NCBI GenBank assembly: GCA_016235665.1
Contig: JACRJI010000016.1
Span: 186,001 to 250,000 of the forward strand
Direction of reading: 5' to 3'
DNA from: a candidate division TA06 bacterium
Lineage (GTDB): Bacteria; Edwardsbacteria; AC1; EtOH8
DNA: 64,000 nucleotides
Shown: in pieces, positions 1 through 64,000 of the stretch
Layout of the letters: the number at the start of each line of letters is the position of its first letter
Numbering within the stretch: the stretch's first letter is position 1
Translations under genes and position numbers: made by a program
Notes under the pieces: generated by a model
Seen by the model: only the letters and a program-made list of their open reading frames with translations
What the model was told of the DNA's origin: nothing
The model's database searches: none

Positions 1-714
1 CTACTTTTGGGGGCCTTTAGTTGCCCAAAATATAATATGGCCACAGAACACTAATTTAACAAGATTTGTTTTTTTTACGTCCCACTTACGTAGCCAACTT
101 AAATTATCTATCAACCGATTTAACGGTGATTCATTGTCGAACCAACGATCAAATAACTTTGGTCTATTCAACCCCCGTCTAATGATCAATGTTAAACCAT
201 CAATGCCTGGACGTATTTCCTTCAGCACTAATCCTTCTTGATTGAACAATTTGCACACCCCGTATATTGTGAAATTAAATATACTAAAGGAATGGAAAGG
301 TTCAAGCTGTGAAACTGAACCAATTATATTACCACCTGGCTTTAGTATTCTAATAATCTCTTTTACTAATTCATTTGGATGTTCAACGTGCTCAAATACC
401 TGCCTAGTATAAATAACATCAACAGAATTATCGTTCATTGGAATATTTGTACCGTCGTAAGTCATTATATTTTTGCTTTCATTGACTCTCTCCCTCACTT
501 CTGGTGAATCTTCAATATCAATCCCTATCCAAATAATGTTGGGGTTGATATTTTTGAATATTTTCTCTGTTTCACCCCGGCCACACCCTAAATCTAAAAC
601 ATTGCTTCCTGGTTTTAATTTCTTCAATATTTTATCGATAAAACGTACAACTGATACTTGCTTGGCATGGTCATTTGTTAAGAATTTATCGAAATATAAT
701 TCCTGTTCACCCAT
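1..714 (-). CDS. class I SAM-dependent methyltransferase
   Basis: Complete 237-residue reading frame; the stop is the first three bases of the window. Motif I (VLDLGCGRGE, residues 39-48) and the later FEHVEHP segment (about 108-114) are typical of small-molecule methyltransferases of the UbiE/Methyltransf_11 type. It is the last visible gene of the polysaccharide locus and starts one base after the upstream glycosyltransferase ends, so it is probably co-translated with it. Inference: it methylates a sugar or a glycan terminus, possibly as a chain-capping step; the substrate cannot be read from the sequence. Base composition is AT-rich, like the next four genes and unlike the 5-12 kb part of the locus. 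Confidence 0.85.
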   Translation of the reverse strand: MGEQELYFDKFLTNDHAKQVSVVRFIDKILKKLKPGSNVLDLGCGRGETEKIFKNINPNIIWIGIDIEDSPEVRERVNESKNIMTYDGTNIPMNDNSVDVIYTRQVFEHVEHPNELVKEIIRILKPGGNIIGSVSQLEPFHSFSIFNFTIYGVCKLFNQEGLVLKEIRPGIDGLTLIIRRGLNRPKLFDRWFDNESPLNRLIDNLSWLRKWDVKKTNLVKLVFCGHIIFWATKGPQK

Positions 715-715
715 T

Positions 716-1843
716 TCAATTACCCATCGTATTTATGGTTTTTAAATACATTTCAAGTTTTTTAGAGATTGCTGTCCATGTAAATATATTATTTACCCTT
801 ATCTGACCGGCGTTTCCCATTCGATCTCGCAATGCTTTATCTTCTGTTAGTCTTAGCATAGCCTTAGAAAGTTGCTTAATATTGTTTGGTTCTATTAAAA
901 TTCCTGTAACGCCGTCTTCTATAGCATCTGGCACACCACCTTGCTGGGTTCCTATAACAGCTTTGCCGCAAGCATTGGCTTCCAGATAAACTATTCCAAA
1001 GGTCTCAACATCCCTGCCTACAATTTTTGAAGGTAAAACAAAATAACTGCATTGCTTCATCTCGGTATAAACCTCATTTGCCGACTTAGCACCGGTAAAG
1101 ATAATTTTATCCGAACACTTCAATCTCAAAGCTAAAGTCTCAAGATTCTCTCTTTCTGGTCCGTCACCAACTATCTTTAAAATCGCTTTGGGATGTATGG
1201 CCGCCACTAAAGCAAATGCATTTATTAAATCGTCAATACCCTTCTTGGGTACCAGCCTCCCGGCCGTCAATACAACAGTATAGGCTTCAGTGTTGCATGT
1301 GATATCCAATTTGTGTTGGCTAATTCGATCCGGCCACACACCGGGGTTTAGTATTTTTGTTTTTAATACTACCTTTGGATATTTTTGTACCACCTTGTCT
1401 TTTGTATAATTGCTGTTTGCCAATATAAGATCGGCATTTCTAAACAAACAATCAAGATAATATTTATCTAAATCACAGGACACTGCGTAATCCAGGTCAT
1501 TTCCATGTGTAAGAACCGCCAAGTGAGTCAAATTGAATTTTCGTGCAAGTGTTCCCCCTGCACTTAGGGTGCTAACTGCATGGCCGTATAATAAAACATC
1601 AATTTTATTTGTTAAACATAGATAAAAAGTAACTATACATGGCCAAAGATTAGACATCCTCTTTGTCCTTTTATACCGTATTACCCTGTATGGCAGGCTG
1701 GCATCATTTTTACCAGCCATATCAGGGGCTAATACCCAAACCCTATGGCCTGCCAGTGCCATGCTTTCGGCTATCCCATCAATAAAAATAGAAACCCCGC
1801 CGATATTAGGCAAATAATCACCTGCAATTAATAATAATTTCAT
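716..1843 (-). CDS. family 4 (GT-B) glycosyltransferase
   Basis: 375 residues with the two-Rossmann GT-B layout. The N-terminal glycine-rich loop (GGVSIF, about 15-20), TAGRLVPKKG (about 193-202) and the EX7E pair E280/E288 within ETFGIVYLE identify a GT4 retaining transferase. The chain ends one base before the downstream methyltransferase starts, and its own ATG overlaps the stop of the tiny membrane gene upstream (ATGA). It probably adds one sugar of the repeat unit on the cytoplasmic face of the inner membrane. Donor and acceptor are unknown. Confidence 0.88.
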   Translation of the reverse strand: MKLLLIAGDYLPNIGGVSIFIDGIAESMALAGHRVWVLAPDMAGKNDASLPYRVIRYKRTKRMSNLWPCIVTFYLCLTNKIDVLLYGHAVSTLSAGGTLARKFNLTHLAVLTHGNDLDYAVSCDLDKYYLDCLFRNADLILANSNYTKDKVVQKYPKVVLKTKILNPGVWPDRISQHKLDITCNTEAYTVVLTAGRLVPKKGIDDLINAFALVAAIHPKAILKIVGDGPERENLETLALRLKCSDKIIFTGAKSANEVYTEMKQCSYFVLPSKIVGRDVETFGIVYLEANACGKAVIGTQQGGVPDAIEDGVTGILIEPNNIKQLSKAMLRLTEDKALRDRMGNAGQIRVNNIFTWTAISKKLEMYLKTINTMGN

Positions 1844-1986
1844 TGTTTATGCTTATTAAATATTCCACCTATCAATACAAACATTAGCACTATGAACTGC
1901 AACAAGGCTACTGCCTGATAGATTGAACCACCCTTGACAATAACATAGCCAAGCAAAACCATCAATATAAATATTAAATAAATCAT
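1840..1986 (-). CDS. small two-helix membrane protein (48 aa)
   Basis: A 48-codon frame fills the gap between the Wzy-like gene and the GT4 gene almost exactly. It starts one base after the upstream stop (1988-1990), and its TGA overlaps the GT4 ATG. The peptide begins MIYLIFILMVLLGYVIV, continues through a short polar turn (KGGSIYQ) into a second hydrophobic stretch (about 24-41), and ends in a basic tail (NKHKQ). The tight packing on both sides and the membrane-like composition argue that it is translated. No strong Shine-Dalgarno is seen, so it may rely on coupling. I recognise no family; an accessory subunit of the polymerase or flippase is only a guess. Confidence 0.6.
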   Translation of the reverse strand: MIYLIFILMVLLGYVIVKGGSIYQAVALLQFIVLMFVLIGGIFNKHKQ

Positions 1987-1987
1987 T

Positions 1988-3280
1988 TCAATTGTCTTTT
2001 GTAATATTGATTGATAAACCCAACAAAACCCAATATAGTTCCCTCAGTTGATTATAATTAAAAGTGTAGTCAAAAAGGCTTTGCAACAGAAACCAACTTA
2101 AGGCAACAATACAACCCAAGGAAACAGCTTTTTTATGTTTATCCTTTTGTTTTTTATATGCTTTTATTATTACAAATAGCCAGACAGTATTCAACAGAAC
2201 AAACACCAATACAGGGAAGATTCCATAAGACCAAGCTTCCTGTAAGAATAGATTGTGGGCATGTATTGCAGTAGGTCCCTGACTGTAACCCCTGACCAGC
2301 AATGAATAATTATAGCCCTGGCCAAACCAGATATTTTCTATTATTTTAGAATAATAAGTTTGATAAATAGCCCAACGTGAAAATTCTTGTACTGGCGTTT
2401 GGGTAAACACTAAAATATGTTGTTTAGTGCCATAGGGTAAAGCCCACATTACTAATGTAATTACTAAAACGCTGAAAATCGTAATATAAAACACCTGGGT
2501 TTTATTTGACCGTTTGAAAAATACAATTAAAAGAAATATTGCTAGTATTCCTACGGCCATAATACCAGCTCGGGATTGAGACAGGATAATGTTGATTATC
2601 GCAAACGCTAGAATTACTGCCCAATGCCATTTGTTTTTTTCGTCTTCAGCCAACAGCAATATTACTGCAAAAGATGATATCACGCCCAGATATACGCAGT
2701 AAGGATTGGCGTAAAAAAACGGACCTATAGACCGAGCCAAACCGCCGGCTGCCACCGGCTGCCAGTACCAACCTCCCATCTTAGATGCATACTGGGCGTA
2801 GTCTCCGTAAATCAACCCACCAATTTTACTGCTGATAAGTGACGATGTCCAACCAGAGCCCAAGACAACCTGAGTCAACCCCAGCAAAGTTGAAACAACC
2901 GATACATATAATAATAATTTTAACATGAAAAAGGCTTGGTCGTAATTATCGGCTGCATATAACCCTGCCAAGTAAAACATCAAACTGCTTAGCAGAACCA
3001 AATAATCAGCTAGGGTTAAAGCAGGTTCCGGGGAGGTGAAAAAACTGATGGCCCGGGCTAGCAGATAAAGTATAATAATAATATTGTACGGTGTATATTT
3101 GGGCCATGCATTTATTGTTTTTAAATTGGTAAGCAAATAAAACAATACCGCCAGGTTTGCCAACACTTCAGCCAATGTAATGCTTAAACCTGTAATACCC
3201 CTGAGATATCCTTGAAAGGGGATTACAACAACCAGAGAGATAGCGCAGACATAACCGCATTTTTTAAAAAAGCTAAACAT
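1988..3280 (-). CDS. O-antigen polymerase/ligase-like membrane protein (Wzy/WaaL family)
   Basis: 430 residues, strongly hydrophobic, with about ten to twelve membrane spans and a large periplasmic loop rich in aromatic residues before the last helices. A central SQSRAGIMAVG-type segment and the following hydrophilic loop are typical of the O-antigen ligase/polymerase superfamily (Wzy_C). The enzyme would polymerise undecaprenyl-linked repeat units or ligate glycan to lipid A core in the periplasm; sequence alone does not separate these roles. Its start overlaps the end of the flippase by 8 nt. It is the last of three such proteins in this locus. Confidence 0.8.
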   Translation of the reverse strand: MFSFFKKCGYVCAISLVVVIPFQGYLRGITGLSITLAEVLANLAVLFYLLTNLKTINAWPKYTPYNIIIILYLLARAISFFTSPEPALTLADYLVLLSSLMFYLAGLYAADNYDQAFFMLKLLLYVSVVSTLLGLTQVVLGSGWTSSLISSKIGGLIYGDYAQYASKMGGWYWQPVAAGGLARSIGPFFYANPYCVYLGVISSFAVILLLAEDEKNKWHWAVILAFAIINIILSQSRAGIMAVGILAIFLLIVFFKRSNKTQVFYITIFSVLVITLVMWALPYGTKQHILVFTQTPVQEFSRWAIYQTYYSKIIENIWFGQGYNYSLLVRGYSQGPTAIHAHNLFLQEAWSYGIFPVLVFVLLNTVWLFVIIKAYKKQKDKHKKAVSLGCIVALSWFLLQSLFDYTFNYNQLRELYWVLLGLSINITKDN

Positions 3281-4616
3281 GTTTGATCGTTTTTTGAGTG
3301 TGCGTCATATTACGAGTCAACAATAACGTCCACGCTATATGCAATAAATATGCAAACAGGTAAGCATACGACAGCCCCAAAGCACCCTTTTCCTTAAAGA
3401 TAAAGAATATACCTATTAGAGTTAATCCTGTTATGCCATTTAAAATAAAACCCAGCCACATTTTACCTGAAGCTGCTATGGTATGCCCCAATGGCATCTG
3501 TACCGTTACAAAAACCGCTGATATTGCAAGTATTAATAAAGTGGTGTTGCCGCCTGCAAAAGATTTCCCGTAACTTTGCATTATTATGTTTTTACCAAAT
3601 ACAATTATAATGGCGGTGGGAACAACCACGGCCAGATTGATCGCTAAATTTATAAGGATCAAATGCCTGACGCTTTTTTTATCGCCCGTTCCGTATTTAT
3701 CCGAAAGAATTGGAGTAACAGTTTGGCCCACCCAGCGGGGAAATATCAACAAAGAATTACGCCATTGATTGGCCGCGTTGAACAGGCCCAGTTCCGCATA
3801 GCCTCCTATGGTATTGACCATAATTGCGTTTATTACCCATTGGATCGGGCTTATCATAATATTGGAAAGCAATGAAGGCAAAGAAAATTTCCATAATACG
3901 CCGATCTCTTTTTGCCAGTCATTGTAATCTGTTTTAATCCCGGACAACTTTTGTATGTTCCCCAGCGACACATAATTAATCGCACAACTTATACTACTTG
4001 AGACAACAAAACCTGCGATGGCTCCCTTAAGTCCCCACAGGTATGTCCCCACCAAAACAATAATAAAGTTCGCCACCGAAACAATGGTGCTGTTCCTGGC
4101 TATCACTTTAAAGGCTTCAAACCCGGTTAAAGCACCATATTGGGCCCCTGCCAGGGTGCTGAAAAACAACAGCCCGCAACTTAGTTTAATTTCCCCTGAA
4201 AGATGAGGCGCATTAATGATATTTCGTGTAATATAATTTGAGAAAAGCAATAAAATAAAAGTTGCAATGAGGCCGGTACCGATTGCCAAAATGTTGGTTA
4301 AACCGATCACTCTGCCTGCTTTTTCGGCATCCTTGTTTTTGAATTCAGAGATATATTTAGTTGCTGTTATCCCTAATCCAAACCCGGCAAATATGCCGAA
4401 TATCTCCACGGTGCTGCGGATCATGGCCAACTCGCCAAACCCTGTTCGGCCCAGCATTCTGGCATTTAATATGGACAATACAATAGCCAATACCGCTACA
4501 ACAATATTGCCGACTACGGTCCAGAACATACCTTTGGCAAATCTGTACCTAAGTGTATCGTAGGGTAATTTATCGTTTATATATTTTAATAGTTCTTTTG
4601 GTAAAATACGTTGCAT
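3273..4616 (-). CDS. polysaccharide flippase (Wzx/MATE-like)
   Basis: About 447 residues from the chosen ATG, with 12-14 hydrophobic segments and the polysaccharide-synthase family N-terminus (FAKGMFWTVVGNIVVAVLAI). It moves lipid-linked oligosaccharide across the inner membrane. The frame stays open to 4757, but a well-supported small gene occupies 4639-4830, so the longer N-terminus would be translated through another gene in a second frame. The ATG at 4616, 22 nt after that gene's stop, is therefore preferred although it lacks a clear Shine-Dalgarno; an ATG at 4664 is the alternative. A second flippase lies at 18285-19610. Confidence 0.82.
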   Translation of the reverse strand: MQRILPKELLKYINDKLPYDTLRYRFAKGMFWTVVGNIVVAVLAIVLSILNARMLGRTGFGELAMIRSTVEIFGIFAGFGLGITATKYISEFKNKDAEKAGRVIGLTNILAIGTGLIATFILLLFSNYITRNIINAPHLSGEIKLSCGLLFFSTLAGAQYGALTGFEAFKVIARNSTIVSVANFIIVLVGTYLWGLKGAIAGFVVSSSISCAINYVSLGNIQKLSGIKTDYNDWQKEIGVLWKFSLPSLLSNIMISPIQWVINAIMVNTIGGYAELGLFNAANQWRNSLLIFPRWVGQTVTPILSDKYGTGDKKSVRHLILINLAINLAVVVPTAIIIVFGKNIIMQSYGKSFAGGNTTLLILAISAVFVTVQMPLGHTIAASGKMWLGFILNGITGLTLIGIFFIFKEKGALGLSYAYLFAYLLHIAWTLLLTRNMTHTQKTIKHV

Positions 4617-4638
4617 ATATTTTATTGCAGTTATTGCT

Positions 4639-4830
4639 TTACTTCTTGCAGCAATCTCCCCCATACACCCCAGCCGCAATTGCCCCCAGCAAAAACACCA
4701 TGGCCAGCTGTACCCAGGAACTGGGCACCGTCCCCAGAATGTGTCCGGATATGACATGCAGTTTCATCAGGATCCCCACCAGCAGGCTCAACCCCGCCAG
4801 CACCATCAGGCACAACATGGTCTTCTTCAT
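4639..4830 (-). CDS. small membrane protein (63 aa), unknown function
   Basis: 63 residues: a basic start (MKKTM), a hydrophobic segment about 4-22, a loop, a second hydrophobic segment about 42-56, and a cysteine-lysine tail (GDCCKK). A strong Shine-Dalgarno (GGAGG, about 7-9 nt upstream of the ATG) fixes the start, better than that of most genes here. Two membrane helices, or a cleaved leader followed by one helix, are both possible. It sits between galE and the flippase and is preceded by a heptamer-repeat tract that begins directly upstream of its ribosome site. Family not recognised. Confidence 0.7.
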   Translation of the reverse strand: MKKTMLCLMVLAGLSLLVGILMKLHVISGHILGTVPSSWVQLAMVFLLGAIAAGVYGGDCCKK

Positions 4831-4895
4831 CTTCTTCCCTCCGTTTACCGTTTAGAGTTTCCCGTTTAAAGTTAACCAGTTTATAGTTTTCTGTC
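4831..4895 (-). repeat. heptamer-periodic tract A
   Basis: On the plus strand a GTT anchor recurs at 4843, 4850, 4857, 4864, 4871, then (after one 8-nt step) 4879 and 4886; a weaker GTC follows at 4893. On the transcribed minus strand this reads as AAAC every 7 nt, with the other bases changing from unit to unit. The last unit abuts the GGAGG ribosome site of the 63-residue protein. Confidence 0.8.
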
Positions 4896-4963
4896 TCTAT
4901 ATTCTGACTTCACTTTTTTACTCTTATCTGTTAGGCCGAACTAAATCGAAGCCGTGCCGAAGG

Positions 4964-5022
4964 ACTGTTTATCGTTTGAAGTTTCCCGTTAATTGTTCCC
5001 AGTCAATTGTTAACTGTTCTTG
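4964..5022 (-). repeat. heptamer-periodic tract B overlapping the galE 3' end
   Basis: Plus-strand GTT (once GTC) occurs at 4967, 4974, 4981, 4988, 4995, 5002, 5009 and 5016: eight units with exact 7-nt spacing. The four following bases differ in every unit (TATC, TGAA, TCCC, AATT and so on). The galE stop codon (5010-5012) lies inside the tract, so the last residues of GalE are encoded by it. Confidence 0.85.
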
Positions 5023-5984
5023 GAATGCCATTCCCAGGCCGTCCTCACTATCTCCTCCAGACCTGTGTACTTTGGCTTCCAGCCCAGCGTCTTCCTGGCC
5101 TTCACCGAAGAGGCCACTAATCGCGGTGGATCGCCTTCCCTTCGGGGGGCCGCCTTGGCCTTGATCTCCCGTCCGGAGACCTTCCGTGCCGTCCCTATGA
5201 CTTCCTTGACCGAAAATCCGTTCCCGTTTCCCAGGTTAAAGCAGTCGCTTTTGCCTCCGCCGCTCAGGTGCTCCAGGGCCAGCAGGTGGGCTAAAGCCAG
5301 GTCGTCTACGTGGACATAGTCCCTCAGGCAGGTACCGTCCGGAGTGTCGTAATCGGTGCCAAATATCTTGACCTCTGGGATCTTTCCCAAAGCGGCCAGC
5401 AGGGCTAATGGTATCAGATGGGTCTCCGGGGTATGATTTTCGCCGATTACGGCCCCTGGCGCTGCCCCGGCCGCGTTGAAGTAGCGCAGGGCCGCGTACC
5501 TTAAGCCGTATGCCCCCGAATAGTCGCTCAGTGCCTGCTCTATCATCAGCTTGGTCCGGCCATAGGGATTGATGGGGGCCAGCGGGTGATCCTCGTCCAG
5601 GGGATCCCGCACCGGGTTGCCGTAAACCGCTGCGCTGGAGGAAAAGACGATCTGCCTGGTCCCGGCCCGCAGCATGGCCTCTAGCAGGTTCAGGGTGTAA
5701 CTCACGTTATTCTTGTAATAGGTCTCGGGATCGGACATGCTCTCACCCACAGCAATGTACCCGGCAAAGTGCATCACAGCGTCAAACTTTTCGGTTTTCA
5801 ACAGTTGACTTAAGCCCTCACGGTCGGCCAGGTCCATCTGGATGAACCGGCCCCACCCGGCGAACTCGCGGTGACCGTGGACCAGGTTGTCCACTACCAA
5901 GGTGTCGTAGCCGCATTCGCTCAAAAGCTTGTTGGCATGCGAGCCTATGTAACCGCAACCGCCGGTGATCAATACTTTAGACAT
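5010..5984 (-). CDS. galE: UDP-glucose 4-epimerase
   Basis: 324 residues from the ATG at 5984. An extended SDR enzyme: GGCGYIGSH nucleotide loop at the N-terminus, SSAAVYG segment, and catalytic YxxxK (YGRTK). It interconverts UDP-Glc and UDP-Gal (or the N-acetyl forms) to supply the locus with precursors. The frame is open up to 6011, but those extra nine codons lie in heptamer tract C and overlap the wecB stop; family alignments begin at MSKVLITGG, so the later ATG is chosen. No good Shine-Dalgarno is present because the repeat occupies that position. The C-terminal tail is encoded by tract B. Confidence 0.93.
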   Translation of the reverse strand: MSKVLITGGCGYIGSHANKLLSECGYDTLVVDNLVHGHREFAGWGRFIQMDLADREGLSQLLKTEKFDAVMHFAGYIAVGESMSDPETYYKNNVSYTLNLLEAMLRAGTRQIVFSSSAAVYGNPVRDPLDEDHPLAPINPYGRTKLMIEQALSDYSGAYGLRYAALRYFNAAGAAPGAVIGENHTPETHLIPLALLAALGKIPEVKIFGTDYDTPDGTCLRDYVHVDDLALAHLLALEHLSGGGKSDCFNLGNGNGFSVKEVIGTARKVSGREIKAKAAPRREGDPPRLVASSVKARKTLGWKPKYTGLEEIVRTAWEWHSKNS

Positions 5985-6033
5985 GTATGCTGTATACTGT
6001 TTGGCGTTCACTGTTCATTGACAATTGTCTTGA
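5985..6033 (-). repeat. heptamer-periodic tract C between wecB and galE
   Basis: Plus-strand G anchors (GTA, GTA, GTT, GTT, GTT, GAC, GTC) fall at 5985, 5992, 5999, 6006, 6013, 6020 and 6027: seven units at exact 7-nt spacing. The tract covers the wecB stop (6008-6010) and ends against the galE ATG, so it forms the whole junction between the two genes. Confidence 0.85.
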
Positions 6034-7279
6034 CTATCCGCTCCGCCGCATGGCCGTCCCACCTGGGGATCGAAGTTTTGCGCTGTCTGCTGTATGCTGT
6101 AGGCTGTACGCTTTTGAATTTGCCCCAGGCTTTAAGTATCGCTCCGGGCTTCGTGCCGATGACCTTGTTCGTCCCCAGTTCCACCGTAACCGGGCGCTCG
6201 GTGTTGGGCCGCACCGTAAAGCAGGGCACCTTCAGAAAACTTGTTTCCTCCTGCACCCCGCCGGAATCGGTGAATACGCAGACCGCGTGTTGCTGCAGCG
6301 CTATAAAATCCAGGTATCCCAGCGGAAGAACTATCTTCAGCCTGTTTTTACTATTTCCAATTTCCGATTTCCCATTTTTTACCCTGAGCGGGGCCTGCGG
6401 TGAGCAATGCCGAACCGTCGAAGGACTGCCGTTTGTCTTTGTTTTCAGCCGTTCGAGAGTTCGTGGGTGGGCTGGGAATATTACCGTGGTTTCCTCGGCG
6501 ATCTGCTCAAATGCTTTTACGATGGGGCCCAAGACCTTGGGGTCGTCCACATTGGAGGGCCGGTGCAGTGTCAAAATCACGTAGGGCTGTATCCTGTCCC
6601 CTTTTACCAACCCCAGTTTGTTCAGGCATCTTTTATTTTTTATTTTTGGTATTTCAGTTTTAAGCGTATCGATCATCACATTCCCGGCGAAATGGATCTT
6701 AGTTTTGGGAATTCCCTCTTTCAGCAGATTCCCTAAAGCCTCGGGACAGCTGGTGAACAAAAGGTCCGAGATATGATCTGTCAGTACCCGGTTCAGCTCC
6801 TCGGGCATGGTCTGATCGTAACTGCGCAGGCCGGCCTCCACATGGGCCACCGGGTTACCGGACAGCTTGGCGGCCAGGGCGCAAGCCATGGTTCCCGTTA
6901 CATCGCCCACCACTATCACCAGGTCCGGTTTTTGGACGGCCAGCACTTTTTGGAACTTGGTAATGATCTCATCGGTCTGCCCGGCCGTGGTGCGGGCCTT
7001 GACGTTAAGGAAGATGTCCGGTTTGGGAATGTTCAGATCTTCAAAGAATACCTTGGACATCAGATAGTCGTAGTGCTGGCCGGTATGCAGCAACAGAATC
7101 CCGGGCCGTTTAGCTTTGGGCAAAGCCTTAAAGGCCTTAAGCAGCGGGGACACTTTGACGAAGTTGGGCCGGGCTCCGGCCACAATGATGATCTTTTTGT
7201 ACTTGATATTCACTCCGGACGCAGATTTTCGCAGATTAAGATGATTCAATTGCTTGTCAGGTGATACTTGCGAAACCAT
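6008..7279 (-). CDS. wecB: UDP-N-acetylglucosamine 2-epimerase (non-hydrolysing)
   Basis: 423 residues, longer than the roughly 360-380 usual for WecB. Family motifs: AGARPNF (34-40), HVEAGLRS (about 147-153), TLHR (about 237-240), TDSGGVQEE (337-345) and VRPNTERP (356-363). It makes UDP-ManNAc for the surface glycan. Three insertions coincide with heptamer tracts: residues about 207-218, about 278-314 (with a second repeat type next to it) and about 386-403. A decamer repeat lies in the N-terminal 25 residues, so the true start could be a GTG at 7213 rather than the ATG at 7279. All catalytic motifs survive, so I treat it as functional. Confidence 0.9.
   Translation of the reverse strand: MVSQVSPDKQLNHLNLRKSASGVNIKYKKIIIVAGARPNFVKVSPLLKAFKALPKAKRPGILLLHTGQHYDYLMSKVFFEDLNIPKPDIFLNVKARTTAGQTDEIITKFQKVLAVQKPDLVIVVGDVTGTMACALAAKLSGNPVAHVEAGLRSYDQTMPEELNRVLTDHISDLLFTSCPEALGNLLKEGIPKTKIHFAGNVMIDTLKTEIPKIKNKRCLNKLGLVKGDRIQPYVILTLHRPSNVDDPKVLGPIVKAFEQIAEETTVIFPAHPRTLERLKTKTNGSPSTVRHCSPQAPLRVKNGKSEIGNSKNRLKIVLPLGYLDFIALQQHAVCVFTDSGGVQEETSFLKVPCFTVRPNTERPVTVELGTNKVIGTKPGAILKAWGKFKSVQPTAYSRQRKTSIPRWDGHAAERIVKTIVNEQ
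6081..6116 (-). repeat. heptamer-periodic tract D inside wecB
   Basis: Plus-strand CTGT occurs four times with the G at 6085, 6092, 6099 and 6106, followed by one decayed unit. It encodes wecB residues about 386-403 (region QPTAYSRQRK), a segment absent from the family consensus between the VIGTKPGAI region and the WDGHAAERI region. Confidence 0.75.
6346..6380 (-). repeat. heptamer-periodic tract E inside wecB
   Basis: Plus-strand ATTT anchors at 6353, 6360, 6367 and 6374. Encodes wecB residues about 302-314 (NGKSEIGNSKN). Immediately next to it (6384-6425) lies a degenerate element ending GTCGAAGGACTG that resembles the REP-like sequences at 4938-4966 and 50855-50900, so the insertion here is composite. 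Confidence 0.75.
6631..6665 (-). repeat. heptamer-periodic tract F inside wecB
   Basis: Five units beginning TTT on the plus strand at 6631, 6638, 6645, 6652 and 6659; the first two are identical (TTTTATT). Encodes wecB residues about 207-218 (KTEIPKIKNKRC), between the GNVMIDTL segment and the strand leading to TLHR. Confidence 0.7.
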
Positions 7280-7364
7280 TGTATATGCTTTAGAGTTCTT
7301 TGGCGCCTTTAGCGGGAAGGTCCCGTAAGCACAAATATCCGCGTCGACCTGCGGGTATCCGCAT
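7206..7364 (-). repeat. decamer-like repeats around the wecB start
   Basis: Minus-strand CGCAGAT occurs twice 11 nt apart at about 7215-7240, within the first codons of wecB. A GCGGATA pair 20 nt apart lies at about 7338-7364, in the spacer before the aminotransferase stop. Both look like decayed 10-11 nt periodic repeats, distinct from the 7-nt family. No promoter or terminator was recognised between 7280 and 7368. Confidence 0.45.
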
Positions 7365-7368
7365 CCCG

Positions 7369-8562
7369 TCAGGTACGGTTCCCGGTCAGCACTTTCCGCA
7401 CCGCCGCTATCACATCGTCCACATCATCTTCCGTCATCCGGTTATAGAACGGCAGCGTCAGCTCTCTCTCTCCCAGCCACTCGGCATTGGGAAAATCCCC
7501 CGGCTGGTATCCCAAATATTCTTTGGCATAGCTGAACAGGTGCACCGGGGTGTAGTGGATGTTGGAGCTGACGTTCTCCTGCTTCAGAAGCTCTATCATT
7601 TTGTTCCGGTCGATGCTCAGCTTTTCCAGGTCCAGCAGCACCGGATAAAGGTGCCAGCAGTTCCGGCCGTTTGGATCCTCGCCCGGCAGTATCAATTCCG
7701 GGAGATCTGAGAAGCCCTCCCGGTAACGGGCGGCGATGGCCCGGCGCTTTTCCAGGGTCCGCTCTATCTTCCGCAGCTGGTGGATTCCCAGGCCAGCCTG
7801 GAGATCAGTCATGTTGAACTTGTAGCCGGGATAGATGATGTCGTACTGGACCTTGCCACCGGGGGCGTAACGCTTCCAGGCGTCCTTGTTCATGCCGTGA
7901 AGCGACATCACCTTTATCTTCTCCGCCATCGCGGTGTCGTCGGTGGTCACCGCCCCGCCCTCGCCAGTGGTCACATTCTTGACCGCGTGGAAGCTGAAGA
8001 CCGTGAAGCGGCTGATGGAGCCGGTCTTTTTCCCCCGGTGCTCGGTGCCGATGGCGTGGGCCGCGTCCTCGATCACCGTCAGGTTGTGCTTTTTTGCCAA
8101 AGCCCCGATACGGTCCATATCGCAGCTGCGGCCGGCATAGTGCACCGGAATGATGGCCTTGGTTTTTGGAGTTATAGCGCTGGCAATCAGCGCCGGGTCT
8201 ATATTGAAATCTTCTTTATTGACGTCTACCAGCACCGGCCTGGCCCCGGCGTGCAGTATTACGTTGATCGAGGCGGCGAAGGTATAGGGAGTGGTGATCA
8301 CCTCGTCCCCCGGCCCGATATTAAGGGCTTTAAGACACAGGAACAGCCCGGAGGTGGCCGAGTTTATCATCATGGCGTGTTTGGCCCCCACGTAGGCGGC
8401 TAGTTCCTGCTCGAACTTCGCCACCTTAGGCCCGGTGGTGATCCAGCCGGAACGCAAGGAATCAACTACTTCGTCAATCTCTTCCTGCCCGATGTCCGGG
8501 GGACAGAAGGGCAGCATGGCCTGCCGTTTGGGGCGGTTTAAGTATTTTTCGTCTGGCGTCAT
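7369..8562 (-). CDS. DegT/DnrJ/EryC1/StrS-type PLP sugar aminotransferase
   Basis: 397 residues. The N-terminal half carries the family signature from LRSGWITTGPKVAKFEQELA through SATSGL to the PLP-lysine region FSFHAVKNVTTGEGG (about 190-204, lysine in HAVKN), with the preceding EDAAHAIG aspartate. It transaminates a 4-keto (or 3-keto) nucleotide sugar. The adjacent upstream gene is a membrane NDP-sugar 4,6-dehydratase, so a UDP-4-amino-4,6-dideoxy-GlcNAc product, the bacillosamine precursor made by the PglF/PglE pair, is the likeliest. No PglD-like acetyltransferase is seen in the window. Confidence 0.9.
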   Translation of the reverse strand: MTPDEKYLNRPKRQAMLPFCPPDIGQEEIDEVVDSLRSGWITTGPKVAKFEQELAAYVGAKHAMMINSATSGLFLCLKALNIGPGDEVITTPYTFAASINVILHAGARPVLVDVNKEDFNIDPALIASAITPKTKAIIPVHYAGRSCDMDRIGALAKKHNLTVIEDAAHAIGTEHRGKKTGSISRFTVFSFHAVKNVTTGEGGAVTTDDTAMAEKIKVMSLHGMNKDAWKRYAPGGKVQYDIIYPGYKFNMTDLQAGLGIHQLRKIERTLEKRRAIAARYREGFSDLPELILPGEDPNGRNCWHLYPVLLDLEKLSIDRNKMIELLKQENVSSNIHYTPVHLFSYAKEYLGYQPGDFPNAEWLGERELTLPFYNRMTEDDVDDVIAAVRKVLTGNRT

Positions 8563-8574
8563 TTTGCTCTGTTT

Positions 8575-8633
8575 TCCATTTCAATTATCTATGTTCAAGA
8601 TTCTGTATTCAAAATTCAGTCTCCAGTGTTCCG
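8575..8633 (-). repeat. heptamer-periodic tract G filling the dehydratase-aminotransferase spacer
   Basis: The C of a TTC/ATC/TCC anchor falls at 8582, 8589, 8596, 8603, 8610, 8617, 8624 and 8631: eight exact 7-nt steps. The tract occupies most of the 83-nt spacer between the two reading frames; no ribosome site stands out, so the aminotransferase must be initiated from within or next to the repeat. Confidence 0.85.
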
Positions 8634-8645
8634 CCCGGCTTTTTG

Positions 8646-10490
8646 TCATCCCTCCCTGCGGAATCCCGGTATCACCTTCTGTATCGCCGCCACCACCTTG
8701 CTCTCGTCCCCGGTCACAGCTGCCTTATATAGCTGGGGCAAAAGCACCGGCAGGTCATTAAGCCTGGCATGCTTGCCCTTGACCATGAAGATCTGTGCGT
8801 GCTTGGTGGTGTTGATCCCCTCCTCAGCGGTAAGTAATTCCTCGTAAAGCTTCTCCCCCTTGCGCAGCCCTGTGAACTCTATCTTGATGTCGGTGTCAGG
8901 CTCCAGTCCCGAGAGCTTTATCATGTCTTTTGCCAGGTCAACTATCTTAACCGGCTGACCCATATCCAGCACGAACACCTCTCCGCCCGACCCCATAGCA
9001 CCGGCCTGGATCACTAATTGCACAGCTTCCGGGATGGTCATAAAGTAACGCTCCATGTCTGGGTGGGTGACGGTCACCGGCCCCCCGGCAGCGATCTGCT
9101 TTTTGAACAACGGCACCACGCTGCCGCTGGAACCCAGCACATTGCCGAAACGGACCGCCATGAACTTGGTTTTCCCCCTTCCGTTCAGGCTCATGATCAT
9201 CTTCTCCGAGATCCTCTTGGTGGCCCCCATCACGCTGGTGGGGTTCACCGCCTTGTCGGTGGAAATCAACACGAAACGCCCGGTCCCATGCTTTAGGGCT
9301 GCTTCGGCCAGTATCTTGGTGCCGAAGATGTTGTTCTTGACAGCCTCTCCCGGGTTCTGCTCCATCATCGGAACGTGCTTGTGGGCCGCGGCATGAAACA
9401 CCACCTGGGGATTGTGCTTTTCGAAGACGGCTTCCACCCGGGCGGCGTCGGCCACGTCGCAGATCAGGGTGACAAGCTTCAGTGTCTTGTGCTTTAAGGC
9501 CAGCTCGGAGGCGATATGATACAGGCTGTTCTCGCCCTTGCCAGCTAAAAGTAGCTTTCCCGGATTAAAGGTGGCGATCTGGCGGCAGAGTTCCGAGCCG
9601 ATGGAACCCCCAGCCCCGCTCACCAGGATGGTCTTACCGCTTAGGTACCCGGCTATTTCCTCCAGGTTGATATTGATGGCTGGTCGCCTTAAAAGATCCT
9701 CCAGTTCAATGTCCCGGATCTGATTGATACTGACCTCGCCCGAGATTATCTCCCGGATGCCAGGGACGATTTTGAACTTTATCCGGGCCTGCTGGCACTG
9801 TTCCACCACAGCCTTGACCACTTGACCCGGAGCTGAGGGAATTGCTATCACTATGGTGTCGACCTTCCTGTGCTCCACCAGCCTCAGGATGTCCTTTAAG
9901 CCACCGCCGATGGTTATGCCATGGATCTTTTGTCCCTGCTTTTTAGGATCGTCGTCCGCGAAGGCCACCGGCTGGTAACCGAATTCCGGATGGGCCAGCA
10001 TCTGGCGGACCACCATTTCCCCGGCATCCCCGGCCCCCACTATCAGCACCCGGCTATAGGTCCTGTCCTTGGAGGCGGCCTTCTGCCTGCCCTGGGACCA
10101 CAACCGGTAGGCCATCCTGATTCCGCCTATCAACATCACGTCGCCCAGCCATTCTATGATGATCACGCTGCGGGGATAGCCCCAGGCTGGCACTACAAAC
10201 CAGGTAGTGGCGAAAATTATGATCGAACCCAATGAGATGGCTTTGAGAATGACCACCAAATCCGTCATCCCCACGTAACGCCATACACCTTTGTAAACTC
10301 CCAGGTACCAGAATATGGCGATCCTTAGCAGGGCAACCAGTATCGCCAAGGATATGAAGTTGGATTGAAATGGCTCTATGATGTTCCCCTCAAAGCGCAG
10401 GGCAAAAGCCCCCCACAGCGCCAGACAGATGGCCGCTGCATCCAGAAGCACCAGGGTCCATTTGTTCTTTTCCAGATATTTTATTGTCAT
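8646..10490 (-). CDS. membrane NDP-sugar 4,6-dehydratase (CapD/WbpM/PglF family)
   Basis: 614 residues. Four N-terminal membrane helices (about 12-135) are followed by a CoA-binding-like Rossmann domain (VLIVGAGDAGE, about 150) and the SDR catalytic domain (SGAGGSIGSE, about 292-301). The active-site segment STDKAVNPTSVMGATKR has the methionine in place of tyrosine (MxxxK) typical of this family. It converts UDP-GlcNAc to the 4-keto-6-deoxy sugar at the cytoplasmic face of the inner membrane and should feed the downstream aminotransferase. It starts one base after the upstream methyltransferase ends. Confidence 0.92.
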   Translation of the reverse strand: MTIKYLEKNKWTLVLLDAAAICLALWGAFALRFEGNIIEPFQSNFISLAILVALLRIAIFWYLGVYKGVWRYVGMTDLVVILKAISLGSIIIFATTWFVVPAWGYPRSVIIIEWLGDVMLIGGIRMAYRLWSQGRQKAASKDRTYSRVLIVGAGDAGEMVVRQMLAHPEFGYQPVAFADDDPKKQGQKIHGITIGGGLKDILRLVEHRKVDTIVIAIPSAPGQVVKAVVEQCQQARIKFKIVPGIREIISGEVSINQIRDIELEDLLRRPAININLEEIAGYLSGKTILVSGAGGSIGSELCRQIATFNPGKLLLAGKGENSLYHIASELALKHKTLKLVTLICDVADAARVEAVFEKHNPQVVFHAAAHKHVPMMEQNPGEAVKNNIFGTKILAEAALKHGTGRFVLISTDKAVNPTSVMGATKRISEKMIMSLNGRGKTKFMAVRFGNVLGSSGSVVPLFKKQIAAGGPVTVTHPDMERYFMTIPEAVQLVIQAGAMGSGGEVFVLDMGQPVKIVDLAKDMIKLSGLEPDTDIKIEFTGLRKGEKLYEELLTAEEGINTTKHAQIFMVKGKHARLNDLPVLLPQLYKAAVTGDESKVVAAIQKVIPGFRREG

Positions 10491-10491
10491 G

Positions 10492-11202
10492 TCATTTCTC
10501 TCCCGGTCTGATTGATGCCAGATAATGGGTCAGTAAAATGGGGAAACAAGAAAGTCCTTCGCACAGGCTTCGGCTTGCACCCGCTAACCCCCTGGCCAAA
10601 GGAGGAAGCAAGGTGGTCTTCTGCGTCCGGATCCGGCATTGGGGAAATAACCTTTGTATCTCTTTGCGGCCGATACCCCGGACATCTGGGTTCCGGGGAT
10701 TGTCATAACGGAAATCGTACCAGATGATCACGCCTTTCGGCCCCAGCACCCGGACCATTTCATTAGCCACGCTCTTTTTGATTCCTTGATCCAGTATCGA
10801 GGTCAGCACCGTGCTTTGCAGCACCATGTCAAATTTGCCCCTGGCAAACGGCAACCGGGCCCCGTCAGCCAGGGCGGCGGCGATATTCGGCGATAGCTTT
10901 CGGGAGACTTCCAGCCTATCCCGGATGATATCCGTACCGGTAAGGTTTTCCGGCTGGGCCCCGTATTTCAACAGCTCCCTCAGCCACATCCCGTGACCGC
11001 AGCCCAGATCCAATATCCGCAAGCCGCTTAAATCGATTAAATTTTCCCTTTTCAGCAGGTCCAAAAAGGCCCGCTCCCGCTGTTGGTACAAAAACAGGCT
11101 GCCGGGGTTAAAATAGCTGTAGCGCCCGGCCGGGACCGTTTCCTCCCGCCGCTTGTAGCTGTTCCGGACCCTTTCGATTTCTTGGTGAACCAATGCGGTC
11201 AA
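10492..11202 (-). CDS. class I SAM-dependent methyltransferase
   Basis: 236 residues. Motif I ILDLGCGHGMW (about 63-73), an acidic motif II (TGTDI) and LPFARGKFDMVLQSTVLTSI match Methyltransf_11/25 proteins found in polysaccharide loci. Its start overlaps the stop of the phosphoglycosyl transferase by 4 nt (ATGA), so the two are translationally coupled. Probably methylates a sugar of the repeat unit; acceptor unknown. Confidence 0.85.
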   Translation of the reverse strand: MTALVHQEIERVRNSYKRREETVPAGRYSYFNPGSLFLYQQRERAFLDLLKRENLIDLSGLRILDLGCGHGMWLRELLKYGAQPENLTGTDIIRDRLEVSRKLSPNIAAALADGARLPFARGKFDMVLQSTVLTSILDQGIKKSVANEMVRVLGPKGVIIWYDFRYDNPRNPDVRGIGRKEIQRLFPQCRIRTQKTTLLPPLARGLAGASRSLCEGLSCFPILLTHYLASIRPGEK

Positions 11203-11771
11203 AATGCCCCCTTTCCATCTATCACCACGGCCACTGTTTTCAGGATGATCCAGATATCCATACAGAAGGAGCGGTGCCGGACATAATAGGCGTCCAGCCG
11301 GAGCTTGGTGTCCATCTCAATGTCGTCGCGCCCCAGCACCTGGGCAAAACCGGAAAGCCCAGGCTGGACCTTAAGCACCTGCCGCTGCCAGGGGCTGTAA
11401 TTTGCCACCAGGGGGGGGATCTCCGGCCGGGGTCCCACCAGGCTCATCTCGCCTTTCAGGATGTTCAGCAACTGGGGAAGCTCGTCCAGGCTCCAGCGCC
11501 TCAAAAATTTCCCCACCCCGGTCACTCTGGGATCATTTCTTACGGCCAGCAGCGGCCCTTTATTTTCTGCATTCGGAATCATGGTTCGGAATTTGAATAT
11601 TCTGAATGTTTTCCCGTCCTTCCCAATTCTGTCCTGCAGAAAAAAGATCCCGCCCCTGGAATCACAAACTACCGCCAAAGCCACTGCTGCCAGCACCGGC
11701 AACAGGACCAGCACGGCCGCAAGGGAAAATGTTATGTCGAATGCTCTCTTCATCGTTCTAGTAACAAACAT
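11199..11771 (-). CDS. undecaprenyl-phosphate phosphoglycosyl transferase (PglC-type, monotopic)
   Basis: 190 residues, the short form containing only the catalytic domain of the WcaJ/WbaP/PglC superfamily. An N-terminal re-entrant hydrophobic segment (about 10-35) is followed by FKFRTM, the catalytic Asp-Glu pair in SLDELPQL, the VGPRPE motif and QPGLSGFAQV. It transfers a phosphosugar from a UDP-sugar to undecaprenyl phosphate, the first committed step of glycan assembly. Small enzymes of this size often use diacetamido-bacillosamine or similar amino-sugar donors, which agrees with the dehydratase and aminotransferase downstream; the donor is inferred. Confidence 0.92.
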   Translation of the reverse strand: MFVTRTMKRAFDITFSLAAVLVLLPVLAAVALAVVCDSRGGIFFLQDRIGKDGKTFRIFKFRTMIPNAENKGPLLAVRNDPRVTGVGKFLRRWSLDELPQLLNILKGEMSLVGPRPEIPPLVANYSPWQRQVLKVQPGLSGFAQVLGRDDIEMDTKLRLDAYYVRHRSFCMDIWIILKTVAVVIDGKGAF

Positions 11772-12968
11772 TCAAGTATTAAATGATTTTTTAACCGGTT
11801 CGGCCGATAGACTACTTGCAGCCACCGCCAAACCGGTCACCATCCACAGCGTCGAGACCACCTCCGAATCGCCAAAGCTCCATTCAGCCAGGCCGCCGAT
11901 CAGAAAAGCGGCGGTGACTGCTAACACCGCCCCGAAAAAACCGGCCCTTTCGGGCGGTCCGGACCGGAGGTTCTTTCTAAACAGCCGGATCATGGCCCAA
12001 AACATCATCCCGAAGGCCGCCAGTCCCAAAAAGCCCGTAATGGCAGTGACATGAATGAAAATGTTGTGCAGGTGGCCGTAGCGCCTGTGATTACCAAATT
12101 CTGCGACATCCTGAGAGGTGCGTTTAGATTGGTAAATCTCTCCCAGATCTATCAGCCCCACCCCTGTGACCGGGTGCTCTTTTATGATCTGCCAGCCAAT
12201 TTTCCACATCGTCAGACGGGCTTGCCAGGTTTGCTGCTTGGTATAGTTGAGGCCTAGGCTGGCTGAGTTTGCGATGATGGCCCCTACGACGGCAATCATG
12301 ACGGCTAGGGCAGTGAAAGCCAGCCGCTTACTTTTGAACGGGGGATTGGCTGCCACCCCGATCGCCCAGCCCAGCCAGGCGCTGATGGTTTTGGTCAGCA
12401 CCATGCTGGTGGTAATCACCAGGGAAGCCGCCCCTGCCAGCCATCTTTGGCTCCCCCCCCTTTTCAAGGCCTCCTGCAGATACCAAAAAGATAGAAGCGA
12501 AGACATCATATAGATCGATCCCGAGGTCATGGCCATGCCTTGGGCTCCCAAAAGCCTGCCTTGCGGTTCGGCGGCCAAAAGCATTGCCCCATAGAAGCCG
12601 CTCAGGGCTGAAGTCAGCAAATATGCGGCCGCTATCTCCTTTATCCGCAAAAAAGACCCTGTATTGTAAGCCACCAGGTACACCGCCATCATCAAAAAGA
12701 ATTCCTTAAGCCCGATAAAACTCTCCAACGGCTTTAGGGAGGTAACGGAGGATATCAGACAGGACGCAAAGAACAATCCAAAGTAAATATCCAGACCAGT
12801 GCGGTGCCCCAGCCATTTGCCGGAGACCACGCACTTGGTTAAAAATGCCGCCCCGCCCACCCCCAGGCAGATATGGTAAAAGGCGATGGAGACCGGCAGG
12901 GATGCGGCAAATCCTACGATCGAAGTTTGTATGACCGTATCTAAAATGCGGATAGTTTTTTCTTTCAT
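11772..12968 (-). CDS. O-antigen ligase/polymerase-like membrane protein
   Basis: 398 residues with about ten membrane helices and a periplasmic loop carrying GVGLIDLGEIYQSKRTSQ and the HLHNIFIHVTAITG segment, the H-x-H-N-x-(F/L) pattern of the Wzy_C/WaaL family. It ends directly against the phosphoglycosyl transferase start. It should act in the periplasm on undecaprenyl-linked glycan. With two other members in the same locus, one could be the polymerase and another the ligase; I cannot assign which. Confidence 0.82.
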   Translation of the reverse strand: MKEKTIRILDTVIQTSIVGFAASLPVSIAFYHICLGVGGAAFLTKCVVSGKWLGHRTGLDIYFGLFFASCLISSVTSLKPLESFIGLKEFFLMMAVYLVAYNTGSFLRIKEIAAAYLLTSALSGFYGAMLLAAEPQGRLLGAQGMAMTSGSIYMMSSLLSFWYLQEALKRGGSQRWLAGAASLVITTSMVLTKTISAWLGWAIGVAANPPFKSKRLAFTALAVMIAVVGAIIANSASLGLNYTKQQTWQARLTMWKIGWQIIKEHPVTGVGLIDLGEIYQSKRTSQDVAEFGNHRRYGHLHNIFIHVTAITGFLGLAAFGMMFWAMIRLFRKNLRSGPPERAGFFGAVLAVTAAFLIGGLAEWSFGDSEVVSTLWMVTGLAVAASSLSAEPVKKSFNT

Positions 12969-12978
12969 CTTTGAAGTT

Positions 12979-14013
12979 CTATCTATTGGCAGTTAAGCTT
13001 CGGGGCAATTTGTTAAAAAAAATGAAATCCCAGATCCCCCTTAGATAGCCCCAGCCGTAGGAGAAATGTATGGTAAAAAAAGAACCCATCAGACCTGTAA
13101 ACAACCCCGGGACTTTCCCGGAGGACAGCGATAGGCTTACTCCGGTTACCGCCAACAGATAAATGGACAGAAGGCCAAAGGCCACCCAGCCAAACCCGGT
13201 ATTCCACCAGGCCAGTACCGACAGAACTACCGGCATCAGGATAAGGGCCGCCGGGGCCAGCTGGCGGGCATTGGCCGGAATTTTTATTTTCTTGTTGACC
13301 AGCGGCTTGAAATAACCGTATTGATAATACATTTTGCCCAGTTTGGAGAAATTCTCCCGGGCAAAATATTTGATCTTAATATCGGGTATGATGAATATTT
13401 TGCCGCCGGATCTTTTGAGCCGGGCATTGAATTCATCGTCTTGGTTGCGTAAAAGCTGTTCGTCAAACAACCCTATCTTTTCAAAAACCCTTTTGGGATA
13501 ACAGCCGTAGGGCACAGTGTCCACTTCTTTTACCTTGCCACTGCCCAGGCGGTAAAGGGCGTTCCCCACCCCCAGCGGATGGGTCAGTGCCAGAGCAATG
13601 GCCCGGGACTTGGCTGAATCGTTTGACGGAAGGGTGATCCAGACCCCGCCTACATTATCCGCCCCCAATCGATCACCCCATTCGATCAGTAACGACAGGT
13701 AATTTTGTGGGTAGCGGGAATGGGCATCCATTCGTACGATGATCTCGCCAACCGACTGTTTAATGGCCAGATTCAGCCCGAAAGGGACGAAACGGCCGGG
13801 ATTGTCGATAATCTTAATGCCCGGCCGGGTGGCGGCATACTCCCCAACTATCTCCCGGGTCCGGTCAGAGCTTCTTCCATCGGCTATCAGAACCTCGTAT
13901 CTTGAAGGATCATAATCCTGGCCGGCAATATCATCCAGAACCCGGCCTATGTATCCTGCTTCGTTATAGGTGGGAACAATGATGCTTATGAATGGTCTGG
14001 CCGGCGCCGTCAT
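12979..14013 (-). CDS. family 2 glycosyltransferase with C-terminal membrane helices (ExoA-like)
   Basis: 344 residues. The GT-A domain begins ISIIVPTYNEAGYIGRVL (about 9-26), with a DGRSSD segment, the metal-binding DAH motif (RMDAHSRYP, about 114-122) and NQDDEF (about 190). Two or three hydrophobic helices occupy about 250-325, as in succinoglycan-type ExoA transferases. It overlaps the downstream end of the upstream GT4 gene by 4 nt. It adds a sugar to the lipid-linked intermediate at the membrane; linkage unknown. Confidence 0.87.
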   Translation of the reverse strand: MTAPARPFISIIVPTYNEAGYIGRVLDDIAGQDYDPSRYEVLIADGRSSDRTREIVGEYAATRPGIKIIDNPGRFVPFGLNLAIKQSVGEIIVRMDAHSRYPQNYLSLLIEWGDRLGADNVGGVWITLPSNDSAKSRAIALALTHPLGVGNALYRLGSGKVKEVDTVPYGCYPKRVFEKIGLFDEQLLRNQDDEFNARLKRSGGKIFIIPDIKIKYFARENFSKLGKMYYQYGYFKPLVNKKIKIPANARQLAPAALILMPVVLSVLAWWNTGFGWVAFGLLSIYLLAVTGVSLSLSSGKVPGLFTGLMGSFFTIHFSYGWGYLRGIWDFIFFNKLPRSLTANR

Positions 14014-15197
14014 TTGAGGCCTGTTTTTAGGTGTTTTTGGTATATTTTATAATGCTTGTCCGCGATCTTGTCCCAGCTGAAATACCCCGCCAAAGTTTTG
14101 ACCCCGGCCCCGATTCCCTGCAGCAAAGTCTTGTCTTTTCCCAAATGCATCATGGCCTCGGCTAGCCGGAGTGGGTCCCGGGGAGGGACCAACACTATAT
14201 TCCGGCCGTTCTCAAAAAAAGGCGGCAGGCTGTCATCGTTGGTGGTTATCACCGGACAACCGCAGGCCAGAGCCGCCAATAGGCTGCTGCGCTTTGTAGA
14301 AGCCCCATAATTGAACGGCAACACTGAATAATCACAGGACGCCAGAGCTTCGGCGACTTCTTGCGGACAGAGATATCCGGTGAAGGTAACCTGTCCACCC
14401 AAGCCCAAGCTATCAAACAGCTGTTTTATTTTTAAATGATAGCTGTCTTCGTCAGGAATAAAATCGGACAGACAGACCAAATGGCAGGGCAGATCCTGGT
14501 CCAGACAGATTCTCAAAGCCCTGAGCAGATCATCAAATCCCTTACCATCATTTATAAACCCAAAATATGATACAGCCAGATGATGTGGCTTGACCCCCCA
14601 TTTGTTTTTCAACTCGACTTTCCGTCCGGCAGTGACCACTGGGCAAGCTTCTATGCTGGAGCCGGTAAAAACAGTTTCTTCCAGCCTGGCTTTTAAAAAC
14701 CCCAAAGGACCGCGCCAAAACTGCCCGGCGGATAATTTTATGTGCTGGCTGACCGTGATGATCCCGTGGGAAAATGCCGATGGCAGTGAAAGCCTCAGCT
14801 TTCCCAGCCAGGTGTACAGCCCAAAACCATGCAGCGTAATGATGATCCTTTCGGCGCCGGCCAGCCGCAGAAACAAAGGCAGTAAATTGGGCATCAAATG
14901 CCTTTTATAGGTGATCGAGGGATACTGGATATGCACTATATCCGGCTTCACCTGGTGAAATGCCATTAATGTCCGGGACAGTCCGGACCAGGACCAGCTG
15001 TTGACCACTGGATGAACGGTCAAGCCGGGTATTGACGGATCTACGGCTTGGCTGCTAGTTACGATATCTATGTCCAGTTTTCCCTGCACTGCCATTTCCC
15101 GGCACAGGCAGCTGCAATAATCCCCGACTCCGTCTTTGATGGGCGGGAATGATCCGCTGATCATCAAAAGCTTTATTCTGGACTCGTTCATTATCAT
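14010..15197 (-). CDS. family 4 glycosyltransferase
   Basis: 395 residues with a GT-B fold: N-terminal FPPIKDGVGDYCSCL loop, a middle HGIITVSQHI segment, YFGFINDGKGFDDLLRAL and the C-terminal SLLAALACGCPVITTND nucleotide-binding region. The EX7E motif is weak, as in some GT4 subgroups. ATGA-type overlaps with both neighbours show one translational unit. Specificity not determined. Confidence 0.87.
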   Translation of the reverse strand: MIMNESRIKLLMISGSFPPIKDGVGDYCSCLCREMAVQGKLDIDIVTSSQAVDPSIPGLTVHPVVNSWSWSGLSRTLMAFHQVKPDIVHIQYPSITYKRHLMPNLLPLFLRLAGAERIIITLHGFGLYTWLGKLRLSLPSAFSHGIITVSQHIKLSAGQFWRGPLGFLKARLEETVFTGSSIEACPVVTAGRKVELKNKWGVKPHHLAVSYFGFINDGKGFDDLLRALRICLDQDLPCHLVCLSDFIPDEDSYHLKIKQLFDSLGLGGQVTFTGYLCPQEVAEALASCDYSVLPFNYGASTKRSSLLAALACGCPVITTNDDSLPPFFENGRNIVLVPPRDPLRLAEAMMHLGKDKTLLQGIGAGVKTLAGYFSWDKIADKHYKIYQKHLKTGLK

Positions 15198-16357
15198 GTA
15201 AGCATCGACTGGTATACTTTATGGGTGGCCTGGCCGGTGGCGATGAATGAGTATTTGTTTGCCACCAGTTCCAACGAGGCCTTCCCCATTTCCCAGATTT
15301 TTTCGTCGCTGGAAAACAATGCAACCATTGTTTCGCCCAAAGCCTTAACATCCCCGGACGGCACCACTATGCCGTTTTTCCCATTTTCTATCACCTCGGA
15401 AATGCCCCCTACATCAAAGCCAACTACCGCCCGCCCTTCGGCCATGGCGGTCAGCAGAGCCCCGCTTTGGGATATTCTCCGGTAGGGGAAAAGACAGACC
15501 CCAGAAGCCTCGATCAGGGCTTTCAAATATGCCTGCTCCATAAAACCCAGTTTAAGCACCACTCTTTTTTGCAGATTTTTTTCCGCGATCAAACCGTTCA
15601 GGCGCCTGGTCCAGCCGGCATCATCCCGGCCGGCAATCACCAGAACAACATCCTTGGGGATCTTATTGGCAGCCGAGGCCAAGGCCTCAATCGCCAGATC
15701 AAAACCCTTGTATTCTTCAATGAAGCCGAAGCAAAGGGCGATCCGGTTTGATGCCAGGCCCAATTGTTCCTTGATCACGGTTCCGGACGGTCCGCCGGTG
15801 GCCGGCAGCGGCAGGGCCGGCATGGCTATGGTCTGGATCTTCCCCTCATCAATTCCGAATTTTTCCGCCAGCCCGTTACTGGTTTCCCGGCAATGAACTA
15901 TCAGCTGGTCGGCCAGCCGGTATAGCCGCAGGTATTTTTTGTGATCGTTTCTTCCCTGTTTATGCGGCCAAAGATTATGAACGGTGTAGACCAGTCGATA
16001 TCCTTGTTTTTTGTAAAAAGACCAATAGTAATGGTCCACCTCGGGAACTGCTGACCATTGGAAATGGAGGATTTGGGCGTTTTCTTTCTTGGCATACGAC
16101 GACAGACTGGTCATGCCGCTGATATGATCGGCCAGTTTAAATCCCTGGCGAAAAGGGCTTCTGGAGGTCCCGAACATCTTGTTGGTGGCGCGATAAAAAT
16201 ATTCCCGTGGCTGCTCTGGGTATCCCTTCAGCATGCCCCAGATATCCTTGGAGCCCAGCCAGTCGACCCGGCATCCTGTTTCTTTTATCCCCGATACCAG
16301 GTAGGAGTCGTAAGCCGGGGTGAACAACGAGGGGTCTATCAACAACACATCTGTCAT
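15194..16357 (-). CDS. family 4 glycosyltransferase
   Basis: About 387 residues from the ATG at 16357, one base after the upstream methyltransferase stop. The frame is open a further 25 codons, but that part lies inside the methyltransferase gene and is unlike a GT N-terminus, while MTDVLLIDPSLFTPAYDS fits the first beta strand. C-terminal ALCFGFIEEYKGFDLAIEAL and GALLTAMAEGRAVVGFDVGGISEVI are GT4 features. It acts in the cytoplasm on the lipid-linked glycan; sugar unknown. Confidence 0.87.
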   Translation of the reverse strand: MTDVLLIDPSLFTPAYDSYLVSGIKETGCRVDWLGSKDIWGMLKGYPEQPREYFYRATNKMFGTSRSPFRQGFKLADHISGMTSLSSYAKKENAQILHFQWSAVPEVDHYYWSFYKKQGYRLVYTVHNLWPHKQGRNDHKKYLRLYRLADQLIVHCRETSNGLAEKFGIDEGKIQTIAMPALPLPATGGPSGTVIKEQLGLASNRIALCFGFIEEYKGFDLAIEALASAANKIPKDVVLVIAGRDDAGWTRRLNGLIAEKNLQKRVVLKLGFMEQAYLKALIEASGVCLFPYRRISQSGALLTAMAEGRAVVGFDVGGISEVIENGKNGIVVPSGDVKALGETMVALFSSDEKIWEMGKASLELVANKYSFIATGQATHKVYQSMLT

Positions 16358-16358
16358 G

Positions 16359-17111
16359 TTAACGTTCTTCGTGTTTTTTGCAGGCAAAAAGCCACAGGTT
16401 TTCTCCCAACCGCCTGGAACTTCCCAGGCCAAGGTGGTTCATGACGATGAACGGCAGGACTATCGTCAGGCTCTGGGCTAGGCCGACCAGACCCCGGACC
16501 ACCGGCAACGCCCAAAACCCGTTTCTTAGAAAATATGGGCTATCCCAAAGTCCGTCATAAAATATTTTTTTTAACCGCCCTTCCCTGGAAACGAGCCTGA
16601 GCCAAAATTCCTCCGGCTGGATACTGACATGGGTCTTGTCCCTATAACCGAACCACTGCTCTTTTTTGATCGCCCGGCCTAGCGAATCTGGATTTGGGGT
16701 CGAGATCACCAGCAGCCCCCCGGGCCTCAAAAGCCGCCAGGCCTCGGCAATGAATAATTCCGGATGTTCCAGATGCTCCACGATGTCCAGGGCGGTGACC
16801 ACATCAAAGGAACCGGACCGGTAAGGCAAGCCCTTCAGGGCATCGGCCTGGGTCAGCCGTCCTTTTAGACAGGCCTGATGGCGGGCTGACATCAAAGCGT
16901 ATTCGGATATCTCCGTTCCAAAAGCATCGTACCTGGCGCTGGCCTCATTCAGGAACCGGCCTATCCCGCAACCTACATCCAGTAACTTCCCCGAACCGGC
17001 GATTTTTTTCATCACCTTCAAAGCCCCCGGCTTTGACCCCCAAATCGTTTGGAACAGGTTGCCGGAATACCGCCGGTAATATTGCGGGCCGAATGATGTT
17101 TTATTTTCCAT
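16359..17111 (-). CDS. class I SAM-dependent methyltransferase
   Basis: 250 residues. LLDVGCGIGRFLNEA (about 38-52), FDVVTALDIVEHLEHPELF (about 103-121) and LLRPGGLLVISTPNPDS are the classic motifs of Methyltransf_11/23 proteins. A 55-nt gap separates it from the GT4 gene upstream, and one base from the GT4 gene downstream. Probably a glycan O-methyltransferase, by context only. Confidence 0.87.
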   Translation of the reverse strand: MENKTSFGPQYYRRYSGNLFQTIWGSKPGALKVMKKIAGSGKLLDVGCGIGRFLNEASARYDAFGTEISEYALMSARHQACLKGRLTQADALKGLPYRSGSFDVVTALDIVEHLEHPELFIAEAWRLLRPGGLLVISTPNPDSLGRAIKKEQWFGYRDKTHVSIQPEEFWLRLVSREGRLKKIFYDGLWDSPYFLRNGFWALPVVRGLVGLAQSLTIVLPFIVMNHLGLGSSRRLGENLWLFACKKHEER

Positions 17112-17166
17112 ACCGCTGAGCCCTTGTTGTTAAAACCCGGCAGCTGCGCCCCGGGGGGTGCGAAGT

Positions 17167-18288
17167 TTACAGCAGGGCCCGGTAAACCGCCCGGTGCGCT
17201 GCGGCCGCAAGGCGGTAGTCGTAGCCGGCCACCCGCTTCAGGCCGTGGTCGATTATCTGGTCCCGTAAATTTTTATCAGACAGCACGCTGAACATCTTCT
17301 CGGACATTTCCTCCGGATCAAGCGGATCGAAGAAAACTCCGGCAGGGCCTGCTACCTCCCGAAAAACGCCGATCCCTGAAACCGCAACCGGCGTTCCGGT
17401 TGACATCGCCTCTATGACCGGAAGTCCGAACCCCTCATTATGCGAGGGCAGGACAAAAATGTCCGCCCCGGCCAAAAGGGACCTTTTATCAGGGCCGGCG
17501 ATATAGCCTGTTTTTTTCACCGCCTGGCCCAGGTCCAGGGCGATTATCTCCCGATCCACCAGCTCCGCCCCAAACCCGTCTTTCCCGGCAAGGACCAGAA
17601 GATGCTCAATGCCTTTTTTTTTCCTCATCAACCCAAAGGCCCTGATCAAGCGGACGATGTTTTTCCTGTCCTCTATCGTCCCCAGATAAATTATATACGG
17701 CCGGTCGATGCCGTATTTTTTCTTTGCCATTTGTATTTCCTGGTCCCGGCCGGCAAAAGGCAGGGTGAACTCAGGGTCTAGGCCGGGATGGATAATGGTA
17801 ATTTTTCTCTCGGGTACCCGGTAAATTTCCTGGAGGTCGTTTTTGGTCGCCTGGGAGATGGCAATGAAATGGTCAGCCCTGGTAATGGACGACCTCAGAG
17901 CAGAGCGGTACCTTGAAACCACACCCTTGGGGAAGGTGTCGGGCAAAATATCGAACAACAGGTCATAGACCGTTACTACCCGGGCCTTGGCCCTGACTGG
18001 CAGATCGCGATAGTTGGTTATGTGGGCTATGTCCCAAAAAGGCTGGCGGTGAGCGATGATTTCACGGAAGATCTCTGTTTCCGCCAACACTCCTGGTAAT
18101 CTTATGTTTCTATGCTGAAATCCTGACGGTAAATCCAGGCTACCGGGGTAGCGGTGCCAGGAGGTTGAATATAATCCGACAGTATCATTCTCAGAAATCA
18201 GCGATAGACCTTTTATTAATGTTCTGATGTGCTCCCCAATGCCTGTTGACCTGCCAATCATCGGGTAAATATCCAAGGCAACTCTCAT
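17167..18288 (-). CDS. family 4 glycosyltransferase (mannosyltransferase-like)
   Basis: 373 residues: RVALDIYPMIGRSTGIGEHIRTL at the N-terminus, VYDLLFDILPDTFPK, HFIAISQATKNDL, IYLGTIEDRKNIVRLIRAF and the C-terminal LPSHNEGFGLPVIEAMSTGTPVAVS with its EX7E pair. The HNEGFGLPVIEA region places it with WbdB/MtfB-like retaining transferases. Its ATG overlaps the flippase stop (ATGA). Confidence 0.9.
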   Translation of the reverse strand: MRVALDIYPMIGRSTGIGEHIRTLIKGLSLISENDTVGLYSTSWHRYPGSLDLPSGFQHRNIRLPGVLAETEIFREIIAHRQPFWDIAHITNYRDLPVRAKARVVTVYDLLFDILPDTFPKGVVSRYRSALRSSITRADHFIAISQATKNDLQEIYRVPERKITIIHPGLDPEFTLPFAGRDQEIQMAKKKYGIDRPYIIYLGTIEDRKNIVRLIRAFGLMRKKKGIEHLLVLAGKDGFGAELVDREIIALDLGQAVKKTGYIAGPDKRSLLAGADIFVLPSHNEGFGLPVIEAMSTGTPVAVSGIGVFREVAGPAGVFFDPLDPEEMSEKMFSVLSDKNLRDQIIDHGLKRVAGYDYRLAAAAHRAVYRALL

Positions 18289-19610
18289 ATATTTTCATCT
18301 TCTTGCATGGATTGTCCGGAAACATGATCCGGCTGGATCCGGAAAAGAGGACTGTAGAATTGAATCAGAAAAGCAAATATAATCAAATTTACCAAGGCAG
18401 TGCCCGCCACAGTTCCGATTGCAGCCCCGGCTGGACCATGTTGGGGAATAAGCCAGAACCCCAGGCTAAGACTGATGGCCACCTCCATCAGCATGAATAT
18501 GGCATACCATTTTTCTTCCCCCACGGCAATGACAAGGCTACCCAGAACGCTTCCAGGAAAAGTAAATAGTAACTGCCAAGCCATGATCTTAAGCACGGGG
18601 ATTGAGCTGGCGTATTTTGCCCCGTAAAGCAGTTTGATAATGGGCCCTGCGGCCCCATATAGTGCCAGTGTGCCAATAATCCCGACAAGCAGCAATCCGT
18701 TTATGACCCGGCGCAATAGTTTGGCTATGTGTTGATTATTGCCGCTGGTCAGCAAATTGGACATCTGCGGTAACAGCACATTTCCTATTACCACCGGTAA
18801 AATAGATATTCCGACAAACATACGGTAAACAGCAGCATAGGTCCCAACCTGGGCATCACTTCCAAAAAACTGGAGCAGCAATTGAGGTGCCCTGTCGTAT
18901 ATGAAAAAAAACACCCCCCCTAAGCCCAGCCAAACTACCCTCCCTTTCCATAAACTGATGAATTCCCGGTCCAGACCTAACTTTGGCACACCCCATCGTT
19001 CAATATAGGCCTTCCATAGATAAACTGCCTGAAAAAGAGAGGCTGCCAGGTATGCCGCCGCTAAACCCACTAAAGTCAAATCGGACATGACCACAATCAA
19101 ACTGAAGGCGAGATTAAACAGATTGAATATTATGCCGGATAAAGCCTCGTAACGCATGTCCTGGTTGGCCCTAAAAACTGATATTAATGTCATATTAAGG
19201 GCCAGAATGAAATTAGCAAAGGCAAAAATACCGATAGCGATCATTATTTCTGAGGTATAATCACCTGCCGTCATGATAACGGCCAGAATCGCCCATACCA
19301 CCAATGTGGTGATCAGCTTAATGCTTAATACATTGCTCAAGTATTTCTTCAGTTGCCCGGGATGTTGAGATACCTCCCGGATCAGGAACAAATTCAGTCC
19401 AAAATCGGCCAATACCCCAACCGTTTGAGTAAGCGCCAGCCCGAAAGAATATTGCCCAAAACTCTCTTGGCCGATCATCCTTGCAATCAGGACAGCCCAG
19501 CCCAGCTGCAAAATTATCATCCCTCCCTGCGAGGATATCAGCCATAAAAAATTTTGCCGTAGTTTTGATCTGGTCAGCCAGCTTAACGCTTTATTATTGC
19601 TGTCAAACAT
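18285..19610 (-). CDS. polysaccharide flippase (Wzx/PST family)
   Basis: 441 residues with about 12-14 hydrophobic segments; RQNFLWLISSQGGMIILQLGWAVLIARMIGQESFGQYSFG is the conserved polysaccharide-synthase N-terminus. It should flip undecaprenyl-PP-linked oligosaccharide to the periplasm. This is the second flippase of the locus (the other is at 3273-4616) and each has its own Wzy-like partner, which suggests two repeat-unit systems or a fused locus. Confidence 0.88.
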   Translation of the reverse strand: MFDSNNKALSWLTRSKLRQNFLWLISSQGGMIILQLGWAVLIARMIGQESFGQYSFGLALTQTVGVLADFGLNLFLIREVSQHPGQLKKYLSNVLSIKLITTLVVWAILAVIMTAGDYTSEIMIAIGIFAFANFILALNMTLISVFRANQDMRYEALSGIIFNLFNLAFSLIVVMSDLTLVGLAAAYLAASLFQAVYLWKAYIERWGVPKLGLDREFISLWKGRVVWLGLGGVFFFIYDRAPQLLLQFFGSDAQVGTYAAVYRMFVGISILPVVIGNVLLPQMSNLLTSGNNQHIAKLLRRVINGLLLVGIIGTLALYGAAGPIIKLLYGAKYASSIPVLKIMAWQLLFTFPGSVLGSLVIAVGEEKWYAIFMLMEVAISLSLGFWLIPQHGPAGAAIGTVAGTALVNLIIFAFLIQFYSPLFRIQPDHVSGQSMQEDENI

Positions 19611-19640
19611 CTTGGGTAAAGCACTTTTGAGAATAAAGTC

Positions 19641-21014
19641 TCATGGCTGTTCCTTTAAAACTGATTCCATTTTAACGGCCACTCCAAAAAACAGTCCGGT
19701 AAATAAATAAAGCCGTTCATAATTGGACATGTTGAACAACAGCGGTATCATTCCCAAAGAAACAATGATCAACGCATCCTTTTTATAACGTAAACTTGCC
19801 CTGAACATTTGCACCAGTGAACCTACAATCCCGGCCCAATATAAAACCACCCCCATAATACCCATCTTCAGCAACTGGCTCAGTAACTGCAAATGTGTGC
19901 TGAAATGTTTTACTTCGCCGGGAGCGTATGCATCGTTTAAGTATAATGCTGGGATTTGATAATATTTGGTTGTCCATGAGGCTCCCTGCCCTAAACCCAG
20001 CAACAGGGCTCCCTCATGACGCAATAAGGCACAAACGTTTTTTATTTCCAGCACTTTGACCGTGTTAGATAGTGCTTGTCCACCTTGGCCAAGCGCTGTG
20101 CTTTTCCAAACAAAAATCGAACTGATCCGCCACCAGTAGAACTTTGCAAGCTCAGGGTTTGATGTTGTTAGATATAAAATAAGACTGGCAATGATTAAGA
20201 AAAGTGAAAAACTGAACCATAACCTGGCTTTTGCCGGAATAAACAGTGATAGCAATGCAATTTGCACAAACAATAACACCATTGCGGTCCTGCCAGCTAC
20301 CGTAAATAAAATAAAACAAGAAAGGCTGGCAATAGCCAAATATGATAAGGATATCCGCCACAACCCTTTGTTGTTCAGTGACAGGAACAACATTGCCCCG
20401 ACTAAAATCAACAGTAGTATTGAATCAGAGCTAATGGTGACCCTGAAGACCGACATCCAGCTAAAACCTTCTCCTGTCAAATAGCGGATTAATAGGACAA
20501 CTGTTTTAATGCTTAACCAACCCAGCAGCCAAAACACTGTTTTGCGGGCTTGTTCAAAGCTGTTCATTACCGCAAAAGAAACGCCCGCCATTAATAGAAG
20601 ATATCCATGATTCTGCATGTCCTGTAGCATTTCCTTCCAAGGATTGCCTAAAGCAAAGGCAATAACCAACGAATAAACATATGGCACTGTTGCCACTGCC
20701 AGACCCCAAACTACCGGTCTTTTAAACCAATTGTGCAAATGTTGTCGTTCATTCCATTTTGCAAGCAATACCATTAAAACCCTGAGGGCCAAGGCCAAAA
20801 GCATCCAATCAACAATCTGAAGCCCAGCTATCCTTATATTAAATATTGTTGGAGACTGAAAATGCAGACGGGACAACACCGTTTCCGATATTTGCCTGTC
20901 ATCATAGATAATTGCTGCAGCAATAGCCACCCATAAACCCCAAAGGGGACGAAAAATGGTGGTTACAATAAATAATGTGCATACTAAAATCAGTATTTCC
21001 ATCGAAAATGACAT
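19641..21014 (-). CDS. O-antigen polymerase-like membrane protein
   Basis: 457 residues, about eleven to twelve membrane spans, with a long periplasmic region between about 300 and 375 carrying LLLGLGQGASW and FSTHLQLLSQLLKMGIMG, which matches the topology of O-antigen ligase/polymerase proteins. Its ATG overlaps the Wzz-like stop by one base (TAATG). AT-rich, unlike the genes at 5-12 kb. Placed between a chain-length regulator and a flippase, a Wzy role is likely. Confidence 0.75.
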   Translation of the reverse strand: MSFSMEILILVCTLFIVTTIFRPLWGLWVAIAAAIIYDDRQISETVLSRLHFQSPTIFNIRIAGLQIVDWMLLALALRVLMVLLAKWNERQHLHNWFKRPVVWGLAVATVPYVYSLVIAFALGNPWKEMLQDMQNHGYLLLMAGVSFAVMNSFEQARKTVFWLLGWLSIKTVVLLIRYLTGEGFSWMSVFRVTISSDSILLLILVGAMLFLSLNNKGLWRISLSYLAIASLSCFILFTVAGRTAMVLLFVQIALLSLFIPAKARLWFSFSLFLIIASLILYLTTSNPELAKFYWWRISSIFVWKSTALGQGGQALSNTVKVLEIKNVCALLRHEGALLLGLGQGASWTTKYYQIPALYLNDAYAPGEVKHFSTHLQLLSQLLKMGIMGVVLYWAGIVGSLVQMFRASLRYKKDALIIVSLGMIPLLFNMSNYERLYLFTGLFFGVAVKMESVLKEQP

Positions 21015-21838
21015 TAGCCCAGCCTGCTTGCTTTTATTGATTTTCTTATTTTTTCCTCATAAAGGATACCTGCAAATAATCCCACCACAGAACCTATCAT
21101 CAGCCAGGCAAAAAGTTTTGCCGCAACTAATATTAAATTTTTATCTACAGCAGCAACAGGCGGCTGGATAAATTCATAACTGTGCATACGAGCTTGATCG
21201 TTGAGTAATTTATTCCTTTTTGTGTTAAGTTCAAATATTTTAACTTCCAGATCTACCGGATTAAAACCCAACATTCCACGGCTTCGGGCTAATTTGATGA
21301 ATTCGTCTCTGATGTCCTGCGCCCTTTTGACGGATTGGTCCACTTCTTCAATGGCAAGATCCAAGGTTTTTTGTTCTCCATCGTAACAAGATTTAACATA
21401 CGGATTTTTTCGAAGGTACTCTATAGTGTTATTTGACACTTGTACGGCCAGCTGGGGATCGTCGGCTGTTTTGACAACCAACTTAAAACAATTATTTGAA
21501 CCAACTATGTTTTCCACCCAAACACCCTTTATACGGCGTTGCTGCAATGAATTATAATAATTCCCTTTGGGTGTTTTCAATTCCGCCCAATAGTATTCTA
21601 CCAGTCTTTGAGTTTCTGTAGCATTAATGATGCCGGCTACCACTCCAACTGCGTCTGAACGCAATTGGCTATTCCCTGTCTCTGGAAGAATGATCAGAGA
21701 TTCACAATAATAAATTTTTGGTTTCACACCTTGGTTAACTATTCCAACCAGCAAAAACAAACAAATCGTTATAGTAATTGAGACGCTATATTTACGGAAC
21801 AATAACGGCATGTTATCTGGCGATATCTTTTGAATCAT
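21014..21838 (-). CDS. Wzz-like chain-length determinant
   Basis: 274 residues. One helix near the N-terminus (about 17-37), a periplasmic region with a predicted coiled-coil (about 150-220, DLAIEEVDQSVKRAQDIRDE) and a second helix at about 238-258, then a short basic tail: the layout of polysaccharide co-polymerases without a kinase domain. It sets glycan modal length with a Wzy polymerase, the next gene. The ribosome site is strong (AGGAGG, about 6 nt before the ATG). It is first in the visible locus. Confidence 0.78.
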   Translation of the reverse strand: MIQKISPDNMPLLFRKYSVSITITICLFLLVGIVNQGVKPKIYYCESLIILPETGNSQLRSDAVGVVAGIINATETQRLVEYYWAELKTPKGNYYNSLQQRRIKGVWVENIVGSNNCFKLVVKTADDPQLAVQVSNNTIEYLRKNPYVKSCYDGEQKTLDLAIEEVDQSVKRAQDIRDEFIKLARSRGMLGFNPVDLEVKIFELNTKRNKLLNDQARMHSYEFIQPPVAAVDKNLILVAAKLFAWLMIGSVVGLFAGILYEEKIRKSIKASRLG

Positions 21839-22082
21839 ATATCCCTCCTAAAATATTTTTTTGAGTGATGACCCTGTGGCAGAGACCACAGTATATGTGT
21901 CGGTCTCTTATTCTCATGAAAACCCATGGCTTTCATACCATCTCTTTATGTGGTTACCCTTTGGTAAAGACCAAAAGGAATGGGAAGTTAATATGTGATA
22001 TTTTTCTCGCACCCGCAGTCTTCTTTAATTTAGCCAGTTCAGCTATGTCCCCGGCTTGTGGTATTTGTTTTCTATCTATATG
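21839..22082 (-). promoter_or_regulatory. structured leader of the polysaccharide locus
   Basis: 244 nt between thrS and the Wzz-like gene. Inverted repeats: CTGTGG/CCACAG (21874-21879 and 21886-21891); AGAGACC/GGTCTCT (21881-21887 and 21902-21908), which shares bases with the first and cannot form together with it; ATGAAA/TTTCAT (21916-21921 and 21931-21936); and CCTTTGGT/ACCAAAAGG (21958-21965 and 21970-21978). A 33-codon minus-strand frame (21835-21936) ends on the Wzz ATG. No convincing -35/-10 pair, RfaH ops element or known riboswitch was recognised. A regulated leader is possible; read-through from thrS is the alternative. Confidence 0.4.
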
Positions 22083-24008
22083 CTACTTCTTTAGTTCCAC
22101 TTCCTGTTTCAACCTTACCGCCAGGTCCTCCACCGTCATCTGCCCGGCATCCCCCTGGCCGTGCTTGCGCAGTGAGACCAGCCCGGACTCCGCTTCCTTG
22201 GCGCCTACAATAGCCATGTAGGGGATCTTCTCCATTTCGGCGTCCCGGATCTTGGCTCCGATCTTCTCTCCCCCCAGGTTCAGCTTGACCCGGAAACCTG
22301 AAAGCTGTAAACGTTCGGCTACCAGCTTGGCATAATTCGCCTGGGCGTCGGTTATGTTCATCACCATCAGCTGCAGCGGGGCCAGCCACAGCGGGAAGTT
22401 CCCGGCATAATGCTCGATCAGGATGCCGAAGAACCTTTCCAGCGAACCCAGCAAGGCCCGATGCACCATGTAAGGCCGGTGCTCCTTTCCGTCCTCGCCG
22501 GTATAGGTCATGTTAAACCCTTCCGGCATATTGAAGTCGAACTGGATGGTGGTGCACTGCCACAGCCGGCCCAGGGAATCCCTGACCTTGATGTCTATCT
22601 TGGGCCCGTAGAATACCGCCTCCCCCTCCATCCTTTCGTAATCCAGGCTGCGGGTTTTAAGCGCCTTGACCAGCGATTCCTCGCCCTTGACCCACATCTC
22701 GTCCGAACCCGCGTATTTCTGCAGGTTTTGGGGATCGCGTACCGAGAGCTCGATCTTGACGTCCTTGAACCCGAAGTCCTCCCAAAGGGACAGGGAGAAG
22801 TCCAGCACCCTCAGGATCTCGCCGTCCATCTGGTCCGGGGTACAGATGATGTGGGCATCGTCCTGAGTGAAGCCGCGGACCCGGAACAGGCCGGTCAGGG
22901 TGCCGCTCCGCTCGTAGCGGTAGACCGTGCCCAGCTCCGCCCAGCGCAGGGGCAGGTCCCGGTAGGAGTGGCGCCCGTTCTTGTAGATCATGATCTGCAT
23001 GGGGCAGTTGACCGGTTTCAGGTAATACTTGTCGCCGTCGATGTCCAGCGGGGAATACATGTTCTCCTTGTAGAACTTCAGGTGGCCCGAGGTCTGCCAC
23101 ACCCATTCCTTGCCGATGTTGGGGGTGTAGACGATGTCGTAGCCTCCCTCAAAGTGGCGCCGGCGCCAGTGCTCCTCCACGATCGACCGCATACGGGCGC
23201 CCTTGGGGTGCCAGCAGACCAGGCCGGCCCCGATCTCCTCGTGCAGTGAGAACAGGTCCAGTTCCCGGCCCAGCTTCCGGTGGTCGCGCTTCTTGATCTC
23301 CTCCAGCTTGTTCAGGTGCGCTTCCAGCTGTTCCTTCTTGTCAAAGACGGTGCCGTAGATCCTTTGCAGCATCTGGTTGCGCTCGTCGCCCCGCCAGTAG
23401 GCCCCGGCCACCGACAGCAGCTTGAAGTGCTTGATCCGCCCGGTGGAGGCCAGGTGCGGCCCCCGGCAGAGGTCTATGAAGTCCCCCTGCTGATAGAAGG
23501 AGATGATCTCGCCCTGGGGCAGGGCCTCGATCAGCTCCACCTTATATTTCTCGCCCAGCTTGCGGAAATGTTCCAGGGCCTCTTCCCGCGGCATCTCCCG
23601 GCGGACGATGGCGATATCCTGGGACGCTAGTTCGGCCATCTTCTGCTCGATGGCGGCCAGGTCGTCGGAGGAGAAGGGCTCACTCCGGTCGAAGTCGTAA
23701 TAGTACCCGTCCTCGATGGCCGGGCCGATGGCCGCCTTGGTGCCGGGGAAAAGCCCGGTGACGGCCTGGGCCATCAGGTGGCTGGTCGAGTGGCGCAGCA
23801 CTTCCTTGCCCTGTTCTGAATCGAAGGTCAGGGCCGAGAATTTGGCGTCGCGGTCGACCTTGGCGGACAGGTCTACTGGCTTGCCGTCCAGGATGGCAGC
23901 CAGGGCCGCTTTGGCCAGCCCCGGGCCTATTGATTTGACGATATCCAGGGCTGAGACGCCCGGTTCAAATTCCTTGATCTTGCCGTCCGGCAGGGTGATC
24001 TTTATCAT
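22083..24008 (-). CDS. thrS: threonyl-tRNA synthetase
   Basis: 641 residues, full length. TGS domain (about 1-60), editing domain with HSTSH (73-77) and the CRGPHL cysteine/histidine segment, then the class II catalytic core: TSGHLKFYKENMY, zinc-binding PVNCPMQ with downstream histidines (GRHSYRDLPLR and VHRALLGSLERF), RYERSGTLTGLFRVRGFTQDDAH (motif 2), and the C-terminal anticodon-binding domain (about 535-641). It charges tRNA-Thr in the cytoplasm. A sigma70-type promoter lies about 75 nt upstream; the leader is too short for a T-box. Confidence 0.98.
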   Translation of the reverse strand: MIKITLPDGKIKEFEPGVSALDIVKSIGPGLAKAALAAILDGKPVDLSAKVDRDAKFSALTFDSEQGKEVLRHSTSHLMAQAVTGLFPGTKAAIGPAIEDGYYYDFDRSEPFSSDDLAAIEQKMAELASQDIAIVRREMPREEALEHFRKLGEKYKVELIEALPQGEIISFYQQGDFIDLCRGPHLASTGRIKHFKLLSVAGAYWRGDERNQMLQRIYGTVFDKKEQLEAHLNKLEEIKKRDHRKLGRELDLFSLHEEIGAGLVCWHPKGARMRSIVEEHWRRRHFEGGYDIVYTPNIGKEWVWQTSGHLKFYKENMYSPLDIDGDKYYLKPVNCPMQIMIYKNGRHSYRDLPLRWAELGTVYRYERSGTLTGLFRVRGFTQDDAHIICTPDQMDGEILRVLDFSLSLWEDFGFKDVKIELSVRDPQNLQKYAGSDEMWVKGEESLVKALKTRSLDYERMEGEAVFYGPKIDIKVRDSLGRLWQCTTIQFDFNMPEGFNMTYTGEDGKEHRPYMVHRALLGSLERFFGILIEHYAGNFPLWLAPLQLMVMNITDAQANYAKLVAERLQLSGFRVKLNLGGEKIGAKIRDAEMEKIPYMAIVGAKEAESGLVSLRKHGQGDAGQMTVEDLAVRLKQEVELKK

Positions 24009-24081
24009 GCTGGTTTTCCTTGATATTTTAAGGTTTTATCTGATTAAGCCGTTTATTTATTAGGAACTTATAGAATTTATT

Positions 24082-24110
24082 ATATTACCATTAAACCTTG
24101 AAAAAATCAA
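24082..24110 (-). promoter_or_regulatory. sigma70-type promoter of thrS
   Basis: On the minus strand TTGATT (24105-24110), a 17-nt spacer and TAATAT (24082-24087); an overlapping TATAAT lies 3 nt further on. The -35 sits inside a palindrome, CTTGA-AAAAA-TCAAG (24097-24111), that could serve as an operator. It directs transcription towards the thrS ATG at 24008. Confidence 0.6.
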
Positions 24111-24142
24111 GAAAATTCGGGCAAAATACTTGAACGATGTTC

Positions 24143-24171
24143 TTGACTTATCCGGGCAAATATGTTAAATT
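24143..24171 (+). promoter_or_regulatory. sigma70-type promoter of the CsgG-family gene
   Basis: TTGACT (24143-24148), a 17-nt spacer, TAAATT (24166-24171). It lies 85 nt upstream of the ATG at 24256. The 5' leader holds a small CCCG/CGGG hairpin at about 24212-24228 followed by the ribosome site. It is divergent from the thrS promoter. Confidence 0.55.
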
Positions 24172-24255
24172 GAAAGTCCGGTATTCTCCATAAAGAAATA
24201 ACTTTTGTCCCGTTGCTTTCGCGGGAGGAAACAATCATCAAAAGGAGACTATATC

Positions 24256-25167
24256 ATGTCAAGAAAACTTACCCTGCTGGCTTTGGCTCTGATGCTGGGC
24301 TTTTCGATAGGACTGGCCCAGGGACTCAAAAAACGGGTGGCGGTGATGGACTTTGAGGACAAGACCGGCCACGGCGGCTGGCACATCGGCAGCGGAATGG
24401 CCGACATGCTGACCACCGCCCTGGTGAAATCCGGCAAGTTCATGGTGATCGAGCGCCAGCAGCTGGCCAAGATCATGCAGGAGCAGTCGCTGGGAATGAG
24501 CGGGGCCGTCACCCCGCAGAGCGCGGCCCAGGTGGGCAAACTGCTGGGGGTGGAACTGATGGTCACCGGCAGCGTCAACGAGTTCGGCGAAAAATCGTCC
24601 AAGGTGGGCGGATCGGTGGGCAGTTCCGTCTCCAAGGGCATGTTCGGCCTCAACCGGCTGGGGGTCGAGACCAAGACCGCCCGGGTGGGGCTGGATGTCC
24701 GCCTGGTCAACACCACCACCGGCGAGATCGTAGCGGCTGATGGCATCGCCGAGGATGAGAGCAAGAAAGGCGTGGATGTCGGCACCGACGAGTTCAGTTT
24801 CTCCAACGACACCCATTTCGACGAAACCCTGGCCGGCAAGGCCACCCGCAAGGCGGTCAACAAGATAATTGAGATGATCACCGGTGCCATGGACAAGGTG
24901 GCTTGGACCGGAATGGTGCTCAAGGTCAATGCCGACAAGACCCTGATGCTTAAGCCGGGAGCCCTGGGCGGGGTCAAGGTGGGCGACAAGTTCACCGTTT
25001 ACTCCAAGGGCGAGGAAGTGATCGACCCCGAAACCGGGCTGTCGCTGGGCGCGGAGGAAAGCCAGGCCGGAACCATCGAGGTGATAGAGGCCAAGGACCA
25101 GTATGCCAAGGCCAAGATCCTGACCGGAAGCGGTTTGAAGGAAAAAGACCTGGTACGGGAGAAATAA
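24256..25167 (+). CDS. CsgG/curli-assembly-like secreted protein
   Basis: 303 residues. A signal peptide (KLTLLALALMLGFSIGLAQG, cleavage after about residue 22) is followed by a CsgG/DUF799-type domain: RVAVMDFEDKTGHGGWHIGSGMADML, the ALVKSGKFMVIERQQLAKIM segment and LLGVELMVTGSVNEF. Residues about 215-303 form a separate beta-rich C-terminal domain (GVKVGDKFTVYSKGEEVIDPETG). No lipobox cysteine is seen, so unlike E. coli CsgG it may be periplasmic or loosely bound. The ATG at 24256 follows AAAGGAG; an earlier in-frame ATG (24205) lacks a signal peptide and is rejected. Curli subunits are not seen nearby, so the cargo is unknown. Confidence 0.8.
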   Translation: MSRKLTLLALALMLGFSIGLAQGLKKRVAVMDFEDKTGHGGWHIGSGMADMLTTALVKSGKFMVIERQQLAKIMQEQSLGMSGAVTPQSAAQVGKLLGVELMVTGSVNEFGEKSSKVGGSVGSSVSKGMFGLNRLGVETKTARVGLDVRLVNTTTGEIVAADGIAEDESKKGVDVGTDEFSFSNDTHFDETLAGKATRKAVNKIIEMITGAMDKVAWTGMVLKVNADKTLMLKPGALGGVKVGDKFTVYSKGEEVIDPETGLSLGAEESQAGTIEVIEAKDQYAKAKILTGSGLKEKDLVREK

Positions 25168-25257
25168 AAGAGAATCTTATTGGACGCAAACATTATAGTG
25201 AGCATTAGTCAAACTATCCCCGCTGATTTTCATTTGTTAAAATTGTTTTAGGATCAA

Positions 25258-25290
25258 AAAAGGCTGCACAAAATGTGCAGCCTTTTGCGT
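25258..25290. terminator. bidirectional rho-independent terminator
   Basis: A perfect 13-bp stem, AAAAGGCTGCACA (25258-25270) with TGTGCAGCCTTTT (25274-25286), and an AAA loop. It has U-rich flanks in both directions and lies between the CsgG-like gene and the convergent waaA. Confidence 0.9.
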
Positions 25291-25341
25291 TTTATACATC
25301 TCCCCTGAATTAAAAAATTCCTTTATTCCTGCCCGTCCGGA

Positions 25342-25363
25342 GTTAAATCATGTTAATCCTGTC
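25342..25363 (-). repeat. short decamer repeat at the waaA 3' end
   Basis: GTTAAATCAT and GTTAATCCTG occur back to back on the plus strand (period 10). The second unit reaches the waaA stop, so the last residues of WaaA derive from it. Minor. Confidence 0.35.
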
Positions 25364-26669
25364 TTCTCCGGTTGATCTTTCCCGCCACCAGCTCCGCCGT
25401 ATGCTTGGAAACTCCCCTTTTGGAATCAACCAAACTGCGCGCTTTGGATCCGGTTGAAAATCTTTTTTGCTCATTGCCGAGAAGATCGTTTAAGATCGTC
25501 TTCAACTCCCCGGTATCCTTCACCTGCATCGCCCCGCCGCAGGCCAGAAGTCCTTCAGCGCTTTCCCGGGCGTTGAACATGTGGGGGCCGAATATCACCG
25601 GAAGCCCCAGGGCCGCCGGTTCCAGGGGATTATGCCCTCCCACCGGCGCCAGGCTGCCGCCAACAAAAGCGATATCCGAAGCCGCGTAGGCATTGACCAG
25701 TTCGCCGATGGTGTCCAGCAGCAGGACATCGAAATTGCTGGAAGCCCCGCCGTTCTTTTGTCCGCTGCGTTTGCTATAGTTCAAGTTTTGGGTGACAAGT
25801 AGTTTTTCCACCTCGGAGAACCTCCCCGGATGCCTCGGCGCTATGATCAATTTAATCTTTTGATTTTTGATTTTTGATTTTTGATTTTGCAATTCCTGCC
25901 AGGCCCCAAGTATCACAGTCTCCTCACCCTCCCTCGTGCTTCCGGCTGCAAACACTAGATCCTCCGGGCTCAGGCCGAAGTCCTTCCTCAAATCCTGTTT
26001 CTCTGTGGCAGAGACCGGACCCTTGATCCCGTCGTATTTCAGGTTTCCGGTGACGGTGACGAGGTCCCGGCGAACGCCCAGAGCCAGGTAGCGGTCAGCA
26101 TCCGCTTTGCTCTGGCAGGCTATCAGCTGCAGAGTGTTCAACAGCGGTCCGAACAAAAAACGCAGGGCGTTATAGTATCTGAAGGACCGGGCCGAAAGCC
26201 GGGCGTTGACCAGGAACACCGGAACGTTTTGCTTTTGGCACTGCCAGATCAGGTTGGGCCAGATCTCGGTCTCAGTCAGGACCAAGGCCCCGGGCCTTAC
26301 CCTCTTCAAAGCCAGCTTTTGGGCGAACCAGAAATCCAAAGGCAGAAAAAATATCCCGGCTGTTTTCCCGGAAAAGATCTCGCCGGCCCGCTTTTGCCCG
26401 GTGACGGTCATGGTGGACAGGACGATGTTCTTTTCAGGCATCAGGATTTTGAGCTGCGCCAGAAATGGGGCGATCACCCCCATCTCGCCCACCGAGGCCC
26501 CGTGGATCCAGACCGGACGGCCTTCTTGAGGTGTCAGCCAGCCCAGCCTCTGCCGCCATTTTTGGCGGTGGCCCAAGGCCAGCATCAACAGTAAATATGG
26601 CCATCCCAGCAGGAGGGCCATAAAAGTGATCAGATGGTAAAGTCCCATTCCCAAGGAAAATATCATCAC
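25353..26669 (-). CDS. waaA: 3-deoxy-D-manno-octulosonic acid (Kdo) transferase
   Basis: 438 residues. N-terminal membrane anchor (about 1-33), WIHGASVGEMG with the conserved glutamate (E62), LTETEIWPNLI (about 131-140), APRHPGRF and the C-terminal GGHNPLEPAALGLPVIFGP. It adds Kdo to lipid IVA on the cytoplasmic face, direct evidence for an LPS outer membrane. Residues 261-273 (QNQKSKIKNQKIK) are encoded by heptamer tract H and sit at a surface-loop position just before APRHPGRF; normal members lack them. Overlaps the upstream kinase gene by 4 nt. Confidence 0.95.
   Translation of the reverse strand: MMIFSLGMGLYHLITFMALLLGWPYLLLMLALGHRQKWRQRLGWLTPQEGRPVWIHGASVGEMGVIAPFLAQLKILMPEKNIVLSTMTVTGQKRAGEIFSGKTAGIFFLPLDFWFAQKLALKRVRPGALVLTETEIWPNLIWQCQKQNVPVFLVNARLSARSFRYYNALRFLFGPLLNTLQLIACQSKADADRYLALGVRRDLVTVTGNLKYDGIKGPVSATEKQDLRKDFGLSPEDLVFAAGSTREGEETVILGAWQELQNQKSKIKNQKIKLIIAPRHPGRFSEVEKLLVTQNLNYSKRSGQKNGGASSNFDVLLLDTIGELVNAYAASDIAFVGGSLAPVGGHNPLEPAALGLPVIFGPHMFNARESAEGLLACGGAMQVKDTGELKTILNDLLGNEQKRFSTGSKARSLVDSKRGVSKHTAELVAGKINRRRQD
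25855..25890 (-). repeat. heptamer-periodic tract H inside waaA
   Basis: TTTTTGA recurs with its G at 25862, 25869, 25876 and 25883: nearly perfect, the least decayed tract of the set. It encodes WaaA residues about 261-273 in frame. Confidence 0.85.
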
Positions 26670-27670
26670 CAGTTCCTCAAGGCCTGTTTCAGTTCTTCCG
26701 CCGTCACTTCCGCCACCCCGAACTTGGAGACCTCCACCCCGGCCGCGTGATTGGCCGTCACCGCCGCCTCCAGCAGGCTGGCTCCGGCGCAGAGCGACAG
26801 GGTGGCCACCGCGATCACGGTGTCTCCGGCCCCGGAGACGTCGTAAACTTCCCTGGCGGCGGTGGGTATCCGGAATACTTCGCCCCTGCGGGCGGTGAAG
26901 AGGTACATCCCCTGGTCGCCGGCGGTGATCAGCACCGCCTGGGCCTCCAGCTGTCCTAACAGGGCCTTCCCGGCTTTGATGATGTCTTCGGGTCCGGAGA
27001 TCTTGGCTCCCAAGGCCCGTTCGGCCTCGTGGATGTTGGGTTTGAAGAGCGTCACTCCCTTGAAATCCAGAAAATGATTGAATTTGGGATCCACCGTTAT
27101 TATTTTCTTGTATTTGAGACTCAGCTCCAGTGCGGCTTTCAACACCGGGGAGGTTATCAGCCCCTTGTTGTAGTCTTCGATCAGAATGGCGTCGGCCTGG
27201 GGGATAAGTTTTTCCAACGCTTTGATCACCTTTTGCTGGGCGGCCGGAGAAATGTCCTGGCGGTGCTCCCGGTCCACCCGCACCACCTGCTGGTGGCTGG
27301 CCACGATCCTGGTCTTGATGGTGGTGGGCCGCCCGGACTGGTTAACCAGCCCCAGTTCGGAGATCTTCCTGGTCTTGAATTCCCGCCGCAGCATTTTCTC
27401 GGCCCGGTCGCTGCCCACCGTTCCCACCGGAAAGGCCTGTCCCTTAAGGGCCGCGATGTTCCAGGCCACATTGGCCGCCCCTCCCAGGTGGAACTCCTCC
27501 CGGCTGACCTCCACCACCGGCACCGGGGCCTCGGGCGAGATCCTTGACACCGCCCCGAACAGGTATTCGTCCAGCATCAGGTCGCCTAAGACCACCACCT
27601 TGCGCCGGGCGAAGCCGTTGATGAGCTTTTCTGCCCGTTTGGGGCTGATCTTGTATTTGCTTGGGTTCAT
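26666..27670 (-). CDS. rfaE1: D-glycero-beta-D-manno-heptose-7-phosphate kinase
   Basis: 334 residues, PfkB/ribokinase fold: RRKVVVLGDLMLDEYLFG (about 22-40), GGAANVAWN, and the catalytic SGAGDTVIAVATLSL (anion hole GAGD). It corresponds to the N-terminal kinase half of HldE; the C-terminal adenylyltransferase half is absent and not found elsewhere in the window. It makes ADP-heptose precursor for LPS core, in agreement with the overlapping waaA. Ribosome site AGGGA about 5 nt before the ATG. Confidence 0.93.
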   Translation of the reverse strand: MNPSKYKISPKRAEKLINGFARRKVVVLGDLMLDEYLFGAVSRISPEAPVPVVEVSREEFHLGGAANVAWNIAALKGQAFPVGTVGSDRAEKMLRREFKTRKISELGLVNQSGRPTTIKTRIVASHQQVVRVDREHRQDISPAAQQKVIKALEKLIPQADAILIEDYNKGLITSPVLKAALELSLKYKKIITVDPKFNHFLDFKGVTLFKPNIHEAERALGAKISGPEDIIKAGKALLGQLEAQAVLITAGDQGMYLFTARRGEVFRIPTAAREVYDVSGAGDTVIAVATLSLCAGASLLEAAVTANHAAGVEVSKFGVAEVTAEELKQALRNW

Positions 27671-27775
27671 ATGATTCCCTAGTTTTGTACGTTGGCAGTT
27701 ATTTTCTTAAGCGAGTGCGTAGACAATATTGATTCAACTCACCTATGCATGTGTTCCGCAGTACCTCGAAGATAA

Positions 27776-28540
27776 TTAGAAGGTATAGCCCCCTGTTAAC
27801 ATTAAGCAAGATATTTGTTGTTTGCGCGTTGCTTGGCATATGTTACTGCTGTTGTTGTCATACAAATCATACTCCGGTTCGCTGCTTAAACAACGAAGTA
27901 TTATTGAAGCAGAACCGATGGATATTCCGGCCCCAACCCCGAACCCAAAATAAAATTCAGGGGGGAATGGGCTACTAATATGCATAGAGTCACTTATAAA
28001 CCATTGTCCTGGAATTCTTGTAAGAAGCACCCCTAACTGCCCGAAACCCAAAACCTCGACTTTCGGCCAAGCATTCCCTCTTACTTCCCATCCCGTCAGC
28101 AGCCAGCCCAAAGCCCAATTTTTTAAATTGGGCTTTTTCGGGCGGTTAACTGAAAGATTGACGCTCGACATCCAAGCTACGTTGGGCGATAATTTTTTGC
28201 TGAAATCAACACCTATAACATAACCATTTTTTGCCATGCCTGCTTTAGAACCATCTCCGTCACCAAATTCATCGATGGGTATGGAACTCCCGGCAAATAA
28301 CGTCACACCCTTTGTATTTGGGCCATCGGTGATCTTTTTCACTTCGCTCATGGAATAGGCATAAATGCTGCCGTCAGCCGTTTGTATCTTCAAGCCACTA
28401 TCGGGAATGAATTCGACTATTTTCCCTTTGATGATGCTGCCATTTTTAAGATAAACCACGTCCTGTGCCAGTATTTGAGCAGGACAGACGACCAAGCTTA
28501 ACGCGATAACCGCCAACAGAATCAGTAGAAGATTTCTCAT
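27776..28540 (-). CDS. putative outer-membrane beta-barrel protein, unknown
   Basis: 254 residues. Signal peptide (about 1-25, ending AQILAQ), then a short SH3-like segment, DVVYLKNGSIIKGKIVEFIPDSGLKIQTADGSI-type (about 27-70), common at the start of secreted proteins in FCB-group genomes. The rest (about 78-254) alternates hydrophobic and polar residues, with glycine-rich turns and a terminal aromatic (GGYTF), consistent with an 8-stranded barrel. Ribosome site AAGGG lies before the ATG. No specific family recognised. Confidence 0.65.
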   Translation of the reverse strand: MRNLLLILLAVIALSLVVCPAQILAQDVVYLKNGSIIKGKIVEFIPDSGLKIQTADGSIYAYSMSEVKKITDGPNTKGVTLFAGSSIPIDEFGDGDGSKAGMAKNGYVIGVDFSKKLSPNVAWMSSVNLSVNRPKKPNLKNWALGWLLTGWEVRGNAWPKVEVLGFGQLGVLLTRIPGQWFISDSMHISSPFPPEFYFGFGVGAGISIGSASIILRCLSSEPEYDLYDNNSSNICQATRKQQISCLMLTGGYTF

Positions 28541-28798
28541 GGTGAACCCTTGGGTGGTTTTTTTATTCAGTTAAATTACATAACGCTGCTGCCACTCCAG
28601 AAGATCAAGGCCAGATTACCTTATGATTTATCACCTCAACCAGTTAATAGTCCCTGCTCTATGTATCATAAACCACTGGGCGCCCGTCTGTCAACTCTTT
28701 TTTATTTGGAATTTCCCCTTGCGTTATCATTTTGCTTGTGATATATTATTTACTGGGGTTTGCCCTGATTTACCGCAATTATGGATGGATTTTAAGAT
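28541..28798 (+). promoter_or_regulatory. divergent intergenic region with phoH-operon promoter
   Basis: 258 nt between the divergent barrel gene and phoH. On the plus strand TTGCGT (28719-28724), a 17-nt spacer and TATATT (28742-28747) form a good sigma70-type promoter about 50 nt upstream of the phoH ATG. No gene or strong hairpin is seen in the rest of the region. Confidence 0.55.
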
Positions 28799-29803
28799 AT
28801 GCCTAAAGAACTACAAGAAATAACCGAGCGGATCTCCCTGGCCGGCATCGATCCGGTGAATCTTTTGGGGCCGGGGGATTCCAACTTAAAGGTGATCCAG
28901 CATTCCTTCAAGGCCAAGATCTTCGCCCGGGGCGACGAGGTCATCATCAAGGGTTCAACCGAGGAGCTGGAGGCCATCACTTCGCTGATACTGAATCTCA
29001 GAGCCCGGGTGGAATCGGGATCGGTGCTGCAGGAGCGGGACATAGGGCTGGCAATCAGCCAGGCCGGCGAGCGGCATCGGGACATCCAGGAACGGGGGAC
29101 CGTGGCCGCTTTGGCCCTTAAAAAGCTGATCCGGCCCAAATCGCCCGGCCAGTCCCAGTACCTGGATGCCATCAAAGACCACGACCTGGTGATAGCGGTG
29201 GGGCCGGCCGGAACCGGCAAGACCTATCTGGCGGTGGCCGCGGCGGTGGCGGCCTTGAACGAGCGCCAGGTGGAGCGCATCATCCTCTGCCGTCCCGCCG
29301 TCGAGGCCGGGGAATCGCTGGGGTTTTTGCCGGGCGATTTCCGGGACAAGATCGACCCCTACATGCGGCCCCTGTACGACGCGCTGTACGACCTGATGTC
29401 CCCGGAGAAGGTGCGCCGCTTCATGGCCAACGAGATCATCGAGATAGTGCCCCTGGCCTACATGCGGGGCCGGACCCTTAACAACTCCTTCGTGATATTG
29501 GACGAGGCCCAGAACGCCACCCGCACCCAGATGAAGATGTTCTTGACCCGGCTGGGCTTTAATTCCAAGGCGGTGGTCACCGGTGACGTCACCCAGATAG
29601 ACCTGCCCCGCAACGACAGCTCCGGCCTGGTACACATCCAGGAGGTGCTTTCCCGGGTGGAGGGAATAAAGTTCATCAACCTGTCAGAACGGGATGTGGT
29701 GAGGCACCACCTGGTGCAGAGGATCATCCAGGCCTACCAGAGTAGCAGCCAGAACGAAGGCCGGGAACAGGGACAGGACGAAAAGACCGGGCCATCGGAT
29801 TGA
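28799..29803 (+). CDS. phoH: PhoH family ATPase
   Basis: 334 residues. N-terminal KH-like region (about 15-70), then the PhoH ATPase domain: Walker A GPAGTGKT (135-142), CRPAVEAGESLGFLPGD, Walker B region FVILDEAQNAT (about 230) and the VVTGDVTQIDLP sensor segment. PhoH-YbeY pairs are conserved across bacteria and linked to RNA metabolism and ribosome quality. Here phoH heads an operon with an HD phosphodiesterase, ybeY, a CNNM protein and recO, the usual arrangement. Confidence 0.95.
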   Translation: MPKELQEITERISLAGIDPVNLLGPGDSNLKVIQHSFKAKIFARGDEVIIKGSTEELEAITSLILNLRARVESGSVLQERDIGLAISQAGERHRDIQERGTVAALALKKLIRPKSPGQSQYLDAIKDHDLVIAVGPAGTGKTYLAVAAAVAALNERQVERIILCRPAVEAGESLGFLPGDFRDKIDPYMRPLYDALYDLMSPEKVRRFMANEIIEIVPLAYMRGRTLNNSFVILDEAQNATRTQMKMFLTRLGFNSKAVVTGDVTQIDLPRNDSSGLVHIQEVLSRVEGIKFINLSERDVVRHHLVQRIIQAYQSSSQNEGREQGQDEKTGPSD

Positions 29804-29819
29804 AATACAGCATGAATAA

Positions 29820-30206
29820 ATGCGAAAAATAAATATTAAATACTTAGTTCTTACACTCGGTTTTATTCTTGGGATTTTCTATTTCAAGGATGTACCGGTA
29901 GCAATATTTACTATGAGCAATAACCCGCCATTTTGGGAGTTAGTAGGTTTCTTTTCAGGACCCGTGGCAACTTTACCAGTAATATTATTGGGATTTTCCC
30001 GCTACAGATTAAGTGGGTATTTGCTATTGATATGTTCATTATTAAATTGCATATCGATACTATTTGGCAATTTCATCAATGACCCACCTAAGTTAGGCTT
30101 AGTATCTTTCTTCAGTTTACCACCTATGTTTATTAGCGCACTCATTATTTTTAGCAATCAAAAACTGTCTTCAACTCAACCCCCGAAGGTTGAACCAAGC
30201 ATATGA
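29820..30206 (+). CDS. small membrane protein inserted in the phoH-pgpH operon
   Basis: 128 residues with four predicted helices (about 7-26, 40-58, 64-83, 91-110) and a short polar tail ending PPKVEPSI. It starts 17 nt after phoH and its TGA overlaps the ATG of the HD gene. The gene is markedly more AT-rich than its operon neighbours, with different codon choice (many ATA, TTA, AAT), suggesting later acquisition. Similar in build to generic four-helix bacterial membrane proteins; function unknown. Confidence 0.65.
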   Translation: MRKINIKYLVLTLGFILGIFYFKDVPVAIFTMSNNPPFWELVGFFSGPVATLPVILLGFSRYRLSGYLLLICSLLNCISILFGNFINDPPKLGLVSFFSLPPMFISALIIFSNQKLSSTQPPKVEPSI

Positions 30207-32434
30207 AATTAGATTTTAAAACCAGATCCCTAAACTTCGCCAAGGCCTTCTGGCCCTTGGACGCCCCGGCCCGCAAAAGGCAGATCTTCTGGCTTAAACG
30301 GGCCGCCATCGCCTTCGGCCTGCTTTTGATCGTGGCCAACCTCTTCTCCCCGGCCCGCCACGACGAGCTGGAGATGAAGGAAGGCGACGTCAGCAACCAC
30401 GACATCGTAGCCCCCTTCGACTTCCCGGTGCTGAAGTATCCGGGGGAGCTGGCGGCCCAGCAGGACAGCGCCGAGCTTAACATGCTGGCCATCGCCTACC
30501 GCAGCCCCGAGGTGGACAACAAGATACTGGGCGACGTCGACCGTTTTCTGGTAAAGCTTTCCGCCCTCCGGGAGGAGGATGAGTATCTATCGGTCAAAAA
30601 GAAACGGCTGGAAAGCTGGGGACTGGGGATCTCCCCGGCCACCGTAAACCTGCTGTTGTCCCTGCCCGAGCTTTATCCCTTTCAGCAGGGCCTCCATTCC
30701 ATCTGCCGCCAGACGGTCTCCACCGGCATCCTGCCTTTAAGCGACGAGCAGACCCGGGGGCTGGGGAACCAGATAGTGATCCGGGACCAGGATCAGCTTA
30801 AGCGGACTCCGGTGCAGGACCTGGCCACCGCCCAAAGTCTGCCGTTGCTGATGAAGATCAAGGCCGAACAGGCTTTCCCAAAGTCGGCTCCGCTGGCCCA
30901 GGCCGCCGCCGAGGCGGCCACCGGACTGCTGGTGCCCAATCTTAACCTGGACCTGGATGAAGTGAACAACGCCCGGGCGCTGGCCCGCCACAATGTGCCC
31001 CTGGCCGTGGGCCAGGTAGCCAAGGGGGAGCGCTTGGTGGCGTCCTATCAGGTGATCGACGCCCCGGCCGCCCAAAAGCTCTACTCCCTTAAGGTGCGCC
31101 TGGACGAGATCGCCCTGGTCTCCCGCCAGGGCGGCTGGCGGTATCTTTTGACCTTGCTGTCAAGGCTTCTGGCTCTGGGCTTCTTTCTGGGGATTTTGAT
31201 CATCTACCTCTACCGTTTCCGGCCCGAGATCTTCAACAATGATTCCCATCTGCTGCTTTTGGCGGTGGTGATCCTGCTGACCATGCTGGGCGGCTGGGCG
31301 GTGCTGGGGCAGCAACGCCTCTCGCCGTATCTGATCCCGGCGGCGGTGGGCCCGCTGATCATCGGTCTGATCTTCGACGTAACTTTGGGGGCGGTGGTGG
31401 CCATCACCGGCAGCCTGCTTTTGGGAGTGGTCACCGGATTCAACTTCCCTTTGACCGTGGTACTGCTGGCCTCGGGCGCGGTGGCGGCCTTCGCAGCCAG
31501 AGACCTGCGGGGCCGGCTTAAGTTCATCTTCAAGAGTTTTTTTGCCATCAGCCTGATCAACATCCTGGCCATAGCCGCGGTGGAATATTTAAGGCAGGCC
31601 CCGGCCGGGCAGATCAAGCAGGCATTGGCGCTGGGGCCGGCCAACGCCGCCCTTTCTGTGGTTCTGGCCCTGGTGTTGCTTCCCGTCCTGGAGGCCGTCT
31701 TCAGGGCCACCACCGACTACAGCCTGCTGGAGCTGGCCGACCCGGATCAGTCCCTGCTGAAGAGGCTCTCGCTGGAAGCGCCGGGAACCTTCCAGCACAG
31801 TCTTTTAGTGGGCAACCTGGCCGAGGCCGCCGCCCTCGCCATCGGGGCCAACAGCCTCCAGGCCCGGATCATGGGATACTACCACGATGCCGGCAAGCTG
31901 GCCAAGCCCGATTACTTCATCGAGAACCAGAACACCGGGGTCAACCGCCACGATGGGCTGGCCCCCAAGGTCAGCCATCTGGTGCTGGTCTCCCACGTCA
32001 AGGACGGAGTGGAGCTGGCAAAAAAACAGCGCCTGCCCCAGCTGATAGTGGACGCCATAGCCCAGCACCACGGAACTACTCTTTCCAAATTCTTTTACCT
32101 CAAGGCGGTCCAGACCAGCGAAGGCGGGGTGCTGGAATCCGACTTCCGCTATCCCGGGCCCAAACCCCAGTCCAAGGAGATCGGGCTGGTGATGCTGGCC
32201 GACGTGGTGGAGGCCACCGTCCGGTCGCTCAAGGACCATAGCACCAAAAGGGTGCGCAAGGTGGTCCGGGCCATCATAGCCGAGAAGGCCAACCAGCTGG
32301 AGCTGGACGAATCCAACCTGACCCTGCATGAGCTGAATTTGACCGGGGAGGCCTTCATGCCGGTGCTGACCGCGGTCTTCCATCCCCGGATAGAATATCC
32401 CCAGACCAGCATGCTGGAAGAAAAACCGCGCTAG
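30203..32434 (+). CDS. 7TM-HD (PgpH/YqfF-type) phosphodiesterase
   Basis: 743 residues: one helix near the N-terminus (about 30-47), a large extracytoplasmic region (7TMR-HDED), seven helices (about 310-510) and a cytoplasmic HD domain with HSLLVGNLAEAAA, the GYYHDAGKLAKPDYF HD pair and IAQHHGTT. Characterised PgpH proteins hydrolyse cyclic di-AMP; that activity here is by family membership only, and no diadenylate cyclase is seen in the window. Start overlaps the preceding small gene (ATGA). Confidence 0.9.
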   Translation: MKLDFKTRSLNFAKAFWPLDAPARKRQIFWLKRAAIAFGLLLIVANLFSPARHDELEMKEGDVSNHDIVAPFDFPVLKYPGELAAQQDSAELNMLAIAYRSPEVDNKILGDVDRFLVKLSALREEDEYLSVKKKRLESWGLGISPATVNLLLSLPELYPFQQGLHSICRQTVSTGILPLSDEQTRGLGNQIVIRDQDQLKRTPVQDLATAQSLPLLMKIKAEQAFPKSAPLAQAAAEAATGLLVPNLNLDLDEVNNARALARHNVPLAVGQVAKGERLVASYQVIDAPAAQKLYSLKVRLDEIALVSRQGGWRYLLTLLSRLLALGFFLGILIIYLYRFRPEIFNNDSHLLLLAVVILLTMLGGWAVLGQQRLSPYLIPAAVGPLIIGLIFDVTLGAVVAITGSLLLGVVTGFNFPLTVVLLASGAVAAFAARDLRGRLKFIFKSFFAISLINILAIAAVEYLRQAPAGQIKQALALGPANAALSVVLALVLLPVLEAVFRATTDYSLLELADPDQSLLKRLSLEAPGTFQHSLLVGNLAEAAALAIGANSLQARIMGYYHDAGKLAKPDYFIENQNTGVNRHDGLAPKVSHLVLVSHVKDGVELAKKQRLPQLIVDAIAQHHGTTLSKFFYLKAVQTSEGGVLESDFRYPGPKPQSKEIGLVMLADVVEATVRSLKDHSTKRVRKVVRAIIAEKANQLELDESNLTLHELNLTGEAFMPVLTAVFHPRIEYPQTSMLEEKPR

Positions 32435-32453
32435 CAATATTGCCGTATTTCAT

Positions 32454-32882
32454 ATGTCCGTACATTTTGAGCATCTGGTCCCCGTCCGGGATTTCAAGCC
32501 TTCCAGCCTGAAGGCTTTGATAGAAAGGATATTGAAAGTGGAATCCCGCCCGGGCTGCGACCTGACCGTGATCTTCACTGACAGCGCCCACCTGCGCCGT
32601 CTCAACCGCCGCTACCGGGGCAAGGACAAAGTGACCGATGTCATCTCCTTTGCCATGACCGAAGGAGCTGACTCCCGGTATAATGCAAAAGAACTGGGCG
32701 ACGTCTATATCTCCCTGCCCCGGGCCCGGCGCCAGGCCCGGGAATACCGGGTCGCGGCCGGGGAGGAGATCAAAAGGCTGACGGTCCACGGGGTATTGCA
32801 CCTTCTGGGATACGACCATGTCAAACCCGGCCAGGCCCCCAAAATGCAGCGCCGGGAAGAATTCTATCTTTACGGGAATTGA
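32454..32882 (+). CDS. ybeY: YbeY endoribonuclease
   Basis: 142 residues, normal length. The zinc motif HGVLHLLGYDH places the three histidines at 112, 116 and 122; the upstream TDVISFAM segment is also conserved. It matures the 3' end of 16S rRNA and takes part in ribosome quality control. It lies 19 nt after the HD gene, in the canonical phoH operon. Confidence 0.96.
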   Translation: MSVHFEHLVPVRDFKPSSLKALIERILKVESRPGCDLTVIFTDSAHLRRLNRRYRGKDKVTDVISFAMTEGADSRYNAKELGDVYISLPRARRQAREYRVAAGEEIKRLTVHGVLHLLGYDHVKPGQAPKMQRREEFYLYGN

Positions 32883-32917
32883 CCCCGCAACTTGAAACAA
32901 AAGGGAGTGCTTAAACT

Positions 32918-34288
32918 TTGGATATTTCCATCTGGGGCGAACTGCTGTTGATCGCGGCGCTGATCTTTTTCAACGGACTTTTGTCCGCCTCCGAAATAGC
33001 CCTGATCACGGTCCGCAAAAGCAGCCTTAAGGAGCTGGCCCATCGCGGAGATCTGAGGGCCAAGTCGGCCTTAAGGCTTTTGGAGGACCCCTCCCGGCTG
33101 TTCGCCACAATTCAGATGGGCGTCACCTTTTTGGGCTTTCTGGCTTCGGCTGTGGCCGCCGTTTCCAGCTACAAGCTGGTATCCCAGGCCCTGGAAGGCG
33201 TTCCCCTGGGCATCATCTCCAAAAACAGCCATCCCATCGCCCTGGCCCTGGTCACCGCGGTGGTCTCCTTCTTCACCATCATCCTGGGTGAGCTGACCCC
33301 CAAGAACATCGCCCTCAAACATTCCCAGTTCATCACCCTGCTGGCCGCCAGACCCCTGGAGTTTGTGGCGGCGGCGGCCCGGCCAGCCATCTGGCTTTTG
33401 ACCAAAGCCACCGACCTGGCCCTCTCCTTCTTCGGGATCAAGAAGGCACAGCTTTCCTCCAAGATCACCGAAGACGAGATTAAGGCCCTGCTTTCGGCCG
33501 GGCACGAGCAGGGGGTGCTGGACAGCAGCGAGACCGAGATGATCCACGGGATCTTCGAGCTGGGGGACAAGACCGCCCGGGAGATCATGGTGCCCCGGAT
33601 CGACATGGTGGCGGCCCCTTCGGACCTTCCCATCGTCAAGGCGGTCAAACTGATGGAGAAGGCCGGACACTCCCGGATTCCGGTCTACCGCCAGACCATC
33701 GACAACATCGTGGGGATAGCCTACGCTACAGACATCAACAAAATTCTGCGCTCGGGAGTCAAGAACCAGCCGGTGGACGAGCTGGCCCGGCCCGCCCATT
33801 TTGTGCCCGAGTCCAAGAAGCTGGACGGCCTGCTGCAGGAGTTCCAGTCATGGAAGACCCACCTGGCCATCGTAGTGGACGAGTACGGCGGCACCGCCGG
33901 GATGGTCACTTTGGAGGACGTGCTGGAGGAGATAGTGGGCGAGGTCCGGGACGAGTTCGACACCGAGGAGCCGCTGTTCCGCAAAATCGACGAAAGGTCC
34001 TACCGGATCGACGCCCGGATAGACATCGAGCAGTTGAACGAAGCCCTGGGCTCCGATTTTCCCACCGAGGGTTTTGAGACCCTGGGCGGTTTCATCTACG
34101 ACATCGCCGGCAAGGTACCGTCATCCGGGGAAAAACTCAAATGGCCGAAAGACCAGCCGACCTGGGAATTCACGGTGGAGGCAGTACGCAAGCGGAGGAT
34201 CATGGCCGTCCGGGCCAGGCGGCTGATCAAACCGTCCTCCAAGACCAGCCCGCAGGACGGTGCAGGGCAGAGTACGCTCACAGAATGA
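32918..34288 (+). CDS. CorC/HlyC (CNNM-type) transporter with CBS domains
   Basis: 456 residues. DUF21 membrane domain with three or four helices (about 7-190; FNGLLSASEIALITVRKSSLKELA), a CBS pair (REIMVPRIDMVAAPSDL and AIVVDEYGGTAGMVTLEDVLEEIVGE, about 218-345) and the C-terminal CorC_HlyC domain (about 355-435). Members export magnesium or sense divalent cations. The start is a TTG at 32918 about 10 nt after AAGGGAG; no ATG precedes the DUF21 start. Confidence 0.92.
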   Translation: MDISIWGELLLIAALIFFNGLLSASEIALITVRKSSLKELAHRGDLRAKSALRLLEDPSRLFATIQMGVTFLGFLASAVAAVSSYKLVSQALEGVPLGIISKNSHPIALALVTAVVSFFTIILGELTPKNIALKHSQFITLLAARPLEFVAAAARPAIWLLTKATDLALSFFGIKKAQLSSKITEDEIKALLSAGHEQGVLDSSETEMIHGIFELGDKTAREIMVPRIDMVAAPSDLPIVKAVKLMEKAGHSRIPVYRQTIDNIVGIAYATDINKILRSGVKNQPVDELARPAHFVPESKKLDGLLQEFQSWKTHLAIVVDEYGGTAGMVTLEDVLEEIVGEVRDEFDTEEPLFRKIDERSYRIDARIDIEQLNEALGSDFPTEGFETLGGFIYDIAGKVPSSGEKLKWPKDQPTWEFTVEAVRKRRIMAVRARRLIKPSSKTSPQDGAGQSTLTE

Positions 34289-34301
34289 ATGGCGAGAACC
34301 G

Positions 34302-35036
34302 ATGATCCAACGCACAGAAGCCGTCATTCTTAAGACCCAGAACTGGTCAGAGTCCAGCCGGATCGTCCACGCCTTTACCCGGAAATTCGGCCGGATGAAG
34401 TTCATGGCCAAGGGCGTCCGCCGTACTAAAAGCAAGTTCGGCGCGGCTTTTGACCCAGGGACCCTGTCCCAGATAGTTTTTTACCGCAGCATCAGGTCCG
34501 AGATCCACACCGCCTCCGAGGCCGCGGTGGTTTTTTACCCCGGCCAGGCTTGCAGGACGGAGAACCTGGGTTTTTTGGCCCCGGCCCTGGAAGTGGCCTA
34601 CCGGGCCACCGACCTGGAATCTCCGAACCTGGCCCTCTTCAACAATCTGCTGGTGCTGATCAAGGCCCTGGAGCACAGCCCCGGCCCCCAGCACCCGCTG
34701 GCCGAGTTCTGTTTGGCCTCCATCAACAACCTGGGCTACCACCCGGTGCTGGACCGCTGCCTGGACTGCCGGAAGACGGCCGGGGATGAGCTGTTCCTGT
34801 TCTCGCTTTCGCTGGGCGGGCTGCTCTGCCCCGGCTGCTGCAAAAAACACGGCGAATCGGTGGCCCTGACCCGGCCGGTGCTTAAAGGCCTTGATTTCTG
34901 GCAACAGCACGATTACCTGCCTCCGATGGAGGCCGCCGATTCGCTGTTCCTGATCCGGCTGCTGGCCGAGTTCATCAACCACCACCTTTCCGGGCATTCC
35001 CGGCTGGTGTCGTTCAAATACCTGCCCCGGGAATGA
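34302..35036 (+). CDS. recO: DNA repair protein RecO
   Basis: 244 residues from the ATG at 34302; an upstream ATG (34260) overlaps the CNNM gene and adds a non-homologous tail. N-terminal OB fold (IQRTEAVILKTQNWSESSRIVHAFTRKFGRMKFMAKGVRRTKSKFG), helical middle, and a zinc-finger with cysteines in LDRCLDCRK and LLCPGCCKKH (about 150-185). It mediates RecA loading in the RecFOR pathway. Last gene of the phoH operon. Confidence 0.94.
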   Translation: MIQRTEAVILKTQNWSESSRIVHAFTRKFGRMKFMAKGVRRTKSKFGAAFDPGTLSQIVFYRSIRSEIHTASEAAVVFYPGQACRTENLGFLAPALEVAYRATDLESPNLALFNNLLVLIKALEHSPGPQHPLAEFCLASINNLGYHPVLDRCLDCRKTAGDELFLFSLSLGGLLCPGCCKKHGESVALTRPVLKGLDFWQQHDYLPPMEAADSLFLIRLLAEFINHHLSGHSRLVSFKYLPRE

Positions 35037-35114
35037 AATCCAGCCTCAATGATATTTATGGACTCATATTTACGCAGATTATGTTGATATTGCTTTATAG
35101 TAAACCCACCATAA

Positions 35115-35150
35115 CGTAAAACCCCCTGCCTTAAGGCGGGGGGTTTTACG
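35115..35150. terminator. bidirectional terminator after recO
   Basis: A 16-bp stem CGTAAAACCCCCTGCC / GGCGGGGGGTTTTACG with one G-T pair and a TTAA loop. It lies between the convergent recO and TPR genes. Confidence 0.88.
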
Positions 35151-35165
35151 TTTGTCAGATTAATA

Positions 35166-35804
35166 TTATTCCGATGATTTTCTTTTGTTTTGTTTTTTCT
35201 TATTGGCCGTTCCGGTTTTCCCTGCCAGCATTTCATGGAACGATCTCAACAGTTCATTATGGGGATCCAGCTCCAGGGCCTTTTCCACCATGCCCATGGC
35301 CTCTTTGATCTTTCCCTGCTCCATCATGCAGACCGCCAGGTCGTTGAGCGTCCCGACGTTGTTCTCGTCCAGCTCCAGCGCAAACTCCAGCATTTTCTGC
35401 CCCCGCTTCAGGTCGCCGGACATGAACACCGCCCAGCCTAAAAGATGTGTGGTCTCGGGATGCCCGGGCCTTAAGTCCAGGCATTTCTCAAACTGGGTAG
35501 CCGCCTCCTCGAACCTGGCCTGATAGTTGTATAGTGCACCCAGTTCCTGAAGATAACCTGCCTCCTGTGGATTAAGCTTGATGGCCTCCTTTAAATGGAC
35601 CTCGGCCTGTTCTACCTTTCTTTCGGCGATCAACAGACCGGCCAGCCCCCAGTGAGCGCATTCCAGCGAGAGAGGCTGCTGCCGGGCGATCCCCGGCAGT
35701 CCAGCCACCTCGGTCAGGTTGGCGATGGCCCCCAAGCGGTCCCCCTGCCTGACATTTTGATCGGCCAGGGAGAACAGCTCTTCGATCTTATTTTTTAATT
35801 CCAT
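35166..35804 (-). CDS. TPR-repeat protein
   Basis: 212 residues. About four tetratricopeptide repeats cover residues 40-190 (for example AGYLQELGALYNYQARFEEAATQFEKCL and GTLNDLAVCMMEQGKIKEAMGMVEKALELDP), with a lysine-rich tail (NKKKQNKRKSSE). No signal peptide, so cytoplasmic. A protein-binding scaffold of unknown partner. It overlaps the end of the small upstream gene by 17 nt. Confidence 0.82.
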   Translation of the reverse strand: MELKNKIEELFSLADQNVRQGDRLGAIANLTEVAGLPGIARQQPLSLECAHWGLAGLLIAERKVEQAEVHLKEAIKLNPQEAGYLQELGALYNYQARFEEAATQFEKCLDLRPGHPETTHLLGWAVFMSGDLKRGQKMLEFALELDENNVGTLNDLAVCMMEQGKIKEAMGMVEKALELDPHNELLRSFHEMLAGKTGTANKKKQNKRKSSE

Positions 35805-35982
35805 CTTCCTGGGACGGCTGGGTTATTCTTTTAAGTTCGTCCATGATCTCCTCGCGGGTGCAGACGTTCTTCTTGACCAGCACGTTGATCAGGGCCTGGA
35901 TGGAAAGGGCGTTGGCCGCCACTCCCTGCTGAACGGTTATTCCCTTGCCATGCGGCGGAACTTCTTTTTTATTCCAAAACAT
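35788..35982 (-). CDS. small conserved-looking protein (64 aa), unknown
   Basis: 64 residues, mixed charge, no membrane segment. A helical middle (ALSIQALINVLVKKNVCTREEIMDELKRI) resembles the short helical dimer or cap segments seen next to TPR genes. It overlaps the TPR gene by 17 nt, so the pair is probably co-translated. No family recognised. Confidence 0.6.
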   Translation of the reverse strand: MFWNKKEVPPHGKGITVQQGVAANALSIQALINVLVKKNVCTREEIMDELKRITQPSQEDGIKK

Positions 35983-36088
35983 ATATCTATCCTGTTAATT
36001 ATGGTTTAGCGATTACAATAAATGACCGCCAGCAAAAAGGACGAATCCTAGTCTACCGGGCTGTAAGCAGCGGTCATACCTTAAGAAT

Positions 36089-36304
36089 TCAGGGTTTTTT
36101 CTTTTTGCCCTTGCCCACTTCTTCCTTCCGCCGTTCCATCCAGCTGCGGCGGTCGCTTTCAACCACCTGGCCGGTCTCTATCAGTCTTTTGAACTCTTCT
36201 TCGTTCAAGAGACGGCGCCGGTCGGATGGGGTACGCTTGGCGGCAAGTTTTTTCCTGGATTCAACAGTTTTCTTTTTGGTTGCGGCGGTTTTCTTGGCAG
36301 GCAT
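36089..36304 (-). CDS. very basic small protein (71 aa), unknown
   Basis: 71 residues with lysine- and alanine-rich ends (MPAKKTAATKKK at the start, GKGKKKKP at the end) and a charged middle helix (RRRLLNEEEFKRLIETGQ). The composition resembles histone-H1-like or ribosome-associated basic tails, but the middle is not a known DNA-binding fold. It ends about 105 nt before the 64-residue gene and starts 22 nt after purC. A nucleic-acid-binding role is inference. Confidence 0.6.
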   Translation of the reverse strand: MPAKKTAATKKKTVESRKKLAAKRTPSDRRRLLNEEEFKRLIETGQVVESDRRSWMERRKEEVGKGKKKKP

Positions 36305-36325
36305 TGATCGTCTCTCCGTTTTTTA

Positions 36326-37213
36326 TTAACTGCTTTGACCGGTGAGTATTTTCAGAGCTTCCAGGTATTTTTGGCTGGTCTTTTCCACAACTTCTTTGGG
36401 AAGTTCCGGACCGGGGTCCTGTTTGTTCCAGTCCAGAGTGCTCAAGTAGTCGCGAACGAACTGCTTATCGAAGCTGGGCTGGCTCCTTCCCGCCTGGTAT
36501 CCGGCCAGGGGCCAGAAGCGTGAGGAATCCGGGGTCAGCACCTCGTCTATCAGGATAAGTTCGTTTTTGAAGTCACCCATCTCAAACTTGGTGTCGGCGA
36601 TAATGATGCCTTTTTCTTCTCCGATCTTTCGGGCTGCGGAATATATATCCAGTGACAAAAGTTTGACCTTCTCCGCCTTTTCGGTCCCGAGGATCTCGGA
36701 CATCCTTTCGAAGGAAATGTTCTCGTCGTGGTCCCCGATCTCGGCCTTGGTGGAGGGTGTAAAGATGGGGCTCTCCAGCCGGCTTGATTCCACCAGGCCC
36801 TTGGGGAGCTCTATCCCGCAGACCTTCCCGGTCTTCTGGTAGTCCTTGAGCCCCGAGCCTGTCAGGTAGCCCCGGACGATGCACTCCACCGGCAGGGGTT
36901 TGGCCTTCTTGACCAGCATCGAGCGGCCCTCGAGCTCCTCCTTGTACTTTTGGCAGGTTGCCGGGAAATCCTTGACCTCGGTGGCCACCAGGTGATTTGG
37001 CATGATGCCCGACATTTTTCCGAACCAGAACTTGGAAATCTGGGTCAGTACGTAACCCTTGTAGGGAATGGCGTTGGGCAGGACCACGTCGAAGGCCGAG
37101 ATCCGGTCGGTGGCAACGATGAGCAGGTGTTCGCCCAGGTCGTAGATGTCGCGCACCTTGCCCTGTGAGATCTTTTTCAGGTCAGGGAAATTGGTTTGGG
37201 TTATGATTTTCAT
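36326..37213 (-). CDS. purC: SAICAR synthetase
   Basis: 295 residues, the longer class. [36 protein letters not shown] (about 18-53), [18 protein letters not shown], and DTKFEMG with [14 protein letters not shown] are the ATP-grasp-like SAICAR synthase motifs. It joins aspartate to CAIR in purine synthesis. It starts 19 nt after the purE stop, so the two form one unit. Confidence 0.97.
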
Positions 37214-37232
37214 AAGATCGTGATTGTTTGTA

Positions 37233-37733
37233 TTATTTGTTGTATTTTAATTCTGCGTCCTGGGATTTTTTCTCCACTTCCTTCTTCATCTTCTCCCGCA
37301 TTTCCTCCAGCTTTTTGGCGATCTCGGGGTACTTGATGGACAGAATCTGCCCCGCCAGTATGGCGGCGTTCTTGGCCCCATCTATGGCAACCGTGGCTAC
37401 CGGGATGCCGGAGGGCATCTGGACCGTGGCATACAGCGCGTCCACCCCGGCCAGGGCACCGCTCTTTAGCGGCACGCCGATCACCGGCAAAGTGGTATTG
37501 GCCGCCACCGCCCCGGCCAGATGGGCCGCCAGTCCGGCCCCGGCGATGATGCACTCGAAACCTCCGCCTCGGGCGCCCTTGGTGAACTCGGCCACTTTCT
37601 CCGGGACCCGGTGGGCCGAAAGGATTTTGACCTGCGGGGTTATTCCCAGCTCCTTAAGGGTCTCGACGGCCTTCTCCATCACCGGCAGGTCGCTGTCGGA
37701 ACCCATCAGAACCGCTACTTTGGGGTTGGGCAT
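37233..37733 (-). CDS. purE: N5-CAIR mutase, class I PurE
   Basis: 166 residues. [10 protein letters not shown] (about 9-18), SAHRVPEK (about 39-46), the [15 protein letters not shown] segment and GVPLKSG define PurE. It converts N5-CAIR to CAIR before purC. A lysine-rich C-terminal tail (about 145-166) is longer than usual, and its last codons run into an AT-rich, weakly 7-nt periodic spacer. Confidence 0.96.
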
Positions 37734-37756
37734 ATGTTAGTCTCCTCGTAGAGTGG

Positions 37757-37776
37757 GGGCAATTCATGAATTGCCC
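37757..37776. repeat. REP-like palindrome
   Basis: A perfect 20-bp palindrome, GGGCAATTCATGAATTGCCC, flanked by GTGG and TTAC, in the purE-greA spacer. From memory, closely similar elements occur in many copies in genomes of uncultured bacteria. Confidence 0.7.
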
Positions 37777-37826
37777 TTACTTGATGTAGTTTTTTGTTTA
37801 TCATAAGGACACGTCGCACCATACCG

Positions 37827-38294
37827 CTAGGTGATCGATATTATCTTGTACTTGATGCTGCCTGAGGGAACGATTATCTCGGCGGTATCGCCCTTCTTCT
37901 TGCCCAGCAGGCCACGGCCGATGGGGCTTTCCACCGAGATCTTGCCCGCTTCAAAATCGGCTTCATGGGGGCCCACCAGTATGTAGGTCTCTATGCTGTT
38001 ATCCGAGAGATCCTTGACCTTGACCGAACGGCCGAAAACCGCCACCCCCTGGGCCAGCTGGCTTTCGTCTATCACCTCGGCCTGGGCCAGATCTTCCTGC
38101 AGTTTCCGGATCCGTGATTCTATCAGGCCCTGCTTGTCCTTGGCCGAATGATACTCAGCATTCTCAGAAAGATCTCCCAGGCTCCGGGCATGGGCCAGGG
38201 CGGCCGAAATGGTAGGCCTTTCCACCTTGACCAGGTTTTCCAGCTCGGCCTTTAATTTGGCCAACCCTTCCTTGGTTACCACCACTCTGCTCAT
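37827..38294 (-). CDS. greA: transcription elongation factor GreA
   Basis: 155 residues. N-terminal coiled-coil with ALAHARSLGDLSENAEYHSAKDKQ (acidic tip) and the C-terminal FKBP-like domain ending SPIGRGLLGKKKGDTAEIIVPSGSIKYKI. It stimulates RNA cleavage by backtracked RNA polymerase. Lies 27 nt after folC. Confidence 0.97.
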   Translation of the reverse strand: MSRVVVTKEGLAKLKAELENLVKVERPTISAALAHARSLGDLSENAEYHSAKDKQGLIESRIRKLQEDLAQAEVIDESQLAQGVAVFGRSVKVKDLSDNSIETYILVGPHEADFEAGKISVESPIGRGLLGKKKGDTAEIIVPSGSIKYKIISIT

Positions 38295-38321
38295 GATTGA
38301 CGCTTTATTATTTGTTTGGGT

Positions 38322-39656
38322 TTATTTTTTTTTGCCTAACAGTTCCAGCGTCTCTCCCACCAAAAACAGCGAACCGGTCACCAGCACCAGATCCTGGGGT
38401 GTGGCCAGTTCCTTGGCCCGCTCCAACGCCTGGGCCAGGTTTTCGGTCTCGATCACCGGCACCGCGAATTTCTTGGCCTCTTTCTTGATGGCCTCCGGGG
38501 AAGCCGCCCTGGAATGCTTGGCTTTGGTGATCACCAGCACCCGGCTTTGGGGAACCAGGTTGGTGACTATTCCTCCGATATCCTTGTTGGCCGATATCCC
38601 CAGAACCAGGATCCTGTTTTTGTCGGGATACAGGGTCTCCACCGCTTTCTTTAGCCGGTAAGCCGAATAATCGTTATGGGCCCCGTCCGCTATCATCAAA
38701 GGATGCTTGGAAACCGTCTGCATCCGGCCCGGCCAGTACACTTCCTTAAAACCCTTGCGGATGGCGGCATCGCCCACCTGCTGGTTGCGGAACTGCAATG
38801 TCCTTAAAGCGGCGAAAGCGGTGGCAGCGTTTTCGGCCTGGAAATCGCCGGACAATCCCAGTTCCACGTTGGTAAGTTTGCCAAAAGTACCGCCCAGGTC
38901 CATGCTCAAATGTTCCGGGTCCTGCTCCGATATTTTGAATCCCACTTCCTTGCCTACCTGAAACAGCCGGGCGTTAAGGTCCCGGCACCTGTGCAAAATG
39001 ACCTTCAGCGCTTCGGCTCCCTGGGGAGCGGTGACCACCAGGCCGTCCTGCCGGATGATCCCGGCTTTCTCACCGGCGATCTCCTTAAGGCTGTCCCCCA
39101 GGATCTCGGTATGGTCATGGCTGATGTTGGTGATAACCGAGACCCTGGGATTTACCACGTTGGTGCAGTCCAAGCGCCCGCCCACCCCCACTTCCAGCAC
39201 CGCCCATTCGATGCCCATCTCCTGAAAATAAAGGAAGGCCATGGCGGTCAGGATCTCAAATACCGTGGAACTTCCCCCGGCCGGGGAGGCGGTGTTGAAT
39301 TTCTGTTTTTCCAAAAATGGCTTTAAGCAATCCAGCCTTTGGGCAAAATCGCGCTCCAGGATATTACGGCCGTTCAACCGGATCCGCTCGCAAAAGCTTA
39401 TCAGGTGGGGCGAGGTGTACAGCCCGGCTTTGATGCCCTGGGCCCGAAGCGCGCTTTCAATAAAGGCCGCCGTGGAACCTTTTCCCTTGGTCCCGGCCAC
39501 CAGAATGGACTTGAATGAATTCTGGGGATTTCCCACCTGGCTTAAAAGCTGGCGGAACCCGTCCAGGTTGTAGGAATCGTCGTGATATTTTTGTCCCGGT
39601 GCTTTTTCCAGGTCCAAAAACGACATCAAATATTCTATGGCGTGCTGGTAGGTCAT
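38322..39656 (-). CDS. folC: folylpolyglutamate / dihydrofolate synthase
   Basis: 444 residues from the ATG at 39656; the frame is open to 39719 but that part overlaps the upstream methyltransferase, and MTYQHAIEYLMSFLDLEK fits the family N-terminus. ATP loop VAGTKGKGSTAAFIESAL, YTSPHLISFCERIRLNG, TNISHDHTEILGDSL (metal and folate region) and DGAHN. It adds glutamates to folates and may also make dihydrofolate. The downstream spacer to greA is short. Confidence 0.96.
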   Translation of the reverse strand: MTYQHAIEYLMSFLDLEKAPGQKYHDDSYNLDGFRQLLSQVGNPQNSFKSILVAGTKGKGSTAAFIESALRAQGIKAGLYTSPHLISFCERIRLNGRNILERDFAQRLDCLKPFLEKQKFNTASPAGGSSTVFEILTAMAFLYFQEMGIEWAVLEVGVGGRLDCTNVVNPRVSVITNISHDHTEILGDSLKEIAGEKAGIIRQDGLVVTAPQGAEALKVILHRCRDLNARLFQVGKEVGFKISEQDPEHLSMDLGGTFGKLTNVELGLSGDFQAENAATAFAALRTLQFRNQQVGDAAIRKGFKEVYWPGRMQTVSKHPLMIADGAHNDYSAYRLKKAVETLYPDKNRILVLGISANKDIGGIVTNLVPQSRVLVITKAKHSRAASPEAIKKEAKKFAVPVIETENLAQALERAKELATPQDLVLVTGSLFLVGETLELLGKKK

Positions 39657-39664
39657 TGGATTTT

Positions 39665-40459
39665 TCAGATGATTTGTTCCGGCTTTTGAGTAATAATTAC
39701 GGCATATCTGGCCGTCCATAGCAGGACCGGTATACTGCCCAGCAGCACATCCCAGCCTTTGAGAATATTATAATGCCACGGCCAGTTCAGCAAAGCTCTA
39801 TCGGCCAGTCGTTCCAGTCGCCAGCTGTAGAAGAATGCCCCCTGGCACTGCTTTATTGCGAAACCGCTTTTTTTAAGCAGAACCAACAGACTGTTCTTGG
39901 AAACGAAACCCTGAAATGGGACCAGCGACCATTCCCGGATATGGGTCTCCTGATCCAGAAATTTCACCGGCGTCCGCCGGACCAGACCCTTATAAAGCTT
40001 GAACCAGTCGGCCAGGGGAACGGTGACAATGAAACAGCCGCCGGGCCGGAGGACCGAATAAGCCTGGCTTACAGCCCTTTCCATGTTTGGGACATGTTCC
40101 AGCACCTGGCTGGCTATCACCAGGTCAAAACTGTTTTTTGCGAACGGCAGGTCTTCGGCCTCTGATTTGACAACATTGCCGAAACCCTTGGCCTTGGCCC
40201 GCTGCAGGGATATGTATGAAATGTCCAACCCAAAATATCCGGATGCACGGTTTCCGGTCAAGGCGTTTTTTAAAGACTCCGTCACATGGCCGTCGGCACA
40301 GCCAATCTCCAATACTTTCCCTGGATCTAATTTTGCCCCAAGGAACAATAGCGTTTTCAGCCTCATGTCCGGCCCGGCGTGCCGGTAGTAATTTTGGGAG
40401 CTTTCTCCGTCGTTTTGCGCCAGCCGGTCGTAATTGCGTTGGTCTAAAGGACGGATCAT
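39665..40459 (-). CDS. class I SAM-dependent methyltransferase
   Basis: 264 residues. VLEIGCADGHV (about 49-59), LGLDISYISL-like motif II, FDLVIASQVLEHVPNMERAVSQAYSVLRPGGCFIV. The C-terminal extension (about 170-264) resembles the lid of ubiquinone- or lipid-type methyltransferases. It overlaps the upstream propeller gene by 4 nt. Substrate unknown. Confidence 0.85.
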   Translation of the reverse strand: MIRPLDQRNYDRLAQNDGESSQNYYRHAGPDMRLKTLLFLGAKLDPGKVLEIGCADGHVTESLKNALTGNRASGYFGLDISYISLQRAKAKGFGNVVKSEAEDLPFAKNSFDLVIASQVLEHVPNMERAVSQAYSVLRPGGCFIVTVPLADWFKLYKGLVRRTPVKFLDQETHIREWSLVPFQGFVSKNSLLVLLKKSGFAIKQCQGAFFYSWRLERLADRALLNWPWHYNILKGWDVLLGSIPVLLWTARYAVIITQKPEQII

Positions 40460-42027
40460 TGATCCTCGTTCTTAAAACAAAACCGGCTGACCCCGTTCGG
40501 CCCCCCGGCCCACAAACAGCCGTTCAGCGAATGCACTGACCACACCTGTTCATCCAGCAATCCGTCGGAGGCATGATAAACTTGGAACTGGTTCCGGTTT
40601 TTTACGAAACGGACCAGCCCGTTGTCTGTGCCGATCCAGACATTGCCGCCATCTACGGCCAGACAAAGGCCCTGCCCGGCGGCGTAATTGCCGGAACGGA
40701 GGAAGGTCCTGTAACTGCCGTCCCTTTTGTTTCCGGCCAGCAGAAAGTCCTTTCCCAGCCACCAGGTGATGGTGTCCTCGGAGATTACTGCCGCCATTGA
40801 TTCTTCCAACATGGCTGGATCTGGGTCGTTATAACGCAAAGGCTTCAGGCTGTCCTGCCGGTCCAGCTTCAGGGCTCCCCGGCCGGTGGCCAGGTAGATA
40901 TAACTCTGATCGGCGCTGATGCCGGTGATCATATGGTTCTCCAGCTGCGGCCAAAGACTGCTGGCAGACTTTATACTCCGCTGATAAAGGCCCAGTCCGT
41001 AGTCGGTGCCGGCCCATAGGCTGTCGCCTTCCAGATACAAGCAGTTTACCCGGTCGGATGGCAGTCCGTCGTAGGTGGTGATATTGCGGACGAAGTCGTC
41101 GCCCCGCTTGAAAGCCAGGATCCCCGAACCGGTTCCGGCAAAGACATCGCGGTCATCGAAGGCCGCCGCCATTATTGAATACCCGGCCAAGTCGGCATTG
41201 AACATCCGGTTCATCTGCTGCCAGCGTTCGCCTTCTGCCCCGATCAATGTGATCCCGCCCGGCCCGGCCAGGGCCAGGTTTGTCCCATGAGAGGCGATTC
41301 CATTCACTCCGGCGCTGGCCAAAAAACCCTTGGTGGCCTGGCTAAGTTTGCGGGAAAATGTGTCGTACTTCCACAGACCCAGGCCCCGGTACCATATCCA
41401 GGCTTCGGTTCCGAACTTTTCATAAGCCAGAGCAGTGATAGGATGGACTATTGCCCATTCGTCCATCATTTGAAAAGGAGCCAGGCCCAGCAGCCGGACA
41501 TCATTCCTGATCTGTCTCAGGTCTAACGGACCCTGCCACTCCCGGAGTGCTACGCTGTCGGCGGATAGGGAAATTGTTCTGGTCCAGCGGTCTAAAAAAT
41601 AAACACCGTTGGTGGTCCTGGCCCAGATCCCTTTCCCGTCAAAAGACAGGCCCTGCACCGGGGCCGGGAAGATCACCGGGCTGTAATAGAACTTGGAAAG
41701 AGCATTGTAGGGTGTGACGCTTTGGCCCGCGGCAAAATAGAAATCACCTGTCATGTGGTCCAGTCCGGCAAACTGGAAGTTCGAAGGAGGAGCCTGGGGC
41801 AGAAAGGAAAAATCCCATTTGTCAAGCAACTTGTCATAGCGGACCCCGCCGGAACCGGTGAAAGCGTAAAGATAACGGATATCGGCAATCAGGGTCCTGA
41901 CCTCTCCGGCCAGGGTGCTGCCGCCGAAGGTTTTGAACTGCTGCCAGTTCCGGGGATCAGCCTGGGCAGCGGTTCCGGCGGCCAGCAGGACCAGCAGGTA
42001 GAATGTTTTCAAGCAGCGGCGCTTCAC
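40456..42027 (-). CDS. secreted beta-propeller (ligand-binding sensor-like) protein
   Basis: 523 residues with a signal peptide (about 1-23, ending AAQA). Repeats of the two-component-regulator propeller type follow (for example GIWARTTNGVYFLDRW, VFAGTGSGILAFKRG, SLWAGTDYGLGLYQRS, VWIGTDNGLVRFVKNRNQ). No histidine kinase, membrane helix or sorting domain is attached, so it is a free periplasmic or exported propeller. It overlaps both neighbours by 4 nt, so it belongs to the same transcript as the next exported protein. Confidence 0.75.
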   Translation of the reverse strand: MKRRCLKTFYLLVLLAAGTAAQADPRNWQQFKTFGGSTLAGEVRTLIADIRYLYAFTGSGGVRYDKLLDKWDFSFLPQAPPSNFQFAGLDHMTGDFYFAAGQSVTPYNALSKFYYSPVIFPAPVQGLSFDGKGIWARTTNGVYFLDRWTRTISLSADSVALREWQGPLDLRQIRNDVRLLGLAPFQMMDEWAIVHPITALAYEKFGTEAWIWYRGLGLWKYDTFSRKLSQATKGFLASAGVNGIASHGTNLALAGPGGITLIGAEGERWQQMNRMFNADLAGYSIMAAAFDDRDVFAGTGSGILAFKRGDDFVRNITTYDGLPSDRVNCLYLEGDSLWAGTDYGLGLYQRSIKSASSLWPQLENHMITGISADQSYIYLATGRGALKLDRQDSLKPLRYNDPDPAMLEESMAAVISEDTITWWLGKDFLLAGNKRDGSYRTFLRSGNYAAGQGLCLAVDGGNVWIGTDNGLVRFVKNRNQFQVYHASDGLLDEQVWSVHSLNGCLWAGGPNGVSRFCFKNEDQ

Positions 42028-43001
42028 TTGATCTCGGTCTTTTTATCGACTTCCAGCACCACGCCCTTACGCCATACATATTTGCCGCCGTAGCTGTAAT
42101 TCAGCAGCACATCGTAGGTGCCCGGCGGACAGGGGGTGACATGGTCGGGCCCTTCGATGGCAAAGCGCTCGGCCTTCTTGTCCGGTCTGGGCTTCCCCTT
42201 TGCCTTGGCGGCCGTGCCGGCCGGGTAGAAGTGCAGCATCTTCACCTCGAATTCTCCGCCGGTATAGGCCACCTCCGCGGCGTTGAGGTTGGTGGTGATC
42301 CGGCAGGAGACATCCGGCTTCAGCTCCAGGTTCTCCAGCCATATCATGTGCCCGCCGGCCCTGGTGTAGATGTCAAGGTACAGGTCATACTTGCCGCCCC
42401 TGATCTTCCCGTAATAATCCCCTCCCGGTGCATCGGGCGCCACTTTTACCTTGTGATCACCGCTCCTGAAGAATTTGGGAATGCTCCAGTTGCCGTTCTG
42501 CTCCCAGTTGCCATGATAGCGGTTGGTCTTGGTCTCGTAGTAGGCCAGGCCCTGGTTGGGTTCCGTCTTCTCGTTGATCGTGATCTGGACATCATGGAGG
42601 GTAACGCTGACCTTGGTGTCCGTTTTGGGCCTGATCACAGCGCCGGCCACCAAGAAACTGATATCCCCCGGGGTGCTGGATGACAGGGGGCAGGTAATCT
42701 TTAGGTCATAAATTCCCGGGGTCAGGGACGCAGAATCCACCTCCGCTCCAGCCTTGAGGATCTTGACCCCGTAGCCGCTGATCAGGTCGCCTACGGCGGT
42801 TACCGCCACGTCGATCTTTCCGGTGGCGGCAGGTTTCTGCTGACTGGCGAAGGTCTGGGCCGCCTGGACATAGTTCCAACCCTTCTCGGTGCGGACTGTC
42901 GCCCCGTTGTCCAGCTTATAGGAATAGTCCCTGATTACTTGGGCTTTCGGGCCGGCGGCGGCCAGCAGAAGAACCAAACAAAAGATGAACAGATTTCTCA
43001 T
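42024..43001 (-). CDS. secreted protein with beta-sandwich-like domains, unknown
   Basis: 325 residues from the ATG at 43001, preceded by AAAGGA; the frame runs 10 codons further, but those overlap the glycosylase gene. Signal peptide about 1-21 (LLLAAAGPKAQ). The rest contains two or three Ig- or carboxypeptidase-regulatory-like segments with repeated TPGIYDLKI, GGKYDLYLDI and PPGTYDVLLNY strands. Overlaps the propeller gene by 4 nt, so the two probably work together at the cell surface. Function unknown. Confidence 0.65.
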   Translation of the reverse strand: MRNLFIFCLVLLLAAAGPKAQVIRDYSYKLDNGATVRTEKGWNYVQAAQTFASQQKPAATGKIDVAVTAVGDLISGYGVKILKAGAEVDSASLTPGIYDLKITCPLSSSTPGDISFLVAGAVIRPKTDTKVSVTLHDVQITINEKTEPNQGLAYYETKTNRYHGNWEQNGNWSIPKFFRSGDHKVKVAPDAPGGDYYGKIRGGKYDLYLDIYTRAGGHMIWLENLELKPDVSCRITTNLNAAEVAYTGGEFEVKMLHFYPAGTAAKAKGKPRPDKKAERFAIEGPDHVTPCPPGTYDVLLNYSYGGKYVWRKGVVLEVDKKTEIK

Positions 43002-43014
43002 CGCTCTATCCTTT

Positions 43015-43620
43015 CTATTGGTTTTTGGCATTCCCCGACACTTCCCCGTGCCGGAAGCAGCTCACCAAGTGGTCGTTGACCATCCCGGCCGCCTGCATGA
43101 AGGCGTAGCAGATGGTGGTGCCCACGAAACTGAATCCCCGGGCCTTGAGATCTTTTGACATATCGTCAGACTGGACGCTGGAGGTTGGTATCTGGCTGAC
43201 GGTTTCCCATTTATTATCGATCGGCTGATATCCCACGAAGGACCAGATGTATTTTCCAAAAGTGCCGAATTCTTTTTGGATCTTCAAAAAGGCCTTGGCG
43301 TTCTTCACCGTGGCCTCGATCTTCAGCCGGTTGCGGATTATCCCCTGATCCGCCAGCAGCCGCTGGATGTCGGGCTGGGTGAACCGGGCCACTTTCTTGG
43401 GATCAAAGTTCTTGAATGCTTTTCGAAAATTCTCCCTTTTGTGCAGAATGGTGCTCCAACTTAGGCCGGCCTGAAAGGCATCCAGCACCAGGAACTCAAA
43501 GAGTTTTTGGTCATTGTGCAAAGGGACGCCCCATTCGGTATCGTGGTATTCCACCATTTGGGCGTCGTCCTGGGGCCAAGGGCAGGTTTGTTTTACAGTG
43601 ATGGTCTGGTCCTCCGCCAA
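43015..43620 (-). CDS. tag: DNA-3-methyladenine glycosylase I
   Basis: 201 residues. CPWPQDDAQMVEYHDTEWGVPLHND at the N-terminus, LFEFLVLDAFQAGLSWSTILHKRENFRKAF, and a C-terminal NDHLVSCFRHGE zinc-binding segment are the Tag motifs. It removes 3-methyladenine from alkylated DNA in the cytoplasm. It is downstream of a phosphatase-like gene with a short spacer. Confidence 0.95.
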   Translation of the reverse strand: MAEDQTITVKQTCPWPQDDAQMVEYHDTEWGVPLHNDQKLFEFLVLDAFQAGLSWSTILHKRENFRKAFKNFDPKKVARFTQPDIQRLLADQGIIRNRLKIEATVKNAKAFLKIQKEFGTFGKYIWSFVGYQPIDNKWETVSQIPTSSVQSDDMSKDLKARGFSFVGTTICYAFMQAAGMVNDHLVSCFRHGEVSGNAKNQ

Positions 43621-43669
43621 TGCTGTTGAGGTTATTGTTTCAGTCTGTTTCTGGATTGGTGATCGTTGT

Positions 43670-44281
43670 TCATTTCTGCCGGGGCGGATTGGCCTTCGGT
43701 GCTGCCGGGGGCGGGATGAATGTGATTCCCGCTTCTTTTCTCACCTGTTCGATGTCCAGGTCATTGATCCACTTGGGCAGGTTAACGAACATCTGGTGGA
43801 AGCCAAAGCCGCCACCGGTCATTTCCCTGATAGCTTCCTCCTTGCTCCAACCCTGGACCGTCACCCGGTATATGGCGCACATCGTCCCGGTGCGGTCGGA
43901 GCCGTGCTGACAATGGACCAGCACCGGAGTCCTGGCGCTGTCGGAGACAATTTTCAGGAACCTGACCGCTTCCTCTTTTTCCGGATGCCAGGCCACCATG
44001 TATATGTGTTCCCCGGCCGGGCCGGTATTCCCGAGCTCATCCTGGTCGGTGTGAAACGACCTTAGATTGACGACGGTCTTGATCCCCAGCTGTTTGAGGT
44101 TCTTCATTCCCTGGGAGTCGGGCTGGGCGCTGCGGTAAAGGTCATTACTTACCTGGAAAAGATTGGGCACCCCGGCCAGGCTCACCGGCTGGGCCCAGTT
44201 GTCGGGGCGGGGACGGCCGGGATTGCAGGTCAGGGTAATGACCGCAATCAAGAGCAGTCCTAAAACTGTGAATATTTTCAT
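43670..44281 (-). CDS. exported dual-specificity/tyrosine phosphatase-like protein
   Basis: 203 residues. N-terminal signal (about 1-19) ends in a cysteine (VITLTCN), possibly a lipobox. The catalytic loop HCQHGSDRTG has Cys124 and Arg130 (CX5R), with the preceding LGIKTVVNLRSFHTDQDEL typical of DSP/YopH-like atypical phosphatases. It probably removes phosphate from an extracytoplasmic target; phosphoinositide or protein substrates are both possible. The C-terminal tail is proline-rich. Confidence 0.82.
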   Translation of the reverse strand: MKIFTVLGLLLIAVITLTCNPGRPRPDNWAQPVSLAGVPNLFQVSNDLYRSAQPDSQGMKNLKQLGIKTVVNLRSFHTDQDELGNTGPAGEHIYMVAWHPEKEEAVRFLKIVSDSARTPVLVHCQHGSDRTGTMCAIYRVTVQGWSKEEAIREMTGGGFGFHQMFVNLPKWINDLDIEQVRKEAGITFIPPPAAPKANPPRQK

Positions 44282-44310
44282 TATATTTCCGGCCGGTTAG
44301 TGGCCAAATA

Positions 44311-45501
44311 TTACCTTTGTCCCTTTATACCGTGAATACTTAAATATTCTTTTGCCAGCTCCGCCAGCAGTTTTGCCCCTTTGGGCAGCACCTCTTCATC
44401 AATGTTGAATCTGGGGTGGTGCCAAGGGTAGGCCGTACTGTTGTTCTTGCAACTTCCCAGTCTTAAGAAAGCGCCGTGAGCCTTTTGTAGAAAATAGGCA
44501 AAATCCTCGCCGCCCATCAAAGGGTCATTAATATATACCACGGCCGGACGGCCCAGCAGGCGGCTGGCAACGGCCTCGGAAAAATCGATCATCCTGGGAT
44601 CATTGTGCAGCACCGGATATCCCCGTTCATATTCCACAGTCGCTGTAAGACCGTTGGCCCGGGCCGTGTTTTCTGCGATCTGTTTGATCCAAACCGGTAT
44701 CATCTTCCAGGTATGGCGGTCAATGGACCGGGCGGTGCCCTCCAGCAAAGCGGTCTCGGGGATGATGTTGTGCTTGGTGCCGGAGACGAACCTGCCCACG
44801 GTGATCACCGCCGGCTGGGCCGGATCAACCCTTCGGCTGGCGATGGTCTGCAAAGCCGCTACCATCTGGGCCCCGGTGGTTATGGGATCCAGGCAGTTGT
44901 GGGGCCGGGCGGCGTGCCCGCCTTTACCCCTGATGGTGATCTTGAAATTGTCGGAGGCGGCCATCATCGGGCCCTGGCGCAAACCGATCCTGCCCGAAGG
45001 CAGGGATGAGTCCAGATGCAGACCGAAGACCGCATGGACCTTGGGATCCTCCAAAGCGCCGGAGGCGATCATCCCCAGCGCCCCGCCCGGCGGCGTCTCC
45101 TCGCCCGGCTGGAACAATAGCTTGATGCTGCCTTTAAGTTGATCCTTGTTGCCGGCCAGGATCGAAGCCGCCCCCAGCAGCATAGCGCAATGTCCGTCGT
45201 GGCCGCAGGCATGCATTTTTCCGGGATTCCGGGAGTGGTAGGAAACATCGTTTTCCTCCTGCACCGGCAGGGCGTCCATGTCGGCCCTAAGGGCCACGGT
45301 CCTTCCCGGGCCTTTGCCGTTTAGGAGGCCGGTCACACCGGTCCCGCCTACTCCGGTCTTCACCTGCCAGCCCAGGCGCCTCAATTCCCCGGCAATGGCC
45401 TTGGAGGTCAGGACCTCGTTGAAGGAAAGCTCCGGAGCTGAGTGTATCCTGCGTCTCCAGGTGATGACGTAATTTTTAAGCTGACTGTCTGAGGTTTTCA
45501 T
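44311..45501 (-). CDS. M20 family amidohydrolase (N-acyl amino acid / hippurate hydrolase type)
   Basis: 396 residues, with the ALRADMDALPV segment (about 70-80), HACGHDGH (97-104, metal ligands), PGEETPPGG and the C-terminal YINDPLMGGEDFAYF. M20D enzymes hydrolyse N-acyl or indole-amino-acid conjugates, or carbamoyl substrates. No signal peptide, so cytoplasmic. About 30 nt after its stop the phosphatase gene begins. Confidence 0.9.
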   Translation of the reverse strand: MKTSDSQLKNYVITWRRRIHSAPELSFNEVLTSKAIAGELRRLGWQVKTGVGGTGVTGLLNGKGPGRTVALRADMDALPVQEENDVSYHSRNPGKMHACGHDGHCAMLLGAASILAGNKDQLKGSIKLLFQPGEETPPGGALGMIASGALEDPKVHAVFGLHLDSSLPSGRIGLRQGPMMAASDNFKITIRGKGGHAARPHNCLDPITTGAQMVAALQTIASRRVDPAQPAVITVGRFVSGTKHNIIPETALLEGTARSIDRHTWKMIPVWIKQIAENTARANGLTATVEYERGYPVLHNDPRMIDFSEAVASRLLGRPAVVYINDPLMGGEDFAYFLQKAHGAFLRLGSCKNNSTAYPWHHPRFNIDEEVLPKGAKLLAELAKEYLSIHGIKGQR

Positions 45502-45561
45502 GGTAGCTTATATCTTGTTGCTGGCCTTTGTTTCTGCGTCTCAGGAAAGCATGACATAAGT

Positions 45562-46398
45562 TCAGCCCGCCGCCTGGTTCTTGCCCCCTGCCTTGGCCCG
45601 GTACAGTGCCTTGTCGGCGCTGTCCAACAGACCGTTATGGTTGTCGGAGTCGTCGCCCAGGCTGGCCACCCCGATGCTGGCGGTTATTTTGCCCTTGGGC
45701 ATCACCGACTGGTTGGGAAACCTGTATTCAGCGATCTTCTGGCAGATCCGGCTGGCGATTATCAGCGCCCCCTTCTTTTTGGTGGATGGCAGTATGATGG
45801 CGAATTCCTCGCCCCCATAGCGGGCCGCCGTGTCCACCTTGCGCACCGCCCTTTTAAGAACCTTGGATATCTCTACCAAAAGCAGGTCCCCGGCTATGTG
45901 CCCGTTGGTGTCGTTGTATATCTTGAAGTCGTCCAGGTCCAGCATCAGCAGGGATAGCGAAAGCTGGTAGCGCCGGGCCCTCTCCACTTCTTCCTCGAAC
46001 CGGTCCTGAAAATAGCGGTGATTGTAAAGCCCGGTCAAACCATCGGTCACCGCCGAGAGCAGTGTCTTTTCGTAGAGGTCCATCTCTATCACCTTGGGGT
46101 TTTCCAGCTTCTGCTGCAGGTTGGTGAAATAATCCAGCAGCGAAACCCGGATCCCCACGTTGCGGCCTAGCTTGGAAGCCAGCTCCAGCTTGTGCTTTAA
46201 AATGTTCTCCCAGTGGCTGCGGGCCTGCCCCTCGCTGAAACGCAGATGGGTCAGGGTGTAGATCAGGTCCCCGTAGAGGCTTGAGGTTTTGTCTATGAAT
46301 CCGGCTTCCATAAGTTTGACCACCTCTTCTGTCTCTCCGTGGTCCTTGCCCAATACTTCAATGATCTCCTTGGTGAACCCATCTTTTTTAGACTTCAT
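45562..46398 (-). CDS. GGDEF diguanylate cyclase, single domain plus helical N-terminus
   Basis: 278 residues. Residues about 1-110 are helical with no recognised sensor domain; about 115-275 form a GGDEF domain with DGLTGLYNHRYF and active-site GGEEF (195-199). An I-site RxxD (RKVD, 186-189) is intact, so product inhibition is likely. No EAL domain and no membrane helix. It would make cyclic di-GMP in the cytoplasm. Confidence 0.93.
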   Translation of the reverse strand: MKSKKDGFTKEIIEVLGKDHGETEEVVKLMEAGFIDKTSSLYGDLIYTLTHLRFSEGQARSHWENILKHKLELASKLGRNVGIRVSLLDYFTNLQQKLENPKVIEMDLYEKTLLSAVTDGLTGLYNHRYFQDRFEEEVERARRYQLSLSLLMLDLDDFKIYNDTNGHIAGDLLLVEISKVLKRAVRKVDTAARYGGEEFAIILPSTKKKGALIIASRICQKIAEYRFPNQSVMPKGKITASIGVASLGDDSDNHNGLLDSADKALYRAKAGGKNQAAG

Positions 46399-46631
46399 TG
46401 TGCACCTCGTTATTTAAGGTAAACTTTGAGGAACAGTTTATCCAGTCATTCGAGATAGTTCACTGTTGGCCGGTAATTTAATTGATTTTCTGGTGGCCGT
46501 GAATTATTCCTGCCTTCCACTCCTGCGTCCCGCCAGATACTGAGCCGCCAGACTGAGACCTGCCGAATTCATATTCGAAGGGTGGCGGGACTTCGGCGTG
46601 CAAGCTGGTTTCCTTATATTTATTCAGCGCC
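46399..46631. repeat. intergenic REP-like inverted repeat
   Basis: 233 nt between the GGDEF gene and the cysteine desulfurase gene with no supported frame. GTCCCGCCA (46527-46535) and TGGCGGGAC (46583-46591) pair to form a long hairpin with a 47-nt loop that contains a GCCGAATTC segment. This could be a REP element or a small RNA; there is no good promoter to decide. Confidence 0.45.
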
Positions 46632-47825
46632 TTAGCTGGATTTACCGTCAATCCGGCAGCTTTCCTTGGGAGCGATGGGCGACATCTGACGCAACCGGGT
46701 AATGATGGCCGGCAATTCGGCTATCACGTAGTCCACCTCCTGCTCGGTGTTCTCCCGCCCCAAGCTGAAGCGCACCGATCCCTGGGCCGTTTCGGTGGGC
46801 ACCCCCATGGCGGCCAGCACGTGCGACGGCTCCAGTGACCCTGAGGTGCAGGCCGAGCCCGAAGAGGCGGCTATGCCCTTGATGTCCAGCGACAGCAGAA
46901 TGGACTCGCCTTCTATGAATTCAAAGCTGATGTTAAGGGTGCCCGGCAGTCCCTGGGTCATGGAGCCGTTGCGCTTGATGTGGGTGATGTTTTTCTGCAA
47001 ACCCTGCCACAGCCGTTCCCTCAAGTCCGTCAGTTTTATGGTTTGGGATTCTCTTTCTCCGGCCGCCAGTTCGGCCGCTTTGGCTAAAGCAACTATACCC
47101 GCCACGTTCTCGGTGCCGGCCCGGCGGTTCTTCTCATGTCCGCCGCCGTGGATCAGCGAATGAAGCCTGGTGCCCTTTTTAATGTAAAGCGCCCCCACCC
47201 CTTTGGGAGCGTATATCTTATGCCCGGAGATGGAAAGCAGATCCACTCCCAGTTTTTTAACGTCGGTCTCTATCTTGCCAAAGGTTTGGATGGCATCGGC
47301 ATGGAAAAAGGCATTCTGGGAATGACAGATGGCGGCGATCTCAGCCAGGGGCTGGATGGTTCCCACCTCGTTGTTGGCATGCATCACGGAGACCAGGGAA
47401 GTTTCAGGCGTGACCGCCTTTTTCAAGGCATCCAGGTCCAGCAATCCTTCGGAGTCAACCCCGATGTAAACAGGTTTTGCTCCGTGATATTTTTCCAGAT
47501 ATTCAAATGAATGCAGCACCGCATGATGTTCTATCTTGGAAGTGACCAGGCCAGGCCGGCCGGGCCTATTAGCAAAAAACACGCCTTTGATGGCGTGGTT
47601 GTCCGCTTCGGTGCCGGAGCCGGTGAAGACTATCTCCGAGGGTTCGCAATTCAACACCGCGGCTATCTTCCGGCGGGATTCTTCCAGGGCCTGGCGGGAC
47701 GCCAGGCCTTGAGTGTGAAGGCTGGAGGCGTTGCCGAATCCGTTCTGATAGAAGGGCAGCATGGCCTCCAGCACTTCGGGACGCACCGGGGTGGTGGCAT
47801 TGTGGTCAAAATATATAGCTGGCAT
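46632..47825 (-). CDS. cysteine desulfurase (IscS/NifS family)
   Basis: 397 residues. YFDHNATTPVRPEVLEAMLPF, GSGTEADNHAI, the HHAV segment, ISGHKIYAPKGVG (PLP lysine) and SSGSACTSGSLEPSH (active-site cysteine on the mobile loop). It supplies persulfide sulfur for Fe-S clusters or tRNA thiolation. No iscU or thiI neighbour is seen. Ribosome site GGGAGG is about 6 nt before the ATG. Confidence 0.94.
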   Translation of the reverse strand: MPAIYFDHNATTPVRPEVLEAMLPFYQNGFGNASSLHTQGLASRQALEESRRKIAAVLNCEPSEIVFTGSGTEADNHAIKGVFFANRPGRPGLVTSKIEHHAVLHSFEYLEKYHGAKPVYIGVDSEGLLDLDALKKAVTPETSLVSVMHANNEVGTIQPLAEIAAICHSQNAFFHADAIQTFGKIETDVKKLGVDLLSISGHKIYAPKGVGALYIKKGTRLHSLIHGGGHEKNRRAGTENVAGIVALAKAAELAAGERESQTIKLTDLRERLWQGLQKNITHIKRNGSMTQGLPGTLNISFEFIEGESILLSLDIKGIAASSGSACTSGSLEPSHVLAAMGVPTETAQGSVRFSLGRENTEQEVDYVIAELPAIITRLRQMSPIAPKESCRIDGKSS

Positions 47826-47945
47826 AAAAAGCCTCCCTGATGAATTTTTTGCCGTTTCTAATCCAATGTCTGAAACGGCCAGTCAAAGATATTAAGAGGC
47901 ATACTGGCAGATCCCGGGGCATTTTCCCGGTTCTTGAAGAAACGG

Positions 47946-48254
47946 CTACTGCTGCCCGAGCAGTCCTTTGCGCACCGCTTCCTTCTTGCTTTCCAGAGTC
48001 AGCACCTTGTCAACCCGGTCATCTATCCGGATGTTGGTGGACACCCGTAATGCCCCGGAAAGCAGGCATTTCTGGTGCATGGCCTGTGCCACCGCCAGAA
48101 TATCATCCAAACTGCCTTCCAGGTTTGTGCCCATGGCCGTGATCTCGTACTTAAGGCCGGAACTGCGGGCCAGCCTGATGGCATCCACCACAAACTCGGA
48201 GATGCTGGGATTTAACGTCCCTATCGGGGTTACGCTGATCTCTGCTACCGGCAT
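47946..48254 (-). CDS. thiamine-binding/MTH1187-like small protein (DUF77 family)
   Basis: 102 residues. AEISVTPIGTLNPSISEFVVDAIRLARSSGLKYEITAMGTNLEG matches the YkoF/MTH1187 fold, which binds thiamine-like ligands. Cytoplasmic. Good ribosome site (AAGGAG, about 8 nt). Role by family only. Confidence 0.85.
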   Translation of the reverse strand: MPVAEISVTPIGTLNPSISEFVVDAIRLARSSGLKYEITAMGTNLEGSLDDILAVAQAMHQKCLLSGALRVSTNIRIDDRVDKVLTLESKKEAVRKGLLGQQ

Positions 48255-48304
48255 CGGGATGTCTCCTTAAGAAGTTATTTCTTGTCCCGGCGGGGCTAAT
48301 GGAA

Positions 48305-48439
48305 CTACTTCTTGGCTGCAGCTGTCTTTTTTACCGATTTGGCAGTGAGGTGCAGCACCTTCTTGCGTTCCTGTTTCTTGACCCGGGCTATTTTGAATTT
48401 AAGTCTCTGTCTTTTCTGTTTGTTCTTGCTTCTGGCCAT
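48305..48439 (-). CDS. very small basic protein (44 aa), unknown
   Basis: 44 residues, more than one third lysine and arginine (begins MARSKNKQKRQRLKFKIARV, ends TAAAKK). A strong ribosome site (AGGAGC, about 7 nt before the ATG at 48439) and the separate spacing from both neighbours support translation. It resembles small ribosome- or RNA-associated proteins in composition, but I cannot place it in a family. Confidence 0.65.
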   Translation of the reverse strand: MARSKNKQKRQRLKFKIARVKKQERKKVLHLTAKSVKKTAAAKK

Positions 48440-48454
48440 TTTGATGCTCCTGTG

Positions 48455-48580
48455 AATTTAGTTGTTTATCGTTCAGTGTATTTTTCTGATTGGAGAATTA
48501 ACCTGGATTATTTTGGTGAACGCAGACGCCGTAGTGAGCGTTAGTCGAACTATTAACTCAGATTAAAATGATTTATCTTG
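48455..48580. repeat. short periodic and dispersed repeats upstream of the 44-aa gene
   Basis: GTT units at 48464 and 48471 (next 48478) look like a short decayed 7-nt tract. At about 48533-48555 a TAGTGAGCGTTAGTCGAACT element begins; a near copy lies at 25196-25218. No gene is supported here. Confidence 0.45.
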
Positions 48581-48642
48581 AGTACCAGACAACTTGAATG
48601 CAACAATTCCTGTCCTTCCTGGTTTCCTTACAATAACCGTCC

Positions 48643-49131
48643 CTAATCTTCCATGCTCCTGTCCCGCTTGAAGAACTTCAGCCAGTCGGCCACGTCGGCC
48701 TTCTGGGGTTTTTCATCGGACTGGGACAAACCGGCCAATATTTTTTCCGCTTTTTGGGCGAAAGCGGACGAGCCCATTGTCTCCACATTCCGCCTTTTGG
48801 CGAAGCTGGACACCTGGTTGTCGGAGCTGATCACCAGCAGCCGGCCTTTGTCACTGCAGGTCTGGACCCTTTTCCGGATGTCATCGTCGGCCGTTTTGGG
48901 GAAGGCCGAATAGGCCGTCTTTATTCCCTGGACCGTCTGCTGTCTGGGCTGGGATGATTCTTTTGGCCCGTCAAAGACCACCAGTACTTCCTGGCCGGTG
49001 GCTTTCTTGTAGCGCCTCAGCAAGTCCAGCAGGCGCTCCCGGCCTTTCTGCTGGTTCTGTATCAGGATCGGCCGCACTTCTTTCCAGGCGAAAGCCAGGT
49101 TGTATCCGTCGATTATCAATGATCGCGGCAT
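48643..49131 (-). CDS. YacP-type NYN-domain ribonuclease
   Basis: 162 residues. PRSLIIDGYNLAFAWKEVRP with the conserved DGYN aspartate, VLVVFDGPKES and LLVISSDNQVSSFA (DN acid pair) are YacP/Rae1-like NYN features. Characterised relatives cleave ribosome-associated mRNA or rRNA. Cytoplasmic. It follows the S41 protease by 22 nt. Confidence 0.88.
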   Translation of the reverse strand: MPRSLIIDGYNLAFAWKEVRPILIQNQQKGRERLLDLLRRYKKATGQEVLVVFDGPKESSQPRQQTVQGIKTAYSAFPKTADDDIRKRVQTCSDKGRLLVISSDNQVSSFAKRRNVETMGSSAFAQKAEKILAGLSQSDEKPQKADVADWLKFFKRDRSMED

Positions 49132-49152
49132 GATGAAAAGATCAGATCAGGA

Positions 49153-50748
49153 TCACTTGTTCTGCCCGGTCTGCAGCAGTTTGTTCAGGTCCTTGTGCTG
49201 TTCCAGCAGTTCCACCGCCTTCTGCACCTGGGCGTCTCCCTCCAGCAGGAACGCGGTCATAGCCTTGTCGCCGTAAAGCTTGGAAAGCAGCTCCCGCTTG
49301 ATGCCCTTTTTGATGTAGGCTTCGCTTTCCTTGAAATCCTGTTCTGTGTACTCGAACTTTTCATCGGCCAAAAGTTTTTTGAACTCGGCCAGCATGGGAG
49401 CGTCCACTTCCAGGGTCTGAGGAAGATCCTTGCGGGTGACCGTATATTTGACCGCAAACTTGAAGAACAGCGTTTTGCGCTCCAGGTTGCTCTCCAGTTT
49501 CTTTAAAAGGGGCAGGTCCACCTTGACGTCGGGGATGATGCCGCCGCCGCCGTAGACCGTGCGCTTAAGCCCGCCCAGGGTGGTGAACTTCTCCTTGGGA
49601 GCGGTGGAATCCTCCTCCAGGCTGTCCAGCTCGCCCGACTGCCAGGCGCTGTTGTCCCGGTGGATGCAGCGCCCCGAAGGGGTGTAGTATTTGGCGGTGG
49701 TCAGTTTATATGCAATGGAATCGTTCAATTCGACAATGTTCTGAACAGATCCCTTACCAAAGCTTGTTTGGCCTAATATCAAAGCACGGTCCCAGTCTTG
49801 CAATGCGCCGGCCACGATCTCGGAGGCTGAGGCCGAGCCTTGGTTGATCAGCACCACCATCGATCCTTTTTTAGGTCCGTATAATGGTTGTCCCAAATTG
49901 TCATAATTTTGTTTATATGCATTATAGGTCATGTTTGACCTTGGCATTCGCCCTTTGGTAAATACTACAAGAGAACTATCTTTTAGAAAATCACTTGAAA
50001 CATCAACTGCCTCGTTTAATTGCCCCCCAGGATTACCTCGAAGGTCTAATATCAACTGTTTCATTCCTTGATTCTCTAAGTCCTTGATAGCAGTAGCCAA
50101 ATCATCACCGGTTTTCTTAGACATAAAATTAGCCAGCCAAATATAACCGGTTTTATTCTTAATCAAACCATAATACGGAATACTCTTAATTTCTATAAGC
50201 TCTCTGGTTATTTCAAAATCCATTGGCTGATCCACACCTTCGCGCTGGATTGCGATAGTAACTTTAGTCCCTGGTCTTCCCCGTAACTTGCTAATAGCCC
50301 CGTCAGTGGTAATCCCACGCGTGGATATATTATCAATTTTAACTATTCTGTCTCCAGCCTGAATACCTAATCGAGATGCAGGTGTTCCAGCCATGGGGGC
50401 AATAACTGTTAGCCAACTATCCCGAATGTCTATTTGGATACCCAGCCCACCAAAAGATCCTTCTGTACTTACTTTCAAATCATTAAAAGCTTTAGGATTT
50501 AAAAAGTTTGAATGGGGATCTAGACTCTCTAACATCCCCTTTATAGCACCGTATATCAATTTCTGAGGGTCTGGAGTTACCACGTAGTTTGAATAAATTT
50601 TATAGTATGCTTCCCGGAACATTGCTAAGCTACGCACGACATCGTCGGTCAACTGACTTTGGGCATACAGGGCGAACATTCCCCCGGCCACCATGCTGAA
50701 CACGGCAATGCCGGCGATCAGCGTAAAAAGCTTGCGCTTGGTGATCAT
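49153..50748 (-). CDS. S41 carboxy-terminal processing protease
   Basis: 531 residues from the ATG at 50748, preceded by GGAAGGG; the frame is open seven codons more, but the ribosome site would then be inside it. One N-terminal helix (about 7-27) anchors it in the inner membrane. A PDZ domain (about 100-185; GGLGIQIDIRDSWLTVIAPMAGTPASRLG) precedes the S41 catalytic domain with GSASASEIVAGAL (serine) and GQTSFGKGSVQ (lysine). It acts in the periplasm. The stretch from about 49860 to 50630 is much more AT-rich than the rest of the gene. Confidence 0.93.
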   Translation of the reverse strand: MITKRKLFTLIAGIAVFSMVAGGMFALYAQSQLTDDVVRSLAMFREAYYKIYSNYVVTPDPQKLIYGAIKGMLESLDPHSNFLNPKAFNDLKVSTEGSFGGLGIQIDIRDSWLTVIAPMAGTPASRLGIQAGDRIVKIDNISTRGITTDGAISKLRGRPGTKVTIAIQREGVDQPMDFEITRELIEIKSIPYYGLIKNKTGYIWLANFMSKKTGDDLATAIKDLENQGMKQLILDLRGNPGGQLNEAVDVSSDFLKDSSLVVFTKGRMPRSNMTYNAYKQNYDNLGQPLYGPKKGSMVVLINQGSASASEIVAGALQDWDRALILGQTSFGKGSVQNIVELNDSIAYKLTTAKYYTPSGRCIHRDNSAWQSGELDSLEEDSTAPKEKFTTLGGLKRTVYGGGGIIPDVKVDLPLLKKLESNLERKTLFFKFAVKYTVTRKDLPQTLEVDAPMLAEFKKLLADEKFEYTEQDFKESEAYIKKGIKRELLSKLYGDKAMTAFLLEGDAQVQKAVELLEQHKDLNKLLQTGQNK

Positions 50749-51011
50749 GATCTTATTCCCTTCCTCCATATTTTTGGAGTCCTTTTTGAACTTGACTTTT
50801 GGATTGAATAACCATTTTCACAGAGAGCCTCAAAGCGTGCCCTGAGCTGCCAGGATGAGCCGATGGGCTGAGTTTATCGAAGCCCAGCCGAAGGGGGCAC
50901 AAAGGGATAATTGCTAATATTATTCACTCTGTTGGCTTTGTGTCTTAGTGTGATAGAAATCCAGGGCCCTGCCTAAAAGTTAAAAAGACAAACTGTACTG
51001 TTTTAACTGGA
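50749..51011. repeat. gene-free region with REP-like elements
   Basis: 263 nt. A GGGCT...AGCCC hairpin at 50865-50885 holds GAGTTTATCGAAG (50870-50882), which recurs in inverted orientation at 55321-55333. A weak 7-nt periodicity appears at 50783-50810. No gene or promoter was recognised. Confidence 0.5.
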
Positions 51012-51677
51012 TTACTTTAAACGATTGTGCACCAGCTGCCGGACCGCTGCCTGGATCACGTCCGGGGGGAAGCTCCCGTCCAGAACCTTTACCCTGTCCG
51101 GGTCGGCCTTGGCTATGGCCAAAAATCCCCGCCGGACCTTTTGGTGGAATGCCTTCTGCTGCCGCTCCATCCTGTCCAGTGCCCGTTTTCTTTTGGAGGC
51201 CCGGGCAAATCCCTGTTCCACCGGCAGGTCAAAGACCAGGGTCAGCCTGGGCCAGCACCCGCCCACCGCTATCTGGTTCAGCCGGCTGATCATCTCCAGG
51301 TCCATTCCCCGTCCGTAGCCCTGGTAGGCGGTGGAGGAATCGGCAAAGCGGTCGCAGATCACGATCCGTCCCGCCTTCAGCGCCGGGATTATCACCTGGG
51401 CCAGGTGCTGGGCCCGCGAGGCTTCCAGCAGCAGCAGTTCGGCCAGCGGGGACATGTGGTGGTTCCTGGAATCCAGCAGGACCTTGCGGATTTTCTCGGC
51501 GATAGGCGTCCCGCCCGGCTCCCGGGTGACTATGACCTGATGCCCCCGGCTCTTCAGCCACTTGGCCAGAAGCATGGCCTGGGTGGTCTTGCCGCAACCC
51601 TCGATTCCCTCAAAGCTGACAAACAAACCCTTGGAATTCTGAATTCTGAATTCGGAATTCTGAATTCGGCGAGACAT
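51012..51677 (-). CDS. tmk: thymidylate kinase
   Basis: 221 residues. P-loop FEGIEGCGKTTQ (residues 22-33), ICDRFADSSTAYQGYGR and the LID region (about 150-165). It phosphorylates dTMP. The first 17 residues (RIQNSEFRIQNSK) are encoded by heptamer tract I and would not be needed; removing them gives the usual length of about 205. The ATG lies 2 nt after the inositol-phosphate synthase stop, so translation by coupling through the tract is likely. Confidence 0.95.
   Translation of the reverse strand: MSRRIQNSEFRIQNSKGLFVSFEGIEGCGKTTQAMLLAKWLKSRGHQVIVTREPGGTPIAEKIRKVLLDSRNHHMSPLAELLLLEASRAQHLAQVIIPALKAGRIVICDRFADSSTAYQGYGRGMDLEMISRLNQIAVGGCWPRLTLVFDLPVEQGFARASKRKRALDRMERQQKAFHQKVRRGFLAIAKADPDRVKVLDGSFPPDVIQAAVRQLVHNRLK
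51630..51669 (-). repeat. heptamer-periodic tract I at the tmk N-terminus
   Basis: Five GAATTC hexamers at 51634, 51641, 51648, 51655 and 51662, each followed by one variable base (T, T, G, T, G). Because three heptamers equal seven codons, the peptide itself repeats with period seven (RIQNSEF twice). Confidence 0.9.
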
Positions 51678-51679
51678 GA

Positions 51680-52813
51680 TTATTTCCGTCCCAGTCTCTT
51701 GATGTATTCTTCCACGTTCCGCTGGGCCTGATCGTCAGGCACCTGCACCATGGGCGACTTCATGAAGTAGCTGGAAGGCTCCAGCATCGTCCCGGAGAGT
51801 TTGTGGTCCATGGCCAGCTTGGCGCAGCGCACCGCGTCTATCACCACCCCGGCCGAGTTGGGCGAATCCCAGACCTCCAATTTCATCTCCAGGCTCAGCG
51901 GCACGTCCCCGAAGGTCTGGCCCTCCATCTTGATGTGGCAGTACTTACGGTCTAAAAGCCAGGGCACGTAATCGGAAGGGCCGACGTGGATGTCATCGGC
52001 CGGCATCTTGTAATCCAGCATGGAGGTGACGGCGTTGGTCTTGGAGATCTTTTTGGACTCCAGCCGCTCCCGCTCCAGCATATTCAAAAAGTCGGTGTTG
52101 CCGCCGAAGTTCAGCTGGTAGGTCTTCAACAGCTTGACCCCGCGGTCCATGAACAGGCGGGTCAGAACCCGGTGGGTGATGGTGGCCCCCACCTGGGATT
52201 TGATGTCGTCGCCGATGCAGGGCACTCCGGCCTTCTTGAAACGGTTGGACCAGTACTGTTCGCGGGCGATGAAGACCGGGATGCAGTTGACAAAGGCGCA
52301 CTTGGCCTCCAGTATCTGTTCCACGTACCACTTGGTGGCCTCTTCCGAACCCACCGGCAGGTAGCTTACCACCACGTCGGTCTTGGTGTCCTGCAGCAGC
52401 TTGACGATGTCCACCGTGGAGCCCGGGGCCTTCTGGATGATCTGGGAAAGATATTTGCCCAGGCCGTCGTGCAGCATGCCGCGCTGGACGGTGATCCCGC
52501 TTTTTGGCACCTGGCAGAATTTGAGGGTATTGTTGGGCTTGGTATAGATGGCCGTCGCCAGGTCCTTGCCCACTTTGTTTTTGTCGATGTCGATGGCGGC
52601 CGAGAATTCAATGTCCGAAATGTGGTAGCCGCCCAGGTTGACGTGCATCAGTCCGGGAACCTTGTCGCCTGGCTTGGCGTTCCGGTAATAATGAACTCCC
52701 TGCACGAAAGAGGAGGCGCAGTTGCCCACACCGATGATAGCTACCCGAACCTTGCGCGAGCCGGCTTTTTTAATGGCTGGCTTGATTGTTTTCCTGGCAA
52801 TGCTCTTTCCCAT
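51680..52813 (-). CDS. myo-inositol-1-phosphate synthase
   Basis: 377 residues, the shorter prokaryotic type: [19 protein letters not shown] (NAD loop), the [18 protein letters not shown] segment, and [13 protein letters not shown] with the following [12 protein letters not shown] active-site region. It converts glucose-6-phosphate to inositol-3-phosphate using NAD. The next gene upstream is a CDP-alcohol phosphotransferase, so the pair probably makes an inositol phospholipid. A basic N-terminal tail (about 1-20) precedes the domain. Confidence 0.93.
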
Positions 52814-52860
52814 GTGGTCCTTTCTGAAAAACTGATATTTAATATTATTTGCTTAATTAT

Positions 52861-53475
52861 TTACGAAGGAATCGTCTGCCCCTTGGTCCTGTTCCGGACA
52901 TGCAGTATCCGCTGGATGGCCGTAACATTGGTGAAGACCGCCAGGATCCAAAGGGCCCCGGTGAATATCCAGTGTTTGTCAAATACCCCGGTAAAAAACG
53001 TGCCGGTCAGGATCACCGCTATCCTCTCCGGTCGCTCCATGATGCCCACCTTGCAGTCCTCGCCCAGCCCCTCGGCCCGGGCCCGGGTGTAGCTGACCAT
53101 CAGCGAGCCCACCAGGGCCAGGTCTGTCAACAGGGCCTGAAGCCACATGGCTTTGGTGGAATAGAAGTAGGAAAGCCCTATGAAAATGACTAACTCGGAA
53201 TAGCGGTCCAGCACCGAGTCGTAGAACATCCCGAACTTGGTGGCGTTGCCCGAGCGCCGGGCCAGCGAGCCGTCGATGGCGTCACAGATAGCCGACAGCA
53301 GGCCCACCAGGCCGCCCCAGAAAAAATGGTCGGAGGCGAACAGCGCCCCGGCCCCCAGACCGAATACGAAACCGGCCGTGGTCAGCCAGTTGGCTTTGAC
53401 CTTGGCCTTGACAAAGAAATTGATGAACGGTTTGAACAGATTGACAAAACCCTTATTGAGCCATTCGGGAAACAT
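52861..53475 (-). CDS. CDP-alcohol phosphatidyltransferase (phosphatidylinositol-phosphate synthase type)
   Basis: 204 residues with six predicted helices and the full signature D-x2-DG-x2-AR-x8-G-x3-D-x3-D (CDAIDGSLARR through FYDSVLD, about 64-90). It transfers an alcohol phosphate from a CDP-linked lipid, probably to inositol-1-phosphate supplied by the enzyme encoded next to it. Integral inner membrane. Alternative: PgsA-like glycerophosphate transfer. Confidence 0.88.
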   Translation of the reverse strand: MFPEWLNKGFVNLFKPFINFFVKAKVKANWLTTAGFVFGLGAGALFASDHFFWGGLVGLLSAICDAIDGSLARRSGNATKFGMFYDSVLDRYSELVIFIGLSYFYSTKAMWLQALLTDLALVGSLMVSYTRARAEGLGEDCKVGIMERPERIAVILTGTFFTGVFDKHWIFTGALWILAVFTNVTAIQRILHVRNRTKGQTIPS

Positions 53476-53478
53476 TAT

Positions 53479-54156
53479 TCATCCTACCTTTCCGGCAATT
53501 ACAATTACATATTCTCCCCGGGGCTTTTTGATCTGATACTTTTGGGCCAGCTCGGCTATGTCGCCCCGTTCAAATTCCTCAAACATTTTGGTGAGTTCCC
53601 GGCCCAATACCGCCTGGCGCGGAGCAAAGGCGGCGGCCAGATCGGTTAAAGTTTTGGAGATCCGGTGCGGCGACTCGTACATTACCACTGTGCCGGACTC
53701 TTCCTTCAACTGTTCCAGCAGCTTGGCCCGCTTGCCGGATTTTATGGGCAGGAATCCTATGAACAGGAACCGGCTGGGGTCCAGCCCCGAACAGACCAAA
53801 GCAGATATCAGCGCGGTGGCGCCGGGAATGGGCACTATCCTGATCCCGGCGTTTACCGCCTGAGCCACCAGGCTCACCGCCGGATCGCTGATCCCCGGGG
53901 TTCCGGCGTCGGTTACCAGGGCCACCTGATGGCCGGCTAAAAGCTTTTCCACCAGCTCCGGCGATCTTTGTTCCTGGTTGTGGGAATAAAAAGAGCACAA
54001 CGGTTTTTTGATGTCGTAATGTTTCAGCAATTGACCGGTATGCCTGGTATCCTCGGCCGCTATCAGGTCGACTTCCTTGAGCACCCTCAGCGCTCTGAGA
54101 GTGATGTCGTCCAGATTGCCGATGGGAGTAGCCACTAGATACAAAATGCCCGGCAT
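53479..54156 (-). CDS. rsmI: 16S rRNA 2'-O-methyltransferase RsmI
   Basis: 225 residues from the ATG at 54156, where MPGILYLVATPIGNLDDITLRAL fits the family start; an earlier ATG lies in a repeat tract. DTRHTGQLL, VTDAGTPGISDPAV and IPGATALISALVCSGL are the tetrapyrrole-methylase-fold motifs. It methylates C1402 of 16S rRNA. It ends 3 nt before the CDP-alcohol transferase. Confidence 0.96.
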   Translation of the reverse strand: MPGILYLVATPIGNLDDITLRALRVLKEVDLIAAEDTRHTGQLLKHYDIKKPLCSFYSHNQEQRSPELVEKLLAGHQVALVTDAGTPGISDPAVSLVAQAVNAGIRIVPIPGATALISALVCSGLDPSRFLFIGFLPIKSGKRAKLLEQLKEESGTVVMYESPHRISKTLTDLAAAFAPRQAVLGRELTKMFEEFERGDIAELAQKYQIKKPRGEYVIVIAGKVG

Positions 54157-54205
54157 TTTACAACCGTTCAAACGTTTCAAACATTTCAAACGTTTGAAAC
54201 ATCGG
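54157..54205 (-). repeat. nonamer-periodic tract upstream of rsmI
   Basis: CGTTTCAAA, CATTTCAAA and CGTTTGAAA follow one another at 54173, 54182 and 54191, then a fourth decayed unit at 54200, giving exact 9-nt steps. A partial unit at 54165 is 8 nt before. It fills the spacer between the unknown gene and rsmI. Confidence 0.75.
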
Positions 54206-55177
54206 TTAAAGCAGATCCTTTAGTTTGGAGTGACGCCCGAAACTGGAGGCTTTTAAGGCGAACCGGTAATCCTTGATGGCCAGCTGCACCACTCCGTCCA
54301 GCCGCTTGCCCAGCACCACTCTAAAGGAGTCAACGAAATTGTCTATCCACTCGGCAAAGGCTTTGCCCAGTTCCTCTGGGCTGGCCACTATCTTGCCGTT
54401 TTCCTTGGCTTCGCCGTCGGCAGTATCAAAGTCGTTTAGGAACGGATAATGCACCGTGGCCGACTCCTTGGACGAGGTCAGGGTCTTGCCGACCACGGTG
54501 GGCCCGGCGATCATCTTGAGCTCGCTCACTATCTTGTTCAGGGCGTTCAGGAACAGGGTCACCTGGGCCTGGCTGGCCTGCTCGGCCATGATGGGGATCT
54601 TGTCGAAGGCGTCAACCACTATGGCCCCCGGGCCGGTGGCCGCCTGTTTCAGGGCGGCTTTGATCACCTCCATTCCCAGGCTCTCCACCTTCCAGGTGAA
54701 ATAACCGGAACAGGGAGCGCCCTCCTTAAAGCGGAGATAGGACATGTCAAAGCCCCGCCGTATCTCCAGAAAGCCGTCAAACTTGACCCCCACCAGTTTC
54801 TCAAAAACCTTCTCGGTGTCCACTGTGGCCAGATCCAGGTTCTTGAAGGCCGGCTTGACGCTGAAGGTGGCCATGATCATGTCCACCAGTTCTTCCGGTG
54901 TCTCGTAGATGGAGACGGTCCCGGTGGTGGAGGACTTGGCCTTGTCTATCACCTCGGCCACCGACATCTGCTTCCGCTCGGAGCGGTTGAAATGCCCGGC
55001 GTTGACCGGCTCTCCCTTCTTCAGGTACAGGAACTCCACCGCATCGGGGTAGACGATCTCCAGGTATCCCGAGATCTTGCTGGCCCGTTCTTTTTTGTTG
55101 TCGGCCAAAACGTTGTCCAGATGCACAAATTCCAGTTTGGCATTCTGCAGCACCGCGCGGCCCTTGGGAAATCTCAT
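54206..55177 (-). CDS. conserved-looking cytoplasmic protein, two related halves, unknown
   Basis: 323 residues, no signal peptide or helix. The N-terminal region (KISGYLEIVYPDAVEFLYLKKGEPVNAG, about 34-61) and the middle (FDGFLEIRRGFDMSYLRFKEGAPCSGYF, about 133-160) are alike: a strand-turn-strand unit of the DUF4388 type that often occurs in bacterial regulators. The rest is alpha-helical with AEQASQAQVTLFLNALNKIVSELKMIAGP. It lies directly downstream of a Crp-type regulator, with a 180-nt spacer. Role unknown. Confidence 0.6.
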   Translation of the reverse strand: MRFPKGRAVLQNAKLEFVHLDNVLADNKKERASKISGYLEIVYPDAVEFLYLKKGEPVNAGHFNRSERKQMSVAEVIDKAKSSTTGTVSIYETPEELVDMIMATFSVKPAFKNLDLATVDTEKVFEKLVGVKFDGFLEIRRGFDMSYLRFKEGAPCSGYFTWKVESLGMEVIKAALKQAATGPGAIVVDAFDKIPIMAEQASQAQVTLFLNALNKIVSELKMIAGPTVVGKTLTSSKESATVHYPFLNDFDTADGEAKENGKIVASPEELGKAFAEWIDNFVDSFRVVLGKRLDGVVQLAIKDYRFALKASSFGRHSKLKDLL

Positions 55178-55357
55178 AGTCGGTTAAGAACTTTATTTTC
55201 TATTTTTTTGATGGCAGAAGGATTACACATTTTTAGCGAAGAAACATATATTCTTCGGTTTGTCAGGCATGATGCCCAACTCAGAATGACATATTGAAAA
55301 GTCTCTGTGTCTCTGAGCCACTTCGATAAACTCCGTGCAACGCTCGGTGGCAGAGGA
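55178..55357. repeat. gene-free region with REP-like elements
   Basis: 180 nt. CTTCGATAAACTC at 55321-55333 is the inverted copy of the sequence at 50870-50882. On the minus strand TGTCATTCTGAG (about 55281-55292) precedes a CGAAGAA...TTCTTCG hairpin (about 55242-55258), a layout similar to REP elements of uncultured bacteria. No frame supported. Confidence 0.45.
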
Positions 55358-56002
55358 TTACATCTCTTTTAACTTTTCTATGAGCGTAGCGAACTTCCAG
55401 AACTCCTCCAGGTCGCCCATAGAAGCTATCTTGATCCCGTCGGCCGAAAACTCCATCAGGCCTTGTTTCTGCATCTTGTCCAGGATCTCGGCTGCCTTGG
55501 CTTTGCCCACTCCCACCTGACTGGCAAAGCCGTCGGGAGTGTAACTGCCCTTGATGATGACACCGGAACCGTCGGGAGCGCCCTTCTCCCGGCCCAGGTT
55601 CAGCAGCGAGGCCGCGATGCGGCAGACATCGTCCTTCTGCAGCAGTATCTTAACCTGTTCGTTGGTTTCCCGCAGGCGCTTCACCAGGCTGTTGATCAGG
55701 TATTCCACCATCGGGTTTTCCTGGATCTGCCCCTTGAAGGCCGAGCGGTCCAGTATCAAAAGGGAAACATCGGCCAAAGCTGTGGCGGTGGCCGAGCGCG
55801 GGGCGTCGTCAACTATGGCCATCTCGCCCAGGAACGAACCCTCGGACAGGGTGGCCAGCACTTTTTTGGCCCCTCCGGCCGAGTTGGATATCTCAACTTT
55901 ACCCGAGCGGATCAGGTACATTTCCTCGCCCCGTTCACCCTCGCGGAAAAGAATCTCCCCCGCTTTCAATACTTTTTCAAAAGCGCCTTCGGCTTCCGGC
56001 AT
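55358..56002 (-). CDS. Crp/Fnr-type transcription regulator
   Basis: 214 residues. A cyclic-nucleotide-binding beta-roll (about 14-115; GEILFREGERGEEMYLIRSGKVE, GSFLGEMAIVDDAPRSATA) and a long helix (about 115-140), followed by a Crp-type winged helix (about 146-200; DGFASQVGVGKAKAAEILDKMQKQGLMEF). The GEMA and PRSATA phosphate-binding cassette is conserved, so cyclic nucleotide binding is plausible. Its promoter contains an inverted repeat that may be its own operator. Confidence 0.88.
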   Translation of the reverse strand: MPEAEGAFEKVLKAGEILFREGERGEEMYLIRSGKVEISNSAGGAKKVLATLSEGSFLGEMAIVDDAPRSATATALADVSLLILDRSAFKGQIQENPMVEYLINSLVKRLRETNEQVKILLQKDDVCRIAASLLNLGREKGAPDGSGVIIKGSYTPDGFASQVGVGKAKAAEILDKMQKQGLMEFSADGIKIASMGDLEEFWKFATLIEKLKEM

Positions 56003-56035
56003 TTTCTGCCCCCTTTATATATGGTTTAACATAGT

Positions 56036-56065
56036 ATGATATCATAAGTTATGCGCTTATGTCAA
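56036..56065 (-). promoter_or_regulatory. promoter and possible operator of the Crp-type regulator
   Basis: TTGACA (56060-56065), an 18-nt spacer and TATCAT (56036-56041). Between them CATAAG (56043-56048) and CTTATG (56056-56061) form an inverted repeat with a 7-nt centre, and ATGATATCAT (56036-56045) is a palindrome overlapping the -10. Suited to autoregulation. Confidence 0.6.
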
Positions 56066-56169
56066 CAGCAATTTATGAAGTTGTAGTTCAAGATCATGAG
56101 CATTGCCGTAATGCGAAAAAGGTATTTATTTTTAAGATTTTTAACAGATTTTCTCAGCGATTGCATCAA

Positions 56170-56199
56170 AAAAGGAGGAGAGCAAGCTCTCCCCCTTTT
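56170..56199 (-). terminator. rho-independent terminator of the CBM-like secreted protein gene
   Basis: On the minus strand AAAAGGGGGAGAGC pairs with GCTCTCCTCCTTTT around a TT loop, followed by T residues, 16 nt after the stop of the secreted protein gene. The rest of 56003-56214 holds the regulator promoter; no other gene is seen. Confidence 0.85.
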
Positions 56200-56214
56200 G
56201 AAACCGGGCCTGGA

Positions 56215-58275
56215 TTATTTGATCACCAGCATTCTCTTGGTGGCCTTGTAACTGCCGGCCTCCAGCCGGTACAAATAGACACCGCTGGGCAGGCTTTGGA
56301 CATTCCAGTTTATGGTGTGGGTGCCTGGGATCTGAACTCCCTGGCCAAAGCTTTTGACCAGCTGTCCGGCAATGTTGTAAACGCTTAATTTTGCCGGCAA
56401 TGGTTGAGATAACTGATAGCGGAATTCCGCCCTGTTTTTAACAGGGTTGGGGTAAACATTGGACAAGGAGAACGGCTTGGCTTTGGACTGGTCATCCGGC
56501 TTACCCATTACCCCGGTCCAGCCGGCGCTGGAGGTCAGTGCGCCCCAGGTTACGGGTGAGATGGAATCGCAGCCATAGGGCCAGGCGCCATATACATCGC
56601 CAGCCGCCATCACCGCAAACCCGATGGTATCCTGTTGGCCGATATTGATGTTTAAATTGGCTATCGGCACGGCAAACTGGGTAATCAAATCGGTCTTATC
56701 CGAAAGGCCTAAAACCCAGCTCGATAAGGCAGCCGGCTCCCAAACCGTAGTGTTGCCGTAAAATTCATAAGGGCTGGCGGTAAGAAAATCTCCCATTAGC
56801 CTGAAATCATAATCCATCAAAACCGCATCCTTGTTATATTTCAGGTCCAGCAATAGGGAATGGTCTTTTATGCCAATGGTCTCGAAGTCCGGGGTTATCA
56901 CCATAACATACAGGGTGTCGCCGTTATACTTGACCCAGAAACTGTCGGCCGCCGGTGCCTTGGCGGACTTGCCGGGGAAGTTGAACGCCGCCTGATAGGC
57001 GTCCATCCATTGAGTTGAATCCAAAGAGCCGTCAAAAACCGGGGCTGTTCCGCAGGGAACATCTATGATGGTCATGGGCGTCTCCCATTTGTTGGACGAG
57101 GTCAACACTCCCCAGGTTACCGGCCTTACGGAATCCATCAGGGTCGGCCAGCGGCCCATCCGGGTATCGCTGTCGGCCAGCAAAGCGAAGCCTATTGAGT
57201 CATTTTCGCCCTTGGTGATACCCAATTTATTTAAGGAAACTGAAAACTGGGTGACAAAACAAACGTTTTTGGAATACTGGCAATCCCATTCCGCGACCTT
57301 ATCCTTTTCCCAAAAACCGCTGCCCCCATTGTATTCTGTAAACTCCACAGTTGTATCGGCCATCAACCGGTAATCATCTCCCAACAGACCGCTGCTGCGG
57401 TCCAGCTTGGTGTCAAAGATCAAGGAATGCCGGGCGATCTCCTGGGGTTCGTAGTCCGGGGTCACCCATATAAAGTAGAGGCTGTCGTTGTTATATTTCA
57501 CGAAAAAAGTATCGATGGCGCTGTATTTGGTCTTGGTTTCCAGCCGGAAGGTGTCCATATAGGCATCCGCCCACTGGGTGGTGTCAAAAGTCCCGGTAAA
57601 TGCCGGAACTGTTCCATAAGGCACGTCTATCACTGGTATTGCGGGCGTTACCCAATTGCCGGATGATGTCAATATTCCCCAGGTGGCAGGTTGAATGGAA
57701 TCCGAGCCATCCGGCCATCTACCCATCCGGGTGTCGCTGTCAGCCAATAAGGCAAAGCCGATGGTATCATTGGCGCCAGGAACAATTCCTATCTTGCTGA
57801 AAGGCACGGCAAATTGAGTCACGAAGCATACATTTTTGGAATACTGACAATCCCATCCGTCAACTTTCTCCTCTTCCCACAGGCTGGTATTCCCGCTGAA
57901 CTCTTTGAATTCAACCACGGTATCTGCCATCAAACGGCGGTCATCTCCCCAAAGAACTGCACCCCCGTCAAAGCTTGTGTCAAAAAGCAAGGAATGCCGG
58001 GCAATCTCCTGCGGTTCGTAATCCGGGGTCACCCAGATCAAATAAAGTGTATCGCTATTATATTTGACAAAGAAAGTATCTATGGCACTGTATTTTGTCT
58101 TGGTTTCCAGCATAAAAGTATCCATGTAAGCATCCTTCCATTGGGTAGTATCGAATGACCCAGAGAAAACTGGACTGGTACCGTACGGAACATCAATGGT
58201 TGGAGCCGCCGCAAAAGATGTTGACAGCACGAACAGCAGGTTTCCCACGATTAAGATTGCCAACTTTAGCTTCAT
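56215..58275 (-). CDS. secreted protein with three CBM9-like repeats and C-terminal sorting domain
   Basis: 686 residues. Signal peptide about 1-22 (LLFVLSTSFAAA). Three related modules (about 25-212, 216-400, 404-590) each begin with an IDVPYGT or IDVPCGT strand, an F-x-G-x-x-D-x-x-Q-W start and a WVTPDY or VITPDF strand: a CBM9-like or DOMON-like beta-sandwich. Modules one and two are almost identical over long stretches; the third is diverged. The end (YPNPVKNRAEFRYQL through GVYLYRLEAG) is the type IX-like sorting domain, so it is likely exported to the cell surface. Overlaps the upstream gene (ATGA). Confidence 0.8.
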   Translation of the reverse strand: MKLKLAILIVGNLLFVLSTSFAAAPTIDVPYGTSPVFSGSFDTTQWKDAYMDTFMLETKTKYSAIDTFFVKYNSDTLYLIWVTPDYEPQEIARHSLLFDTSFDGGAVLWGDDRRLMADTVVEFKEFSGNTSLWEEEKVDGWDCQYSKNVCFVTQFAVPFSKIGIVPGANDTIGFALLADSDTRMGRWPDGSDSIQPATWGILTSSGNWVTPAIPVIDVPYGTVPAFTGTFDTTQWADAYMDTFRLETKTKYSAIDTFFVKYNNDSLYFIWVTPDYEPQEIARHSLIFDTKLDRSSGLLGDDYRLMADTTVEFTEYNGGSGFWEKDKVAEWDCQYSKNVCFVTQFSVSLNKLGITKGENDSIGFALLADSDTRMGRWPTLMDSVRPVTWGVLTSSNKWETPMTIIDVPCGTAPVFDGSLDSTQWMDAYQAAFNFPGKSAKAPAADSFWVKYNGDTLYVMVITPDFETIGIKDHSLLLDLKYNKDAVLMDYDFRLMGDFLTASPYEFYGNTTVWEPAALSSWVLGLSDKTDLITQFAVPIANLNINIGQQDTIGFAVMAAGDVYGAWPYGCDSISPVTWGALTSSAGWTGVMGKPDDQSKAKPFSLSNVYPNPVKNRAEFRYQLSQPLPAKLSVYNIAGQLVKSFGQGVQIPGTHTINWNVQSLPSGVYLYRLEAGSYKATKRMLVIK

Positions 58276-58664
58276 GTTGATTTTCCTCCCTTTTTAATTA
58301 TTATTTTTCTCATCTTGGTGATATTCATTGATGAGAGATTACAGTGCCATAAATTACTGTCTCCAATCAGTTCTGGCGAATGAACCTTCACCACTTTGTT
58401 GCCCCGGTCTAAAATGAACACCTGAAAAGGGATTTCCGCCGGAGAATTGAAGATCAAGCCGCCCGGCTCCAGCATTACACTTTTCACAAATTGAGGCAGA
58501 TAGGCCTTTATTTCACCGGCCCCTTTGGCGGAAACCTGTGTTTTTTTTATTTTCCTCCCTTTTCCGGATATATCCAAACAGCCTCCCCAAAGCCCCTTGA
58601 TGCGGACCACCTCATGATCGTTTTCCGGCAGGGAAGAAATGCGTATGATTTTAATCTGTTTCAT
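58272..58664 (-). CDS. small cytoplasmic protein (130 aa), unknown
   Basis: 130 residues, basic, no signal peptide. The middle (GLIFNSPAEIPFQVFILDRGNKVVKVHSPELIG) is beta-rich. Its TGA overlaps the ATG of the secreted CBM-like protein, so the two are coupled. Placed right after the possible SARP-type site. No family recognised. Confidence 0.6.
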   Translation of the reverse strand: MKQIKIIRISSLPENDHEVVRIKGLWGGCLDISGKGRKIKKTQVSAKGAGEIKAYLPQFVKSVMLEPGGLIFNSPAEIPFQVFILDRGNKVVKVHSPELIGDSNLWHCNLSSMNITKMRKIIIKKGGKST

Positions 58665-58679
58665 ATGTTGGCAATAAAT

Positions 58680-58727
58680 ATAAGAAAAAAGCGCCCTTTG
58701 TTATGCTGATTTTAACAAAGGGCGCTT
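58680..58727 (-). terminator. terminator hairpin after the SARP-like regulator gene
   Basis: AAGCGCCCTTTGTTA (58713-58727 on the minus strand) pairs with TAACAAAGGGCGCTT (58689-58703), followed by TTTTTT. It overlaps the candidate SARP-type promoter described next, so attenuation between the two genes is possible. Confidence 0.8.
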
Positions 58728-58743
58728 ACAAACCGCTTACAAA
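58709..58743 (-). promoter_or_regulatory. candidate SARP-type promoter
   Basis: The 10-bp sequence CGCTTACAAA (plus strand) occurs at 58723-58732 and 58734-58743, an 11-bp period. On the minus strand the second copy ends exactly 8 nt before TAAAAT (58709-58714), a good -10. Eleven-bp-spaced direct repeats with the proximal copy 8 nt from the -10 are the established geometry of SARP operators. Transcription would run into the 130-residue gene and the secreted protein. Confidence 0.5.
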
Positions 58744-58758
58744 AAATGCCGTTACTGC

Positions 58759-60930
58759 CTATCCTTGGCATTCCCGATATAAGGCAACTGTCTCGGGGCT
58801 TATTTCCAGGCCCAGATCTCTGCGCAACGCCGTCCGGCATTGTTGATATTGCTTGGATACCAGGTCTTTCCGCCCTTTCATGGAATAGGACGAAATCAAT
58901 ATGCGATGGGCCTCCTCCAGACAGCGCTCCCGGATAACTGCCATTTCCGAATACTTTATCGCAGCATCCAACTGGCCTTGTTTGAGATGCAACCTGGCAA
59001 GCGAAAGCAATACCTGAAAATATAATTGGCGAAGCTGTTCTCTCGGACCTTCCATCTCCACAAGTTTGATGTCCGGCAGAAAATCGCCCCGGTATAAATC
59101 AACCGCCTGACGGTAATATTCCAGGGCCGCCGGATGCTGGCCGGTGATCTCAGCTTGCTTCCCCTTGCGGACATCCGAAATGAAATGCCTGAAATCCAGG
59201 TCTATATTTTCTATATTTATCCTGTATCTTCCATCCCTGAATTCGATATACTTTGAATGTTTTCCATCCTTGATGCCGGGCTCGAAGAGCCTGCGAAGTT
59301 CAGCCACGGCCACCTGCAAATTTATAGATGCCGTAGCCAGGCTTTTTTTAGGCCAGAGCATCAGGCTCAATACTTCGGACGGCACGAACTGCTCCAAATC
59401 CTCCTGGGAGTTTTCCTCGGCCGATATGTGCTTCGACAATAAAATTCCCAGTACCTGCCTTGAAGCAGCCCTTTTCCATCGTTCAATCAAATGTCCGTCT
59501 ATTGATGCATTGAGAGATCCTAAAGTCGAGACCTCGGGCCGGCGGCAGGATGGTGGCCCTTCTGAAATGGTCTTGATCGGATCGAATTTTTGTGAGAGTT
59601 TATCTATGTATTTTGAGGTGCCTTTTGCTTTTAAATAGGCCGGGATCAGATGCCAAAAGCTGTCGGGATATTGGCCTTGAAAAAAGAAATCGTATTCGTA
59701 TTTTTGGCATATTTTCAGACCTTGTGATAACGTCCGTACAAATGGTTCTGTCTTTTTTTGCAATAGGTAAATATCCGCCAGATTGAGCAAAGCCAGGGAA
59801 TGTTTATACTCCATCCTCATTTCAGCATATACTGCCAATGATTTGACGGCATAATATCTGGATCTGGCATATTCCTTTGAAGCAATACAAACCTTGGAAA
59901 TATTGTACTGGGCTAAGGCCGTGTCAAGCGGTCTCTCTTTTGACGTGGCATCAAGTGCTTCCATGGCATATTTCCTGGAAAGTGCTGGGTTGTTTTGCAT
60001 CCGGTGCAAAGAACTCAAAGCTATCAGACAGGTAAAGTGGTAGGATGCTTCATCGGAACTGTCGGTATTCTCCAGGGCGAATTTAAGCGTCTTTTCTGCC
60101 TCGGCAAACCTTCCCTGGTACATTTGAACTTCTCCCAAGTGAACCCTGGCCGGTCCCAGGGCCATACCGAGGCCGAGTTTTTGAATTTCTGGAATCACCA
60201 TAGTCAAAAGGACCTCGGCCTTTTCCAGTTCAAACATCTCCAGGTAAAGCGAAGAAAGATTCACCGCGGCCAGGCAATAACTGCGGCGGTTGTCGGAATC
60301 CCGGTAAAAGCGCAGGACCTCTTCCTTATCCTTCCGGGCTTTCTCTAAATACCCCAATGTTTTGGTGATAGCTGAAACATTGGCCAATGTGCGAATCTGT
60401 CCTTCCTTGTCGCCGGCCCGTATATAGATTTCCATCACTCGGCCATAGACTTTGGAGGCCTTTTTATAATCCAGCAGTCTCCAATAGCTCCCGGCCATGG
60501 CCGCCAGCAATCCGGCCCGGCCCCGGTAATCGTTTTTGTCGAGGTATTTAAGACCCAAGCCACATGCCTGAATAGCCTTTTGATTCTGCCCCATGTCCTG
60601 ATAAATATAGGAAAGATACCGGTAGGCGGCGGAAAGAGAGGAACTGTCCCGGCTCTTTTTCAAAACGGGAATGGCCGTGGCAAGACATCGCAATGCCGCC
60701 TTGAGCTCTCCGCTTTGGTAATCTGCGTTGGCCGCAAGCAGAATAAGTTTAGGGTGGCTATAGAACTGATCCTTTGGGATCTTATCCAGTATAGTCCTTA
60801 GCTCCGGAAGCCTCCCCGGCTGCAGCAAGTCCCGGCTGTATTCGATCAGCAGGCTGCTGCCAAGAATATAATCCTTGCGGGATAGAGCCTGCTCTATGAG
60901 AACGACCGGATCGGGTTGTTTTTTAGACAT
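58759..60930 (-). CDS. TPR and SARP/BTAD-domain transcription regulator
   Basis: 723 residues from the ATG at 60930; a TTG at 60984 would add 18 residues. About residues 20-450 form a superhelix of TPR repeats (for example GRFAEAEKTLKFALENTDSSDEAS). About 470-560 is an OmpR-type winged helix (VSTLGSLNASIDGHLIERWKRAASRQVLGILLSKH). The C-terminus (about 585-723) is a BTAD domain (PAALEYYRQAVDLYRGDFLP through KQYQQCRTALRRDLGLEISPETVALY). Usual SARPs have the DNA-binding domain first; here it follows the TPR part, as in large AfsR- or MalT-like sensors but without an NTPase. A direct repeat of SARP type lies just after the gene. Confidence 0.85.
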   Translation of the reverse strand: MSKKQPDPVVLIEQALSRKDYILGSSLLIEYSRDLLQPGRLPELRTILDKIPKDQFYSHPKLILLAANADYQSGELKAALRCLATAIPVLKKSRDSSSLSAAYRYLSYIYQDMGQNQKAIQACGLGLKYLDKNDYRGRAGLLAAMAGSYWRLLDYKKASKVYGRVMEIYIRAGDKEGQIRTLANVSAITKTLGYLEKARKDKEEVLRFYRDSDNRRSYCLAAVNLSSLYLEMFELEKAEVLLTMVIPEIQKLGLGMALGPARVHLGEVQMYQGRFAEAEKTLKFALENTDSSDEASYHFTCLIALSSLHRMQNNPALSRKYAMEALDATSKERPLDTALAQYNISKVCIASKEYARSRYYAVKSLAVYAEMRMEYKHSLALLNLADIYLLQKKTEPFVRTLSQGLKICQKYEYDFFFQGQYPDSFWHLIPAYLKAKGTSKYIDKLSQKFDPIKTISEGPPSCRRPEVSTLGSLNASIDGHLIERWKRAASRQVLGILLSKHISAEENSQEDLEQFVPSEVLSLMLWPKKSLATASINLQVAVAELRRLFEPGIKDGKHSKYIEFRDGRYRINIENIDLDFRHFISDVRKGKQAEITGQHPAALEYYRQAVDLYRGDFLPDIKLVEMEGPREQLRQLYFQVLLSLARLHLKQGQLDAAIKYSEMAVIRERCLEEAHRILISSYSMKGRKDLVSKQYQQCRTALRRDLGLEISPETVALYRECQG

Positions 60931-61015
60931 GGTTTGTTTTAACAAGCATTTGATCAAACCGTTGGAAAATGTATCCCGCGCCAAGCCTGATCAATAAAAC
61001 CGGAGGGATAACTGT

Positions 61016-62695
61016 TTACAATAGCTTTTTCCCTATCACCTTGGCCAGGTCTTCGATCTTCACCCGCTCCTGCTTCATGGTATCCCGGTCTCTGAGCGTT
61101 ACAGTGTCGTCCTCCAGCGACTGGAAGTCCACGGTCAGGCAGAATGGAGTGCCCACTTCATCCTGGCGGCGGTAGAGCTTGCCGATTCCGGCGGTGTCGT
61201 CGTAGACCGCCCGGAAATAAGGGGTCAGGTCGTTCTTGATCTTTTTGCCCAGCTCCACGATCCGCGGCTCGTTCTTTTTCAGGGGCAGGACGGCCACCTT
61301 GATTGGCGCCAGTCTGGGGTGCAGCCGAAGCACCGCCCTGGTGTGCTCGTCACCCAGCTTGCCGGCGATCAACCTGACCTTCTTCACCAGGTCCAGTTTG
61401 TCGGCTCCAGGCAGGGAGCAGGCGGCATCTATCTGAAGCAGTTTGCCAGGAATATCTTCCTTGGCCGACAGCAAGGCTTTTTCCATGGCCGCCAGCTGCT
61501 GTCCGTTGGGGATCTCGTCTCCCGGGCGCTTGGCCGCCTCAGCTATCCGCTTTTGGATGTTCTTCAACGCTGCATCCATGGCCTCTGATAATGGCTTGAC
61601 TGCGGCCTCATCGGGACGGGAGAGCTGCTCCTCCTCGTAGGCTTCGCACAAGAAGGCCAAAGTGGCCCGGTCTGCTCCGGCCGATGGTTCTATGACATAG
61701 GGGATGTACTTGGCGCCTTTCTTGCCGGTGGCGGGATCGATCCAGGCCTCGTCAAAGTATTCCAGTTTCTCGGTGGAATGCTCGTTCCGGTTGAGTTTCA
61801 AGCGGGCCAGGTCTGTTTCCGGAACGTTGTTGCTGTGGGCCGTCAGGTCGTAATCCTGGCGGTTGGCCACGCCTTCCAGCTCGCTCCAGCCCAAAGATCC
61901 GGGGAAAAGGTATTCCAGGTCCACACAGGCCCTGGCATAGTGGGCCAGCTCCTCTTTGGCCTGGGGGCGCTTCTTTAATCGTTCCGGGCTCAGGCCCAGG
62001 CTTAGATACCAGTTATAGCGGGCCTCCACCCACTCCTGATGCAGCTGGTCGTCGGTTTTCTCGCCGGGCTGCAGGTATTGGGGCGGCTTGCAGAAATACT
62101 CGATCTCCATCTGCTCGAACTCCCGGGTGCGGAAGGTAAAATTCCCGGGCGTGATCTCGTTGCGGAACGATTTTCCGATCTGGGCGATGCCGAAGGGCAG
62201 TTTGCGCCGCATGGATTGTAGGACGTTCAGGAAATTGGTGAAAATGCCCTGGGCGGTCTCGGGGCGGAGATAGGCCAGGCCGGACTCGTCCTGGACCGGG
62301 CCCACGTAGGTCTGGAACATCCCGTTGAAGTTGCGGGGCTCGGTCAGCTCTCCGCCGCACTCGGGACAATTGTCTCCTTTGAGGTGGTCGGCCCGGAAGC
62401 GCTTACGGCATTTCTTGCAGTCCACCAGCGGGTCCACAAAGGTCTTCTCATGGCCGGAATACTGCCAGACCAGGCGGTTCATGATGATGGCCGCGTCCAG
62501 CCCCTCCATATCCTCCCGGTCATAGACCACGCTCTGCCACCAGGCCTTCTTGACGTTGTTCTTCAGCTCCACCCCCAGCGGGCCGTAATCCCAGGTGGAA
62601 CCCAGGCCGCCGTATATCTCGGAGGACTGGAATATGAATCCCCGCCGTTTGCACAGGGATACTATTTTTTCAAAGGCGTTTTCAGGTCTGGCCAC
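61016..62695 (-). CDS. glyS: glycyl-tRNA synthetase (alpha2, single chain)
   Basis: 559 residues. [23 protein letters not shown] (motif 1 region), four cysteines in [24 protein letters not shown] (zinc finger), [41 protein letters not shown] (motif 2) and the C-terminal anticodon domain. The start is a GTG at 62695 with AGGAG 6 nt before; a TTG five codons upstream overlaps that ribosome site. It charges tRNA-Gly. A strong promoter lies upstream. Confidence 0.96.
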
Positions 62696-62738
62696 GTTAA
62701 CTCCTCGCAATAGGTTTTTTAATATTTTCTGATTTTTA

Positions 62739-62768
62739 ATTATACCCCTTTAGGCCGGATAAAATCAA
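62739..62768 (-). promoter_or_regulatory. sigma70-type promoter of glyS
   Basis: TTGATT (62763-62768), an 18-nt spacer and a perfect TATAAT (62739-62744), about 44 nt upstream of the GTG start. The 5' region is too short for a T-box leader. Confidence 0.65.
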
Positions 62769-62778
62769 GCACAATAAG

Positions 62779-62805
62779 AAGGGGCGGCCGCCATGGCCGC
62801 CCCTT
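62779..62805 (-). terminator. terminator of the upstream secreted-protein gene
   Basis: An 11-bp GC-rich stem, AAGGGGCGGCC / GGCCGCCCCTT with a GCCAT loop, followed on the minus strand by TCTTATT. Ends the transcript of the partial gene before glyS. Confidence 0.8.
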
Positions 62806-62826
62806 TTGCCGCTAAAGTTACCGGGA

Positions 62827-64000
62827 TTACCTGATCACGGTGAACCTTCTGGTGGAAGTGTTCTCCCCGGCGGTCAGCCGGTAAACATAGATTCCCGACG
62901 ATACCTTCCTCCCATTCTGGTCACAGCCGTTCCACTTAACCGTATGGTTTCCGGCTCCCAGCATTCCATTGACCAGGGTCTTTACCCTCTGTCCCAGCAC
63001 GTTGTAGATTTCCAGGCTGGCCGAAGCGCCCTGGGCCAGTCCGAACCGGAACTCGGCCGAGTTCTTGACCGGGTTGGGGCTGGTTGGCATCAGGTAGAAG
63101 CTGTAGCTTACGGCTCCGGGCTGGCCCTCCACTCCGGTGGGCGTGGCCGAAGCTTCGTTGGACCAGGCGCTGAAGGTGTCGGCATGCGATGCCCAGGGAT
63201 AAGTTGAACGAACAACATAGTAGTAAGTACTGTCGTTGACCACGGAATTGTCATCGTATGACAAGTTTGTTGTTCCGTTCAGGAAGGCATATGGCCCACC
63301 GGCCGTGGTTGATCTGAATATCTGGTATTCGCCGATGTTCTTGGCCGAAGCCAGCGCTCCAACGGCAGGTGCTGCCGACAGGGATTTGGACTTGGGCAGC
63401 TTCTGGTCCGTATCCTTCAAAACAGTCAGCTGGTCAAGCTTGCCCAGGTCGGATCCGGCCAGTGCTTTCTTGCTGTAGGTCGAGTAGGACACCACCGCCC
63501 GTGACATCCAGTGTCTCTGGCGCAGATACCAGGTGCCGCCTTGCTTTACCAGGCTCCGGTAGGGCGCCTGATTTTGATCGTCGGTGATCCCATAGGGAAG
63601 ACCTGCGGTCTTGAACTCATATCCCACATGGAAGTCTCCGGCGGGATAGATATTGAGAGAGGAAACATCCACCACGGTCCAGCTGGGATAGGCTACCGGG
63701 TATATTTTGAACGGGGCCACCAGTTCCGTGGCTTCGTCCGGGACTCCTCCGTCATCGGCGTAAATATGGACCGTCAGGGAATCCAACGATGGCTGTTCGT
63801 ACCACATTGAATACAATTGTTCGATCTTGCATCCCTGATGCTCGGGCGTCATTCTGGTGGTAGTAATTGATCCCGCGGCCCAGCTGGAAATATACCAGGG
63901 GTTGCTGTTGTCGTAATATAAAGTAGCTACCGGCGCCGTCCAGGACAAAGGAACCGAACCATCCTGGCCGTCGGTAGCGCCCAACCCGGAAGGAGCATAG
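62827..64000 (-). CDS. secreted protein with fibronectin-like segment and C-terminal sorting domain (partial)
   Basis: Open at the right edge of the window, so the N-terminus is missing; 391 codons are seen. The visible part begins in a fibronectin-III-like strand (YAPSGLGATDGQDGSVPLSWTAP, split across two lines of evidence: YAPSGLGATDG and VPLSWTAP), continues through a WYLRQRHWMS segment and a second Fn3-like region (about 240-285), and ends in an FlgD-like/type IX-like sorting domain (SPNPVKNSAEFRFGL through GIYVYRLTAG). Likely a cell-surface or extracellular enzyme or adhesin; the catalytic part, if any, lies outside the window. Confidence 0.8.
   Translation of the reverse strand, partial: YAPSGLGATDGQDGSVPLSWTAPVATLYYDNSNPWYISSWAAGSITTTRMTPEHQGCKIEQLYSMWYEQPSLDSLTVHIYADDGGVPDEATELVAPFKIYPVAYPSWTVVDVSSLNIYPAGDFHVGYEFKTAGLPYGITDDQNQAPYRSLVKQGGTWYLRQRHWMSRAVVSYSTYSKKALAGSDLGKLDQLTVLKDTDQKLPKSKSLSAAPAVGALASAKNIGEYQIFRSTTAGGPYAFLNGTTNLSYDDNSVVNDSTYYYVVRSTYPWASHADTFSAWSNEASATPTGVEGQPGAVSYSFYLMPTSPNPVKNSAEFRFGLAQGASASLEIYNVLGQRVKTLVNGMLGAGNHTVKWNGCDQNGRKVSSGIYVYRLTAGENTSTRRFTVIR

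Follow-up and report, generated by a model that had tools for sequence, protein, structure and literature searches.

The stretch of DNA analysed here (64,000 nucleotides; hereafter the window) contains a wecB gene at positions 6008–7213 on the minus strand, which encodes a non-hydrolysing UDP-GlcNAc 2-epimerase of 401 amino acids. The product matches TIGR00236 with 302.6 bits (cut-off 210.15), and also Pfam Epimerase_2. The longest open reading frame, as listed, extends to an ATG at 7279 and has 423 amino acids, 22 codons beyond a GTG at 7213. This ATG was dropped in favour of the GTG because the TIGR00236 match begins only at residue 29 of the open reading frame, WecB orthologues begin near the GTG in the alignment, and a codon-model gene call places the gene at 6011–7213 (stop codon excluded). 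Read from the GTG, WecB exceeds the 366-position model by about 35 residues. The original prediction of an enzyme about 50 residues longer than usual was not confirmed, 22 of the extra residues being an artefact of the open reading frame start. The alignment comprised 61 WecB-like sequences, and the predicted structure has a mean pLDDT of 85.9. One alignment started two codons downstream of the GTG, which does not affect the tract sites. Comparisons were made with seven members of the same family (G001–G007), of which G001 and G002 are congeners of the present genome.

Three heptamer-like tracts, here called D, E and F, are present within wecB as predicted, and the reading frame remains open across all of them. 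Tract D (6074–6117, minus strand), in the C-terminal loop before IPRWDG, reads CAGCCTA CAGCATA CAGCAGA on the sense strand. The heptamer part of tract E (6343–6381, minus strand) reads GGGAAAT CGGAAAT TGGAAAT, and tract F (6626–6665, minus strand) is composed of AAAATAA-type heptamers (KIKNK). Local codon shuffles at period 7 gave P = 0.0002 for D, 0.0002 for E and 0.0006 for F; when the whole wecB gene was reshuffled synonymously, the best period-7 score reached at least 22 of 28 in none of 1000 trials and at least 21 of 28 in three of 1000. Chance periodicity was rejected on the basis of these codon and synonymous shuffles. All three tracts are repeats at the level of the DNA and lie away from the catalytic motifs of the family, as had been claimed. 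The accompanying suggestion that each occupies a tolerated loop suits E, where pLDDT falls below 50 (residues 259–286, about 6350–6433), and to some extent D, over part of which pLDDT is low, but not F, which is in a confidently modelled helical stretch.

The three tracts had been interpreted as independent insertions, but the alignment does not bear this out: F involves no change in length, D of the present genome involves almost none, and E is the sole clear expansion. The F segment (GNVMID..QP) consists of 34 amino acids in the present genome and in G001, G002, G003, G006 and G007; the tract is present in the first three of these and absent from G003, G006 and G007. Since the length is the same with or without the tract, F is not an insertion but an ordinary segment with heptameric codons. 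G001 has four AAAAATC-type units there. The segment has 30–31 amino acids in the remaining WecB-like matches, several of which resemble other 2-epimerase paralogues. A WecB from the Bacteroidetes (L056, 4001–5077) contains an apparent heptameric stretch, SAISNQLSAISGQ, at site F, which lengthens the segment to 36 amino acids, and the F segment can apparently acquire heptamers in another phylum too.

Loop D has 34 amino acids in the present genome, about five above the typical 29 and one above the 33 of the tract-free family member G007; it reaches 49 in G002 and 59 in G001. The D arrays of these two congeners both open with KRQKAEL(T/K)NGEMG, which indicates that the D array was inherited within the genus and is older than their split. 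Loop E, between FPAHPRT and PLGYLD, has 57 amino acids when the heptamers and an adjoining dispersed element are counted together, the typical length being about 36; it has 63 in G002, 53 in G001, 45 in G003 and G006, and 35 in G007. The idea that inserts at E and D come in steps of 21 nt (three units) was rejected, the differences between congeners being irregular (12–75 nt). In WecB loop E of G002 (L002/L126), GAATACA/GAAGACA is followed later by the complement AGTATTC/AGTCTTC; the two are inverted and could pair.

The original prediction placed a second repeat type beside tract E and regarded the locus as a repeat hot spot, and E does contain a small dispersed element in addition to its heptamers. 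This CCTTCGAC...GCTCAGG element lies at 6383–6424 (minus strand), as judged from its sequence, its matches in the genome and a comparison of copies, and encodes SPSTVRHCSPQAPLRV within WecB. A diverged second copy, GGTTCGGCATTGCTCACC, is apparently nested inside it at 6399–6416. With at most one mismatch, CTTCGACNNNGCTCAGG has 25 matches in the genome and none for the reversed control, dispersed copies of the kind that define CTTCGAC-N-GCTCAGG as a small dispersed repeat. A few of the genomic copies sit in AAAATCA-like sequence (L142, L143 and L148, whose flanks were compared), and the element also occurs at WecB site D in G001. Exact matches to CCTTCGACNNNGCTCAGG were found in 20 of the 98 genomes searched, across many families, and none were found for its reversed control. 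One unrelated genome (G071) has 119 copies of CCTTCGACNNNGCTCAGG, in which three central bases are variable. We know of no name for this short repeat. The small dispersed repeats of Nostoc reportedly sit within heptameric repeats. The CTTCGAC element resembles them in its very small size and its position within heptamer arrays, and is apparently self-nested in WecB E; it differs from them in sequence. Loop E probably grew further by gaining this element, and it demonstrates that true growth does take place where a loop permits; E together with the element leaves room for a real insertion.

Arrays of this kind are distributed across the genome. In a sample of 418 kb, made up of the window and about 354 kb of sampled stretches of the same genome, 24 tracts were recovered at period 7, compared with 0–7 at periods 4–6, 8–13 and 15 and nine at period 14, a multiple of 7. 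Twelve of the 24 are located between genes, nine inside called genes and three at edges. With genes called by a home-made caller (called coding density 0.825), arrays are about six-fold less dense per kb inside genes (9 in about 345 kb) than between them (12 in about 73 kb). The arrays share head-to-tail 7-nt units above chance and an excess between genes with the heptanucleotide simple sequence repeats of bacteria. Host genes include those for WaaA, Dus, Fmt, FtsY, a GT4 glycosyltransferase, an M1 peptidase and others, and the end of trmD is overlapped. Within the window, a waaA-like KDO transferase gene (25357–26666, minus strand), identified by gene call and alignments, carries an internal AAAATCA array at 25848–25898, and an array of four to five GAATTCT copies, likewise of the heptamer kind, lies outside called genes (51628–51673, no strand assigned). 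Period 7 is abundant in samples of G001 and G002 and of the more distant G010 and G056, and G005 is poor in it. Among the three congeners, the intergenic stretch just past wecB has a long array in G001, a short one in the present genome and none that is obvious in G002.

Orthologues of five array-bearing genes were taken from G001–G007, mostly fragmented assemblies, and aligned; the sites were picked because the present genome carries a tract there, and the segments for comparison were set by eye. For each of the five (WaaA, Dus, Fmt, FtsY and GT4), heptamers recur at the site in several species, usually with a different unit. The WaaA site has heptamers in G002, G001, G006 and G004 and weak ones in G003; it is 61 amino acids long in these five and 62 in the present genome (+3 nt), and 54 in G005 and G007, which have no array. 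In Dus the units are AAAATCA in the present genome, GAATTCA in G002 and AATGCAA in G001, and G005 and G007 have weaker arrays; the site spans 56–57 amino acids where arrays are present, and G003, G006 and G004 are without one. The Fmt site has 60 amino acids in seven of eight species. FtsY units across species are AAATTTC and GAATTCA, and the site differs between genera, with 60 amino acids in the present genome and G002, which share the same array, and 46 in G005 and G007. FtsY of G001 was left out at the array site, its frame being interrupted in the assembly: the break (G001:C108:1221-2102) is near the heptamer linker of the present genome and G002, and reflects either a fault in the assembly or a genuine frameshift. 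In GT4 a run of AAAAGAT/AAAATCA in the present genome corresponds to GGCAGAA in G002, AAATTCA in G001 and GAATTCA in G006; the site has 37 amino acids in five of six species, including G003, which has no array, and 35 in G007, also without an array. Periods other than 7 score far lower at these orthologous sites, 14 excepted.

Orthologous arrays keep their phase and nearly always their total length, and the unit changes across all copies together. Identities within the array and between species in the same column are 0.85 and 0.65 for WaaA, 0.87 and 0.68 for Dus, 0.87 and 0.47 for Fmt, 0.98 and 0.75 for FtsY, 0.83 and 0.59 for GT4, and 0.81 and 0.81 for WecB-F, the species being related and the pairs in these comparisons, as in the phase test, therefore non-independent. 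Identity within the array is thus the higher at five of the six sites and equal at WecB-F, where the present genome and G002 are nearly identical. For the phase test, segments were fixed per gene and each array was rotated at random; WaaA of the present genome was omitted, since it is 3 nt longer. The probability of the observed agreement under random phase is 0.0015 for WaaA, 0.022 for Dus, 0.005 for Fmt, 0.15 for FtsY (two species), 0.007 for GT4 and 0.021 for WecB-F, and the summed identity was reached in none of 4000 random rotations. In pairwise comparison, phase zero is the best in most cases for WaaA, Dus, FtsY and WecB-F, and in only three of 10 for Fmt.

Shared position, shared phase and near-constant length across species indicate descent in place followed by turnover of the unit, and the closer match within arrays than between orthologues at five of the six sites indicates concerted evolution without change in length. 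We therefore favour, with a probability of roughly 0.6, the reading that the wecB tracts belong to a population of short degenerate arrays, spread through the genome, that are ancestral and have been homogenised in place in a length-neutral manner. Each array would already have existed in an ancestor, and length-neutral copying would keep it periodic while one unit overwrites another. The copying step is most likely a transient misalignment of primer and template by 7 nt, followed by realignment; a short conversion from the adjacent unit is an alternative step, and a similar pattern would arise if arrays at other loci served as donors for conversion. A net gain or loss of 7 nt in these genes would shift the frame and be purged, and length would be free to vary in intergenic arrays and in loops E and D of WecB, which are permissive. 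Descent in place with length-neutral change of the unit accounts at once for where the arrays lie, for their phase and length and for their differing units, whereas independent insertion accounts for the differing units but not for phase or length. No protein function is implied for the tracts, which are most probably filler that the proteins tolerate. The wider proposition, that short heptanucleotide arrays can persist for the age of a family in housekeeping genes through length-neutral, phase-locked homogenising in 7-nt steps, non-triplet repeats thereby evolving in concert in coding DNA without frameshift, has in our estimation about an even chance of being right.

The original prediction envisaged active invasion of coding sequence, that is, mobile heptamer arrays repeatedly inserted in the same permissive loops, with in-frame copies selected. 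Such invasion would fit the true expansion of WecB E, the strong differences in E and D lengths among the three congeners, the CTTCGAC element present in loop E here, at site D of G001 and in 20 of the 98 genomes searched, and the embedding of some of its copies in heptamer-like sequence. Unrelated orthologues with the same extra segments and a conserved amino-acid sequence, which according to the original prediction would have refuted it, were not found in the alignment, the amino acids differing between species. It is nevertheless unlikely: the lengths of the F, GT4 and Fmt sites are almost unchanged with or without arrays, and the arrays of WecB-F and of the other genes share position, phase and mostly length across species, a common phase that would be mere coincidence if the insertions were separate. 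An unsystematic look revealed no target duplications. Selection of the arrays for a function, as disordered linkers, regulatory nucleic-acid structures or phase-variation switches, seems less probable still. Loop E is modelled as disordered, and G-rich intergenic heptamers of Xanthomonas and Nostoc form quadruplexes (PMC4692102). On the other hand, the alignments show no amino-acid conservation between species at the WecB and other array sites. Furthermore, the units vary widely, array-free orthologues exist (Dus in G003, G006 and G004; WaaA in G005 and G007), and arrays are the rarer inside called genes. A switch of 7 nt in either direction in ftsY or fmt is probably lethal, which counts against phase variation. 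Ordinary low-complexity, lysine-rich coding sequence with periodicity due to chance or composition is very improbable: tract F, taken by itself, is rich in A and also has fairly high scores at other periods, but the codon shuffles (P = 0.0002–0.0006) and synonymous reshuffles, the excess of period 7 over all other periods (14 excepted) at the same sites, and the 7-periodicity of orthologous sites in other species all oppose it.

Heptanucleotides are the commonest class of long simple repeats in most bacterial genomes surveyed, with a scattered phylogenetic distribution, and 7-nt polymerase slippage has already been proposed as their origin, as these matters are summarised in later accounts (Mrazek 2007 via PMC4679880; PMC4692102). 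The arrays described here resemble the heptanucleotide repeats of those accounts, including those of Calothrix (PMC4692102), in their 7-nt unit; to the extent that the accounts describe them, they differ in being degenerate, in occurring also in housekeeping genes, and in sharing phase and near-constant length while their units turn over between species. The TAACTGA direct repeats of Beggiatoaceae are likewise heptamers that are mostly intergenic, with a few in open reading frames, mostly at the periphery of domains, but they repeat a single invariant heptamer, frequently located immediately before a start, whereas many different units occur in one genome here (PMC4679880). Borg tandem repeats are also intragenic, fast evolving and often disordered, but their intragenic units are near-perfect and divisible by three, whereas the present unit is 7 and imperfect (PMC9879509). 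Our search found no description of concerted heptamer turnover in coding genes, although this is weak evidence as the search reached few subscription papers; heptanucleotide repeats are known, and it is their phase-locked turnover inside housekeeping genes that appears new. Repeats with a non-triplet unit should be eliminated from genes, since slippage shifts the frame. If length-neutral homogenisation in place is correct, arrays with fixed phase and length but a changing unit would reveal a distinct 7-nt-step copying error, a result of relevance to the predominance of heptamers among the long simple repeats of many bacteria. Strain comparisons at the orthologous sites found here can put the turnover to the test. 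Among the few non-heptamer arrays of the window is a 9-base repeat, TTCAAACGT, present in 3.8 copies at 54167–54202.

Follow-up and report, generated by a model that had tools for sequence, protein, structure and literature searches.

A putative SARP-type operator-promoter behind a TPR-BTAD regulator gene, overlapping the gene's predicted terminator, in a candidate division TA06 bacterium

We asked what purpose is served by a short direct repeat that lies between a regulator gene and a small operon for a predicted exported protein in a candidate division TA06 bacterium. To our knowledge, SARPs have been studied almost only as antibiotic-cluster switches in actinomycetes. The available portions of two papers give the SARP operator rule as heptameric repeats with 4-bp spacers and an 11-bp period, the 3' repeat standing 8 bp from the -10 element (PMC7040171; PMC10936776). 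The original prediction, made on the 64-kb stretch of DNA analysed here (the window), held that a repeat of this layout directly behind a regulator gene forms, together with the genes that follow, a self-contained module of regulator and target. The features concerned are listed below, G000 being the window's genome and G005 and G009 two further genomes of the phylum.

58759 to 60930, minus strand: regulator gene, encoding an N-terminal TPR region, a putative OmpR-type winged helix and a C-terminal BTAD; stop codon at 58759-58761
58734 to 58740, minus strand: putative distal operator heptamer GTAAGCG, inside TTTGTAAGCG (58734-58743); identical in G005, one change in G009 (GTAAGCC)
58723 to 58729, minus strand: putative proximal operator heptamer GTAAGCG, inside TTTGTAAGCG (58723-58732); identical in G005 and G009
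58709 to 58717, minus strand: extended -10 element TGTTAAAAT, with the hexamer TAAAAT at 58714-58709, 8 nt from the proximal heptamer
58702, minus strand: predicted transcription start, an A, placed from the -10 position, 7 nt past the -10 hexamer; A at the equivalent place in G005 and G009
58685 to 58727, minus strand: predicted intrinsic terminator of the regulator transcript, a hairpin at 58727-58689 (15-bp stem, 9-nt loop) with a T-tract at 58690-58685
58272 to 58664, minus strand: U130, encoding a small protein without known family; first gene past the promoter, no clear Shine-Dalgarno sequence
56215 to 58275, minus strand: predicted exported protein of 686 aa, with a signal-like N-terminus, three tandem domains of ~190 aa and a C-terminal type IX-type sorting domain

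The direct repeat and its neighbouring genes

Read along the minus strand, the order is a glyS-like gene (61016-62710, named by eye), the regulator gene, a gap of 94 nt, U130 and the exported-protein gene, whose start shares 4 nt with the end of U130. The gap reads GTAAGCG-n4-GTAAGCG-n8-TAAAAT, or in full TTTGTAAGCG-G-TTTGTAAGCG-CCCTTTGT-TAAAAT, and agrees with the SARP rule in its heptamer repeats, its 11-bp period and its 8-bp distance to the -10 box. The predicted coordinates of the two copies, their period and their distance from TAAAAT were correct, and the same layout is found in three genomes. The functional orientation of the repeat is that of the minus strand, toward the downstream genes at 58664-58272 and 58275-56215. 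The -10 box is an extended one (TGtTAAAAT); by eye, no TTGACA-like -35 element is evident at the position that the repeats occupy. A search of the window against Rfam gave no matches.

Copies of CGCTTACAAA occupy 58723-58732 and 58734-58743, with no third in the window when one mismatch is allowed; the 2.7-Mb genome has a single such pair, which is also the sole exact repeat of at least 9 bp with an 11-bp period in the window, while shuffled windows lead one to expect 0.07 repeats of at least 10 bp at that period. The full layout of an exact heptamer pair with 11-bp period, 8 nt and a -10 box (accepted at 5/6 letters or better) is present once, against a mean of 0.01 in 100 shuffles. A chance test from one window alone is a weak case, and the decisive evidence for the repeat is its conservation, to which we return below.

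Alignment of orthologs, which share a methionine at this place, puts the start of the regulator at ATG 60930 (the mechanical open reading frame begins at TTG 60984) and its length at 723 aa. Pfam matches comprise TPR_12, TPR_MalT and BTAD (PF03704), the last with an E value of 3.3e-21 over the whole domain and present in all three orthologs, and by sequence the protein is a BTAD regulator. It had been described as carrying a SARP-type winged helix plus BTAD; the BTAD part stands, and the winged helix, which together with BTAD would make up the last ~260 residues, is plausible and weakly shown. A Foldseek search with the last 263 residues returned as best matches the AfsR-afsS promoter complex 8hvr (E 2.4e-5) and EmbR 2ff4 (E 2.6e-5), the matches extending across the whole region. 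The BTAD half of the predicted model is good and the winged-helix half has a pLDDT of about 32-44. No winged-helix Pfam family matched the regulator. A profile search gave weak co-linear alignments to EmbR (E 0.023) and AfsR (E 0.09), the EmbR match dropping to E 1.4 once most of BTAD was trimmed off the query, and a structural comparison with VIA-align gave only TPR proteins among the 50 matches listed. No ATPase domain was found in the regulator.

The residues R92 and T88, which contact bases in AfsR according to the part of the source available (PMC10936776), are E and V in the window's regulator by hand alignment, so that specificity would be read differently from AfsR. Canonical SARPs, as far as the available text of one paper goes, carry the SARP domain at the N-terminus (PMC10972967), the mark of small, medium and large SARPs alike. 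The window's regulator has no N-terminal SARP domain; because its SARP domain is C-terminal, the protein would by this reading be SARP-like in action and not a canonical large SARP.

Downstream, the exported protein carries a type IX sorting domain (Por_Secre_tail PF18962, E 2.9e-10; TIGR04183, E 2.5e-13). The earlier description of this protein as CBM-like and glycan-binding gained no support from sequence: none of the seven copies of the ~190-aa domain matched a Pfam family (E up to 5), no PDB sequence matched (E up to 10), and a carbohydrate-binding domain was set aside as a candidate; only the sorting tail is recognised. U130 has no Pfam, NCBIfam or meaningful PDB match; its structure model is beta-rich, of moderate confidence, and found no Foldseek match below E 0.17. 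A clear Shine-Dalgarno sequence is missing from U130 in all three genomes; that of the exported-protein gene which follows is strong. Another protein with a FlgD-Ig/sorting-tail C-terminus lies upstream of the glyS-like gene, at 62827-63999, and sorting-tail cargo is frequent around this part of the window.

Conservation of the repeat and an overlapping terminator

Among ten genomes of the phylum that we examined, three (G000, G005 and G009) have the regulator, the two orthologs outside the window's genome showing 72% and 68% identity. The order regulator, U130, exported protein is common to these three, and they alone gave homologs when 98 genomes were searched with a U130 profile. U130 and the exported protein are only 38-40% identical between G000 and G005 or G009. 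The flanks differ, with a glyS-like gene in G000 and a recF-like gene nearby in G005 and G009 (names by eye). The co-occurrence of regulator, U130 and operator bears out the idea of a self-contained module, and its persistence despite the different flanks of G000 and the other two argues against the reading that another regulator uses the site and stands beside it only by coincidence, which we regard as very unlikely.

The gap itself shows where conservation is concentrated. In the block that spans the repeat and the -10 box (alignment columns 22-60), the three genomes agree at 33 of 39 columns, compared with 4 of 21 before this block and 3 of 18 behind the T-tract. TTTGTTAAAAT is identical at all three loci, even where its pairing partners differ, and the 8-nt spacing between the proximal heptamer and the -10 is kept throughout. 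Allowing up to three mismatches, an operator search of the ten genomes found one site each in G000, G005 and G009 and none in six others; a three-mismatch site in G004 (C30) was taken as chance. The reversed-sequence control gave no sites, and G000 holds no further copies that would point to a wider regulon. The repeat is thus kept in the orthologous regulator-target pairs of G005 and G009, as expected of an operator in the original prediction. At one locus in G002 (C191; L098, 76-4032), the next gene after a glyS-like flank as in the window encodes an exported protein of 712 aa that shares the ~190-aa domain, and the regulator, U130 and the operator are absent; the glyS-like-flanked locus varies between species of one genus.

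The end of the regulator gene is also followed by what looks like an intrinsic terminator, with a stable hairpin and a T-tract on the minus strand, 3' of the gene. The window hairpin has a predicted stability of -23.1 kcal/mol, reached by none of 300 shuffles; a simple terminator scan, limited to loops of 8 nt, did not list it. Hairpins at the equivalent position have -13.3 kcal/mol in G005 (1/300 shuffles as good) and -9.8 kcal/mol in G009 (8/300), the latter being weak. Between the G000 and G005 stems, two pairs are changed on both sides (C-G to G-C and C-G to U-A) with a one-base bulge, in a comparison made by hand in which the register shifts. The hairpin shares the last five bases of the proximal repeat, AAGCG of the heptamer forming the base of the stem, as well as part of the -10 box, which spans the first arm and the loop. 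The predicted start at 58702 is the second base of the 3' arm. Transcripts of the target operon would therefore lack the first arm and be unable to form the hairpin, an escape suggested by a layout common to the three genomes. At its 5' end the target leader consists of the second arm of the terminator and the T-tract (58664-58690 in the window, with equivalents in L035 and L036).

Such an overlap raises the question of whether the conserved block acts in the regulator mRNA, as a terminator or other RNA element at its 3' end, with the direct repeat incidental. The hairpin and T-tract are strong in the window and present in both orthologs, and the hairpin shares half of the proximal repeat. The distal repeat, by contrast, lies outside the hairpin and is about equally conserved, so that the repeat is more than part of a terminator stem, and the invariance of TTTGTTAAAAT where pairing partners differ is not what pairing would demand. 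The objection that the repeat might be only part of the stem accordingly fails. Together with the two points that follow, on a second cassette and on other families, this makes the RNA-element explanation quite unlikely in our judgement.

A second BTAD cassette occurs in the same phylum, at G000 C3 (L071 4955-5577), G008 C56 (L072 5080-5240) and G009 C5 (L070 4370-4540). Its regulator is of ATPase-TPR-BTAD type, about 1,072-1,098 aa long (1,098 aa in G000), and the two regulator groups are 22-29% identical. Like the window's cassette, it consists of a regulator, a terminator, an 11-bp direct repeat, a -10 box, a small protein and an exported sorting-tail protein, in this case a terminator-like hairpin, AAAACTAAGAA twice as a perfect 11-bp repeat, TCGGTGTTA, TATACT, a 129-aa protein and a beta-propeller-like exported protein with a sorting tail. 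Unlike the window's, it uses another repeat, its terminator lies before and not over the operator, and its small and exported proteins are unrelated. A run of 37 consecutive nucleotides, including the perfect repeat and TATACT, is invariant in G000, G008 and G009, each of which has one perfect copy of the operator; G008 keeps it about 350 nt further from the regulator. The spacing is 9 to TATACT or 7 to TATATA, not 8. Here the hairpin is complete before the repeat begins, so that the repeat, which is better conserved than the sequence around it, is unlikely to be an RNA element of the regulator message.

Similar sites behind BTAD genes of other families

PF03704 matches (E up to 1e-8) occur in 56 of 386 genomes. 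The downstream regions of 105 BTAD genes were scanned, 95 outside and 10 inside the window's family; a match in G002 (C51), with only about 270 nt of contig beyond the gene, was excluded for that reason. Removal of one region lacking a stop codon left 104, of which 94 are outside the family. A first look at five BTAD loci in G069, G016, G094 and G039 had given one convincing site, in G039, which was thus known before the scan was designed. Under a looser criterion, an 11-bp site was found in 12 of the 104 regions (7 outside, 5 inside the family), other periods giving 0-2; the antisense strand gave no site at period 11 and never more than 2 at another period. Chosen after that result, our strict criterion required a repeat with 6/7 letters at an 11-bp period, a -10 box of at least 5/6 letters and a gap of 7-9 nt, within 250 nt downstream, and the controls for period, strand and gene were run under the same terms.

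By the strict criterion, 8 of the 94 BTAD genes outside the family are followed by a site, whereas none of the 754 further genes at these loci is (Fisher p 1.7e-8). Two hundred shuffled sets had a mean of 0.12 and a maximum of 2, other periods from 8 to 23 gave 0-1 and the antisense strand none. Tightening the criterion lost G239 and G340 and gained G186, G321 and G368. All eight sites stand behind the 54 C-terminal BTADs and none behind the 40 others. Since G039, G186 and G321 come from one family, the eight represent six families; all the genomes that bear them are outside the window's phylum, and some may be actinobacterial. No such site occurs within 250 nt behind the remaining 86 of 94, and inside the window's family 5 of 10 genes have one in range under the looser criterion, the G008 site, about 415 nt behind its gene, being missed. 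Without the -10 requirement the lead of period 11 is smaller (19 of 64 C-terminal regions, against 13 for the next best period), while a -10-weighted score gives 6 of 54 at period 11 and 0-1 at other periods. Upstream of regulator genes, 1 of 89 had such a site.

The SARP geometry of the original prediction, equal to the published rule, therefore recurs behind unrelated BTAD regulators and not behind control genes, which also speaks against a coincidental neighbour; a period of 11, the sense strand and the -10 distance, specific across families, are difficult to square with an RNA element.

Individual sites vary in sequence. That of G039, TTTAACG-n4-ATTAACG-n8-TATAAT about ten bases behind the stop, is kept with changes in G186 and G321; G157 has GTCAGTC-n4-GTCAGTT and G318 three copies of GTNACCT. 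The BTAD regulator of G210 is followed by a subtilase, and that of G061 by an S-layer-homology protein. The latter locus (L181, 1028-6647) runs from a receiver-BTAD regulator through a terminator-like hairpin, the repeat and a perfect TATAAT to a 1,464-aa protein with SLH, Big_2 and laminin-G domains, and is, to go by its sequence, a form of the cassette built on a response regulator. The regions behind the BTAD stop in L148 (G318), L159 (G368) and L183 (G239) contain three-copy operators with GTTACC or GTAACC cores, partly at 11 + 12 bp spacing, a motif type seen behind BTAD genes of three different families. In L149 (G029) and L150 (G314), of one family, GTGACC-GTGACT lies at 11 bp about 105 nt behind the BTAD stop, below the strict criterion because the repeat is only 5/7. 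Several cores (GTAAG, GTAAC, GTTAC, GTCAG and GTGAC) fit KTNAS, as do the cited SARP sites, a likeness noticed post hoc. In a crude test of export by a hydrophobic N-terminus of the first gene, 8 of 15 genes with a site scored, against 14 of 34 without one; the window family's first genes fail it because there the exported protein is the second gene. The gene downstream of such sites often appears to be exported, the crude test not being decisive.

A candidate cassette and its relation to known SARP systems

We consider it probable that the element is a SARP-type operator-promoter of the operon of U130 and the exported protein, activated by the adjacent TPR-BTAD regulator, and that it serves as the regulator's terminator as well. 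In the proposed mechanism, which follows that of AfsR at afsS, each GTAAGCG heptamer would be occupied by one protomer of the regulator, so that two protomers sit next to each other at a distance of one helical turn. They would stand in for a -35 element and bring RNA polymerase to the extended -10 box. Transcripts of the regulator gene would form the full hairpin and stop, the efficiency of termination being, like the start site, predicted, whereas those initiated at the activated promoter would start inside the second arm and, having no first arm, continue into the operon. This would shield the target operon from read-through and make it dependent on active regulator, the TPR region presumably sensing a signal that controls this activity.

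The adjacent regulator might instead use the repeat as its operator in order to repress, or merely to modulate, for example by an elongation block through the terminator. OmpR-type proteins can repress, and, since the regulator's own transcription unit ends at the operator, bound protein could also act as a roadblock. The placement nevertheless favours activation: an operator at -38 to -21 without a -35 box corresponds to a class of SARP activation in the text available (PMC10936776), and AfsR activates the adjacent afsS, by which adjacency of SARP and target is already known (PMC10972967, in part). We hold repression to be unlikely and activation by the neighbouring regulator to be the better account.

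In the afsS promoter, the available text places TTCAGC at -38 to -33 (PMC10936776); the window's upstream heptamer is at -38 to -32, counted from the presumed start, and TTCAGC and GTAAGC are equal in 4/6 letters. GTAAGCG agrees in 6/7 letters with the PapR2 consensus GTCAGSS given in the accessible part of its source (PMC7040171). The arrangement resembles AfsR-afsS of Streptomyces coelicolor in having a BTAD/SARP-type regulator with TPR, an adjacent target and two 11-bp repeats over the -35 position, 8 bp from the -10. It differs from AfsR in that the SARP domain is C-terminal, behind the TPR, in the missing ATPase domain and in the phylum; and it differs from afsS, which encodes a sigma-like regulator, in that the target is an exported-protein operon with a promoter nested in the regulator's terminator. 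The small SARPs PapR2 and RedD share the heptamer repeats and their 4-bp spacers; unlike the window's regulator they have antibiotic-cluster targets, only about 300 aa and an N-terminal winged helix. EmbR of Mycobacterium (PDB 2ff4) has the same order of putative winged helix and BTAD, with no TPR sensor in front and with different targets. EmbR carries an FHA domain. BTAD regulators adjoining eCIS operons appear in the part of a further paper at hand (PMC8213781).

In the literature searched, a coverage outside which most subscription journals fall, we found no SARP operator outside Actinobacteria and no SARP promoter inside a terminator. As far as that literature goes, C-terminal-SARP regulators of other phyla with an operator directly behind their own gene are new, as are exported proteins as targets and a promoter nested in the regulator's terminator. 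We are inclined to think that these loci belong to a widespread class of self-contained cassettes outside Actinobacteria, each comprising a C-terminal-SARP sensor regulator, its terminator, a SARP box and, directly behind, the gene for an exported or surface protein, one regulator serving one neighbouring promoter; in the window's branch, the promoter is nested in the terminator. If so, the sensor front ends would be TPR, ATPase-TPR or receiver, and the cargo a sorting-tail protein, an S-layer protein or a subtilase. The nested arrangement would be a compact promoter-in-terminator design in which the same bases carry the operator and exclude read-through.

Our results suggest that a SARP operator grammar is common to BTAD regulators of other phyla in which DNA binding is C-terminal, with targets directly behind the regulator. 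If this is true, a mode of regulation familiar from the antibiotic producers of the genus Streptomyces may have a far wider distribution, the operators and targets of many uncharacterised BTAD regulators would be readable straight from genomes, and the control of surface-protein export in uncultured bacteria would become accessible to study.
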